Positions 1-64,000 of a stretch of 64,000 bases of DNA are shown piece after piece. The translations under genes were made by a program, and so were the position numbers. Positions within the stretch are counted from its first letter, which is position 1; each line of letters opens with the position of its first letter. This DNA is from Coprinopsis marcescibilis (taxonomy: Eukaryota > Basidiomycota > Agaricomycetes > Agaricales > Psathyrellaceae), in assembly GCA_004369085.1 (NCBI GenBank), contig ML210171.1, forward strand, positions 128,904 through 192,903, in the 5' to 3' direction. The notes under the pieces were generated by a model. The model searched no databases and was not told the origin of the DNA. It saw only the letters and a program-made list of their open reading frames with translations.

Positions 1-1440
1 TTCCAGACCAGCGGAAAGGAATTCTCCGATACCACCCCATGGGTTATCATGTTCGGGCCTGATTTGACTTGCCCTGGAACCAAGGTATACACCTTTGCTC
101 GCTTTCTGTGTTCGTGAGAGTCTTTTTCTCTAACCCGCCATTTCTAGGTGCACTTCATTGTTCGCCACAAGAGCCCCAAGACTGGTGATGTTGAGGAGAA
201 GCACCTCAAGCCCGCTCCCCAGCCTGCTATTGAGAAGCAGACCAACCTCTACACCCTCATTGTCTAGTGCGTGGCGTCAATTTATCCACTTGTTACGCGA
301 TACTTACGGTCTGGACAGCCCCAATAACACCTACAACGTTCTAGTCAATGGCGAGAGCAGCAAGACCGGCAGCCTCCTTGAGGACTTTGAACCTCCCATC
401 AATCCACCCAAGGAAATCGATGACCCAGAAGACAGGAAGCCCGAAGATTGGGTTGATGAGGACAAGATCCCTGACCCAGACGCCACCAAGGTAAGCACGT
501 TTCAGAACACAGCGTAAACTCCGGTGCTGATATGCCTCGTAGCCTGACGACTGGGATGAAGATGCACCCTACGAGATCATCGACGAGGAGGCTGAGAAGC
601 CCAAGGGCTGGTTGGATGATGAGCCTTTGACCATCCCTGACCCTGACGCCACCAAGCCTGAAGAGTGGGATGATGAAGAAGACGGTGAATGGATCGCCCC
701 CACTATCCCCAACCCCAAGTGCAATGAAGTTGCTGGTTGCGGTGATTGGAAGAAGTACGTTGGTTATTTTGACTTATATGCGCCTATTCTGACCATCGAA
801 TCACAGGCCTTACAAGCCCAACCCTGAATATAAGGGCAAGTGGTCCGCTCCTCTCATCGCCAACCCCGCCTACAAGGGCGTCTGGTTGCCTCGAAGAATC
901 CCCAACCCTGCCTACTTCTTGGACGAAGCCCCCATCAAGTCTCTCCCCAAGATTGGCGGTGTCGGTATTGAACTCTGGACTATGACTGAGGACATCCTCT
1001 TCGACAACTTGTACATCGGTCACTCCGTCGAGGACGCCAAGAAGCTCGCCAAGGAGACGTTTGAGGTCAAGAAGCCTCTTGAGGTCGCTGCCGACAAGGC
1101 CCCCGCCACTCCTGAGGAAGAGGCTGAGAAGCCCATCTCCTTCAAGGAAGAGCCTATTGAATGGATCCGCTCCCATGTCCTCGACTTCATCGATGCTGCC
1201 AAAGCTGACCCTCTCGGTGCCTTCAAGGCTCAACCTGAGATCGGCGCTGCTATCATTGGTACTATTTTCACCCTCTTCGGCATGCTCGGCGCGCTCTTTG
1301 GTGTCGTCGGTGGCGCCTCGCAACCCGTTATCACCAAGTCGCCCAAGAAGACCGAGAAGAAGGAGGAGACCCCTGTTGCCCCCGCTGGCGATGCCAAGAA
1401 GGATGACGAGAAGGTTAAGAAGCGCAATGTCAAGTCATAA
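1..1440 (+). CDS. CNX1: Calnexin, 5'-truncated by the window edge
   Basis: ER membrane lectin chaperone that holds monoglucosylated glycoproteins during folding. Exons <1..84, 148..266, 319..490, 543..754 and 807..1440 join in phase and give the last 406 residues. Seen in order: the end of the legume-lectin-like luminal domain ([22 protein letters not shown]); the calcium-binding P-domain with repeated [16 protein letters not shown] units; the return of the lectin fold ([17 protein letters not shown]); one transmembrane segment ([21 protein letters not shown]); and a short Lys/Glu-rich cytosolic tail ending KKRNVKS. This order is specific to calnexin rather than soluble calreticulin, which ends in an HDEL-type signal. 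The start codon and signal peptide lie left of the window. Confidence 0.95.
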
Positions 1441-1861
1441 ATTAAGTTTTATGTCTGCGGTTGCTGCGTCTCGATGGGAGAGGGTCGGTCGTTGTGGGAA
1501 GTAGGAGGAGTATCATTATTGCATTTCAATACCGTCCAAATGATTTCTGGCTTCTGCTGTGTCCATCGTTTGCCACTGTCCACATGTTGTCCACACGTCT
1601 AGGTTACTTTCATTTACATTGGACACGTCTTGTACTCCTAGAGTGGGGGAGTGTGTAGCGTTGTTTTTTTATAATTAAAAGCTCAGAGCGATATTTCCAC
1701 TCAACTGCACAAACCTTTAAGCGCCTGGAAGGAGAAAGATGAGCGAGGTTTGAATAAGTTCGGAGGCTGTTGACAAACAACAACTGCCGGAGCTCGGAAT
1801 CGAACTTTTGTGTTTGAACCACTGTGACCGCCTCTGACTCGCCGCTGCTCGTCGTACCTGC
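1441..1861. other. Intergenic, calnexin 3' end to DUS2 start
   Basis: About 420 bp between two genes on the same strand. It should hold the calnexin 3' UTR and DUS2 promoter. I see no conserved gene, repeat or clear TATA box. Confidence 0.5.
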
Positions 1862-3381
1862 ATGAGCATCGTCCGATCTATCAAGGATTTACTGAATATA
1901 CCCAAAATGTCGCAGCGTTCGCGTTCAGTTACGCCTGACCCTCGCAGTCCGAAGAGACAGAAACTTGGACACCTTACCAAGGAAGACTTTAAAAATGGCA
2001 TTTTTCTGGCGCCAATGGTACGCTCTGGAGCTTGTGAGTGGATATATGCAATTTAATCTGCGTCCAAAAGCTAAGGGTGCTCAACGACAGTGCCTACACG
2101 GCTGTTCGCACTCAAACACGGTGCTACGTTGGTCTGGGGCCCCGAAATCATCGATAAAGCAATCTTGCACTCGAAGCGGGAGGTGGATCGTGCGTATCTA
2201 ATTCTTTGTCAATTCTTTCGCGACGTAATGCTAAATACGAGCGCATTACAGCTGTGACAGGCGTGGTATCCTACAATGGCGTCTCCAGAGCAATCTTTAC
2301 AACACACCCAGTCGAAAAACCCTACTTCATCTACCAAATGGGCTCGTCAGATCCAGAAATTGCAGTACAAGCAGCCAAACAAGTTATGCACGACGTATCT
2401 GGTATCGATCTCAACTGCGGGTGCCCGAAGCCGTTCTCGACGCATTCAGGGATGGGAGCAGCCTTGCTCACAAACCCAGATTTGCTGTGCTCCATCCTCA
2501 CTGCTCTGCGGGCAGCTATGCCACCAGAAATCACTGTAACGGCCAAAATACGTCTTTTGCCTAGCCAGGAGGACACGCTAAAGCTGGTGGAGAGGATTGT
2601 GAATACAGGAATCAGCGCGCTGACGGTCCATTGTCGAACACGGAACATGCGCGAGAAGGATCGGGCCGTTATTGAGAGGTTGCGGGAGATTGTGGAATTT
2701 GTGGAGGGGATGGGCAAGGGCATTGCGGTTATCGAGAATGGTGACTGTGATGGCTGGGAGGATGCGAAGCGGGTGAGGCGAGTGACTGGTGCCAGCTCGG
2801 TTATGATTGCGAGAGGGGCAGAGTCGAACCCTTCGTGTTTCTCTGCGACGCCTCTCATTGACATTGAGAAGACGCTAATGCCATCTTATATTCGCCTGGT
2901 GAGTGCTACATTAGACATTTCCGTACTTAGTCCTGAAGCCTTCCAGTGCAAATACTTTGACCACCACCTGGGCCTCGCCAAGTTTTGCGCAGCGCAATTC
3001 AAGTCTCAGCGGAAAGAGGTAACGAAAGCCCAGTCAACCATAATCCGCAATACTCTGGGACAGGCCAAAACGTACGATGACATGATAGACTTTGTCAAGA
3101 CTTGGACAGGCGAAGACGAGATGAAGGAGATCGTCAAGGCCATCGAGATCAACTGCCCGCGAGAACACCGAATGCTACCTTCCTCGTTCGTATCTGAGGA
3201 GGTCAATTCGGACTTTACCACACCTCCGGGAACTCAGAACCCAGAGCCCCCTACGTCAAGAGCCCCACTCCTACCCAACGACTTCATAAACGACACACCC
3301 GCATTCCTACCTTCCGCGGCACTAACTCCAACTCCAGAAGGAATAACGGCAGCACCTTCAATAATCTCACTTAGATCTTAG
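1862..3381 (+). CDS. DUS2: tRNA-dihydrouridine synthase 2
   Basis: FMN/NADPH enzyme that reduces uridine to dihydrouridine at position 20 of the tRNA D-loop. Exons 1862..2033, 2091..2189, 2252..2898 and 2947..3381 give 450 aa. Seen: the FMN-site opening FLAPMVRSGALPTRL, the LVWGPEIIDKAI strand, VTGVVSYNG, the catalytic-loop motif DLNCGCPKPFS (active-site Cys about residue 148), a LTVHCRTR segment and VMIARGAESNPSCF. The C-terminal 70 residues are Pro/Thr-rich and probably disordered. The 2252 acceptor was chosen because it restores REVDPVTGVVSYNG. The last intron (2899..2946) is 48 nt with no in-frame stop. An in-frame ATG at 1907 (MSQRSRS) is an alternative start. The gene is convergent with the carboxylase, with stops 19 bp apart. 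Confidence 0.92.
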
Positions 3382-3400
3382 CAGTACTTTACATCCTAAT

Positions 3401-6400
3401 TTACTTATCCGATGCGACTTCAGCGTCAGACTCGATATCCACCAACTCACGACCCTCTTCCACCATATCCCCATTCTTGCATCCAACCGACTTGACTACA
3501 CCGCTAGTATCGGCTCGCAGAACTGTTTCTGTCTTCATGCTCTCCAAAACTACGACTGCTTGGCCCTTCTCGACGCGGTCGCCGGGCTTTACGCGTACTT
3601 CCACAACCAAGCTGGGCATGGGTGCGCGCAAGCCGCCCTTGTGCGCGTTGAGAACGTCACTTCCGAGGGACTGGAGCCATTTCGGCGAAGGGAGCACCAA
3701 CGAAACCTTGTGTCCGTCGCTGAAAAGGTGCAACCTTTCCATACTGTTGTGGGACTGCGACGCTGGAAGTGTGGGTGGCGGAGGCTGGGATACAATGGTC
3801 AGCCTCTCAAACTGTCCTCCAATCTGACTGGAAAGGGTCGTCGAATCGAGTAGTTGCGCAGGTATAGACGAGAATTCGTGCTTGCCCGCTGGTGTGTTTA
3901 CGATAACGTCGAATTTGAGTCCCTCTGTTGGTAGGATGTCGACTGTAATTGTGGTACTGTCTGCGTCGTCGGTTTGGAGTGTGATTGTGCGTCGGTACCT
4001 GTCTCCACCGAATCGTCTAGACGCCAGAGTACTCCATGGTGTTGGGGCTTGGCTTTTGCTCTGAAGGCCTTCTACATCCCGCAATGCGACGAAAAGTGCG
4101 GCCTGTGCAAGAATCTCTGGCTTTGGTTGTTGGAGCGGAGGGAGGAGTTCGTCAAAATGTTTCTGCATGTTCCATGTGAGTCTCGATGTGTTGACGTTGA
4201 ATTAGATCTCGAAACTTACGGGAATAAATCCGGTCTCCACTTGTGCGTCTATAAAAGCGGAGTTTCCAGCCAATGTCCTGAGGAACTCGACGTTAGTCGA
4301 CACGCCAACGACGTGGTAGTCATCGAGTGCCTTTCTAAGCATCCTCAATGCCTCGGTTCTATCTCGTCCATGTACAACGATCTTTGCGATCATGGGGTCG
4401 TAAAACACCCCGATCTGAGCTCCCTGTTCAAATCCTTGTTCGATGCGGAGCGAAGGCTGGAGCGACGAATCTATCGAAGGTTCGATAGCTAATGACGAAC
4501 CGCCGTCGTCGGTCCTTGAAAACGTTGGTGCGAATATGTGCGTAGGAGTTGGAGTTGAGAGATACAACAGGTTACCAGAATCTGGAAGGAAGTTGTTTCG
4601 TGGGTTCTCGGCGTATATGCGCGCCTCGAACGCGTGTCCGACGAGGGGAATAGCGGATTGTTTAAGCGGCATAACATTTCCCGCTGCCACCTGTGAATTT
4701 GCCAGAGGTTTAGAGTTGGATTTATTGATGGCGAGGTGTAATGCTTACTTCGAGTTGCCACTCGACAAGGTCGAGACCTGTTATCATCTCAGTCACAGGA
4801 TGTTCCACTTGCAAACGAGTGTTCCTACAATAGGATGTCAATTGTTGATCCCTCTGTATGTGACCAACGCTTACATTTCCATGAAGTAGAATCTTTGGGT
4901 ATCGTTGTCGAATATGAACTCCACTGTTCCGGCACCGACATACTTGACGGCTCGGGCAGTAGCTATGGCCTTCTCGCTAAGGTCTGCTCGCAGTTCAGGC
5001 GAAAGGCCAGGTGCAGGTGCCTAGAGGATCGAATAGTTAAGCTTTAGATCCGAACTTTAGTAATGGTTCGAAGGCCTGACCTCTTCGATGATCTTCTGGT
5101 TTCTCCGTTGAACAGAACAATCTCGCTCCCAGAGACTGACAACATTCCCATGAGTGTCTGCGAACACCTGCACTTCGACGTGTCGGGGGTGTTGTATGTA
5201 TTTCTCGACAAGGACCGTGTCGTTGCCAAACGATTTGAGAGACTCTCGTTTGGCCGAAAGTAGGCCTTCTTCAAACGCTTCCCTCGTTGGCTCAATGACA
5301 GTCTTCATTCCTTTGCCGCCGCCACCATGGATAGCTTTAATGAGTACAGGGAAGCCTGATGGAATGGTTAGAGACGCGTGGCGCTACATATAGTAGGATG
5401 CTTGCCTATCTTCTGGGATTCTTCGAATAAATAATCGAGCTCTTGTCTATCTCCGTGATAGCCTGGTACAACGGGAACCCCAGCGCCTGGAACAAAGGTT
5501 ACAACGCATACATTTTCGAGGAATAATTTGACGTACTGGACATTATATTCTTCGATTCACTGGATGCTCGTAGTCAATATCAATGAATTTTCGAGGCAGT
5601 GCGTGAACTCACCTCTTGGATCCCATGCTAATAATCGCGCTTTCGGGAGGGCCAATAAACACAATGCCCTCTTCTGCTAACCGCTTGGCAAAGGTTGCAT
5701 TCTCACTAAGGAAACCATAGCTGCGAAGAATTTCGTTTAAGCAACGTGTTCATAATCATTTATTGTAAAGCAAATACCCCGGATGGACGGCCTAAAGTCG
5801 AGAGTCAGTGAACATGTGGGTCAAATTCAAGAGGTTCGTACCTGTGCACCACTCTGACGGCAAACTTCTATAATCTTGTCCATCCTTAGCTATGGCGAAG
5901 ATCAGTCAGGGGCCTCTACTTCAAGGGGCAGTGTCTTGACTAACATAGCTCTCTGCTGACGGTGCTGGGCCGATGTTGTATGCTTCATCTGCCTAGAAAT
6001 TCCCGTAAGTATACTTGACGCGTCTTATATTATACTTTGACGAAGACGGACCATCTTCACATGCAGAGAGTTCTTATCTACGTCGCTGTAGACAGCGACT
6101 GTCTTGATACCCAACTTTCTAGCCGTTCGGATCACCCGACACGCGATTTCTCCTCTGTAAACCAACATTAGCATGGCCAAGCAGGCAGGATGAGAGGATG
6201 TGGCACCTATTAGCTATCAATATCTTGTCAAAATGGGGTCGTCGAGGGACTTCTGTGGAACCTATCAAGTAGGAATTGCTCAACCAGGTGAGCCCCTGTG
6301 ATGCATTTGGCAATATAAGAACGCACCAGAGCTCTCAGTAGCATAGCTTCTCGCACCAGAACAGTGCAGGACACTTCCTCCTACTCTGGCCTGCATCGGC

Positions 6401-6546
6401 ACCACCCGCGTTCTCCTAGCAGTGGAAATCGACCTCGCAGCTGGGCGCGACGAAGCAGCGAATACTCGAGCGCCATTAACACTAAAACGGCCTTTCAAAG
6501 CACCGGTCAGATGCTTCCCGCCGGTAAGGCTCTGGTTAGACAACAT
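3401..6546 (-). CDS. MCCA: Methylcrotonoyl-CoA carboxylase alpha (biotin) subunit, mitochondrial
   Basis: Biotin-carboxylating subunit of the leucine-breakdown enzyme 3-methylcrotonyl-CoA carboxylase. Fourteen exons on the minus strand: 6546..6327, 6261..6207, 6154..6052, 5992..5945, 5889..5842, 5791..5778, 5720..5613, 5559..5537, 5486..5406, 5355..5081, 5020..4875, 4824..4749, 4690..4220 and 4162..3401, giving 809 aa. Seen: an Arg/Ser-rich mitochondrial presequence; the biotin carboxylase domain ([31 protein letters not shown]-grasp [21 protein letters not shown]); and a C-terminal biotinyl domain ([12 protein letters not shown]). The biotin site reads LESMKTE rather than the usual AMKM. The intron after 5406 begins GC, not GT. 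The longer inter-domain region favours MCC over a bacterial-type acetyl-CoA carboxylase. The beta subunit is not in the window. Confidence 0.93.
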
Positions 6547-7424
6547 GGTGGTAGGAGGAAGGATTTCAAGAGTAGGGTTACCGTGTCAAACGGGGGCCAG
6601 AGGGAGTAGCATATGCTCGCCGTCCGGAGCTTGCAAGAGCAAGAGACGAGTTCCGGTCACGTGGTCGTAAGTAATGATGTCACAAAGCGGGCCGGCTAGT
6701 AAGCTTGGCGTTCTAAGAATAAACTGGGAAAGCTGGAGAAAATAGGGGCTTTTCTGAAAATCTGGGGTTAAGTGCCCCGGTATTAGCCATCGGATGATGA
6801 AAGACGGTCGTATCATTTTGCTTGCAGTTTAGAAAGACAAAGATTGGGACTTATTAGAACTGAGGTAGATAGGTCGCTTGACTCTTTACCATCCCGTTAA
6901 TGGAGCGTAATGCCTCAGTTTTCTGTGAGGAGGAAATGTTTCTACCTGAGAAAAATCCATTGATTTGACTGCTCAGTCATTCATTTCCAGAGGCATGGCA
7001 ACACAAGGGAGGGAATACACTTGTTGAAGATGGAATCAAGGGACCAACGGTATGACTCGGAATAGAATCTCTTGACAATCACCGCTGCTCGCTTTGGAGA
7101 TTGTGAGCCATTTGTCATAAAGGACCTCCCTTGGAAACCTCCAAAAAGTCTTGAAAGCAATTCCGCACGTCAAAGTGAACATCTACATTGCCGACTTTCC
7201 TGCTCTGAAAGAGGTTTAGTATTACACTGCGGTGGGTTTCATGTTATGAATCGATGAACAACAATCGTAAGGGTTCTAGCTCTTCAACGGACCTCAAGCC
7301 TGCCAGGACTTGTGTAGGAGTGGCCTCTCCTCCAGATAGAATGCACGGCAGAAGTGGCAGATCTAGAGTAGGTTCATCAATTACATGACTATGTACTTGA
7401 ACATGTAGCTTTTCTTAATATAGG
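6547..7424. other. Intergenic, MCCA upstream region
   Basis: About 880 bp between the MCCA start and the 3' end of the dehydrogenase gene. Only short unsupported ORFs are present. I see no RNA gene or repeat. The part next to 6546 should hold the MCCA promoter. Confidence 0.45.
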
Positions 7425-8820
7425 CTAGTTAAAGGACATTTCGGCCTTAGGATTCTTCTATTTCCACCAATGCTGCGTCCTGACGAAGATTGAGCAACTC
7501 CATACGTCATAAACGAAATCACGCACCTCTGATCTGTCCAGTGGGCCCAAGCCTGCCGATGCACGTGTGCCAGTAATAATTGCACTCCAATCCAATGTAT
7601 CGACCTTTGCCTTTCCCTCATTTTTCTGCCTTAAGAAATGAGCGCGAGCTGTGAGGAGATTCTGATGTGCAACGTCAATTGTTGGCATTGGACAATTGTA
7701 CATTGTGGTGAGACGGCGGATGTGTCTGCAAAATTATACACGTTCAGATGCCAATTTTCATGAGCAGAATAAACGACGAACTGGGCATCCTTGATTCCGC
7801 CATCTATGGAAAATCCAGTAGAACCGTCAAACTTTTCGTGAGCCATGCGGTCTGCATATGCCATCATCCTGGGTCGGATGAGTGACGTTTGTCCGTGCTT
7901 CGCATCGAGACTACTCACGATGGTACCGGAAAGAAATCTTTCAAATAACATTGAGCTTCGCTGCGTGACACAAACACATGCATGCATACCTTTGACCAAG
8001 TCCAAGACGCGCTGGGAACCGATTCCAGACTTTCCCGCGAATGTGAGAGCTTCGGCCATGACTTCGTTCATCCCAAGGATCATGGAGTTCGCCACAAGCT
8101 TATAGGTCAGTGCCTTCTCGAGATCTCCTCCCAGATCCAAAACCTTCCGGCCAACAGAAGGCACCATGAGATACGCGACAATTTGCTTGGAACGGTATGC
8201 TCCACTCATTATCAAGATGAGTTCGGATTTGTGAGCAGCAGCCGGCGCTCCTAGGACTGGGCAGGTTATCAAATGCGTGCGAGGGAAGACTGAAATCATC
8301 TTGTCCAGGTCTCCAGCGAGACGGGGGTATATCTAGATGGTTGTAAGATGGGTTAACCTCCTGTCATGAGTTATATTGCATACGGTGCTTGTCTCGACGA
8401 ATGTTTTGTGTCGATTGTGAGGATGGTTCTACATTTGTTTGGTGAACTTCAATCGAATGCTGCATAGCATGAATTCATCCATACCTTCAGAACTTCGCAG
8501 AATTGGCTGTAGATCACCCGCACTACGTCGTCGTTTGCTAAATTGACGACAATGACGTCGCACTTGGTCACAATTTCTTCAATGGTAGCTGCAATTACAG
8601 CCTTTTCTTTGCCGATTTCAGCAACCAGAGTTTCCGCTTTTGATGCTGTCCTATTCCATATCGTCACAGGAGGAAAGTTGGGTATGTTCTTGGGGCCGTT
8701 CGTAGCCAAATTCTTTGCCATGGCGAAGCCGATGTTGCCCAAGCCAACGAATCCGACATGGAGATTCTGAAAGTCGACAGAAGGTGGCTTGGGGAAGGGC
8801 AAATTGGATGCGTTCGACAT
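7425..8820 (-). CDS. 3-hydroxyisobutyrate / 6-phosphogluconate dehydrogenase-like oxidoreductase
   Basis: NAD(P)-dependent beta-hydroxyacid dehydrogenase family enzyme; the exact substrate is not readable from sequence. Exons 8820..8485, 8428..8384, 8332..7990, 7937..7919, 7868..7782, 7725..7527 and 7457..7425 give 353 aa. Seen: N-terminal Rossmann motif VGFVGLGNIGFAMAKNL; TIWNRTASKAETLV after beta-2; the substrate-side CPVLGAPAAA; the catalytic-helix region LEKALTYKLVANSMILGMNEVMAEAL with the expected Lys; and the helical C-terminal domain (FSIDGGIKDAQHIRRL, PTIDVAHQNLLTARA). The last small exon is my preferred end. Reading through its intron would give an alternative tail stopping near 7458. 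Valine catabolism would fit beside the leucine-catabolic MCCA gene, but fungal paralogues with other substrates are common. Confidence 0.85.
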
Positions 8821-9252
8821 AATAGAGGGATATAGTTCCTATACAGATGGAGTCTTCAGGAGTTCCACAGGCATTTATACCTGGCCTGTGGGCCAGACTG
8901 CTCCAATTGAGACACGTTCTATGAACAGACCCATGACGTTACGCCGGTGTCTGTCTGGAATATGATCCACACAAAGAGCGAGCTTCATATCTAGAATCCT
9001 GAGGATATCCAGCAGCTGGAGAATTCGAATGAGCATATGCGGGTTGAACCGCGACAATGCTACGCCGCCGCAGAGCAAGTGGATTGCCCCTATCCGGATA
9101 AATGATCACGTGAACGGTTTCTATTTCGCGCTGCCTTACTGCGAATTGGCATGGCTGCAAGCTGGTTTGCATGTTAACACTTGGCTCCTTCAGGCCTCAG
9201 TACGCCTGCTGAGCTTCTACCACAATACTCGTTCTCAACACTATAGTCAACG
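8821..9252. promoter_or_regulatory. Shared divergent upstream region
   Basis: About 430 bp separates the divergent starts of the dehydrogenase (minus) and the kinase (plus), so both promoters must lie here. I recognise no specific site. Confidence 0.4.
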
Positions 9253-12200
9253 ATGGCTAGCCAGCAGGCATATCAGGCATATGCCCAGCAAAAGGGGACA
9301 CTTGCCCCCGGACAGACCATCGCGGTGAACAAGTACACCGTCCAAGTCGAGCGATATTTATCCCAAGGTATTCGCACATCTCTCGGACGCAGCCCAGGGC
9401 GTTGACAGAAATTATTAGGTGGCTTCGCCCACGTCTATCTCGTACGAACACCGACGCCGGTCTACAACACGACACATCATGTCCTCAAGCGTATTGCTGT
9501 CGCCAACGAATCTATGCTCAGTGAAGTCAAGAAGGAGGTGGATATCATGGTATGTGTCGTGTGCGCTTATCTTTCCATGTTCACGTCTCACCTCATGTCC
9601 AGAGAGTGTTGAAAGGTCACCCAACTATTGTCCACCTCATCGATGCATCATGGCATCGTCTGCCAAATGGGACTTACGAGGTTTTCATCTTAATGGAATA
9701 TTGCCCTGGTAAGATCCTAGCTCTCTTTGCTTACTATAGCTTACTCTTGTTGCAGGTGGGGGTATCATCGATATGATGAATCGACGACTGCGAGAGCGAC
9801 TCACAGAGGCCGAGATTCTTCAAATATTCGTCGATGTCTGCGAAGGTGTCGCATTTATGCACAATTCAAGACCGCCGTTACTGCATCGGGATCTCAAAGT
9901 AGAGAACATCCTGCAATCCTCTTCTACCTCGTACAAACTCTGTGACTTTGGATCCGCTACGACTGTACAACGGCCACCAGCGAATACGCAAGAAATCAGG
10001 GCATTGGAGTATGATCTGGGACGACACACGACCATCCAGTATCGAGCACCGGAAATGATTGATCTTTACTCGAAGAGGCCAATCGACGAAAAGAGCGATA
10101 TCTGGGCACTGGGAGTACTCCTGTACAAGCTGTGTTATTACACGACACCTTTCGAAGAGCATGGGTCCCTCGCAATCCTCAACGTCCAATACCGAATTCC
10201 GCCGTACCCCGTCTACTCCAGTCAAATGAACATGCTCATAGGTACGTACTGTCTATTCCACACAGGATCCCACTAATTGATGTTCATGCAGGCTCCATGC
10301 TTCGCGAACATGGCACACAACGCCCCACAGTTTTCGAGTTACTCAAACACGTGCATCATTTACGAGGAACTAAGTCACAGTTCAATTACGACGTCCCTGT
10401 TCCTCAACCCCTCATTCCGAAGCACCGTCACCAGCAAGTTGTACCAAAGCCAACGCCGTCTCCAAAGCCGCCAAGCCAAGGGACCGACCACCATTCGCAT
10501 CGCCCGATCGGAGGCCACCCCAATGGACTCCGTTCCGCACCTGCACTATCCAGCTCTCCGCCAAGGAACCAGGGAGTACAAGCGAGGGAGAAGGTTTTGG
10601 AGGCCATCGCGCCAATGAGGCGGGGTAGGCCTAACAACCACTCACGGGAGGATTCAACGTCCAGACAACCCAGTCCGCACAAGGCATTGGCACCGAAACA
10701 CACGCCATCCATCCCACCGTCAAGCACATCCTCCAAGGATTCCGGTTGGGTTGACAAGGAGGACGCGAACTGGAAGAACATGACCGCCCAAGCGGAAGCC
10801 CGGGAAAGAGCAAATGCGATGTTCGATACGGCATGGAAGGTGGCTAATCCAGCTCAGCCGGGCAAAGACACAGATTCCAAGCAGGCGCCGGCGGGTTTCG
10901 ACAACGACTTTTCGGAGAGGTTGTGGAAAGCTTCGAATCCCAATTCAAGGATACCTACGCCTTCAACAAAAGGCAGTCCCGCTGCATCAACACACACTCC
11001 TTCAATGATCAGTTCAGCATTCAAGCCACATTCACATACCGGTAGCGAGGCATTGCGGAGTGGTCGCGACAAGGATGCATTTGAAGGACTTGGGTTGATG
11101 TCGTCGATTGGTAAACCCGCGCCCACTCTAGCGGAAGCAAGGAAACTTCGAACAGGTTTAGCTATCATGAGCACGCAGCCGTACAACAAACCCGACGCCG
11201 GGTTGAAGCCCGTGAACGGTGTCTCAAATAGACCAACACCCTCCCCACGTCCATCACTGTTGTCCCCGTCGAACCCGCCGATTCAGTCTGTTTCTAGATC
11301 TGCAACACCGAATCCTGATGGATGGCGGGGATCCCCTTCGTCAACGACCGTGTCGCCCAACTCTGCTACAAAGAAGGATGGCATGCCGATTGAATCCCGG
11401 TTTCCGTCGTTAGAGGAGCTGGACGCTCAATTCTCCGCGACATCACTGTACCCTTCCTCTTTTCAAGCACAGATAGCCGAATCGCGAACTACAAGCAAAC
11501 AGGCTCCGGCCACTTCGGCTTCGACTAATGCGCCATCACTAGCTCCTCGGATAGGATCGCATTCCAGCAAAGAGGACCTCAACAACCGCCCATCTCGGTT
11601 CAACAACCTCCCGTCCGCTCCGGCTACTTTTGAGACACTGGAAAGAAATCTTGAAGTACAATCGGTCAAGAGCGACTGGAAGTCCTCGACGGGTAGACGA
11701 GATGGTGAAAGTCGGAAGGACCCTGCGAACTCGCAAGGTGGTTCTGCGACAATGAGATATGCGGTAGAGGAAATGAACTCCACACAGTCATCCTCACGGT
11801 CTTTGCCTCCAGTGCAAAAGTACTCGTCGGAGGACAGACCGAGCTACTCTCCGTCGCCTGCTCTACCGAAATACTCGCGATCGCCTCAGCCAGATTGGCT
11901 TACTGGAGACGGGGAGCCACAGCTGAACGATATAGAGAAGACGGCGACGGGGCCTGTTGTGCGGGAAGGTGCGGCGAAGAGGGCTTCTGTGATCGTGCAG
12001 AGCGACTTCAAGTTGCAGCGCCCCGTGTCGGCGCAGTATGACACCACGCCTGTGATGCAACCCGCAACCTCGCTCCCGCCAGAAGAGGAATCACCCACGG
12101 TTTCACGTTTCACCAAGGCGTTCCCGCCGATTGACACGCAAACTGCGAACCAGGTCCACCGGAACGAGCCTCTGACGGATAATTGGAGTCCCATTGTCGC

Positions 12201-13533
12201 GGCAAAGCAACCACGGCTTCCAACTCGAGATGCTAAGCCTAAGCCCAAAGATCTCGAGTCAGCATCGAGTGCGGACGAGTCCGAGGAACCGGAGGATCTA
12301 GGGGGTTTGAACAAGGGGCAGGAGCAGAAGGTTCCGAGCTTGCGCATTCGTCACAAGGCCCGTCAAAGCTCCGTGCATAATTTGGTTGATTTATGGGGCG
12401 GAGGAGTTGCTGGCAAGGATAAGTTGCAGGACATAGCTAACGAAGCTACGCCAAAGAAACCGGTGGTTGCGGATAAGCCTGCGGTCAGACCTAAACCGAG
12501 ACCGACGTCCTTGATGCCGCCAGGGCGGTCGCCGTCGGTTACTGGGAGATCTGTTAGTGGGAGCCCTAGGGTGTCGCCTATCCAGCGGGATCCTTCACCA
12601 AAGATGGCCTCAACTCCTGTCGAGGCTAGATCCCCTGCCATCGTCTCGCCTGTTTCAGCATCGACTTCGAGCTCTGGCCGTTCTCGTCCCCAATCAATGT
12701 TCATATTCCCATCCAGATCGACTGAACCTTTGAAACCAGCGGAACCGATACCGACTCCTTCCCCGACCCAGCCGACAACTTTGTCTCCTACAGAGGAAGC
12801 CACGCCTCGTGTGTCACGCAGACGGATGTCGATCACTGATATGGTACATCGCTATGAATCCATTGGCGGAAAGGTCATTGCTCCTGCGCAAGTGACTGCC
12901 GCACCTCTGTCACGTAAAACCAGCATCAACAAGATGGTGAACGTACCGCCTTCTCAGACCGAGATCGGACGAGTCAAGGTGTTGCCTGTGGTCGAGTCGG
13001 CCACTCCAAGGGATGAATTCAGGCCGAATCGTGTATCCGCAGAACCATCCAAGGCTCGAATGCGTGCGATCTCTACTGGCCCTACCAAGCCTGCTTTGGA
13101 TATACCCCGACAGATCTTGCCGTCGAAGCGTGTGTCGCCTGTGGAAAAGGCGCCGCCGTCGCCAAAGAAGAGTAGCGGCATCCAGCTGTCTCGTCCAACG
13201 CACAAGCAGGATAATCCCAGTACTGTCGTGTTTCCAAAGCGCAAGGCGACTCTTCCTCCTGCGGACGACCCTCCGCCCCCTCGTCCACCAATAAAGCAAG
13301 AGCCGTCAAATTCGATTGTGTTCCCGACGCGCACGATGACGCTGGCGCAGGCAGAGGAGCCGTTGGTGTCGCCCAACTCGGTGAATGGTGACGATCGGTC
13401 GGCTTCTCCAGAGAGGCCTTTCCAAGGTGTTGGCAAGTTGATTGACCAGTGGCAGCGCAAGTCGGAAGAAAGTGAGGGCGTATCTAGGGCACCTCTCAAA
13501 CGAGCGGGTCTCGTTCATGGAAATCGAGCGTAG
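9253..13533 (+). CDS. Ark1/Prk1 (NAK) family serine/threonine protein kinase with long disordered tail
   Basis: Actin-patch/endocytosis-type kinase. Exons 9253..9367, 9419..9549, 9603..9708, 9756..10241 and 10292..13533 give 1359 aa. The kinase domain covers about residues 28-320: Gly-loop [11 protein letters not shown], Lys62 in VLKRIAV, catalytic loop HRDLKVEN (Asp163), DFG at 181-183, then APEMIDLY and [15 protein letters not shown]. The GGFAHVY loop and the RPTVFELL end are typical of the NAK family (yeast Ark1, Prk1, Akl1; animal AAK1/GAK). The remaining thousand residues are one exon of Ser/Pro/Lys-rich low-complexity sequence with many PxxP and SPxK segments, likely a scaffold for SH3 partners and phosphorylation. 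No DnaJ or other second domain is visible. Confidence 0.93.
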
Positions 13534-13744
13534 CACCCCATCTATATTTTTCTCTTTTCCTGCTCTTTTTCGGATTGTTCGTCTGGCCTTCTTTTAAATA
13601 ATAATCATTGACGATTGGAGTACCCAAAATAATTATACACCCGATGTTATATATCTATTGTCTGATGAAGTAGTGTACGATAGAATTTTATTATGAAACC
13701 TGAGGATGGAACGAGGGAATTGGAGGGAATCAGTGGGAGGGGAA

Positions 13745-14290
13745 TCATTGGACGAGGCGATTTCGGGATACATCTGCGATGTCGTCGTCGTCAGACTCGG
13801 ATTCTTCGCCTACTTTGAATCCAGAGGTTGTTCTGCGATGAGCTGGCATCTCGTCATTTTCTAACCGAAATTCCGAGAGGTAACAACGCACCTTTCGCCT
13901 CATCCCATGACTGATCCCCGACAGTTTGGTACTGCGAACTGATCAGAGCGTCTGCGCGGGCGATGTTTGATTCATTAGGGTGGATGTAGATATCGTCTGG
14001 CTTTGACCTGGAGCGAGGGCGGGTTTTGATATGGCCTCCGCCCAGCTCAAGAGAACTGTTGGAGGGCAGGAGGAGGTCGGAATGTCTTTGTTCGAGTGGT
14101 CTGCGGTGTGTGAGGCGCGGTTGGCACGATGCATTCTGGAAGGCATGTGTAGCAACGTACTGGAAAGAATCGTTTTCTGGATTGGATGGTTTTCTAAGCT
14201 CAATGAAGAGCTGTGTGACCGAGAGCGAGGTTGCCTGTTCGGGGTCAATGAGTGGGTCTTCGTCGTGCACGAGCGGAACTGGACCATACC
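13745..14290 (-). CDS. Uncharacterised two-exon reading frame, possibly the tail of the copper transporter
   Basis: Exons about 14290..13892 and 13860..13745 join in phase and encode about 170 residues. They start near GPVPLVHDEDPLIDPEQ, run through a PRSRSKPDDIYIHPNES region, and end in an acidic patch (EESESDDDD) before DVSRNRLVQ. There is no ATG at the 5' end of this frame, so it needs an upstream exon. The only candidate is the copper-transporter exon ending at 14371, whose phase is off by one base. It is either a separate small gene with an unseen first exon, or the true C-terminal extension of the transporter reached by a splice or frameshift I cannot resolve. No domain recognised. Confidence 0.45.
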
Positions 14291-14769
14291 ATGACGAGCA
14301 GCAGCCTATGGGATAGGTACACGACGTTCAGCTGAAATGCACAATAAAGCTTTTAGGTTCACACTTACGCCATATTAAAAGTCATCCCTGCTAACATGTA
14401 GCAGCTAAGCGACGGCTTCAGTTAATTTTGGCCCCATAACCAGGACGAGCTCCTCACAGTCGCAGCACGGTCGCGATCCAATATAGCAAGAATCTCCACA
14501 ATGCAAGGCGCCACCTTGCCCTATGCGAAGTGGCCTTTGAAAGCTTGGCTTCTCCATGATAGTGCGAGACCAATCTGTCGCGATCCTTCAGTCAGTTTTG
14601 TCCGGAAAAGGTTGCACGACGCGAAGACTCGCCTTTCCATGACGCAAATGACGATCAGAAGCAGCGAAGCAAGAAGCAGACTGGGAAATGAAGTGAGCAC
14701 GATAAATGGGAAGAGGACATGTTCGCCCTTGAACTCCCAGTGGAGGTGAGGCGCCTGGAAGTCGACCAT
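14245..14769 (-). CDS. CTR-family copper transporter, exon structure partly uncertain
   Basis: Trimeric high-affinity Cu(I) channel of the plasma or vacuolar membrane. Start at 14769 (MVDFQAPHLHWEFKGEHVLF), where HLHWEF precedes TM1 (FIVLTSFPSLLLASLLLIVICVMERR) as in fungal CTR proteins. A later exon encodes LALWRFLLYWIATVLRL (about 14500..14445). After a 53-nt intron it continues as CYMLAGMTFNMA (about 14405..14371), which holds the diagnostic M-x3-M copper motif of TM2. The boundary between TM1 and ALWRF is not settled. After the next 63-nt intron the frame reads LLLVMVW and stops at 14245, leaving TM3 short and without the usual GxxxG. The methionine-rich N-terminal ectodomain is also nearly absent, as in Ctr2-like forms. 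Confidence 0.7.
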
Positions 14770-15336
14770 CGGTGTCGAGGAAGAGGTAGTAAAGAGAAAG
14801 GGGGAAAAGTAAAACAGCTAAGCACTGATAGTCGATGGCTGTACACCCGTACACATCAATCAGAAATCTCTGCTGTCAGTCGGCGCCACTAGCTATGGGC
14901 GGTGAACGTGGGCTTGTGTTGCTAGGTCCACCCCTTACGTCGAAACCAAAGGAATGCCAGGGCCCAGGGAGTACTGAGTCCGTAATTAAGCGCTCGAGCG
15001 CGACTTTGCTTCGAAGACGAGCCGCGAGTCGGTAGCGAGAACTTTGATCGAGCGTTTCTGGATTTTCTAGCACTTGGCACTTGCGCTACCTGCCTTATTT
15101 CCAGCGACCCTGCTCATTTCTGACCGATTTCTGACCATCTTTTTGTGCTTCCAACAGCTTCGAATTCCCACAAATAAATTCAAGGATATATACGGGCTTC
15201 GTCGTCAATGGATAAAAAATTTCATCCATACAGATACACTCACACCCTGAATTACTTTCAGCATCAGGCCGTATGAACTTCAGGTTTGAATTTTTCACGC
15301 GCCAGGCTTCGGTGTTTGAGAGGGATGCAAAAGGAA
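14770..15336. other. Intergenic, copper transporter upstream region
   Basis: About 570 bp with no supported gene. It should contain the transporter promoter. I looked for the GAGCTC/TTTGCTG-type copper motifs of yeast Mac1 and cannot make a convincing call. Confidence 0.35.
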
Positions 15337-15423
15337 TGACCCCGACCCGGATTGAACGGATGACCTTGAGGAAGCACCGCCGAAGCGCTGGAATCTCACA
15401 TTCTACCACTGAACTACGGGGTC
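15337..15423 (-). tRNA. tRNA-Trp (CCA) with a short intron
   Basis: The minus strand folds as a cloverleaf. The seven-pair acceptor stem GACCCCG/CGGGGTC is perfect. The D-arm is GTTC-AGTGGTA-GAAT, the T-arm is ATCCG-TTCAATC-CGGGT, and the unpaired discriminator is A. The anticodon arm begins TGAGA-TTCCAG, giving CCA at positions 34-36, and is followed by about 15 nt of GC-rich intron after base 37, the standard nuclear tRNA intron site. Total length is 87 nt. Trp tRNAs of fungi commonly carry an intron here. The 31-39 pair is A-C as drawn, so the exact intron ends may differ by a base. Confidence 0.88.
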
Positions 15424-16130
15424 TTATTCATTAGTTTTCATGTTGGAGACACGACGCGCCACGCCCTCGAGGGTTTCCGCAGCGTATAAATCAAATAGAA
15501 ATCCCTCGAATTTCACGCAACTGTAAGCGATGTAAGGCAGAAATTCTTTCCGTTACCCCATGACCTTGTTTGTACGAAATAGACTGTGTCATACGAGTAG
15601 GCACCGAGTACAGGGACTGAATTCATTTAGCCCGGATCGGTCATCCGTGTTCCCTATTATTGTAGTGGCGCAGCGCGGCGATGATACTATGATAATAGGC
15701 AGGACAGGATGGGTGCAGATTGGATGATCAAAAGATACTAGTTTTTCAGTTGAAGGAGGTGAGGAATCTATCAGTCATTTGCCATATTGGACTGAGTCAG
15801 ACGAGCCATCGTAGGTGAAATCCAGAGTGGACCAGCATTATTGAGTGAGGCCCATATGATAGGGGTCCTTTGAGGCGCACACGCAACCTTGCGATTCTGC
15901 TCCAACCCCTTGAAACTCCGTCAAACCCGCTGACAAGCGCTGATAAATGGCATTAATCCCATCTTCCATCACACATAAGCTCGAACATACGAGAACATAC
16001 GTCACAGAGAACATTGCGGTTGGCGACTTTCAAGGTTTAACATCTGTCAGCAAATCATCGACTCGGACTGTTGTTGACCAACCTACGCCAAGTTCACTGG
16101 CAGAGTGCTGGGAAAACGGGACATGGGAGG
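15424..16130. other. Intergenic between tRNA-Trp and the enoyl-reductase-like gene
   Basis: About 700 bp with no supported ORF or repeat. The right end leads into the TATA box at 16131. Confidence 0.4.
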
Positions 16131-16140
16131 GTATAAATAC
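16131..16140 (+). promoter_or_regulatory. TATA box of the enoyl-reductase-like gene
   Basis: GTATAAATAC lies 83 bp before the start codon at 16223, a normal fungal TATA position. It suggests an inducible promoter. Confidence 0.6.
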
Positions 16141-16222
16141 AGGAGACAGAATGTAGCTGAGGACATCTACATCATCACTTCTCCCCATCTCTTCACCTTC
16201 TATTTCCCATCGTGCCAGTACC

Positions 16223-17477
16223 ATGTCCACAACAACATACAATTTCGTCGCCACTACTGCTCCAGGTCGCGTCGAGGCTCTGCAGGCGCCGATTCCCCAA
16301 CCAAAGGAGGCTGACCAAGTGCTCATAAAGGCTGAATACACCTCCTTGACCCCATTTGATGTCTACCAGGCCGACCTTGGCTGGCACGTCAACAACTACC
16401 CATTGTCCTTGGGTACCAACGTTGGCGGAAAGGTGGCAAAGGTGGGGTCAGGGGTCACCGATCTATCCGAAGGCGATAGGGTAAGCAGTACCCGCTAAGG
16501 CCCATTCGAGCATTTCTAACAATCGTAATAGGTCGTGGCATTCGCGTACGTGCCAGGAAACAAGGGTCTTCAAGAATACAGCATCCATCCACGCTCTGTC
16601 ATAACAAAGGTGAACGAGATCGAAGCCGTAGCTTTGGCCGGATGGCTGACTGCATCCCGCAGATCCCAGATGACCTGCCATTGGAGAAAGCAACCACAGT
16701 ACCCGATAATGTCATCACCGGATTTTACACGCTGTTCAGTCAACTCGGTCTCCCATTCTCCGAAGAGTTCCCTCCGACAGAGGCGCCCCAAAACGCTGAC
16801 CGACCGATCCTGATCTACGGCGGTGGAGCAACATCCGGGCAATACATGGTAGAGCTCCTCAAACTCGCGAAATACACCAACGTAGTCGCTGTTGCGTCCC
16901 CAAAGCACACCGACTACCTGCGTGGCCTCGGTGCCAAGGCAGTCGTCGACTACCGAAGCCCTTCGTTTGTGGACGACGTTGCTACAGCGTTTGGAGGGGA
17001 TGGAAAGGCGGAGCTTGTCGCGGATTGCATATCCCTCGACTCGACATTCGGTGCCATCGCAAAGGTCATCCGTCCTGGAGGTTCTTTGGCTTTCCTTGCA
17101 CCCCTGAAACACAAAGGCGTTGGAAACTTGACGGGCGAAGAAGGCGAACTCCTGTTTGAAGTTCCCGAAGAGTTGACCAAGTTGTTCCATAACGACGTGA
17201 AGTTTATCTGCGTGAGGACGTTCCTGTATCAACAGGTAAGCATGGACATCCCTAGTATCATCATACTCAGACTGACAGCGCGACACAGGACAAACGTTTG
17301 ACAAACACCCTTGCTCCAGTGATTATAGCCCGGTTGCTCCGAGACAAACTCATCACACCGAACCGTATTATCTTGCTCGACAAAGGCCACCTGTTGGAGA
17401 GAACCAACGATGCATTGGAGTTGTTGCGAGAGAACAAAGTTAGCGGAGAGAAAGTAGTCATCAAAATTACGCCGTAA
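16223..17477 (+). CDS. Zinc-independent alcohol dehydrogenase-like / trans-enoyl reductase family protein
   Basis: NADPH-dependent medium-chain dehydrogenase/reductase. Exons 16223..16480, 16532..16609, 16663..17235 and 17289..17477 give 365 aa. Seen: a GroES-like N-domain (VLIKAEYTSLTPFDVYQADLGW, LGTNVGGKVAKVGSGV) lacking the Cys/His zinc ligands of true alcohol dehydrogenases; and a Rossmann domain with YGGGATSGQYMVELLKLA, followed by VVAVASPKHTDYLRGLGA and VDYRSPSFVDD. This is the layout of the fungal enoyl-reductase-like group (ToxD, LovC-type). No polyketide synthase or other cluster gene is next to it, so a secondary-metabolite role is not supported here. The substrate is unknown. Confidence 0.88.
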
Positions 17478-18117
17478 ATTGATTCGCGTCGCGCTTGTGG
17501 TCCGTGCGCAAATGTAATTTGATCCCCAGTTCAAAGTTGAGAGTGTTTCGTAGGATATTTGCGCACCGTTGAAAGGCTCGAATAGGGATGAAAGAGTACA
17601 CACTCGTTTATCAGATTCGGATAGATCATCAGGATAGACGCCCAATTTGCAGCAGATTACAACTCTATCCATAACGCCGATCGAGATATCGACATCTGCA
17701 ACGAAACGGTTGAAACCAACAGTATCGCGCGAGTATCAGAAGTATCAAGAAATCGTTTGTATGTAGCAATCGTTACAAGATCGTGATCGAATAAATTAGA
17801 TACACACCCGAAACGAGCGAATGGGAAATGAAGAGGCAGAAGAGTACAGGCGAGGTAGGATACAACATGCCATGCGGTAGGGCAACACGACGAGAACGAA
17901 ATATATGAATAAAGTAAGATGTTCAAAAGGAAGCGATAATGGAAATGTCTGTGGTCTGTAAATTACAGTCTGTCCGCGTGTCATACACCTTATGCATGGC
18001 TTTGCATATCGAGCAACCTCGCTTTCGTCGCCTCCCTCCGTTCCAACTTGCGCGCCGGGCCCGCGCTAGAAAGTTCCGCCAGTTCCATGACTGGCTTTCA
18101 AGTAACACTATGCTACC
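17478..18117. other. Convergent 3' intergenic region
   Basis: 640 bp between two convergent genes. A/T-richer, with no supported ORF or repeat. It should hold both 3' UTRs. Confidence 0.4.
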
Positions 18118-20045
18118 CTACCGCTTTCCCCAGTTCCCAGTCGCAGCCGTGTTACCCTGATCGTAGCTCGGCGGCAGCTCGTCAGGGACCTGTCTCTGTC
18201 CTCCATACGCAGCCGAGTTGTCTATCCCCGGCGGTCCACTGCTATACCCGCCATACGGGTCCGAATGCTCCTGCAACGGCGGAAGGGTATTAGCCCCATA
18301 GCCCTCTCCTCCAACCGTGTACTGTCGCTGAGGCTGTGGTACGGGTGGTGCCTGCTGTGATTGGTGGTAATGCGAGGATACAGAATGGAGGGAGACGGCT
18401 GGTGTGACGCTCGGCGGTGGAGGTTGCTGTGCTCCACCGGCGACGAGCGCGGCGGGAACACCGTAATTGTTCTGTGGTGGGCTTATTGGTTGGCCATAAC
18501 CAGTGGCGCCTGCAAAGGCGTCTGGAGGAGGTGACGCTACGAATCGTGGCTGCTCGGAGTATTGATGAGGTTGAGGACTATAGTAGTTTTGTGGAGGAGG
18601 GGAGGTGGTTTGAGCATATGGGTCGTATTGGGAGTATCCTGAGGGTTGCTGATTATGAGAAGAGGCAGTGTGATCTGTGGATAAACGCGGTCAGTGTCGC
18701 TCGGCAGGCATCCGTTGTACTGTGACTTACAGGAGCTTCCACCAGCTGCATGTCCATACTGTTGTCCGGACTGGTTATAGGGATCTTGTGCGTATGGATC
18801 CACATACTGTCCGGGTACGGCAAGGGATTGCGAAGGCATTGGTGGAGGCGATGTAGATTGATAGGCCCCATAACCGGTGTGAGCGTATGGCCCCGAAGCG
18901 GATGGGGCGTATCCACTTTGTTGGCGCTGCGGAGAAGAGTATCCTCCATTGTTATAGCCTCCCGCAGCAAATGCATGTTGACTGCCCTGTCTTTGCGGCT
19001 GAGGAGGGTAGGTGTTGGGCTCAGCTGGACCAGCGGGATTGTAGTACTCGTCCATCGCGGTGGTTCCTGGAGCACCTCGTACGTAACCACCAGTAGCATA
19101 ACGCGGGCCATTGCTGTTTGCGCTGGTCAGGCTGCTCTTTGAAGGTCTTGACATGGTGGGTGAAGGAGGGCCGTTGAGTAAACCACCCTTTGTATCGTCG
19201 TCGATGTAGACGTGATCGCCATCGACACGAGCAGTGAGTGGTTGGGTCTCTGCAAAAGCCGGAAGGCCTAGCTCCTTCTGCTGCCTTTCCCGGGCTTTCC
19301 TATCCGCGTCAGCCTTGACAGCGTCCAGCCTCATTTGCTCGGAGTAATCCTTGTCGGGGCCTCTATTTTCTTTGTCTTGTCCTTTGGGTCGTCTTGAGAC
19401 GCAGCATCGACCGATTGAGTAGAAGCAACCGCTGAAGAACAGCAATATCCACGCGGCGAGAGTTAGCCAAATGGCATTACCCATTTCTGCGGTTCCAACA
19501 GCGTTGATTCGGGATTTGGCAACGAAGAAAAGGACGAGATCAAAGATAAATGCGATAAGAGCAACACCGGCGGCGAATCCTGAGATGCAGATGCTACAGC
19601 AGGTCATGGTCATTTCTCGAACATGCGCGAGGAGACCAAAGACCGAGGAGCCTGCAGCGAGGGCGAGGGCGACAACATGGGAGAAAAGAGCGTAGGTTAT
19701 CCATTTGACGGCGACTTCGGGTATCTGGATGGGCAGGTTGTTACCGACCAGTGAATTGATATCTGTCCAACGAATGGTCAAGTTACCCGCAATGTTTCAG
19801 AGTGAGAGTCACATACCTAGTTCATAGCCAATCGATGGCTTTGAACATGTTGTGTTCCCGGGTAGTTCTAAGCAGTAGCCCAGCGTCCCAAAGGTTATGG
19901 AGCCACTGACATTCTCGACGGTGATGCTGGCCTTGAGAAAATATACGGACTTGAAGTAGGGGACACAGAAGGAGACGACGGCGAGTAGACCGGTTGCAAC
20001 GAGCGTAACGAGAAAGCCAGGCGTCGCTGGTCGGATAATGCCCAT
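18118..20045 (-). CDS. palI: PalI/Rim9-like pH-response membrane protein (SUR7/PalI family)
   Basis: Plasma-membrane protein of the ambient-alkaline-pH (Pal/Rim) signalling route. Exons 20045..19817, 19762..18731 and 18674..18118 give 605 aa. The first 170 residues hold four hydrophobic segments: an N-terminal anchor (GFLVTLVATGLLAVVSFCVPYF), an extracellular loop with a GYCLELPGNTTC cysteine pair, then WITYALFSHVVALALAAGS, SGFAAGVALIAFIFDLVLFF and AIWLTLAAWILLFFSGCFYS. The rest is a cytosolic Gln/Pro/Tyr/Ser-rich tail of about 430 residues. A PPSY (PPxY) motif sits near the very end (LPPSYDQG), a possible Rsp5/Nedd4 ubiquitin-ligase docking site. Family membership rests on topology and the loop cysteines; the PalI rather than SUR7 call rests on the long tail. 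Confidence 0.85.
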
Positions 20046-20331
20046 GAGCAGAAAACAAGTGGTGATGGTAAGAAAGAAAGAAATGGCCCACAGCCAAATG
20101 CCTTGACGCTGAGGGAGACTGCACCGCCTCTTTCAACTCATCACTGCCTTCACAGTGGGCCTTGCAATTGTACAACAATAAGTCTATCCTTCTTGTTCTT
20201 CTTTAATTAACAGGCACATCGTATTATGTTCATTGAGAAGACGGTACAGTTCTTCAAAAGACCTTACTTTCTGCTCCTACCGCGAGCAACGGTTGCGATG
20301 GCTGACAATTCAGAAGCTTCCTTAAAAAGGG

Positions 20332-20460
20332 TTACCCGGCCAATGTCCACCGCTTTTGCCCCAGGCTAGCAACCTGGCCCAGCCCGCCCATTCCACTCAG
20401 AAGTATGGCTCCAGCGATTATCACGAGAACTCCAGCTGGAAGATCCTGACGTGAGGTCAT
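20332..20460 (-). CDS. Possible 42-residue single-span membrane microprotein
   Basis: ATG at 20460 opens a 43-codon frame (MTSRQDLPAGVLVIIAGAIL...) with one strong hydrophobic span followed by a Gly-rich stretch and a basic end (LGQKRWTLAG). It lies in the divergent promoter region between palI and the gene at 21009. A neighbouring frame, shifted by one base, also reads hydrophobic residues (FVVVNLLGLLGAGIIL). A longer two-span protein is therefore conceivable with a splice I cannot find. No homologue recognised; it may be chance. Confidence 0.25.
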   Translation of the reverse strand: MTSRQDLPAGVLVIIAGAILLSGMGGLGQVASLGQKRWTLAG

Positions 20461-21008
20461 GCGAAGTGCATAGTATTATGCCTGCGCCAAGCAACCCCAA
20501 GAGGTTTACGACGACGAAGCGGTGCATTCCATAACGTTTATTTCGCTCCAAATCCAAGACTGCGCAGGATCGACGGAAGGTCCATTCTCTGAAAGCGCAG
20601 CGAAACTTATGGCTCTGCTATGGCTTGAAAACGCCGTTCACGGACGACCGACGCTTAACCTCTAATACATATCCGAGCCATTTTGCTGCGCTCTTGAAAA
20701 GTAGGACCTTATTACGGATAACTGTGAGGCACCGACGACGGTTTAGGCTCTAATTGGTTACAATCTTTTGCGCCGCTAGGTAACCACCCAGCGCCCGTCA
20801 TCAGTTATTTTTTGACACACCCCTCTCCCGAAACGCCAACAGCGCAGCCGGGTTCCCAGTGCTTGCATGCAGATGCCTCGCATTGGACCTTCCGATCCTA
20901 TTCCTACTTAGTTATCCTTATTAGCTGCAAGGTTTCACCTTGCGTCCATTCCTTCATTCTTGTCAGGAGTTGTCAATTGCTCTCATCACCTCGGATTCTG
21001 CTTAAAGA
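20461..21008. other. Intergenic, upstream of the His/Ser-rich gene
   Basis: About 550 bp with no supported coding sequence. It must contain the promoter of the plus-strand gene starting at 21009. Confidence 0.35.
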
Positions 21009-22764
21009 ATGGATGTGGACTCCAGCATACGTTCTAGGGGTGTCGGGATAAGCATCGCCAGCTTCTTTCTCTCGTCGCTTGGATTGATTCTTGTGGGTGC
21101 TCTAGACCATCCGAGTTCCCCTTGCGCGCTGACACAAAACATTGTTTCCTCATACGAAGAGTGTACTCACGGCTCTGCTAGACATCTGCCTCGGACATGA
21201 CGCTGTGGCGTATCTCCTGACCCTGGCAACTCGAAGACAGCACTCTGTGGACCACGACAGTCCAACGCGACGGAAACATGCCCAACGGGCCCACAGAGCG
21301 CGCTCTCCTAGCCCGTCGCCACATGCTGGACACCATCACCACCACCACCACTACCACCGACATCATAATATTGAGCACCCTGGCAAACCGTCTTTAAAAG
21401 AAGTCTCGAATAACCTGAAATCCAGAATTGTTTCCAACCCTGAACGCCCGGCCTCATTCCCTCAGGCTCACTCTCCTATCCCCACAATCACAATACAACG
21501 AGCAGGCGAGGCAAGCTCAAGAGGCTACGACTCCGATTCAATCGTGACACTCTCACCGCCAGTATCACCCAACAACCAGCAATCCCATCAGGCCAACAAC
21601 GCCAACAGTCATTCTCGACGCAGGGCTGCGACATCATCAACCTCCAAACCGCGTACACCGGGCACCCCTGGTAACAATCACACCCCTCCGACCCCGGCAC
21701 CTCATACGAGCACGCAAAATGGCCGTGTGCATGCTCTTGGCCTCACCGAACGGACAACTTCAGTCACATTTCTCCACTCATTAAGTCCAAAGTCCAAACC
21801 TTCGACCCTGAAGCATCCCTTACCTCCATTGGGAACGTCACCTGCCCAGTTTAGACAAATGTCACAGAGTCAGGCTGGGCGTCGGGGTTTGCCTCGGTGC
21901 TCGTCGTCCCCTGATTTGAGCACGCCTCCGGCTACTCCAGCATCATTCTACGAGCAGCAGAACTCCTCAGTTGGCTCTCTCTTAACTCCCAGTGCCGCTA
22001 TATCTGTGCATAACGAGCAACGACGCAGGAGGAAGAGCAGCGGAGATGCCTCGGTCAAACTACCGCATTCCACACAGGGCAAGGCGAATCTGCAGAAGGA
22101 CTTTGGATTCTTGAGCATACCGCCGGACGTCTATTACAAGGACGGATGGCGGAAGAAGAAACGGACGAACGGTCTTGGCGTAGAGTCGAATTCTGATACG
22201 GATTCGAGTTTGGGTCATGCTGCTGGGAAAGCTCTTAGAGGAATGGATTTGAAGACGTTGGCGTTCTTGAACTCTCCTCCGAAGAACAAGGATAAGAAGA
22301 CGGATGATTCCAAGCCATCGAGCCTGGGGAAGATTCTGAGGAGAGTACCTAGTGCTCCGGTTCTCCGTACTTCAAAGGCAGACAGTAAGTATAATCCTCA
22401 TTGTATCAACTTGTTTTGCTGAGTTCACATATTTGCAGAATCCGATACTTCAACCAAGAAACCTTTTGCGTTCTTTACGTCTTCCAATTCCAACTTACCT
22501 TCGTCAACTTCGAGCACGACGAAGCAGGAGAAGGAAGTGAAGCCTAAACGTTCACAGACAGGTTTACCTACCGTTCCTCAGCACAAAAAACGGACACAAC
22601 CTTATGAAGCCCCGTTCTTCTGCCCGACTCCTGATTCGGTCTTCATAACGAATGCGAAGGCAGGAAATGTCAGTAAAACTGTCAGACCGTCTAGGTCACT
22701 TCCTTCTTCAAGAGCCAATTCCCCTGAGAGATCGGAGAAACTTGTCAAGATTCACTATGTGTGA
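21009..22764 (+). CDS. Uncharacterised His/Ser/Pro-rich protein with hydrophobic N-terminus
   Basis: Exons 21009..21092, 21160..22384 and 22439..22764 give 544 aa. The first intron was inferred because the long frame has no ATG: GTGGGT...AAG removal joins MDVDSSIRSRGVG to SVLTALLDICLG in phase. The resulting N-terminus carries hydrophobic stretches (ISIASFFLSSLGLIL, AVAYLLTLA). After that the protein is low complexity, with a run of His (about ten of thirteen residues near 21333..21372), many SPxx and TPP sites, and a short ordered-looking patch (DFGFLSIPPDVYYKDGWRKK). It ends RSEKLVKIHYV. No known domain recognised; probably lineage-restricted. The start is the least certain part. Confidence 0.7.
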
Positions 22765-24946
22765 TCATTCAAGACGTCAATTTGGTGTCCGTTTTGCCAT
22801 GTTTTAGCATCTCGTTATCTGCTTCGCTTTATTTCTCCCTGTGACACGATCATGGGTAATGCTAAATGTTTCTCTTTTCGGTCTGCGCTTTCTGGATTAT
22901 GATGCATATATTATTGAACCATACATTCATTCACTCGAACAATATCTCAACAACTGCCCTCTTTTGCCCGTCTCTCTCACTACGCATAGCATCTTCGCTC
23001 TCTTTTCGACGCCGTCATATACCTTTGAACGTTGGGCTATTGGTGGAATAATTTTAATCGTTACCCGGTATTTGCTCTGGTCATCTGTATATTATTCACC
23101 TTATCATAGGTGTAGACTCGGACTTTCGGGGGGGATGTAGCGCTGTAAGCACGATATGTCCATAGCATTGGACCCCCTATTACGTCAAAGCAATAAAGAA
23201 ACATTAGATCCGGCTGAGTTTGTTGACAAAGTTGATCGATTGGTCTCTTCAACCCTTTCTTCCTCACCTTCAACTCCTTCAAGGTTCCCATCCCTCACGG
23301 CCTTAAGCCATACACGGGTAGACCACCACCTCATACACCACGCCTGTCTGTCAAGCTCGCCTAACGTCGAACGTTGAGGTCACGCTCCCCCTATTTCAAC
23401 TTCCCCGGCCACGCGACAAACGCGTGTTTACTTTCCCCATTATGTCTTTCAATTCTTCTGCCAGCGAACACGAGGCAATAGTCCGTTATCGATAGACAAA
23501 TTCCAAATTCCGCCCTGGTTGGGGTGAGTTGCGTTAGATAGATCTTCTTCGATTGCTGCTGTTGACATTTTACGCGCCTATATTCCAGTTCTTGCCGGCC
23601 AAGAGCCGGAGAAACCTCATGGTTGGGTAGGACTAACCAAAGGGGGAGAACAATGGAAAATGGGAGAAATTCCACAAAGTTTGACTCGGTGAATGTCATG
23701 AGAACATGACATTTGACGAGCCTGCCGGATGGATGACTCGAAATTTCTTGTGAGCCCTTTTGGATGGGAATCTTTTTAGTTATGCCAGGTGCGTGTAAGT
23801 GGGCCCGCGTTCATTCGGGTGCTGACTATGTTTCTGCGTTTTTCTTTTCTTTTTGTCGTCCAGGAGCCGCACCTCGTTTTCCACGGCTGGTCACGTAGTT
23901 ACTACAGGCAGATCCAGGGATCATTCACGCGTCTGGTTCACGGGTCTAGTAAAATGAACGGAAAACGAGTCGTAGGCCCCGGGCGAAGGTGAGTAAATTG
24001 AAAAATCTGTGATGATTGCATGGTTGTTGCAAACGGCAAGCCCACAACGCGGACAAGGCCGCGCGAGTACGTACATAGGACAAAACGTCATCGATACGAA
24101 AGTTTTCCAGTTTGTGGGGGAGATACTGCTGTGTTTGGAAGTGGGTGCTGGCTTCCGGGCGGAAGCAATACTTGCTGGTTCCATTTGTGCTGCGTGTATG
24201 GGGTATGTACTTTTTGTCAAATCGCGGATCGCGTATCATGGGACGGCAATTGGTTTTTACGCGCGTTGAAGGGATGGCATGGGATCGAGCCTTTCTGTTA
24301 ACCTGGTCCGGCGCGTTGTCCGACGAGGTGAGCCAATTTGCTTTTGTGTTGTTCTTATTTGATCGCGGAGAAGGAGAAGAAGGACATGGTACGGCAAAGG
24401 ACGCCTGCCAGTGTCATTTCAAGGCTTGAATATCCGAGTCAGGGATTTTTTTGATTTCTCGGGAATAGGATGACCATAACAGAACATGCAGTGACTCCCC
24501 CTGCAGTCATCGGAGCCATCATTGTACGCGAACCCCCATATATATTTATGCAGGGGTGGGTAAGCTGGCTTACTAGGGCTGCGATTCGATTTCGATTGTG
24601 ATTGCTTACTTGTGGCGAGGCAAAGATGCTACCGACCGGCTAGTGGGCGTGCCACTCCGTTTGTTGCTCAAGGCGTAAACAAAAATGCGCAATGCGATTC
24701 GCAACGCGTGCTAGGGGATGCTGCATGATGCTCGGAAACGGTATTTAAACCACACCAACTCCGTTTCTCTGCCATTGCGGTTAACTCCCCCCGAGAACTC
24801 CCTTCCACCCCAACTGCTTCGACCCCATCTATCGTGCGAGTGGGGTTGTCGTTGCCTGCTCGAGTGTGCTGCTTCATCGTCGCCCTCTTGTCCGTCTTTT
24901 GTTCTCTGTACTTTCGCCCCTGTCTTTCCTGTTTCCGAAAGCCAGC
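22765..24946. other. Long intergenic region
   Basis: 2.2 kb without a gene I can support. Both strands have short ORFs (up to about 105 codons) without domain or splice support. I see no terminal repeats, tRNA or obvious tandem array. It presumably holds the 3' UTR of the left gene and the upstream region of the PAH gene, including TATTTAAA near 24742. A noncoding RNA cannot be excluded. Confidence 0.4.
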
Positions 24947-25411
24947 ATGTCCTCATCCAATGCCCTTGGATTGCACATCCCGTCGGACGAAGAACGTCTA
25001 GCGTTGCGGGGCGAGCGCGACCTTACACTCTCACCCACCGCGGTCAATCGGTTCGCGGAACAACCTCGCTTGACGAGACAGGATGCAGTTGATTTCATGG
25101 CACTTGCCAAGGCACGCTTGCACGACAGACCAAGAGTCTTCAACGAGTTTGTCATGAGCATGAAGGAGTGGCAGAGGAACGTGTATGTTGCTGCGTGTTT
25201 TGCTCAAGCTCCCCGTGTGATCTGGAATGAACCTTGGTGCTGATCGAGCGTTTGTTATAGGATCGGACGCAATGAACTCATTACACGGATTCGAGCGCTG
25301 TTCGATGGGTATCTGGACCTTATCCAGGGGTTCAGAATGTTCGTTCCGTCCAAGTATCTGAATGATTATGATACTTGGAAATTTGGAACGCAAATACCAC
25401 CTCGCGATTAA
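24947..25411 (+). CDS. Stand-alone PAH-domain miniprotein (SIN3 PAH1-like)
   Basis: Exons 24947..25182 and 25261..25411 give 128 aa. Residues about 45-115 form one paired amphipathic helix domain: RQDAVDFMALAKARLHDRPRVFNEFVMSMKEW, then IGRNELITRIRALFDGYLDLIQGFRMFVP. This matches the four-helix PAH pattern of SIN3, whose full gene begins 845 bp downstream on the same strand. The intron splits the domain at the same place and phase (inside the Val codon after helix 2) as the intron in PAH1 of that SIN3, so this looks like a duplicated PAH1. It lacks the HDAC-interaction region. If expressed it could compete for PAH-binding repressors (inference). Confidence 0.85.
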
Positions 25412-26255
25412 TAGGTCGACACGAAGTTGGGGAAGGGAACGACAATACGGATGTAACGAAACGACACGCAACAATTTTGCAGAAGAAGTGAATGAACACG
25501 GAATATGAGCTTTTTTTCTTGGAAGCTGGCCATGAATATGGAAACGGAACGCGATATTTAAAAGTTGGGGTGATGGTATTGATATGGTGGTATTGACCCG
25601 CGTGTATGTACACTGTCTAGTATGTTTGGCAGCGCCATGATGCGAGTGCGGATCTTGCTCCTGCACCACCTTCCATCATTGAATATTGAAACCTCGCAAC
25701 TCGGTCTCTCGAACAATTCAATTAATTTGTAGCAGGTATATTTAGATTGCCGGTTGTTAGAAACGTGTTGTAGGCAACCTCATCTGGATGGGGCTAGGAG
25801 GGCTGGAGAAAGCTATCTTTGTTGGAAAAGAAGGACAGTGTGGAGGATTGGCCTTTGAAGATACCTTGTTGGGTAAGTGGATAGGCATGTATACGAGTCG
25901 CAGGGTGCTGGGTTGCTGCTGATCGCTCTGTTGCATGATGCTCGGCTAAATATAAACCCTGACTCGTGGTTCCAGAGTGATATGCCTTGGATTTGCGCAT
26001 CAAACATACCCCATGTGGAGATCAGTTGCGTTTCTGACTGGCGAACATGGTCTGTGCGTCGACGGTTGGTTGATGTCGAGACGGTGGGAAGGGAGATTGG
26101 TGCACAAATAGGGGCAACTGGTTATCAGATAAGATGTCGGGCCAGGAACAGCGGATTCCCACGATGTTTGCCTCCGTCATCGAGGGCCCTACGCGACGAG
26201 GAGCGATAATTTGCTTTGTACGACGACTGAGACTGAGCACTGAAGACGACGAAAG
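25412..26255. other. Intergenic between the PAH miniprotein and SIN3
   Basis: About 840 bp, no supported ORF or repeat. It holds the SIN3 promoter. Confidence 0.4.
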
Positions 26256-29200
26256 ATGACCGAGCACGCCGGTGTCGATGGCGGCGAGACTTCAAGCAAT
26301 GTCGGTGGGGCAGGGATTGGACCATCAAGCGAAATCTTTTTTGGGATCATGTCCGAACAAGCAGCGAGGCTGAATGACACCAAACAACAGACAGACGGTT
26401 CCCAGCCAAGAATACAGCTTCCTCCCCTTCCTCCACCGCCAGCCCCTATCCAGCCGCCACCCACCACCCAGCTACAGTTCACACCAGCAATTCTAGGCGA
26501 CCTCGCTGGCTTCCATTCATTCCTCCCCTTGCCCCTCCAGTCCACGTCGTCACTGCTCAACGAGCTACCCATGAATCCCATCGACGCGGCTCTTGCTCAA
26601 CAGCAAGGGCTGGCCCACTTGGCCCCGGGTCAACGTCCTCCAGAGACCGGAAGGCCACTCAATGTCACCGATGCACTCAGCTATCTCGACGCAGTCAAGA
26701 GCCAGTTCAACGACCAGCCCGATGTATATAATCAGTTTTTGGATATCATGAAGGACTTTAAGAGTCAAGTGTGAGTTCTTCGCTGTACATCTGTCGCGTT
26801 TCGCTCATTTGCTTCCAGTATCGACACCCCTGGCGTCATCCAACGCGTCTCACGGCTATTCCATGGCAACCCCGCCCTCATACAAGGCTTCAATACTTTC
26901 CTGCCCGTTGGATACCGGATAGACATCTCAGCGGACCCTTCGGATAACACTATTACAGTCACGACACCCAGCGGTATTACCACTCAAAGTACCGGCTCCA
27001 ACATCGTCATTAACCGACCCCGCGACATTCAACCACCTCTGTCAGGACCAGGCCTGGGGCTGTATCCTTCGGGACCCATGGGTCCAGGTGGAGTACCCAG
27101 TGGCGAACCCGGCTCGCGCGCGCTCACACCTCACGGATATCCACCCAGTGGCCCACTTCATGCGCTTCACCATCTTCCCCTCGGAGCTTCACCGTTCACC
27201 GACCCCGCGATATACTCCCCAGGACTTCAACAGCAAACTGCAGCCAACTTTCTCGGCAACCTCAACAACAAAAACTCGAATGGTGCCCACCATCCAGCAG
27301 TCCAAGAGAACAAAACAACGGGCGAATTCAACCACGCCATTCAGTACCTCAACAAAATCAAAGCTCGTTATGCGGATGACCCAAATACATACAAGCAGTT
27401 TTTGGATATATTGCAGGCGTATCAGAAGGAACAAAGGCACTTGCAAGAGGTGGGTCTCGCTCTTGGATTTTGTTCATTTTGTTTCCGCCACTGCTTAGTG
27501 CGGAACGGCTTGGTTAAACAACGCGCGCTTATGCCACAATTGATCTGTTTTTATATTCACACCCTTCCTCGTGATCTTCTTTGCTGATCCCCGCTTCATA
27601 TTTAACTCGCAGTCCCAAGTCGATGTCCAAGTTCAGATGCTCTTCAAGGATGCACCCGATCTTATAGCCGAGTTCAAGGCCTTTCTTCCAGAGGTTATGG
27701 GAGGCGGAGGAGGAGGAATGGATCAAGGAGGGATGATGATGGGGCATCCAGGTTCTGCGAGCGCACCGCCCATGGGGGCATGGGGACAAAGGGAACAAGA
27801 CGTTCGACACCCTAGTCCGCCGCCACAACCAGGAGCTAAGAAGCAGGCCGCGTCGAGCAGACGGAAAAAACGTCCTCTGGAAAAAGAACCCACCCCGCTG
27901 CCCACAGTGCCCGCGAAAACGGTGTCATCTAGGGTAAGTTTTGAGGTTAATTCAAAGGCCACGAAAGCGATCTTATTGGCTTTTTAGCACCCGAAGAAGC
28001 TTAAACAACATCATAACCCTGATACAGGATCGCCGTCGTTTTCCCCATATCCTACACCGCGGTCGCCACCCCTCCAGCCACAGGTCTACCACACCAACTC
28101 TGCGACTATTGTTCAGCACGGACATGCCGTCGCTCCTTCGCAAGCTCCTCCTGCTCATACCCCCATGAGCAACAACACCGACAAGCTCCTCTTCTTTGAC
28201 CGGGCGAAGAAGTCGCTCGAGACTCGCGAAGTCTACGAAGAGTTCCTCAAGCTCCTCAATCTATTCTCGAAAGACATCATTGACTCGAAAACGCTTATTG
28301 AGCGCGCAAAGGTGTTCTTGGGAGATGAGAATCTCATGACGGACTTCAAACATTTGATTGGGTGGGATGATAGGCTGGAGGATTTGGTCGATAATGGGCC
28401 TCCGGGAAGCATTCGAACCGCCGCGCCAGACGCTATTGCGCCTCAACCGATAGAGGACGGCGAAGGCCCGAGTTATAGAAAGCTTCCAGAAACTGTATGT
28501 TCTTTTATGCCGTTTTCTCGCTTGGAGGCTGACTATATGCGCGTTCTAGGAAATCCGCCTTGCGTGTTCTGGAAGGGACGAGCTTTGTAGATCTGTCCTC
28601 AACGATGCCTGGGTCTCGCATCCAACATGGGCTTCCGAAGAAGCTGGGTTCGTCGCGCACAAGAAGAACCAATTCGAAGAAGCATTACACAAAAGCGAGG
28701 AGGAGCGGCACGAGTATCACGTCGTTATTGAGGCGTTGACGCGGACTATTGCGGTGCTGGAGCCACTTTGTGCGCGAATTGAGGAGATGCCGCCGGAGGA
28801 ACGTTCTGCATTCAAGCTCAAGCCTGATTTTGGAGGTAATGGGAAGACCATCTATCACCGGACCATTCGGCGAGTGTATGGTCGGGATAATGGAAACGAA
28901 GTCATCCAGGCTCTGCAAGATTGTCCTAGCGTGGCGGTCCCGGTTGTTTTGATGCGTCTGAAGCACAAAGACGAGGAGTGGAAGCGGGCACAACGCGAGT
29001 GGAGTAGGACATGGCGTGAAGTGGACTCGAAGAACTTTTACAAGTCGTTGGACCACCAGGGTATCACCTTCAAGCAAAACGATAAGAAGAACATTACGGC
29101 CAAGCACTTTGTCACCGAGATCGACACGGTCAAGAAGCAGCAGTTCAGTGCATCAGAGAAGAGCGGTTCAAAGGTGCCCAAGGTTGCTCCTGGTCACCAA

Positions 29201-31061
29201 CTTGAGTACATATTTGGCGATACTGCGGTGTTGCTGGATTGTCTAAAGTTGGTCTACTCATTTCTGGGTGCACAGTCGTCGCTGTACAGTCAGCTGGAAC
29301 GGAAAGCGGTGGACAAGTTTCTGCGGCAATTCATCCCGTGCTTGTTCAACTACCCGGACCTAGATCTCGGTGCTGCCACATCAGGAGAGGGAGTAGGAAG
29401 TGGAAGTCTTCAGCACGGGCAGGCCAACGGGACTCACGCTGACGAAGAGGCGGCTGCAGTTCATGAAATCATGATGATGAATGGAGGACCAGATGGCCCG
29501 CGGAGCGTTGGGCGAAAATCGTCTGGTGGGACTCCACATTCGACCCAATCCAACGGTGTCCCAGTACCTGCGAGCGATCTCAGGAAGAAGTTGCTCAAGG
29601 CCCAAACGAAGAAAGATGGGAGTTCCAATACTGGCGCTGTTGCTGGAGGCAGCAATAGCCGAGGCCCGAATTCTGCGGTTGTTTCGAGGTCTGGAACGCC
29701 TCTTCCAGAAGCGAACGCGAAACTTGTGCAGGTGGATGAGAATGGCCAATCTATTCCTGACGTCTGGATACGCGAGGTGAGTTACCGTCTGCTGCTCGTG
29801 CTTATCTATATGCTGACTCTTTGTCCTTAGGCTGATCATGGTTCCGATAGCAACCTTTCAGACCAATCAGAGTCTGAGCGTCCTTTCTTTGCAAATACGA
29901 CGTTTTACACATTGCTGCGGCTCTTGCAGGTGCGGGACACGCGCGTTTGCAATCTAGCCTTTCAGAAGCTAATAATGCGTGTTTCTAGCTACTCTACTCC
30001 CGACTGTTAATGTGCAAGGAAATTGGGGCAGAGTTGGCTGCTCAGAAGCATGCTCCTCTATTGGCAAATCAGATTGCTGTGGAGCTTGGATTATCTGATG
30101 CCAACGGCCCGGCTGTGACTCTTCAGCAGACCATTGAGGCCATGGGCGAGCGCGGGACTGCAGAAGGTGCTAATCCTATCTATGCGTACCTTCTTAGCGC
30201 ATGTGAGAGGTTGTTCGACAACGAGATGGATCTGGCAACGTTTGAGGAGCACATGAGGTGGTTCTTCGGCACAAAGGTGTGTATATCAATTCATATCTAA
30301 ACTTAGAACAGTCTCATCTATTAATAACCCTGTCAGGCGTATCATATGTTTACGGTGGATAAGCTGATTACTGCGCTCATCAAGCAGGTCCAGACTGCCC
30401 AGTTGGACCACAAGAGCGATGAACTGTGGCAGCTACTTCAGGCCGTGCAAGGTGCCGAGAAACTCACGAAGCAGGATATTATCAGGTACCGGAGAAACGC
30501 TGAGAAACATATTGGGACTGTTCACGATGACCATCTTTATCGTATTCAATGGGTGAGTACCACAAGGACGTCATGTTATCCATTGCTGTGCAGAGTATTA
30601 ATTTTGTTCGCAGAACCGCGAGAAGAAGAGCATTCGGATTGCCCTATTGAGTCCGGAGGATGCGACGGTTTCAACGGACGGAAGGCCCAGCAGTCGATGG
30701 AGAGAGTACCTCAACTCTTATGTTATGACATATCCTACGGAAGGACTTCAATCAACGTCGAGTAGCATGGAGAGTGCAAAGACGTTCCTGAGAAGGTGAG
30801 TGATCTGAGGGCGTAAAAAACAGAGCAGTTGCCTAATATCCGTGTATTTATAGATGCCTGCAAGGGAATGAAGATGGCAGTGTGGCAAGAGATGACCAAA
30901 CGAAGATCCGGGTAGGGATTCCTTCGTACAAGTTGGTGTATGAGAGAGGAAGTGAGGACTACATCTGGCGGACTTGGAGTGCTGAAGAAGGGACGATGCT
31001 GAGAGATCGTGCGCGTGCGAGAAATGAAGATCGGAAGAGAAGTAGATATCTTGTAGCATAG
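26256..31061 (+). CDS. SIN3: SIN3 transcriptional corepressor
   Basis: Scaffold of the Sin3/Rpd3 histone-deacetylase complex. Ten exons (26256..26770, 26819..27449, 27613..27933, 27988..28494, 28550..29776, 29831..29929, 29989..30276, 30337..30552, 30614..30795, 30854..31061) give 1397 aa. Seen in order: PAH1 about residue 134 ([20 protein letters not shown]), PAH2 about 334 ([19 protein letters not shown]), PAH3 about 550 ([23 protein letters not shown]), and the HDAC-interaction domain from about 655 ([40 protein letters not shown]). The C-terminal Sin3 domain follows ([37 protein letters not shown]). The linkers are Pro/Gly/His-rich. It lies downstream of, and parallel to, a PAH-only paralogue. 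Confidence 0.96.
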
Positions 31062-31614
31062 ATTATTTTTATCGTATATCAGTTACGTCTGTACTGTCGT
31101 ATTTTTGTAATCAGAACAGCCTCTGGGGGGCCTAGTTTCAAATGGATTGGTTCGGCGAAATTTCGTACGTGGAGGTGGTTGTCAGTGGTACGTATGTGTC
31201 CGCTGGTTGTGGGGTGCCGGTGGCAGACTGGAAAAATAAAGAACAGGTCGGCACGACATCTGAAACAGACAGGAGGGTAGAAGGGTGAAGGACAATTTTT
31301 GGTTTGAATTTATTGTTGGTGCGGGGAGGGTAAATAGGGAGTCCGGTGACCCTGTTGATTGTGTTAGTAAGCAGCATTCTTGTGGGACTGGGCGGATTGA
31401 TTCTGTTCCCAGTCCGCATCGACCTCGTCAGCCTTTGCCGTCGTTTTAGACGTCCTCCTCGTCGTTTCAACCCTTGTGCTCGCTGTCCGGGTCAGTCTCC
31501 AAGCCGGTTGGGCGCCTTACATTGCTTGGCTGTTGGGGACAAGCATCAGTGCCGGACTTTCTGGTGCAAAGACTTGCTTGGCGCACCTAGAAATCCTCAA
31601 GCCTTACCTACATT
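31062..31614. other. Intergenic, SIN3 3' end to membrane-protein gene
   Basis: About 550 bp. A hydrophobic ORF at 31346 (TLLIVLVSSILVGLGGLILF) has no supporting downstream frame and I do not call it. Otherwise nothing recognised. Confidence 0.35.
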
Positions 31615-33584
31615 ATGGCCAAGCCCATCCCTGTTGTGTCAACAGACAGCACAGGTCCCATCGCTTTCAGCGACCACCGTCCTCGACGTTCTCAACCTGC
31701 AGTACAGCGGCGTCGTAAGCCTTTCAGGGTAGCCAAATCACATCTCCTGGCGCCGTCGTCGACGCTCTTATCGCTCCTCGCCGCTGTCGTATCGTCCTCC
31801 GTTGCGGAGGGCAGTCCAGCTCCACCCACATTTCTATGCCCGTCCATCGAACCAACGCCGACACCGACCCAGCGTAAGCGTCGCAGGGAACCCACACCCA
31901 CCTCCTCAACGCTACCCGCCGTCAGCAGCGTTCTTAAGACCCGCACACGCACCCCGCAGTCTCGTGCTCTCTACCGCTCAGATCTTCCCCACAAATACGA
32001 ACAGGGTGAGGACGGCGTTTGGAGGAAGACAGATTATCTACTATACGGTTACTGCACGGTGAGCATCTTCAAAATTTCTGTTGCACGAGGCGTTGGGTGG
32101 CTTATGCATGTATTTACGGCGCTCAGAATTGTGGCTCCTTGTTGGACGGACAGTTGTCGCAGAACAATGTCAGCATGCCCAATAATGCTAATTCGACGAC
32201 CAACCAGCCAGATCACCTCCCCCCGGGATGGAGCCCCGTTCAGAGGCCACATCCCAGTCATACGACACTTATCCTAGCCATGTCCCTGGTGCTGGCGTTT
32301 TTCATTTGCTTTCTAATCATTGGGTGTCTCTTTTGGCGGAAGACCATACGGCGTAAATTTAAGGAGCGGGATTTGGAGAAGAAGGGGAAAGGCAAGGCAA
32401 AGCGGAAGCGGGGTGAGAGAGGGGGCCTTGCAGACGAAGAAGAAAGAGAGATCCAGAACGAAAAGCAGTCCAGGGCCAAAATGAAGCTATGGGCTCGTGC
32501 CACAGCAAGATTCAAATCTAACTCGCTACAATCTACTCGGCTGCGGAAAGGCAAACTTGTTTTCAACTCCTTGCGTCCGAGCGAGACGACAACGGGTACC
32601 AGGACGGAGGATGCTAGAGATAGCGTCGCATCGGGACCTTCTACCCCTCCCCGTTCGCCACCTTCGTCAAGACCTCTATCCAGGCGATCTTCATCTGCTT
32701 CGTTTCACCAAGAACCAGCTAATTCAACTTCTGACACCGCGACATCTGCGAACAGCACTCCGATTCCTACCATAAACCTCGTACCTCCAGTACCATCGAC
32801 ATCGCAACAAGCACCACCTGCCTATCAGCAGAAATCACATCATATTCAGACAGAGCCTTTGGACGGGCTTTACGCTCACGATGAGTGCACAACGAGATCA
32901 TTGCATTCAGGTTCGCGGCGTCCGTCCAGCTCTTCCTTTGCAGTCTCCTCGGAAAGTGGCTCAGGGGAGTTGGGGGCACCACCGATACCAAATGCACATG
33001 TGGCGACGGACGATAAGGCGGTCCTTGCTCGTCTCGCGGAACTTGCCAGTTTCCCTCCAGCAGACGAATCGCCTGAATCGGCATCGCTCCCGGCTGTTTC
33101 TGCCCCAGAATGGCGAGACGAAGAACTGGAAGATTTCGTTGCACAGCAAACGACGTCAGATGACCTAGCGGGTCGTTCAATTGCCTCTTCTTCCTTATTC
33201 CCTCCACCACCCTCCAAACCCGCCCTAATGGCACCCAACTTTTACGACTACCCTTATTCGTTTGAAGAGGATATGGCGAGCATGGAACCCGAGTTTGGAC
33301 CGTCTGCACCGCCGTTTGAGGAGATTCCGAATTCGCCCTTGTCGGACGGAGCCGATATGCAGCGTCTCGCTTCGGCGCCTCCCTTGATAGACGATGACGA
33401 TTTCTACGCTCCAGATACAGTGCATATCGCATCGTCGCCACAGCCTCTGCCGGATGGTCAAGATCAGGACCAAAGAAATGCCAACACGGCATCGGCGGAG
33501 ACGCAAGGTACGACGACAGCTCAAGAAGACCTTTCGGAACTTCGGGGAGACGAAGTCCACGTTTTGCCAGTGTATCGACCTTAA
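31615..33584 (+). CDS. Uncharacterised single-pass membrane protein
   Basis: Exons 31615..32058 and 32127..33584 give 633 aa. A first hydrophobic segment at residues about 45-62 (SSTLLSLLAAVVSSSVAEG) could be an internal signal anchor. It is followed by a Pro/Arg-rich region and a small Cys-containing motif YGYCTNCGSLLDGQLS that spans the splice. A clear transmembrane helix comes next (TLILAMSLVLAFFICFLIIGCLFW), flanked on the inside by a strongly basic stretch (RRKFKERDLEKKGKGKAKRKRG), so the long C-terminal part should be cytosolic. That tail is Ser/Pro/acidic and disordered. The layout resembles fungal cell-surface sensor proteins, but I recognise no named family. Confidence 0.75.
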
Positions 33585-34006
33585 TAGATGGCATGCTTGC
33601 GAGCTACAACTCGCATTGCCTGCCCTCCAGCTTATCCAGCGCATATATTACTTTGCTGAAATGGTACATCCGTTGGTATACTTCAGCTCAATCACAATCT
33701 GTATTGAACACCACTGCATACGTTTATCTGGACACGTCTACAACTTTGCGAACTCTCGCTTTATATGTGGGTTCTCGCCCAGGCGCTTAGCGCTGTCAAA
33801 CTTGTGCTCGTCGTTTTCTAGGCAAGTTGGAGGGTGGCTTGGCGTTTCCCTCCTTATGGAGATATGATAACGCGTCACGTGAGAGCTAGAAACCGAATCG
33901 ATTTTTTAGGAGGAAACTTGGACTCGAGAGTCGGGATACCTGGATATCTTTTCTTGTCTCTCGATTTCTTCTGTGAATCGTTGTTAAGCCAGGACAGTGA
34001 AGCAAC
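33585..34006. other. Intergenic, upstream of SYO1
   Basis: 420 bp with no supported feature; contains the SYO1 promoter. Confidence 0.35.
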
Positions 34007-36605
34007 ATGGGGAAATCGCAGAAGAAACGCTCCATGCGGAGGCATAACCCTGTTAGGGTGCCAGATTCGCATCTTCCACACGGATTGGCGGCAGCTTCAG
34101 AGTCATCGTCAAAAACTGGGCAGGTATTGCCTATCATTCAAAAGGTATGGTTCGCTTTGGTGCTTGATGCGTGGGGAGCTTATTATGTGCGTTAGATGGA
34201 AAGTCCGGATGCTGGAGAAAGAAAGTGGGCCTGCGTAGCTGTTTCCAACATTATTCAAAACGATCCTTCGACGAGACGGTTGCTGCAAGGGAAGAATGTG
34301 GTTGGAGCCTTGATTACGAGGCTCACTGATAGCGAAGAAGAAGTTGTTGCCGAGGCTATGGGTGCATTGAGGTATTTCGTCCATCTCATGTTTACAGCCG
34401 GTCAATCTAAACCGTTTGTACGTGTAGGAATCTGTGCATCGATGGAGGCTATGACATCTGCGCAGAGATGTACAACAAGAACATCTTGACGCCTCTCAAG
34501 ACCTTTGTTCCCAAGGTATGTCGGCTATGTTGCCAGATTTTCTTGGTGGGTTCCTGACATTGCACTTAGATCTCGAATACGCTGTCCCAATTCCTTGCTT
34601 CACCTTCAACATCTCCGGAGAACGCCAAAAAGATTGTATATGAATTCGCGGACAATGTTATAACGACGTTGTGGTGCCTTTCGTGAGTGCACCCTGTTTA
34701 TGTTCCCGGAACCTTGTTTTAACAGCTGTAGGGAGACATCGAATAAGGCACTGAATGCCATCAACGATTTCAACCTAACACCGTTTTTGATGTCTTTCCT
34801 CCTCGCAAGGGAGTCTTTGCACATCTCCCCGGTCATCTCAGCAGGTATGGTTCCTTCTGTCACTCGTGACCTTTTAGATCTGACATGGCACTTCACTGCA
34901 GCGCAATGCCTGTATGTTTTGACCGACGATAACAAACCTGTGATCTGGGAAGTTAGGACAGATGCCAACTACATCTCCTGTTTGTTGGAAATTGCAAAAT
35001 CAGAAATCCCTGGCAACAACGGGAAGCAAAAGGAATCGGATCCGCGTGCTATCAACCTCAGTGTTCTGGCTGCAGGTACGAACAAAATCTTACTTGTCCA
35101 TATTCATGAAATAATTTGGTATTCTAGGCACTCTGCAGAACATCTCCCCGATCCCCCCTCCATCTGTTGCGTCCACCGTCGAGCTCGACAAGGATGTTGT
35201 CCTTCCCGTCCTGCAACCAGTGATAACCTCTGTCTCTCTTCTTGACATTAGTAACAACGTACAGGAGCTCGTTACCCGACAGGTAAGCTCATGATCCCGC
35301 TTGATCTAAACCCTCTAATTAATCCAGGCTCCATTTAGGCTTCTGAACCTGACATGGAAAAGCTTTCAATAAAAAACGGCCCTCAATCTGACCATAAATC
35401 TGAAATTGAAATTCAGTTGGAAGCCCTGGAAGCCCGGTTGCGTACCGTACAACTGTCGTTGGAGGTCCTTACTGGAGCATGCGCGACCTTGCCAGACCCA
35501 GGTCCCGATGATGCAGCTGACGCAGAAGATGCTGGCAATGAGGATGAGATGGATGGAGAAGGTCAGTGATTCAACATGTTCCAGTGGTGTTTCCTCTGAC
35601 TTTGCTTCACCAAAGATATCGCTGAGCCCCAAGTCGAAACCGACGACATGGAGATGGAGGCAGAGCTGACAGAAGCCCCTACCGATGCTAAATCATCTTT
35701 GCTCCCGACACTTGTGTTCCCTCTACTGGCCCTCATCCAGCCTACTGCCCTCTCCTTCCCGCCCCTTTCAGCACCTTCCCCACATCCTCCCACCACCTCT
35801 GCTCTCGGTGGTATTCATGTCAGTGCGCTAGAGTGTTTGAACAATATCTTTTTGTCTTTGGCCATGTCAAAGAACGAAGCGGTGTCGAAAGACGTTCAAA
35901 ATGGCGCGTCGATATGGAACTCCATTTGGAGTGGTCTTGAGCTTGTCGGGACCCAAACTGGGCTCGGTCAAGAACGGAGACAAGAGTTCTGGGAAGTTGC
36001 TGTTGGAATTCTGTGGGGAGTTGGCCTTGTTTGGAAGGGTTCAATAGTAAGTGTAGCTTCATTGCACGTTTTGCAAGTTTAATTTATACCTGGGGTGATC
36101 AGGAACCGCGGGACGAGCAAGTCAAGGTCCTCATGCAACTTTGCGACGCTACAAAGGACGAACGGCTGCGCGTGAAATGTATCGGAACGCTGGAGTGCCT
36201 AGCACAATGCCCAACCGCTATCGAGCAGAACAAGGTGGGCTATGTGTAGTCTCTTCATCCCGACGGATTGACTGATATACGCAAACCCTTCCCCAGGTCA
36301 TCGCACAATACTTCATTTCTATGCTTCCCACAGCCGCTGCTCCATCTCCCGCCGGTACCGAACCGATGATTCAAGCTGCGTCTGCGCTCATCGATATATA
36401 TTCGGACGAAACCCTGCCATATGACATCAATTTCCGTCAAGGAAATTTCAATCAAACCCTCGCAGCAAGCTTGGACGGAATCAAAAAGGCCGTGAAGGCC
36501 GTTGACAGGAGGAAGGAAGGAGGGAAGGACTTGAGGCAGAGAGGCGAGCTTGTTCGTGAGAACTTGGCAGCCTTTGTACAGTACCGCAAGAGCTTGAAGC
36601 TTTAA
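34007..36605 (+). CDS. SYO1: Syo1/HEATR3-like symportin
   Basis: Transport adaptor that carries ribosomal proteins Rpl5 and Rpl11 together into the nucleus and hands them to 5S RNA during 60S assembly. Eleven exons (34007..34144, 34196..34371, 34428..34515, 34570..34682, 34732..34844, 34902..35075, 35128..35282, 35339..35561, 35616..36046, 36103..36234, 36297..36605) give 683 aa. The N-terminus MGKSQKKRSMRRHNP with RVPDSHLPHG is the conserved basic start of the family. Armadillo/HEAT repeats follow (GERKWACVAVSNIIQND, VVGALITRLTDSEEEVVAEAMGALRNLCIDGG). An acidic loop (DAADAEDAGNEDEMDGE, DDMEMEAEL) breaks the repeats, as in known Syo1. C-terminal HEAT repeats end RENLAAFVQYRKSLKL. Confidence 0.94.
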
Positions 36606-36733
36606 GCTATGTGCTGACTGTAGTTTGTTGGTATTGATGACGATAGATTTGTTTTAGGATCAACATATATGCCTGCATTGGATTCTTTGAACTGCTACTA
36701 CACAATGGCCTCGGACTGTGGAGATTCCCGGAT

Positions 36734-38798
36734 TCAATGCTCGCACAGGCTAATCTCGTTCTCCGTGAACGCAACCGTGTGGGCGGAAATAAAGCTTTTC
36801 CTCTCTTCCATTAGCTCCAACCTCATTGCCATGGCGTCCTCGAGGCTGATAGGGAAGCCATCGACTCCGCCAAAGACCTGATCTTGTAGTTCGAGGGGCA
36901 ATTTGTTGAAGCCCGCTGCCCCTGACATTTCCTTTATCGTAGCCTCTCTCCACCAGTCGAGTCTCTGACAAGGTACGTTCGCTGTGCTGATAATTCGAGC
37001 AGTCGGATCTACCAAGAAGAACGCAAGGATCTTGCGGTGGCCAGGCTTTGTCTGATCTGCCAGTTTGAACGGTTGTACTTGATGCTGAAGAACGTTAGGG
37101 AATGCGATAACGCGACCTTCCTTGGTTTCAATGCTGCCTATGTCTTGCACTCCAGGCCCTTCATTTTCCAGCCCAAAGACGGCTGGGAGCCAGTCGTGGT
37201 GATCTTGTTCGTAGCTGATTTCGTTTACGACCTCGTCGTCGACTTGTTGGCGAAAAGCCAGCGTGGATTTTCCAATGTTTTCAGAAGAGTAATAGAAGAT
37301 TGCGGTAGCGCATATGTGTTCGTTCTGCGGGACGCTGTCAGGTAAGATCGTAGAGGTGGGCTTCAAGCGACACTTACTAATTTGCCCTCGACGTGCCAGC
37401 TACCCCCAGGGTACTCCGGTTTCTCCGGAGTAAGATGTATGTTAGCCAGTTTAACGATGACTTGAATTCCACGGTCCCCATACAATTCCTTCAGATTCAG
37501 TTCCCTCTTCTCAATGTTTGACAGCTTTGATTCCTCGAACGAGCAGGCTGGCTCGGGAAGCACGACCCGTCTCGTGTCGATGTACCATCTGCGGCGACGT
37601 TTCCAATGGTCACCTTCGGACTCTCCTGGGAGACGTTGAGGACCATCGGTGTCAGGGCCGTATTCGGGGTCCGGGTCATATTGGCATTCACCGTATTCGA
37701 TGCGGTGGAACCAGTCTGGGTATTTTCCGCCAGCCCATGGAGCAAGGGCTTTCTCCCACAGTGGAATGACTCCTGTGAGGGCTTCTTCTATAACACCATA
37801 CAGCTCTAAATGCTTGGTTGGGTGTAGATTGTTTATAAATGAAGTGAACCTGGATGGGACGCAGACTTTTCAGCCCAATTTTTTGAAACCTTTGTGGCGA
37901 GCAAAACCTACTTGGCCTTCTCTCCCGAGATGTCTACCTCACACGGTAGCCATTGATACTCATTGCTCCAGGGATTGTATTGAGATCGTCCCCGCGAATT
38001 TGGAGAACGCAAGTAGGTTGGGGCTGGGACGGTTTCCCCTTCACCACAGCGTTTGATCGAGTCCTCCAGCGTAGTTTTGTTGGATCCAATGGGTAGGACC
38101 TTTGAGCGGCGATAGGCCAAAGGAAACAGGCTTGGATGTACAAGATCCAAGACCTGTTCATTAGACCCAGGGTGCCAATCCTTCCGATTGGCAGGGACGT
38201 CTTCGAGTAGCCTGACCGCTCGTTTGAGCGCTTCTTTGGTCTCCCGGCTGATCGCAATATCTGACTTGACGACGTCTGCACTGTATACAGAGATCGCTCC
38301 AGTAGGACTGGTTTCAAAGCGTTTGGCCCTCCAGCGAAGCTCAGCGATGCTCCAATTGAACATGGCTTCTGACATGTCAATCTGGGACGTTTCAAGCTCT
38401 GTCTTCCATTTGGATGTGATTTCTTCGCTGAAGACCTTTATATCGAAAAGATCGGTGTGGATGAGTAGAGAATCAAGAGGATATACCTAATTCAAAAGGA
38501 GAGTTACCTTGGTGGTCCAGTCCGGCTTGTCAGTCACTTGATCGATAAACTGCAGAATGGTCAGTTCCCTCAGTGTCATCAAGGGAAGCCTAAATGGCCG
38601 GGATTGAGCTGAGCTATACGAAGGAGAACGCCAGGGTATATTTACACAGCGCCTAGACCGGCAAGGCTCTCGGGGTTCAATATGCTGGGGAACCGAGCCT
38701 ATGTAGTCTATGTCACCTTCTGCAGGTTCATAGTCAAGAGCACGGCCAAGCCCAGGCAACGGGTGGGTTTTGGAATGTTGGATCAACAGTGAGGACAT
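36734..38798 (-). CDS. DUF4246 family protein, copy A
   Basis: Fungal DUF4246 protein of unknown biochemical function. Exons 38798..38508, 38435..37943, 37865..37378 and 37324..36734 give 620 aa. Marker segments: LRELTILQFIDQVTDKPDW; MFNWSIAELRWRAKRF; DWHPGSNEQVLDLVHPSLFP; TLEDSIKRCGEG; YPGGSWHVEGKL; NEHICATAIFYYSSENI; and HRKILAFFLVDPTARIISTANVPCQR. The order matches copy B (45499..47558) throughout, and three of its introns sit at equivalent positions. Copy B's first intron has no usable donor here, so the segment reads through as VNIPWRSPSYSSAQSRPF. The family's HxE/HxD and HRK elements have led others to suspect a 2-oxoglutarate/Fe(II)-oxygenase-like fold; I treat that as conjecture. Confidence 0.87.
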
Positions 38799-39111
38799 GT
38801 TGGGTAAAAAGCGGGAAAGGTACTTTGACAGGCAATACTTGCGTCAACACCACATTACATATCTACTATTTGAATTCACTACGTTTGTGACAGTGGGACT
38901 CTGTGTTTCAGGGCCATCAGAACACGCGCAAATCTCCGAGTTCTGAAGCCGGGACCCAGTGCGCAGTGCGCACACCAAGCTGGGAGTAAACTGGAGAGCC
39001 AGCTGGCAAATAAAGATGTTTGATCGACCTTCGACAATTCCCAGGCGCCTAACCGTCCGATTAAAATATCGACTGAACATAAAGGACGGCTCTTCAACCT
39101 AAAACTCTGTC
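38799..39111. other. Intergenic, copy A upstream to element boundary
   Basis: About 310 bp between the DUF4246 start and the left inverted repeat. It holds the copy A promoter. The 7 bp ACTCTGT at 39104..39110 next to the repeat recur at the other boundary. Confidence 0.4.
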
Positions 39112-39275
39112 TACGGTTGGCGGGAGCGTCGTGGATGAATTTCACGCGCGGCCAACTGGCATCAGACTTTGATCGGCCGACACCGGGTATTCTCCCACAC
39201 CCGCAACCCCTACACCCCTCCTCGATATCGATGTCCAGCGAGCAATTCTGCTCCGGAGGTCGAGATAGCTGCTTT
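39112..39275 (+). repeat. Left terminal inverted repeat
   Basis: Begins TACGGTTGGCGGGAGCG and ends GATAGCTGCTTT. Inverted copy at 45257..45420 with one mismatch (GGCA here, GTCA there, about 39157). An open frame reading inward (MNFTRGQLASDFDRPTP...) is present in both copies, probably by chance. Confidence 0.95.
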
Positions 39276-39450
39276 ACATCATATTAAATACACCTAGTAC
39301 ACTGTAGTCTCGGTCCCTTCTCTTAGCTACACACGCGAACCCATAAATCTAGCGGAACGTCTGCGCGAGCACTGTGCTCGCTGAACATGATCGGAAAACT
39401 TAACCACGGCAAAAGCATGGAAAATAAATAGGGATGACTCTTTATTTAGC

Positions 39451-41090
39451 CTATTCTAAGACATCCTTGAGCTCCTCCGCCATTCTGTTAAATACATCCC
39501 ACGCATTCTCAAGTTCAATTGGAGTACTACCTATGTTAGCATGTGCTGCACGAGCAACTTCGTCAAACTCTGTACTGTACCATGAAAAGTAGTCTGCTCG
39601 GGGGCCCAGCTCTGCTTCAATCATCTGCCTACAAGAATCTTGAGCATCCTGTGGGATAGGAATGAGGCAGTTGACTGCATTTGGGTCGTAACTTTGGGGA
39701 TTCTTGAGAGCATCGGCAGGCACATGACTGGATGGCATCTGTTTAGTGGATTGATAGCGAACGAGATGGTGGTTCCAGTAGATACGAAAGTCATCGAGAG
39801 CCTTTTGCACAATGGGGACAAATATCCAATAGAACAAATCCCTGATAACGGTTAGCATGTCACCCTGGTCAAGTAGGCGGAGAACTTACGTGTGAAATGG
39901 CTGGTGGGCTTGAAAGATGTGCATATCTCGCCCAAGTTCCACAATCTCCCTTAGGTTCTTCCCGACTGAAGACTGTAGCCATCTCCAAAGACTCTCAATA
40001 ACCGTGTTATGAATACTCTTGATAGCAACTGCCGTTGCAAACACTTCAACGTCGATATCTGGACCAAAGGTACGCCTTGTATAAATATAACATCAGACAA
40101 AACACAGAGATGCAACATTTGAAACAAGAACTAACCTGAGCGCATCCTGAAGAGCCTGCTGCCAGCCTCGCTCAGGTCCTTTATCGGTAGTGAGCTTAAT
40201 AGGAATGCCTATGTTGCAGACAGAATATAAGATAATATCAATGAACTGCAGAAATCACTCACCACCAATCTCGTGAATTAAATCAAGATATAGATGAGCT
40301 AGCGGAGCAGCATTGCGACAGTCAGGAAGGACAGTCAGCTTTAGGATCACACTGGAGAACTTGTCTCTGTAAGCGTAAATCCCAAAACTAACATCCCCCA
40401 TCCGGATCGCTTGCCCGTTCATCTTCTCGTGACCATCGGCAGAGACCTCGCAGTAGGGTCCCAATGAGATTAGTCCAGTGCGAGCTACCTGATTTGTTTT
40501 GGCACCGGGAGCACGCTTCTCAAAGCCCTCGGGGGCAAGCCTGCACATTAGGTCGCGGATGGTGTCTCTGCAAGAATTGTTATCAATAAAATAGTATCGA
40601 AATCCAGAGAAGTAAATACCCAGTGCTCACCGAGGAATCAAAATCTCCTTGTCCTGAAGCATAGACTTGATAGCATTCGGACCGTTGCCCTGTGTTAGGT
40701 CCTTCCGAATGATATCAATAGCTGCCTGCTCTATTTCAGCGGATGAGAGCTGGGGCTTCCGCACAGACGGTATCTTGAGATGACCCTCAATCTCCCTCAG
40801 CTTCGTCAGGCTACAAGGTACAGCAGTTCCGCACACGGTCAAATCTGGATACAATACGACTAAACAAATTCTCACCCAATTTTAAGGCCAAACTCGCGCT
40901 GAAGGCACTCGAGTTTCTGTTTCCAAGTATACTTGAGCTTGACGCATTCCAAAAGGCAGGTACGAAGGTCATCATTGGGGGGATCTATGGTTATGGTCTT
41001 AAGTCCTTGTACTGAACTAGATCGTAGATGAGAGCAGCACTGCTTACATGTCTTGTCGCCCCACTGATTACTTCCAGAGGCATTAACCAT
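39451..41090 (-). CDS. Integrase-core (rve-like DDE) transposase
   Basis: Seven exons (41090..41048, 41011..40876, 40810..40631, 40567..40263, 40208..40136, 40075..39890, 39841..39451) give an intact 437-aa protein. Residues about 30-120 look like a helix-turn-helix region (LECLQREFGLKIGLTKLREIEGHLKIPS). The RNase H-like catalytic core follows with the three expected acidic residues: Asp164 in CEVSADGHEKM, Asp230 in LTTDKGPERG, and Glu273 in HNTVIESLWRWLQ. After it come the conserved FQAHQPFHTDLFYWIFVPIVQ and DFRIYWNHH segments seen in integrase-core proteins of mushrooms. It lacks the zinc finger, chromodomain and gag-pol context of an LTR retroelement. It lies just inside the left inverted repeat and is the best candidate for the mobilising enzyme of the unit. 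Confidence 0.88.
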
Positions 41091-41201
41091 GCGAGAGGCT
41101 GCAATGAGCAAGTAGAGATATCAGATATGTTGGTCGTCGTTGGTCGTCGCTGGATGGGAGATGTTGTGGGTTAGAATTTCCGGTAAACACTGTAACTGCA
41201 C

Positions 41202-41209
41202 ATATATAT
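41202..41209 (-). promoter_or_regulatory. TATA-like box upstream of the integrase
   Basis: ATATATAT about 112 bp upstream of the minus-strand start at 41090. Position fits; sequence alone is weak evidence. Confidence 0.4.
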
Positions 41210-41815
41210 TCACCTCTCCCACTGGATTGCGCACTCAACAAATACAGGTCATTCGGAGCACTCAGGTTAGCTCAGGTTGAAGGTCCCCAAACCCGGTACT
41301 AAACACAGCATTTTGGGGACTTGGTCAGGGGATGGACATGAGGCATGCAACTTAGGTGCCCCACAGTTCGAGTCGATTTCCTTTGAAACACATGTCAGTT
41401 ATACGGAGCGCGCAGGATGGAGATTCCCCTGTGAAAAAAGCTATGCGTAGAATACAGTCGTTGGGGATTTATTGAGCTAGCTGGGGGCTTGGTTCCCGAG
41501 CTCCTGAGTCATTTTTGCCCAGACAATAGATCAAGAGCCATTCAAAACCCCAAACGCACGTTGCAAGCATGCTGAAGCAGTCGGAATATTACAGCTCTTT
41601 GATTTACCAACAAATGGAGCTAAGATGTGAGTGAATTGGGGTGCCATTGGGCACTACTGGTTGCAACAAAATGTACACGAGGCAATGATCAAGGACACAT
41701 TTCCCGCCATATTTCGTTATCAAATGACGTAGTCATGTAGAGTCCAGTGCGCAAATGCAGGGTCTTGGACTCCTGGTGGTTGCCTTTTGAGACTGGATAT
41801 GAGACAGGCAAAATG

Positions 41816-41823
41816 TATAAAAG
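41816..41823 (+). promoter_or_regulatory. TATA box upstream of the alpha-kinase
   Basis: TATAAAAG, a consensus TATA box, lies 106 bp before the kinase start codon at 41929. Confidence 0.6.
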
Positions 41824-41928
41824 CGTCGAGAATTGAGGAAAGCCGTTAGCATACTGCAACATCCATTTTTACAGTCTATTCTCAACCTTCTGATTGTCTT
41901 TCGTCTACCTCTGTTATTCCAAACTACA

Positions 41929-44900
41929 ATGTCTACCACCACTTCTACTGGTGCTTTTACCTGCTCAGAGTGTCGACAGGCATTTGTGGCTGCGATGGCA
42001 GACACTGTCAAGTGCGAAAAGTGTGTGGAATTGGAGAAGTGCGAGTACGAGTCAGCCAAGTACAACGAGGTCATGGTACGATGTTATTCCCGCATTTCTG
42101 ACGCTTTAACTGATATCCAACAGAAATGGCGACAGTGTGTTGCATGTGGTGCCTGCTGCCGAAATCTTATGCTCTTACCGACTGGTACCTGCCGAGGTAG
42201 CAGCTGCATTGCTGCCATTCCTGGGGCAGCAAGCGAGAGGAGTCAAAGTAAGCGCCCAAACATGTGTTACACGGCGCCTAATTCTAATAGAAACTAACTG
42301 GTTACTGTATACTGGATCCATGCATACAGAGGGACCAAGACCGCCAGCTACAGCAAACCGTTCGGCACCGATCTATGGTTCTTCAGGAAGGACTTCGACA
42401 TTCATTGGGCTCTGTATCTTCTACCACGCCCCATACGACCAACTCTCTTCTTGCTCGAGACTAGTGTTGCCGCGACTCGGCTCGTCTGATTTCCCGACTC
42501 ATGGCAGTAAAGTGACTCCTGCGTTCAACACCAATGACCAAGTAAAAATCCAACTTGTGCTGTACAAAATGAATGATAAGGAGTCGCTAATTGCATATTC
42601 TCGGTGCACGAAATCTTATTAGTTGAAATCCTATCAGTTACACAACTGAGCGACTCGAACGACTCGAGCTGATTGCTCCGAAAAACCGAGTCGATGGCTT
42701 CCATGCTGAGGATTGCTCTGTATAATCAGTATTACTCCATAATACATTACTCAAACACATTTTAATCACTCAAGTATTACTTTGAAGTTGCAACACAGTG
42801 AGGGAAAGCAATGGGAGGGTAAATACTGGTTTATGATGGGATGTGACAACTCGAGTCGCGGCAACACTACTCGAGACTCCGCAATGCGGAGCATTGCTGA
42901 CATAAACTCAGGGAAGAAAAACGGCATGGTGGTTGAAATAAATGTGCGTAAATGCCGCTGCACTATGCATGTCAATGCTCACCGACTGAACTCTTAGTTC
43001 TGCCTGAGTACAGATCCAAAGCGGCTTGACGCTGCATATGGATCATCCAAGTCCGCATTTGATTTGTCAGATACTTTGTGGGGTAAGTAATTCTTCATTT
43101 AAATTATGATATTTCTGATGCTTTATAGATATCCAAGATCGTGCGCTTGGTGCCTTCAATTCTATTTGGGCAAAGGGCCACGGAAAAGCTAAAGTCGATG
43201 TGTATGTATGCTATTATAATATCCCATGGCAATTAAAAACTGACCAAGCACTAACCTGAATTAGATCCGAGACGGATTTACGGCAAGAGGGTAACACCCA
43301 AATTGCGGAAGTCCACATGGGTCTCACTGTGCAGCAGTGGTGCACTCATCTGTCTGACAGTGGGTTAATCACTGTGCCGTCTTTCTCTGCCGCACGTCCT
43401 GGGAGGAAGGTACCTCTTGGGCCAAAGCCTGCTCTCAAGTTCGAGCTTTACGTCAATTTTGCTGAGGTATGTACCCCGCAAGCACAATGCCAATTTTGAC
43501 CTATGGTGATGTGCACTGCAGTATAATTCTCGCGTTACGCGTGGTGGTATGCCTCTCTCTGCAGCAGAAACCGGAAAATGTGGCCGCAGCGAGTCTATGG
43601 CGGCTGTTTCTGGTGGACCGTCAAAGTTTCCTCGAGTAAACACTGGTGTGTCTTAATTATCGGACACTCACTATTTGATTTATCTGATCGTGTTGCGGTC
43701 CACAAAATTGTTCAGGTCACACTGTGTTTAAGTCCTCCTTTTCGCTTGCGCCACGTTCAATTGCATCTGTATCTACAAGCACGAAGGCGACATTCAAGAT
43801 GATCACCTGCCCTCACATTACACCACAGGGGGACCCCGTCTTCAGTACTGGTGAGACAGTTACTGCATGGATCTCAGAGTCCGCATTTGCCCATGGATCT
43901 ATGAAGGCAGTATACGAGGTAATTTCTTTGACATTCATTTCCAGAGCCAAGGCTGATACGTTCTCATTTACAGATAGCTATCGTAAATCCCACTCCTCCA
44001 TTGGACGAATCAGCACGATACGTTGCAAAGCGCTTCTTCAAGTTGCAGGATGACGCTCAAAGCGACTTGGACAACACCAGTGAACTTGATCTTACCAAGG
44101 TTCCCGCAGATTTCGCCGTCGCCGATCATAATGCACAGATTCAGCATGAGCAAACACGCTTGGCTCGTGGCGTGCTGTTCATGAAGGCCTTTTACAAGCT
44201 TTGTCGTCAACGAGGGGTTGATACATATCCCAGTAAGCATTGATATTCCTCCAGTTCGCAAGAGGTTAACTTATAACATGGTTCATGGGCCATAGACTTG
44301 CAATTTGCAGATGCATTTGTTCTTCAAGAAGCTGGGAATCCCTCTCCTGCCTCTGGAATAAAAGGTCCAGCTCCATTGGCAACGCCTGATAATGCTGGCG
44401 TCGACCAGACCACAGATGTGATGGAACCGGGACTCATGTGGCTCGTAGAAAAGCGTCATCCGAGTCAATGGGTTCAAAGGTTTAGCGGGACCTTGGAGCA
44501 TACAACTCCTCACTCTGATCAACTTCACCTTACTGTGTATGCGTTCCAGCACTTTGTTTATGGATTTAGCAACAACGAGCTCGTCTTTGCTGATTTACAA
44601 GGTATGTAATATTTTCCAATTTTGTTTCGCATCACATCAACTCACTGGGATCCTTCAATGGATGGTAATCAGGAACTCCGACTACTGTTGTTGGTCGAAA
44701 TGGTGATCTATCAAAGGCTACAATTCTTTTTGACCCAATGACGCACACCACAACACAGTCAGTCCATTTGCCTTTGAGATAAGCGCCTACCTTGCCCAAA
44801 GTTCAAACTGACATTGGTTGATCCCTCCAGAGCTTCGGGTGTAGGAGACCATGGCCCTGATGGTATCCAAACCTTTGTTGATCAGCACGAGTGCAGGGAG

Positions 44901-45026
44901 CTTTGCAAAGCTCTTGGACTGAGTGCCCAATACCCTTTGCACGACTTGGAGGACACTGCCGATGGGTATCAGTCTGGTGACAGTGGGCCTGACCCTGGAC
45001 ATGTTGGTAACATTGACACTGTCTAA
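41929..45026 (+). CDS. Alpha-type protein kinase, N-terminal region broken by a MITE
   Basis: Atypical kinase of the MHCK/eEF2K/TRPM7 family. The first exon (41929..42075) encodes a Cys-rich finger-like start (FTCSECRQAF, CEKCVELEKCE) that continues in CVACGACC. From 42998 onward nine exons splice cleanly (42998..43082, 43129..43201, 43265..43466, 43522..43645, 43716..43918, 43974..44232, 44296..44601, 44673..44757, 44831..45026), 510 residues. Kinase motifs: AHGSMKAVYE, ARYVAKRFF (ATP-binding Lys), LVFADLQG and ILFDPMTHTTT (the two Asp motifs), and GVGDHGPDGIQTF with the zinc-site QHECRELCKALGL. In between, exon 42330..42943 is interrupted by the MITE at 42462..42869, and a one-base phase break lies near 42190. 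The catalytic part looks intact; the full-length protein probably is not made. Confidence 0.8.
42454..42461. repeat. Left target-site duplication of the MITE
   Basis: CTCGAGAC, repeated exactly at 42870..42877 on the other side of the insertion. Confidence 0.93.
42462..42869. mobile_element. hAT-type MITE (408 bp) inserted in the alpha-kinase gene
   Basis: Starts TAGTGTTGCCGCGACTCG and ends with the exact reverse complement, an 18-bp perfect terminal inverted repeat with further partial pairing inside. The flanks carry an exact 8-bp duplication CTCGAGAC. TAGNG-like ends plus an 8-bp duplication are the signature of hAT transposons. With no coding capacity this is a non-autonomous (MITE-like) copy. 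Ignoring the insertion, the kinase exon stays in one open frame from ...NSLLARD into SAMRSIADINSGK, so it landed in coding sequence. Confidence 0.92.
42870..42877. repeat. Right target-site duplication of the MITE
   Basis: Second copy of CTCGAGAC, directly after the right inverted repeat. Confidence 0.93.
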
Positions 45027-45256
45027 GCATGTACCTGACCTTTATCTGCGATCGTGGGGGTGTGTAGTAGCGTAGCGCTCCTGTATAGTCTTTTTGGCTT
45101 GGATCCTTGTTCCAAAGGCGGTGGACACATGAGCTAGCGCTCGGCGCTTGTTGCGAGGTCAATGCCCAGACGTCTTCGTTAGATTTACGGGTTGGCATGT
45201 GTAGGTAAGGTCAAAGAATGGTTCCAGTACATGCTACATGTCTCTATATATAGTTC

Positions 45257-45420
45257 AAAGCAGCTATCTCGACCTCCGGAGCAGAATTGCTCGCTGGACA
45301 TCGATATCGAGGAGGGGTGTAGGGGTTGCGGGTGTGGGAGAATACCCGGTGTCGGCCGATCAAAGTCTGATGACAGTTGGCCGCGCGTGAAATTCATCCA
45401 CGACGCTCCCGCCAACCGTA
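45257..45420 (-). repeat. Right terminal inverted repeat
   Basis: Reverse complement of 39112..39275 with one mismatch in 164 bp. It ends 78 bp before the end of the copy B DUF4246 coding region at 45499. Confidence 0.95.
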
Positions 45421-45498
45421 CTCTGTTGTACCACTGCGGATATCCAATCGATCGGGTTACAGTACGCGTCCCTTCGTTAATCATGACGAAGGCAGATA

Positions 45499-47558
45499 TC
45501 AGTGTTCACACAGGCTTATCGTGTCCTTCATAAAATCATTCGTGTGAGAAATGACGTATTGTTTCCTCTCCTCCATAAATTCCAACCTTATTGCCATGGC
45601 GTCGTCCGGATTAATTGGAAATCCGTCAACTCCTTCAAAGACCTGATGCTGAAGTTCAGGAGGAAGTTCAAAAAGTCCTGATGTCAATCCAGCTCCCTCG
45701 GAAATCGTGGCGTCTTTCCACCAATCCAGTCTTTGGCAAGGTACATTTGCCGTACTGATTATGCGGGTAGAGGGATCCACCAAGAAAAACGCAAGAATCT
45801 TGCGGTGACCAGGCTTTGTGGGATCCAGTAACTTGAAGGGTTGTACTTGATGTTGTAAGATATTGGGAAAGGTAACCAGACGGCCTTCTTTGGTTTCGAT
45901 TGCGCCAACATTTTGAACGCAAGGCCCATGTTGCTCTAGACCAAAGACTTCTGACAGCCAATCGTGGTGATCTTGCGCGTTGCTGATCTCGCTCGGATCG
46001 TCTGGAGAGATATGCTGGCGGAACGCCAACGAGGAGCTTGTGATGTTCTGGGAAGAGTAATAATAGATCGATGTTGCGCAAATATGCTCATTCTATGGAG
46101 CAATTTGAGAAGAGAGTTAGCTTTTGTACTTCGATGGCTCGGCACGGCGAACGAAACTCCTTACCAATTTGCCTTCAACATGCCAGCTTCCACCGGGGTA
46201 CTCAGGGTTGTTTGGCGTCAATTCAATATTGGCCAGCTTGACGATGACTTGGATTCCTTGTGTACCGTACAGTTCCTTCAGGCTCAGATATCTGCGCTTC
46301 TCGGTTGTGGGCAGGTCGCAATCCTTGAATACCCCTGGTTCTGGGAGCTTCACTCGCCTAGTGTCTTCGTACCATTGTCCGCGTCGCTGCCAATAGTCAT
46401 CTGCATGTTCGTTTGGGAGTTGCTGAGGCCCATCTGTTTCAGGCCCGTTTTCTGGATCTGGGTCGTACTCGCAATTCTCATACGGGATGCGTGTCGGCCA
46501 TTGCGTGAACTCAGTCGCCCAGGGAGCGAGAGATCTCTCCCACAGTGGGATGGTCGCGGTGAGGACCTCTTCGATAACCCCATACAGCTCGGTGTGTCTT
46601 GCAGGGTGGAGGTTGTTGATGTAGGTGGTAAATCTAAGTTTCTACCTTAGAACAACGCTCTAGTTCAAAAATGTAAAGAAAGCAACTGATACCTTGCCTA
46701 ACCACTGGAAGTTGTCACTCCAAGGGTTCCTTGGCTTTCGATACTCCCAAGGTTGCGTTTTAACCTCCTGGTAGGTTGGTGGGGGAACAGCTTCTCCTTC
46801 GCCACAGCGCCTAATGCAGTCTTCGAGGGTCGTGGCCTTCGCACCAATGTCCAAAATCTTAGACCGCCCAAATATGAAAGGAAACAAACTGGGATGAACC
46901 AGATCCAATACCTGTCCGTTCGAACCAGGATGCCAATCCTTTTGCTTCTCCGGGACATCTTCCAGAACTTTCACAGCCTTTTGAAGTCTTTCTTTAGTCT
47001 CCTGACTGACTGCAATGTCTGATTTGACGATATCCCCGTTGTAGATAGATATTGCACCGGCAGGGCTAGATTTGAACTGCTCAGCTTTCCATCGCAGCTC
47101 ATCGATGCACCAGTCGAACATGGATTCCGTCATATCAACGTTTGGATCCCCCACTGTCTCTGCCTTCCATTTGTGCAGGATTTCCTCGTCGAGAACCTAC
47201 CACTCGATTATCAGGGGGTCGTTCGAAGCAATTACTAGTATCAGCAAGAGCCATACCTTGGCAGTCCAGTTCGGCTTATCCGTTACTTTGTTGATGAAAT
47301 TCAGGATGCTTAACTCCCGCAAAGGTAACATGGGTAACCTGGAGTACATTTCATCATTAGTGGAAGAATTGTATGTCTGAAGAATTAAGCGCACGAAATG
47401 CATCCATCCTCGAGATCTGTAGGGTCTAAGACGTTGGGAAATCGGTTGTTGAGGTCGCCGTCCCCTCGGTAGCGATCTCGACACTTCAAGGGAAGATTGT
47501 GACCAGGCAATGGCTTGGTATAAGAGAAATCCAAACTTGATTGTTTGGCCTCCGACAT
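45499..47558 (-). CDS. DUF4246 family protein, copy B
   Basis: Paralogue of copy A; function unknown. Exons 47558..47395, 47338..47257, 47196..46693, 46641..46165 and 46092..45499 give 606 aa. Shared landmarks: LRELSILNFINKVTDKPNW; MFDWCIDELRWKAEQF; DWHPGSNGQVLDLVHPSLFPF; TLEDCIRRCGEGE; YPGGSWHVEGKL; NEHICATSIYYYSSQNI; and HRKILAFFLVDPSTRIISTANVPCQR. By eye roughly two thirds of the residues match copy A. It has one intron more than copy A, after residue 54. It lies on the same strand, with the inverted-repeat element between the two, so the pair is an old tandem duplication later split. Confidence 0.88.
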
Positions 47559-48412
47559 AACGTCGATAGCACTTGGATATTATCTACTAGTAGTAGATGT
47601 CTGTTGGTTACAACAGTTGTGTATCGACCAAGTAGCTCTATATGCAAACCAACAAACACAGATTGAGTCACACCAAAATCAAAATCCCACAGTCATGGTA
47701 TCAAAAGTTGCACTGACTTGGATTGATAAACTTAGGGTAAGGTTTCGAGGAATTGAGCCCATATGCGTGTGAGATGCAGGATTAGGAATCCAAGACGACC
47801 GAGATGCGAAGTTGATCTCGGATTTGACTCGGAGTCGATGCTGGAACGTTAAATTTCAAAGGGTTCCTGTTGACCGTGGTCAATGCATGTTCTCAAGCTT
47901 GAGCGATAGATCAGGGGGGTGGTACACCAATTCGATGGGCACATAGCTGGCATTTACGCATACCCGTACAAAATAAAAGACTAGTCTACAGCTATAAAGT
48001 TAAAATTACACAGAAAGCAAGGTACAGGCCATATACATGTACAGAGAGATACAATCGAGTCTTTCAATTACTTGTAGTAATGTTGATCCACATACTTTAA
48101 AGTTTCAAGGTGCGGCGGTACTAGTTTGCAAAAATCCGAGGATAATGATAGTGTCGAAAAGATGGAAGTTTTAGTCCTGCCTTGTCGTGTCCATGGACGT
48201 AAGGAATGAAATAATGGTGAAAAAGTGAACCAAGAGTACTTGGTGATGAACGAAAACATGCTGAATAAATAACATTGGGGATTGAACACAAAATGTAGAA
48301 CGAAACGGGGGATAGAGAATGCGAGTTGAAAACAAAATGACCAAAGGTGAAGCACACACGGCACGAAAGGAGAGGAAGGAATGCAAAAGCGAAATGCATC
48401 AAGGAATAGTCC
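47559..48412. other. Intergenic, copy B upstream region
   Basis: 850 bp between the copy B start and the 3' end of the methyltransferase gene. A/T-rich at 47990..48120. No supported gene or repeat. Confidence 0.4.
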
Positions 48413-51400
48413 TTAAAGAGACCCCGGCTTAGATCCCGAGAAAAGCATGGAAACGAACCCCTTCTCGTCAATGGCCTTGACAGCCTCAAACACTCGAATA
48501 GTCCGAACGTGTGTCAACTCGTCACGCTTGTACTGCCCATTAAACGACTCGATGCTGTTATGCCTCGAATGGGCGCCAGGTTTTCTGACAAGTTCGCCTT
48601 CACTAGGAGGACAAGGCGCCGTCGGAGATGGTGGTTCCGGAAAGCCCTGTTCAGCAAACAATTCAGGGTTATCGTTTGGCCAGTGGAAGCGAGATCGCCG
48701 GAAACTGAAAAAGTAACAGAACCGAAGAGAAGATCAGAATCTCAACTGGACACAGAAAACGAGAAGTTACGTACCTCTCATACTCCCAAATGGCATCCTC
48801 AAAGTCCTCGTCATCAGCTATCTTTTTACCGGCAAACTCGGCGGTGATATGCTCCTTGAGTGCGTGTCGGCAGGCGAGCAAGGTTTGAAGTGACTTGCAT
48901 GTATGCATCTCGAGCTCTGTGGGGGACATGGGCAGATAGGTTGACGGCCAGACCAGAAGACCAGGCGACTGGACAGGCGCCATAGCTCCACTTGCCCGAC
49001 TATGTGCAGCACTTGCTGCGGCCAATACAGAGTAGGAAATGCCCAATCGCCCAGCAGCCTTAGCGCTAAGGATAGGTGGGCTGACGAGGTTGGTCGTCTC
49101 AGATACCGACTGTTCGCTTGAGCTGGATAGGTTACTGTCCGAAGAGTTGTCCTGAGACGTCGGCAATGATGGATTTGACGCGTTTCCCTGCTTAGAACCG
49201 CTTCTCATCGACGTTGTTGGCGAAAGTTGATAAGTGCCGAGACCGTTGCGATCACTGGAGAATGAACGAGATAGAGCCCTTGTTTCAATTCCCAGACGGT
49301 TTGCAGCTTTGACAGGCACAGCTGGCGAGGTGCTGCTACGAGATGACGAGGGTCGACCACTGTGAGCATCAGATATCCTTAGTGCTGAACCCGTCTTTGG
49401 AGGGACAGGAGGCGGGATTGTCGACGAAATACCTAGTCGGTCAGCGGCTTTATCACCCGAAGGATGCCTGGGCGTGCTGAAAGAGTTTGACCTATAAGAG
49501 CTTGCTGCCCCCTCGCTCCCACTACTATCACTCGTTGAAAAATCTGCAGAGGCACGCTTTGGAGGGATTCCCTGCGTCGTAGGTTCTACACCCAGCCGAC
49601 TGGCAGCCTTGGCGCTAATGATAGGTTTCGTGTGTTCTTCAAAACCCTTCAAACTGGCCCCATCCAGTTCCCGCGTCCCTTTCCGATCTATCTTCCTGTC
49701 CTTCTTCTCTTTCTTCTCCGATATTTGCTTCCAATGCCTTTTAAGTTGATCTGACGAACTGGCGATCGGTTTGACCTCCTTCTCCAACCGCACCGGGTGC
49801 TCCATAGCTATAGGTGACGTGGACATCGTACCCCCAGGTCCAATGGGCGAGTCATACGGCGCAAGCTTGACGTGGTAACTGCGTATCTTCCCTGCATTTC
49901 CTTTGCCAAAGACTCGACGTAGGGAATCTTGGACGAAATCAGACGGACGGGGGTGGATGCCGCATTTGTTGATCAGCAGATACTCGAAAATGGTCTCCAT
50001 GTCCAGCGACAGTTCCTTCTTCTCCCTCCACGAAGAGACAGCCTCCGACTGCGACCTTGTGCTGGAAGAAGAACCAGACTTGCGATGTCGCTTGTGACCC
50101 TTGTCAGCGGAAGACTGGGTAAATGTCACAGATGTCGTCATTGAAGCTGTCTCATCGAGACTGTTCATACTTGCTTGTGTGATGGTTGGTGAGGGAGAGA
50201 TGGGATATTGGGACGCATCTGTCGTAACAGGGGATGGAGGATGGGCCTCGGTGGGGCTAGAGGGTAGCACGTCTCGGGATGAAGGTGGCAGGCCGTTGGC
50301 GGAAACGATAGTCACGACTCTGTCACTTCTGTCACTTTGTGCTGAATTCCGCTTCGAACCGGGAAGCTTATCGAAAATGCTGGAGCCCCGTTCGCTAACG
50401 AGCGTCGATGATGTGGTTGTTGAACCCGCCTCTTCGAGAGTGTCGTCGTCGGAATCGTCGTGAAAATCAAAGAACGACATCCCGCCTTGTGATGGTTCGG
50501 ATTTCGAAAGCTCCCTGATTTTGGGTTCTTCGCCATAGGGAAAGATGAGTTGGTCGTCAACGAGTTCCAATCTTCCTCCGTTCGTTAATATCCGCTTCAC
50601 TTCCTCGAGTAACGGCAACCACTTGTTGTACGGAATGCAAAGCGACAGATTAGACATCCTGACATATTCGAATGATTTGGCGGGAAAGGGCAATTTGAAC
50701 AGGCTAGAAGACCGACAGTCATTTGTCAAGTAGATGCAATCGCGCGCATGCAGGGACTCACAAGTTGCCTCGAACGAAGTTGACATTTTCTGTCGTTTGG
50801 AAGGCCGGGAGGGTAATGTCGACAAGGTCCAAGCCTGTTATACGCGAGTTCTTCCACATAGAGGCTGCCCATAGCACCCAATGACCTTGACCACAGCCCA
50901 AATCAAGCACTGTTAATGGCGGCTTCTTTCCATACTTAAAGAAACTGGGCGAGCTTGGGTTTAGGCGTCTCAGAAGCAAGTCGGAGTATCGGTCGCTGTG
51001 AAACCAATTAAAACTTGAATGTGGATGTGCATGCTGAAAGCTACATACTTGTCGAGGCATACTCGGTCGTATGCTTGCAGGTAAGGCGCTTCTCCGGTGT
51101 ATGGATGAACTTTGGTCTTGCTCCGTGTCAACCAGACATTGTTGTCCGAATGTGAATCCATGCCCTTCTTCTTAGACACGACACCGTCACCATCGACCTT
51201 GCCAAAGCGTCCTGAGCGATTGCTCGCTGGTGGTGGGTGATCGTCAACAACGTCCAGCTTGCTTGCGCGGAATGATGTTGGGGGAAGGGGGTTTGAGGGA
51301 ATGGGCACAACAGACTTTGAACGGGGAATCGTGTCCGACGAGGCCACATTGGGCGACATATCGTTCACTGTTGAGAACAGCGCCGCCATCGATCGCTGGG

Positions 51401-51920
51401 CTTTGACTTTGTGGAGCGGTGTTTTACCATTTCCAGCCGATCTCTCTGCCACTGCCTGCCCGCCAGACATCCCTGTCCGAGACACACCCTTTGTTATGGG
51501 GGACTTGGACGACGGCGACGGCGATGGTACCTCTTGAATCGTCACACTTGGCGAAGTGGACACCAGTAACCCGTCAGACATCTTTCGAATCCGCAACTTT
51601 GGCAGTTCCTTCGCTTTTTCTTTGGCGCCCTTCTCCGGGCTCTTCTTCATTCTGAGCCCCATCGAGTGGACCGTGGTGAGGGATGCTGAACGTTGGATAG
51701 TGGACTGTCTCCGGGGCTTCACCAGGACGCTATTCCGATTGCCGACGGGGCTCTCCTCAACGAAGAGAGTCGAAAATGGGCGGTAGTGGCTCCGGACTGC
51801 AGGTCGTTTCGGTTGCAGCTGGGAAATTCGGTCCTGGTACACTTCGAACTGCAGCGAGGCTGACAGGTTCAAGCTGGATATACGCTGGGACTGAGGACGG
51901 GGTTTGGCGAAGGCTTCCAT
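48413..51920 (-). CDS. Large SAM-dependent methyltransferase-domain protein
   Basis: Exons 51920..51049, 50995..50762, 50703..48775 and 48704..48413 give 1108 aa. A disordered Ser/Pro/Lys-rich N-terminus of about 270 residues leads into the conserved entry motif HPYTGEAPYLQAYDRVCLDNDRYSDLLLRRL. A Rossmann-type methyltransferase core follows: motif I VLDLGCGQGHWVLWAA, ITGLDLVDI, NVNFVRGN, and FEYVRMSNLSLCIPYNKWLPLLEEVKRILTNGGRLELVDD. A second disordered Ser-rich region (about 450 residues) repeats ISAKAA(S/G)RLG-like boxes four or five times. A folded C-terminal part follows (LEMHTCKSLQTLLACRHALKEHI, WEYERS). The layout is seen in basidiomycete proteins of unknown substrate. The repeated AA(N/S/D/G)RLG boxes may be short binding motifs. 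Confidence 0.87.
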
Positions 51921-52692
51921 CTTGCCACCAGCTGCCAGCAAATTTAACGAACAATGGGCGTGGTTTCCTCAGGGTCGCTTTGTCGCCAGAGAATTTCTTT
52001 GTGGCCTTTGGCCGGTTGCTGTTGCGCAGTTGGTGTCTCCGACGCAATGGGGATCGTCTGCGTCACAAAGATGGTTTTCCAACTGTCTTTCTCGATCCTT
52101 CACGTTCCTATCGCCTGCAGGTGTCCTCGGGTTTGGAGCACGGGCAGCACAGGATTACGCTGGCGACCTGGGGTAGCCGGTTAATTGGTCAGACTGACCT
52201 GTAACAGCGGGGCTGCTGAGCGAGCAGGCCCTGGGGCATGAAGGCGGTTAGGAAAAGAGGATCTGTCCAGGGTAATCATCCCATTTTACAAGTATATCGG
52301 AGGAAGTGATCAATTAGGATGTGCCTTTCTTCCTCCTCAATACCTCCCATCGGTCTCAATAAACACACAAATGATGGCGCGGCAATTTACCAGCCCTTCT
52401 GTCGAGTTCTCATCCACCAACCGCAAGGCCAAAATTATGAGACTTCATCGAGAACAGCATAATTAAAGAAGATGATAAGAATCATTTGTATTCATCTATT
52501 AGCGCAGAATTCCGCCCGCAACAATCAGGCATGGCTTCGGGCCTGAAAAGGTTGTATGTAAGGTGTAACACCGGAGTCTCTCGTTCATTTGTTGCCAGAA
52601 TGTAGGAATGGTCGCGACCGCAGTGCTCGCATATTGTGACGACCGGTGAATAGAACATGGTCGAGGTTAATAGCCTTCAATCAACGACACCT
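51921..52692. other. Intergenic, methyltransferase upstream region
   Basis: About 770 bp. ORFs overlapping 51757..52204 on both strands lack support. It contains the methyltransferase promoter on its left and the SF3b10 3' UTR on its right. Confidence 0.4.
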
Positions 52693-53235
52693 CTAGTCGT
52701 CCTCCTTGCGAGGCGGAGGTCCACAAGGTTGGAGCATCCTCTGGAGAAACAGCGGTCAGAAGGAGGCGCAGCTTGGCAGTTACAATTAACGATGCGTACC
52801 TCTGTCATCTCGAATCTGACACGTCCAATCGCCTCGCCGTCCGCAATGGCAAGGTAGGACGCGAGAGTTGGGTGACCTAAGATGGAGGCGAGGGTATCAC
52901 GGTGCTGGTGGGTTATCCACTCACTATACCAATACCAATCAGCAGCTGAAATGCAAACAGGCGTTGCGTATCCACTTACTACTTTGACAAATCGGCATGT
53001 CCTAACGCAGATTGTGAGGACGGTATCCAACGAGGATATCGATAAATTGAAACGCACCAGTTCCAGTATACCTTGCATGCACTGTGTACAACAGATTGGG
53101 TATCACTGATTATCAATTATGAGGTATAAGCCACTCACAATGTTCTAATTGCGTGTTCGCAGTGTACCTGAGTTCTGAAGACTGATAATAGTAAGCAAAA
53201 GACTTTGAGTAGGAGGACTGGAGATGACTGACCAT
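52693..53235 (-). CDS. SF3B5: Splicing factor 3B subunit 5 (SF3b10)
   Basis: Smallest subunit of the U2 snRNP SF3b complex, which grips the branch site. Five very small exons, 53235..53233, 53181..53139, 53081..53058, 52945..52800 and 52740..52693, give 87 aa, the normal family length. Seen: SSELRYTANTQLEH at the N-terminus; the YTGT segment; the diagnostic EWITHQHRDTLASILGHPTLASYLAIADGEAIGRVRFEMTE core; and the conserved end RMLQPCGPPPRKEDD. The first exon consists of the ATG alone and the third of 24 nt, so automatic gene finders may miss the N-terminus. The gene is divergent from LRP1 with 86 bp between start codons. Confidence 0.93.
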
Positions 53236-53321
53236 GTCCAAGGAGTGTATTGACGCCTATTTGCTTCGGAGCCCAAGCTCATTGATTTCTGCTACTGCCT
53301 CCGCTGACTCTGACCGCCACT
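53236..53321. promoter_or_regulatory. 86-bp bidirectional promoter, SF3b10 / LRP1
   Basis: Only 86 bp separate the two divergent start codons, so both promoters and 5' leaders share this stretch. No TATA box is visible, as expected for housekeeping genes. Confidence 0.6.
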
Positions 53322-54328
53322 ATGTCCTCGTCGGACACTGCTAAAATACGAGCCAGACTCTCAAATTTATCGTCCTCTCTGGATGAACTGGAATCGCTTA
53401 TCGACCCGCTTTTTTCGCAAACATTACCGGAGACCATCGTGAACCTTGAACCGTTGCAGCAAGCCAAACTTCAAACTGTTCTGCCATATGCCGTATATGA
53501 CCTTGTATTCAGTAAGTAATTTCTCACTTCCGAGGGGGTCTTTTGGCAGTAAACCTCATATTTGAAGCCTAGTGTATCTCAAACTTCAGGGCGTAGACCC
53601 CAAAACGCACCCAGTCATTCCTGAACTCGTGCGTCCTGCCTTGGTATCGCACCTGCCATCCCACGAGTATTAATGGGTATTTCTAGGACAGGATAAGACA
53701 ATACTTTGAAAAGATCTCCAACACAGAGAACCCCCCACAGCGTACGTTCACCTCCAAACGCCGTGTTCGGACACACCTTTACCACCTATCTTTGTGCAGG
53801 CAAAACCGAAGTAGACAAAGAAGCCGCAGGCAGGTTCATCAAGAACGCCATTGCGCAGGTCAAATGGACAAAGACAGCTGCAGAGAAGCTCCAGGATGAA
53901 TCTCCTGCCGAAAGCAGCTCCAAGGTCCCTGTCAAAGTTACCGACAAAATGCTCGAACGACAGAAATACGAGGAAGAGTTGAAAAAGCAGGATGCCGATA
54001 ACGATGGCGAGGAGGAGTCCCTGGAAGTTTTCGACGAATCTGCCGGTGGGGACGCAAGTGGTATGGATGTGGATGCACAACCTGAACCTGCTCGTAAGAA
54101 GAGACAGAGGCCGTCTATTGACCCATTCTCAGGTAAGGCTATTGCTTTTGAGCGATGCCCTGTTAATACCGCTCTTCAGGGTACCCTGGTCCTAGCAACG
54201 AGTCGGGGACAGTGGCTGAGGTTGCACAGGGAAAGGCACCCAAAGACGCTGCAAAGTCTCCGGAAAAGACAAAGAAGAATACCAGCTCGACAACCAAGAA
54301 GAAAAAGCGGAAGTCGACGAGTGGATAA
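53322..54328 (+). CDS. LRP1: Exosome cofactor Lrp1/Rrp47 (C1D family)
   Basis: Nuclear exosome cofactor that binds Rrp6 and structured RNA and supports 3' processing of 5.8S rRNA, snRNA and snoRNA. Exons 53322..53511, 53573..53628, 53687..53741, 53800..54132 and 54180..54328 give 260 aa. The Sas10/C1D domain covers about residues 10-120: LSSSLDELESLIDPLFSQTL, LQQAKLQTVLPYAVYDLVF, YLKLQGVDPKTHPVIPELDRIRQYFEKI, and DKEAAGRFIKNAIAQ. The acidic stretch (DNDGEEESLEVFDES) and the Lys-rich end (TTKKKKRKSTSG) are the usual RNA-binding tail. The shared promoter with SF3b10 pairs two RNA-processing genes. Confidence 0.92.
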
Positions 54329-54669
54329 AAACGGTACATATAATTTTACATTCGTTGGTCCTTTACACACAGTTCATAAAAAGTACATTGTTACACAAAC
54401 GCGTTATTCTCGAGAGAAGCGGAAGTTTCTACAAAGATTCCACAGCAAAGGTAGCTGAAGAGATCCAGCAAAGTTACAAGTACTTGAATGATAAATAAAC
54501 AACAGGAAAAAAAGCATCGTGACAAAATACATAGATATGGTACACGAGTTCGAAATAATTTGCGTTTGTAACACTAAAAATACAGCAAGTTTTTCCCAAT
54601 AACATTGCAAGGTGAGTGTGTTCGTTAGGTTGAAACCCACAGAAATAGAAACCCAGAAAAGTCATTATC
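54329..54669. other. Convergent 3' intergenic region
   Basis: 340 bp between the ends of LRP1 and the F-box gene, A/T-rich, no feature seen. Confidence 0.4.
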
Positions 54670-57600
54670 TTACATTGCTCTACAGCCTTCATTAGGAAGA
54701 TCCGCCAATCTTTGAGGCGAACTACTCCCAGATCTTCTTCCACCAGGAGTCCACCAGCGGGCCCCACCGCCAACACCCCGCTCACTTTGACCTGCATGCT
54801 CGTCATCATCAAATCCATTGGATGCATTCAAGCCCCGTCTAGAAGTCGCCTTTCTCCTCTTCTCTCTATGAGCCTTGACAGCATCCACAGTTTGCCACGA
54901 ATAAAACGTCTTCACCACCACCCTCATTTCATCGCACTCGTCCTGTCCAATCTTCAGATCCTCTTCATTACCATCCCGTCCGTCAAGGTAATGGAGCTTC
55001 CGGGAGGCATACGCCCGCCATCCCTTCCTTGGACGCGTCGCTCCCGCCTGTGCCAGGTCTTTCACAACACTCTCGCCAATGCCCCGGCAGTCGACTGCCA
55101 CAAACTTGGCGTCCTTCACCTTCCGCTCCCTGCTCAAGTTCACGAACTCGCGCAATACGCTGGCTCCGATTAGCGTGTTATCCGCTTCTAGATGAACGAG
55201 GTTGGGGCAGTTGCGGATGAGCGACCGGAAAGCGTGATCGCTCAGATTGACCGCGTACGAGAGGTTGAGTTGCTGCAAACACTGGCCGGGCTGCTTCTCA
55301 GGTTCACCCACGGATGAACCAGTCCTGGGTGAACCGGGTCCCTCCTGCTGCTGCCGGCGTACCGGTGTTATGGCGGTAAGGACTGCGTCGCTGAGATCCG
55401 ACGCGTCCTCCAGATCTAGTCTCCTGATAAGAGGCGTACGCTCAAGAAGCCTAACCAATCCAGCGTCCTTCAAATCTGTCCCGATCCCTGCCATCTCCAA
55501 AAACTCGAGCCAGGGCAGTGAATACGCCAAATTCGCACAGGCGTTATCTGTCAGCAGCAGACAGGAGGAGAGGTTGAGGTGGCGGATACGTGTTATGCGA
55601 CGTCTGTACCTCCCAGAGTCCTCCACGTCGCGTCCCAAATCGCGTGCGTTCACCACCACCGTCTCCACCCCTAGTTCCTCGTCGGTACGCTCCTTCTGAT
55701 CACAGGCTACAAACGCTTCCAAAGCCGAATTGTGCAGCTGCCGGGCGTAACTGAGGTCGAGCACCTCCAAGTACGGAGTCGCACGCCCGAGGAGTTGCAT
55801 CGTCGAGTCCGAGACGTGTTTTAACCCGCTCAAACGCAGCACTTTGAGGGACAGATGCTCCTGGCGGTCAAGAGCGGCCCTAGCCATGAATCGAATCCCG
55901 TCAGCATCCATATTCGGACATCGACTGAGATTCAGGGAGGTGAGAGATGTGCAATAATTTGCGAGGATCTCGCATGTCGTATTCGTCACTGCTCCCAGGC
56001 CTTTCAGAATTAACTTCTGCAACTTTCGGGATCGGATGAGGAGGTGGTGGAGCGAGCGGGTGGTTAGGTTTACGCAACCTCTGAGGTTGATAAAAGTCAA
56101 TTGGGTGTAGGATAGCGAATCGTGTGGGGCCATGAGGCAGAGGTTGCTCGCAATGTCAAGCAGGTTCTCGGGCTTCATATGGTTGCGACCGGAAAGGTTC
56201 AGACGCTGAACAAAGGGTCCTCCTTGCTGCGAGATGCGGAGGAGGACGTGATGGGGCAGCTTGGGAAGGGCGTGGAGATCGAGATCGATCCACAGCTGCC
56301 CGTCAAAGACCATAGATTTCCATGATTTCGACACCTGAGAATTTAGAGACTGTCAGCCTAAAACTCGGAATAAACGTTTTGGACCCTTACTCTGCTCAAT
56401 TTGATGAGCTCGCGTGTCCCTCTATCCTTCCCAACCAACTGATTCCGGGACGCTGAGGCTCTGTTGACAGACCAGCGCCCCATTTCGACAAGCCGCATGT
56501 GGTCGTCGATAAAGACCTGGACGAAGCATCGCAAGATGTGCAGGTGAATTTCGCGTGGAATGCTGTCATCAAAATACGTCTTTATGAAAAGAGGAAGAGG
56601 TTCAAAAATATCAGTCGAGGTGGCAGTAACGAAGTCAAGAATGGAGAACGGAAGGGGTTCTGACTGGGAACGACCTTTGTGCTTCAGCAGGCTACGCGAG
56701 GATGGTCGGGTGATCGTCCCTTCTAGTGTGAATGTGGGAATCGGATGAGGGGGTCGAGAGACCAACGAGTCGGATTCGTTCCCCTTGGGCGCGACGTACC
56801 ACTCCCTCCTTCCACTAGGGCTAGCTGAATCATACTGGAGGAACTCCGGTTGGATTAGCCCTTGGTTCAACGAGGCTGGCGAGACGGGTCGACTATGCGT
56901 CGGTGTTCCACGCTTGCTACCTGCAAGCTTCCGAGCCAGATAACTTTGTGCTCGAATAGGCAGTGGTTTAACCTTGTGTACAACCTCTGCGTCCGCCGAC
57001 AAGTGCGAAAGGGACTTGCAGCGATATGGAACGCTTGTCCCCGAATGGCTTGTCACAGTAGAACTGCCTGCTGCTTCATTAAGGGAACCCACCGTACTTG
57101 ACGGAGTTGGTGGGAAAATGGGTGAGGTAGGACTACTGAAGGAAGGGGAAGGAGCAGCGTCTGCAAAAGAAAGCCAAGCGGATTGACCCTCTCCAATTTC
57201 AGTGGGGCAAAATGTGAGAGGAGGTAGGGTCGGAGGCATTTCCCGAGACTTTCCCTTGCCGGAAACGGCTTCGCTCGTTTGCGACCCAGGTGAGGTGGAT
57301 TCTCGACTCGATTTCGAGGCGCTGGCCAGCTGCGCGAGAGTTTGAAAGCCAAGCTGATAGCTCGAGCTTGATGAAGCTGGCGAAGAAAACACAAAAGAGG
57401 ATGGACTGCCAAAGGAAGAGAAATCAGAAGGTGCGAAACTGGACGAAGCGCGGGCCAGGATTTCTGGATTCGAGGACGGTGAAACATCGAAAAGATCGTA
57501 GACGATCGTAGACGGCCTGATTGGCATTGGCATCGATACTCCTTTGCCCTTGTCCAGGGGCTTTGATGCGGAATTCGCCTGTTCGTCCACCTCCGCAGAC

Positions 57601-57767
57601 GTGAAAGGTGCGTCATGTGAAGGCGTGGAAGCAGCGTTGCGGTCGTCGTTGGCTCCTCCGTACGGCTGCATAGACGCAGAAACGTAGGACTTTGGGGCTT
57701 CGACATCGTATGGATCAAAGACAAAAAGGTTGTCATCGTTATCGATGTCGTATTGTTGGCTGCTCAT
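54670..57767 (-). CDS. F-box and leucine-rich-repeat protein
   Basis: Likely substrate receptor of an SCF ubiquitin ligase. Exons 57767..56391 and 56334..54670 give 1013 aa. The first 370 residues are Ser/Pro-rich and disordered. An F-box follows at about 385-475: DSIPREIHLHILRCFV, then a 40-residue insertion and ELIKLSRVSKSWKSMVFDGQLW, with the intron splitting the F-box. After it come about ten AMN1/cysteine-type LRRs (FINLRGCVNLTTRSL, LTSLNLSRCPNMDADG, HLNLSSCLLLTDNAC, QQLNLSYAVNLSDHA). A basic, Gly-rich tail ends the protein. An upstream in-frame region with a hydrophobic stretch (57768..58013) is open, but MSSQQYDID at 57767 is the more likely start because it begins the conserved acidic segment. 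Confidence 0.88.
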
Positions 57768-58656
57768 GGTGAGCAGCAGATGGGTCCACAATGCCCCTAA
57801 AATGCAAGTAACTGGAAAAGAATTGGCAGAAGAAAAGACAGAGAGAGAGACAGGAGCCGAGAAGAGCAGAAAAGAGCAGAAAAGCAAGAGAGCTAGTCGG
57901 AGGAGAAAGGTAGATAAGGGTAGTCCAGAGCCCTGCAACATTTGGGATCCTCTCGGCGGGTGGTCACAGCGGAGCACGGGATCAATAACAATTACATCAC
58001 TTCTGGCTGTCACCTATCGCCATGGCGTGCTAATCGCATTGTACCTCTTCTCTATCCCGAAACTCAAGAATTTCATTCATCCAGGAGCACTCTATCTGAC
58101 AAGCTAAAATCCATAACCTCGGACTTTGCAGCGGAAAATTCGAAGGGCAGGGATGAAAGAATTTGGCTGTTGCATGGCTGGTCGCGGTCTTGTGGCCAAC
58201 GCAAGTTGCTCCGAGTGACTAATGGGTCGCATCAATGTTCCGAACGACGGGCCCCGCCATATGCATATCAACGGGATAAATGCTGCTAATCGCGGGGTAT
58301 GGGGACATCCCAAAGCCTAAAGTTTGCCTTGCAGAACGGTAATGAAGGAGACTATGTCTCTGGATAGGCGCTAATAACTGCTACTATGTTACAAACTAAT
58401 ACGCGCCCAAAGTTTAAATGCCATATCACAACAACAATCATTAGAAGATACAGTATAAAACAGCACAACACAGCACCGTGGAAAGGGAACACAATTTCAA
58501 GATGAAAAAAACCCTACAATATACTAGAATGTAAATAATACTGCACTAGAAGTAAAATATGCCAAGAAGAATGGGTATCGTCGTCAAGAAATGCAACAAG
58601 CGGAGAGCTCAAGGAGTGTGGATCCAGTTCAATGGTCGAGGCAGCAACGGACAAGG
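57768..58656. other. Intergenic, F-box gene upstream region
   Basis: About 890 bp. The first 250 bp stay open in the F-box frame but read as low-complexity/hydrophobic leader and are probably 5' UTR. The rest holds the F-box promoter and the HMG gene 3' UTR. Confidence 0.4.
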
Positions 58657-59062
58657 TTAAGATGCAGCGTTCTTGGGATTTTTACTCGAATCCTTCCAGT
58701 TCTCGGTTGCCAGTTTGAACCTAGATACCAGGACCGAACGTCGGCATGTAAATCGGAAAAAAGGAGGGATAAAGCAAACCTCTCTTTATGTGTCAACTCG
58801 GGCTCTTCTTCCTTCAACCTTGCCATCTCAGTTTTCTGCCACACCGTCTCAGTCACAGGACGTGTTGAGGATGGGAAAAAGCAGGAACGCACCATGAAGA
58901 GGTTAAAGGCGGTCAGCTTCTTTTTTCCACCGCCGCCAGTTGATTTTGCTGCAAGGCGACATTCTCAGATCGGCATTGCTCACGAGGACACCCAAACCGA
59001 AAAGACGTACTTTTCTTGGCCGGCTTTTCCGCTACCACCTTTGCTTTGGTTGTTGGGGCCAT
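58657..59062 (-). CDS. Small HMG-box / YABBY-like protein
   Basis: Four small exons, 59062..59011, 58948..58893, 58835..58780 and 58720..58657, splice in phase to a 75-aa basic protein. Residues about 26-65 read KKLTAFNLFMKTEMARLKEE, then EPELTHKERFKLATENWKDS, which is the N-terminal half of an HMG box as in plant YABBY proteins. Basidiomycetes commonly encode one such single-domain protein. The flanks are Lys/Ala-rich (AKVVAEKPAKKTKSTGGG; end NPKNAAS). It is probably a nuclear DNA-bending or coactivator-like protein; the function is inferred from the family only. No exon is longer than 64 nt, so ORF-based searches see only fragments. Confidence 0.87.
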
Positions 59063-60138
59063 CGATATGGTATCGTATTACGAGGGTATCTGATTATTGG
59101 GCGATGTAGGACGCGAACAGAGTTCAGGTAACCTGGAGAGGAGGAATGGTTGACAAACAGGAAATAAAATGATAAATGTCAGAAACCATGGGGATTTGAG
59201 AGCAAAACCTGGATTCACTCACTGGAAGAGAGCGACGGTGGCCAAAGAGGTGAAGGAGGATGGGAGGGTGGATATAGGAAAAGGTCCAGAGGTGCATTCT
59301 GGTTTAAGGTGACGGAACTTATACGATGAGGGCATTCAAATGACAGGACTTCGATCGTGGTATCCGGTCCCCTGACACTCCTCCGGAGTCCAACGGCTAA
59401 CAGACCGTACCTGCTTCGCGGCCATGAAGCCTGCAGGACGGTAAATTCAAAAATTCAATCTCCCATCAAATCTTGTCAACGCGATTCCGTCTGGGTCCAC
59501 GGTCGCTGGCCTTATGCCCCAATGAACCGTTCTTTAGTCCTTATTCATTTTCTTGACCGTTGAGAACTGTCGCTGAAACTCGAATGTGATGCAGCAATGT
59601 TGAAGAAGGAAGGAAACGCAGGACCATCAGGTCTTCCCAAAGCAGCCATGTGGGAATCTTTTCAGTTCATTCAAACTACCATCTAAGGCATGGCAGGGGC
59701 TGGCAGGGGTAACATAAAGCTTAGTTATGCATGTCAACGTCGTCATGTATATGCTTCAGGCGCACCGTTTGTCTGACATGTCACTCTGTTGCTCTGACAG
59801 AACCCGCCAGCCCTTTTATCTTCTCAGAAATGCCTCTTCTTTGCAGTGTGAACCTCACCATTTTTTTTCACGAATTCTTATCTGAGCCACGTTGCTTGTT
59901 CCGAGAGTGACAGGGGTACGGCATTTGACGGAGCCCAAAAGAGCGCCAGATTTGACACCGGACGCGTCGCGATGGTTGCGTAACCTTCCTCCTCCACCGT
60001 GCAAGATCAACGCCTGGGACGCGTTTGATGCATGACGACCGGGATCGCAGGGGCTTAATGTGGGAAGAATCCACCGAATATTGAATCAATGGAACCGATA
60101 GACGTGGATGAAGAGCGCTGGGTAAGTACTGAGTACTA
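59063..60138. other. Intergenic, HMG gene upstream region
   Basis: 1.08 kb upstream of the HMG gene, ending at the VPS33 stop. Short ORFs only; no tRNA fold or repeat that I could support. Confidence 0.4.
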
Positions 60139-62797
60139 TCACTGAGCAGTTCCGACTTTCGGTTCTCCTGAGCGTCCTCCCGCTGTCATACTCTCAACAA
60201 GGCTCGCACCGTTGATGATTCCCGTGGTTGCAATTAAGAACCTTCGCCCTATGTTAACCGTTGATTGAGCACACGAAACGTTAGGTTATCTGGTCTGGTG
60301 ATGCGACGCACCCTTATTCTGCCGGCTCACCCATCGTATTGCAGCGATCTCCGTGTACGTACAGCCACCTAAGAAGAACACGACCGTCGTACTGGTTTGT
60401 TCTCTTAATGGCACTGTCCGTCAAAAAGTGAGAATCATGAAGAAAGAAGTCGCCAAAAGACAGTAACTTACAGTTTGCAGACATGGGAGGATTTCCGGAC
60501 CCAGTTTCATCAAATTGTCGCTGAACGGTTTGTACTGTTTCACCAGGTATACTTGACACGATATCTTCAAAACCCTTCCACCCAACGATTGGGTGTGCTT
60601 GTACTTTACTGATCGAGGCCTTGCTTTGTTCACCCGCCCCCTTTTCTCTCTCCGCAGGGTTGCTGAGAACACCACCCTTCTGGGCTATACATTGAACCAG
60701 ACGGACACTGATTGGAGCCCACCCGGAATACACGAAACTGATGTCGTTCTCCACTTCCTCTAGGGCCTCTGGGTTATCATCAATGAGCAATCGGAGTGAC
60801 TTTCGGAGCGAAGAAAACGGATATTTGGGTGTTTGTGGCGCGGATGGTGGGAGAGGAATGGGGGCGAGCATCGACAGGGAAGGTGAAGCAAGTGAAAGAA
60901 GCAGCGGTAGATTTTCGTATCCATACGCCTGCAAGACCCCATCATCAGTGTTAGTCAATTTGCTTGTTTCAAAACATAATGGCCCACCTGCAAGATGTCT
61001 CTCTTGAGAGATTCAAGGGCTTTGGTTTTAATCCCACCAATCGTTATGCTCGCGAGACAAAGCAGCCGGATGACAATTTGCATGTCAGCCCCCTGCGAAA
61101 TCAACTCCTCAATCGCGATTATCTGTGCCGATGTTTCATAGGAAGCTAAAAGATCTAAAAATCCGGTCAATAAGGATTCGGCCAATAAGGGTACTTCAAG
61201 TACTCTGCTGGATTTCCAAGGACTTATTGAATACGTCCGTTCGTGTGAGAGGTAAAATAAGTTCGGACAATCCAGTATCTGGCAACAAGGCACATCAGAA
61301 AGTAACGCGACCTCTCCAGATGGTACTCACGGAGACGTAGTGATTGATGCTCTGTCTGGAGACCACCAAGTTTACCGACAAAATCGCGGAGCTGTGCGAC
61401 AGATTTCGCTTGCAGATTGGTCTAGAACCTGACGTTAATTCTTTGATTCCAACTTCAGTGGAGTGTCTTGCCTTGTAATCCTCGTCGAGGCGCCGAGCAA
61501 CAGCATTAAGCTTTCGTCCAACCGAAGAAAAGTTGAGATCGCGCAGTTCAGCATACAACGGATCAGTCGAGGTTGCTAAGTGATACTTCTTCTTTGCGTC
61601 CTTTTTCACATTTACAATTGGAGCATTCGAGGTTGACGCTGCTGCCGATCCGCTCGCAGTATTTGGAGCAGGCGGGTTGACCAAGGAGACGGGTAATTCT
61701 ACGTGCGCTGTATTGTATGTATACCATCAGCAGCTGAAATGTTCAATTGAAGGTGAGCACGCACAGTTACGGATTCCTATCAATTCGTCGACGAGGCCTT
61801 CGTACGTCAATTGAGTGAGTAAAGGAGTTATCAAATCGACGCGACGGTCTAAAATGATCAAGGAGTCGATGTTCGCAGACGATGAGAGAACAGGTTCGAC
61901 TGCCGACTGGGATAGCTTGCCCTGCCGAGTAACTAGTCCCTCTAAACGCTGCTAGCCCATGAGTAACGCAACCACGCGACTGATTGGATTAACTTGCCTT
62001 TGCGTAATCTCCCTTGCCAACGATCTGTGGGAATGGTCCGAACAATTTCTGGAGGGATACCAATGCTTGAGCGGAGTCAAACACCACTGTTTCGTCCCCA
62101 TCCTGTCCGGAAATTCGTATATGTTGTGTGAATAGAAGGCTTGAAGAAACACTCACGACCCATAGCTCCTTGAACGCGTTGTCGTATTCAAGTGAGATAA
62201 CATCGTCCGACAACGGGATGAATTGCAGATTGAATGCTGAGATAGAAACTTCCCCGAGCACACCTTCCTCTTCCAAGATACGTGACACTAGAGTTGATAC
62301 ACGGGGGACGAGAAGAAGGGTGTACGTGTGCTTCCTTGATTCCTTGACATGCCGCTTAATCTGATCTTGCATTCTGTGAAACAGATAGATCTAAGGGGGA
62401 CGAGGTCACATACCTGCTATAGTCTTGACATGCTTTATCTTTGGCCGACAAAGGTAGATTATATTCGTGGTCGTAGATGTCAGGGGGCCCGGCTCCAGCC
62501 AGAACATCTTGTCAACGCCATGTTGCTGACCTACTGATGAGTCCAAACTCCTGAACGAAGCCGATGCACCCTACTTTCAGTAATGCAACTTCTGTAACGA
62601 GTCCAAGAGGACCGGCAAGGGTGGCATCGAGGGCCAGTGTTTTGGCACCATTGACCTGTTAAAGCATTAACAATGGGACTGTAGTCGTTGGCACAACTTA
62701 CGGAATTCAAGGCGTTGATTAGCTCCTTCTTCGCTATTTCCTTTAGCAAGTTCACATCGAGGGATTGTTCTTCTCTATCTTGGTCTGCTGATGACAT
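60139..62797 (-). CDS. VPS33: Vacuolar sorting protein Vps33 (Sec1/Munc18 family)
   Basis: SM protein of the HOPS/CORVET tethering complexes that templates SNARE assembly at the vacuole and endosome. Thirteen exons (62797..62702, 62655..62575, 62525..62414, 62365..62157, 62102..61998, 61951..61765, 61707..61472, 61421..61331, 61278..61204, 61154..60988, 60928..60472, 60413..60312, 60248..60139) give 675 aa. Landmarks: [157 protein letters not shown]; and [13 protein letters not shown]. Two introns (after 61998 and after 61472) start GC rather than GT, each with a strong AAG|GCAAG donor. Confidence 0.94.
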
Positions 62798-63080
62798 TCA
62801 AGCACGGGAGTGTCGATTAAAGCTTGGATTGAATTTGTGGAAGTAGTAGTCGAACCAGCGGCCACTGGGCCCGCGCGTTTGAGAAAACGGAAGCTTTTGC
62901 TTAGAAATTGACCTTCGGTTATCACCGAGCTATGCCAAGAGCGGGGAACCCTCTTGAACCTTCCGTCCTATAAATTAAGTTGGATTGCAAGATTGAGGAT
63001 ATACAGAAAACTTTGTATGCTACATGATGAGATGCAATTGGATAAAGTCCTTGAAAAGAAGCAATCGTTGTTTCCACAAG
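62798..63080. promoter_or_regulatory. VPS33 upstream region / NTE1 3' UTR
   Basis: 283 bp between the VPS33 start and the NTE1 stop on the same strand. No specific site recognised. Confidence 0.35.
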
Positions 63081-64000
63081 TTAGATCGAGTTCCGGCGCG
63101 CACTTTTCCCTTTCTTCTTGGCTTGATTGCTCTCGCCCCCATCGATGCAAAGAGATGGCATTCTATGCTCTTCCTCTAGCTTGTCTAGAATATCTGTTGC
63201 TGCCATATACCCCTTCTTGATGATTTCCTCACATTTACCGAACTGGAGGGTACCGTACTGCAGGGACAGTCAAATAAGGAGCAAGAACGCCAAGTGTAGA
63301 TCTTACCTCTTGGACAGGCATGGAAATATAATAGCAATTCTTCGCAACTTTAGCTTCTTCTAACGTTTTCACGCTCGATACGCTGAATTAGGCGATTAGC
63401 TTGAGCTGTTTGATCCAAACAGCCTCCACTTACTAGGCTAGTCTGCTCTGAATTTCTGTGATCGCTGGAATGTGTCGTGCGTTTGAAAAAGGATTCCAGC
63501 GATTGATTAGCAGCCACCATCCAGAGATTGTATCTCCAAAGCTTCGCGGAGAGTTATCATCGATCTGTCAATAGTGAGCAAAAGGAAAGCTGAAACAGAC
63601 GTCCCGAAACTTACGGATCCGACATCAGAGGCAAAGACAGCGCTTGCACCCATTGAGAACATGGCGGACACCTGTCGGCGACACACATCAATATGCCGCT
63701 ACATTCATTAGCAGGTCTCACACATACCGGCAGGTTGTCGACTGTAAATAGTAAATTATTCAGATGACTGCGGTTGACCAGGGCACGGAATACTTACGGT
63801 ATCCACCGTCCACGAGCAACTTTCCGTTGTCACATAAAGGAGGTAATAAACCGACCAGGGTCATGGAAGCACCTGTTCTATCAGTTAGTCTCCCTTTGGG
63901 ACCAATTTTATCGCTAAGCACGCACGAATGTATCTCCAGGCGTAGCCTGTTTCGTGTATCTCCATTCGAGAGGTCATTATATTTGTGGTGTTGCAAAAGT
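63081..64000 (-). CDS. NTE1: Lysophospholipase NTE1, 3' part (5' end beyond the window)
   Basis: ER phosphatidylcholine deacylase of the neuropathy-target-esterase family. Exons >64000..63926, 63872..63798, 63741..63728, 63671..63615, 63564..63434, 63382..63307 and 63257..63081 give the C-terminal part of the patatin domain: [57 protein letters not shown] with the catalytic-dyad Asp (DGG), and [21 protein letters not shown]. The usual NTE1 end follows ([37 protein letters not shown]), then a basic tail ending SARRNSI. The GxSxG serine, cyclic-nucleotide-binding domains and N-terminal membrane anchor would lie to the right. One exon is only 14 nt. Confidence 0.93.

Follow-up and report, generated by a model that had tools for sequence, protein, structure and literature searches.

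A probable IS3EU-type DNA transposon pairing a transposase gene with an alpha-kinase gene in the mushroom Coprinopsis marcescibilis

A 6,309-bp unit in the genome of Coprinopsis marcescibilis, in which two genes lie between long inverted repeats, raises the questions of whether it is a mobile element, to which class such an element would belong and whether the protein kinase encoded in it is a gene of the element or a captured gene of the host. The unit occupies positions 39112-45420 of the window, by which we mean the whole 64,000-nucleotide stretch of contig C26 that was analysed. Its left arm (39112..39275, plus strand) starts with TACGGTTG and its right arm (45257..45420, minus strand) ends with CAACCGTA; 163 of the 164 bases match in the repeat comparison. 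A preliminary description of the window had reported 164-bp inverted repeats with a single difference around an integrase gene and an alpha-kinase gene, and both the repeats and the two genes were confirmed. Including its fringe, the inverted repeat measures 173 nt at 97% complementarity, with 5,963 nt between the arms, and it was the sole inverted pair of at least 60 nt in the window (repeat search with seed 14, no gaps). The transposase gene lies on the minus strand and adjoins the left arm; the alpha-kinase gene lies on the plus strand and adjoins the right arm.

The transposase gene (39451..41090, minus strand) encodes in 7 exons a DDE transposase of 428 aa with an rva_4 integrase core (PF24764). 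The model has GT-AG introns and agrees along its entire length, at 100% identity, with the annotated C. marcescibilis protein FA15DRAFT_636915. Rva_4 was the only Pfam family matched (E 2.5e-10). The catalytic triad consists of D155, D221 and E264; all three acidic residues had been recognised before, under numbers (D164, D230, E273) that were 9 too high. The frame is open, and intactness was established for this gene only among the genes considered here. A structure model of moderate quality (mean pLDDT 69.4) had the Rous sarcoma virus intasome, Mos1 and the TnsB/Tns transpososomes as its top solved structures in Foldseek, none of them with E below 0.001.

The alpha-kinase gene (41929..45026, plus strand, exon borders set by eye) encodes a cysteine-rich N-terminus followed by a kinase domain that matches PF02816 with E 5.5e-27 over profile positions 1-185 of 185; part of the catalytic domain was detected at 44292..44609 (plus strand) by a profile scan of the genome. 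The D, Q, H and C residues that alpha-kinases use for catalysis and zinc binding do not vary among the five related kinase rows that were aligned. Protein searches with the kinase, in which only about 8,000 candidates were scored per search, matched 3 and 6 proteins, from Coprinopsis, Arthromyces and Mycena. For a related kinase, the structure predicted by AlphaFold was discarded as too poor (mean pLDDT 35.4). The domain had been identified correctly in the preliminary description, which overlooked an interruption of the gene by a hAT-like short element of 408 bp with TAGTGTTGCC ends (42462..42869). This nested element is flanked by 8-bp duplications, CTCGAGAC on the left (42454..42461) and again CTCGAGAC on the right (42870..42877), as read from its flanks. 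Comparison by eye with the kinase of a related unit on contig C384 places it within a coding exon, and there is a stop codon in frame at its start. It has three copies in the genome, the other two, on C1 (L073) and C33 (L074), being 98% and 94% alike and each having its own 8-bp duplication (flanks by eye). Judged by its sequence, the kinase gene of the window is thus broken by the nested element; the public annotation gives it as a partial protein of 417 aa. Movement of this unit would therefore require that its kinase is not needed or is provided by a different copy.

Read from the TACGG end, the unit is flanked by CTCTGTC on the left (39105..39111) and CTCTGTT on the right (45421..45427), which we regard as target-site duplications: 6 of 7 bases match at 7 bp and 0 of 6 at 6 bp. 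The duplication had earlier been given as ACTCTGT, a reading that overlaps the repeat end and that was replaced in view of four other copies with perfect 7-bp duplications. An empty site had also been suggested as a check; the joined flanks, searched in this assembly, matched the two flanks only.

The element sits between two diverged, same-order copies of one gene (36734-38572 and 45499-47321), whose pieces are about 68-74% alike; the copy on the right matches DUF4246. These copies were considered as an empty paralogous site and rejected: to the right of the element their alignment begins 78 bases away, so it carries no information on the insertion point.

Whether the arrangement is repeated was examined across the genome. 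The full 164-bp repeat matched only the two ends of the window element, and elsewhere only its outer part was found. A pattern made from the outer repeat of the window lineage gave 30 genome matches against 0 for a control pattern; the corresponding pattern for the sister lineage, represented by C51 and C87, gave 28 against 5. Most of the single-ended matches of both patterns are counted as they stand in the match lists. The transposase query returned 34 exon-wise matches, and 13 stretches around these and the repeat matches were examined. Five further units, on C384, C211, C349, C51 and C87, repeat the arrangement with the two ends, the two genes and an identical layout. Their completeness is one of layout, and several of the transposase matches in the genome contain stops, which may or may not fall within introns. 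The earlier proposed check, whether integrase copies repeatedly occur with such ends and an alpha-kinase, gave a positive answer. Transposase and alpha-kinase are oppositely oriented in all six two-gene units with both ends. The terminal inverted repeats of the other five two-gene units range from 79 bp (81% alike) to 240 bp, and those of two short elements measure 33 bp (C19) and 31 bp (C286); all exceed 30 bp, as do the 164-bp arms in the window. TA..TA ends, in fungi TAYGG..CCRTA, are present in all 8 copies of the first set read and in 4 of 5 copies of the second, where one C23 end reads TACCG.

The target-site duplications fall into two lengths. In the window lineage, six copies have both flanks on one contig: those on C384, C211, C349 and C19, the last a short element, are exact at 7/7, while the window unit and the C286 copy have imperfect duplications of 6/7. 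Seven sister-lineage copies could be read in this way, and 6/6 bases agree on C51, C87, C126, C23 and C41, 5/6 on C108 and none on C401. The 6-bp duplication of IS3EU is thus found in the sister lineage (5/7 exact) and not in the window lineage; as the published wording is "usually" 6 bp, we read 7 bp as an IS3EU variant rather than as grounds for exclusion. Three further end pairs, inferred across contig breaks, speak against a strict 7-bp rule: C111+C314 gives 6 bp, C337+C78 gives 7 bp with a one-base offset, and C325+C238 shows the same 6/7 mismatch as the window. The 7-bp unit on C349 is the closest to the C33-type element, described below, and its duplication is in real tension with the 6-bp reading of C111+C314 if that pairing is right.

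Further copies are incomplete or fragmented. Kinase-side ends on C325 and C337 are 97.8% alike over 413 bp and transposase-side ends on C238 and C78 are identical over 95 bp; the four are one family broken by assembly. Three internally deleted copies of 1.4 kb on C33, C314 and C111 (L041, L042, L043) are 99.7-99.8% alike and all lie at contig ends. They were probably moved recently and collapsed by assembly, the recent movement being argued for by a same-side flank that differs between C33 and C314, and those on C111 and C314 might together make up a single copy. Among the units, C349 has the transposase most similar to the remnant in this C33-type short element (79%). C50 has both a match to the transposase and an end of the sister lineage, and other rva_4 matches lie on C237, C263 and C155.

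Two observations were made beside this inventory. Short elements of about 0.5-0.7 kb whose IS3EU ends belong to the sister lineage occur at C108:68631-69365, C126:60717-61398 and C23:52382-52843. A weak transposase match and what may be another IS3EU end, with 2 mismatches, lie at C349:13751-14908, on the contig that carries the C349 unit.

From its ends, duplications, gene layout, catalytic triad and PF24764 match, the window unit is very probably an IS3EU-type DNA transposon that moves by cut and paste. According to the accessible text of PMC10045372, the IS3EU superfamily of Repbase combines TA..TA ends with an integrase-like DDE transposase, as does the window unit, and has "usually" 6-bp duplications, which differ from the 7 bp of the window lineage; the word kinase is absent from that text. 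A different integrase-type transposon, such as GingerRoot or Ginger, might have captured a kinase instead. GingerRoot has a related DDE transposase, mostly TA..TA ends like the unit here and 6-bp duplications, and the same text treats IS3EU and GingerRoot as one group and mentions no kinase for GingerRoot; the Pfam match of our transposase, moreover, is only to the general rva_4 integrase-core family. We nevertheless hold this origin to be very unlikely, since it is for TET-bearing fungal IS3EU that the opposite transposase/alpha-kinase pair and the TAYGG..CCRTA ends are reported (PMC12730594, accessible text), whereas GingerRoot is known from clubmoss, with relatives supposed in animals, and the duplications of Ginger1 (4 bp) and Ginger2 (4-5 bp) are at odds with the 6 or 7 bp found here (PMC10045372, accessible text). 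It is hardly credible that two genes came to lie between an inverted duplication by chance or as a product of assembly: only one full 164-bp repeat pair was found and several related copies lie at contig ends, but five units of the same layout occur on other contigs with different duplications, and the control pattern had no matches.

The long repeats prompted a comparison with two other classes, neither of which fits. Mutator-like elements have 8-11-bp duplications and a MULE transposase; here the duplications are 6 or 7 bp and PF24764 is the sole Pfam family. KDZ elements, for which 8-bp duplications are given for Zisupton and a Dileera in the accessible text of PMC12730594, were set aside on duplication length and transposase family.

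If the unit is an IS3EU transposon, its kinase could be a resident gene or cargo, that is, a host alpha-kinase caught between transposon ends and useless to the element. Two observations speak for cargo. Short elements of 0.5-1.2 kb with IS3EU ends are too short for both genes, so IS3EU ends can persist without them; and the kinase in the window is broken while the ends are nearly identical. Against our preferred explanation we also count C279, where the sequence read up to C279:21500 holds a kinase and an IS3EU end without a transposase, and C6, with a transposase, only the start of a kinase and one decayed end. The shared history of the two genes points the other way. Across the six units, transposase identities fall to 27% while gene order and orientation are kept, and the amino-acid identities of transposase and kinase are correlated at r = 0.94 (15 non-independent pairs, C6 being left out for its partial kinase). 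In both trees C51 and C87 separate from the other units, and C384, C349 and C211 cluster together, with a long-branch warning for the kinase tree, in which the C51 and C87 rows are short (20% and 16% of columns). Nei-Gojobori estimates put dN/dS at 0.07-0.14 in the transposase (dS finite in 4 of 10 pairs) and at 0.13-0.27, hence below 0.3, in the kinase (dS finite in 5 of 15 pairs, the value of 0.27 coming from 52 codons); they are rough, as dS is saturated in the remaining pairs and pS reaches 0.65-0.75 even in the usable ones. Both genes look constrained, and parallel divergence together with this constraint argues that transposase and kinase travelled together. The same pairing is also found in rusts and a truffle (PMC12730594, accessible text). 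We therefore consider cargo unlikely. That integrase, repeats and kinase form one mobile unit, the central proposal of the preliminary description, is supported by the five further units, the 30 pattern matches against 0 and the parallel histories.

The association extends to most alpha-kinases of the genome. A PF02816 scan found 14 places, nine of which (C51, C26, C384, C87, C211, C349, C111, C314 and C33) neighbour a transposase of the IS3EU type or what is left of one, and two more (C279 and C337) adjoin an IS3EU end. The kinase matches on C54, C11 and C9 had neither an IS3EU end nor a transposase within 1.5 kb on each side or in the match lists of their contigs. With 11 of the 14 matches beside a transposase or an end, most alpha-kinases found in this genome look like transposon genes, which lends support, for this genome, to the earlier suggestion that such units spread them. 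The alpha-kinase counts of mushroom genomes may accordingly be counts of transposon genes.

The preliminary description knew of no earlier account of such a unit; the literature has one. TET-bearing IS3EU transposons are reported from rusts and Tuber indicum, a truffle, all of their families having a TET/JBP gene between an oppositely oriented transposase and alpha-kinase (PMC12730594, accessible text). The transposase/alpha-kinase architecture is thus already known from these fungi, and its orientation is common to the units here. The rust families in the same text, with inverted repeats of more than 30 bp, TAYGG..CCRTA ends and 6-bp duplications, resemble the C51/C87 sister lineage; the units here differ in having no TET/JBP gene and, in the window lineage, in their 7-bp duplications. 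A genome scan for TET/JBP (PF12851) gave one match, on C302, and none on the contigs of the IS3EU units or match lists. Styx of the ascomycete Zymoseptoria is likewise fungal, of IS3EU origin and with 6-bp duplications, and makes new insertions in crosses; it differs in its size of about 7.9 kb, its four coding sequences and its ascomycete host, and in the sole kinase passage of the accessible text (PMC10853768) the gene meant is a duplicated one close to a copy and no part of the element. Our full-text search for alpha-kinase in connection with transposons or with Coprinopsis found PMC12730594 as the only relevant paper within a scope that left out Repbase Reports and most subscription papers. 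As far as the searched text shows, the TET-less units in a mushroom and the lineage with 7-bp duplications are new; Repbase Reports may already contain kinase-bearing IS3EU families of mushrooms.

In the mechanism that we envisage, the transposase would bind the ends and excise the unit, which would be inserted through a staggered 7-bp cut, and the kinase would belong to the element as a second gene retained over long times, rather than being a host gene in passage. That the kinase regulates transposition is a guess; it might tune the process by phosphorylating the transposase, host chromatin or repair proteins, with the cysteine-rich N-terminus perhaps serving as a docking part. More broadly, and tentatively, since we would give this view somewhat less than an even chance, fungal IS3EU elements could be two-protein machines in which an alpha-kinase regulates or licenses transposition, a mushroom lineage having changed its strand-transfer geometry from 6 to 7 bp and the alpha-kinase "expansion" of mushrooms being largely transposon copy number. 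That a DNA transposon should retain a protein kinase across such long divergence raises the question of which substrate the element phosphorylates, and the 6-bp and 7-bp lineages in one genome offer a natural experiment on the cut spacing of an integrase-type transposase.

One sequence recurs among the flanks. CTCTGTC, or its complement GACAGAG, was noticed by eye and in small numbers at the left of the window unit (39105-39111), at C349 (L039 2091-2097) and at C325 (L044 414-420), and may reflect a target preference.
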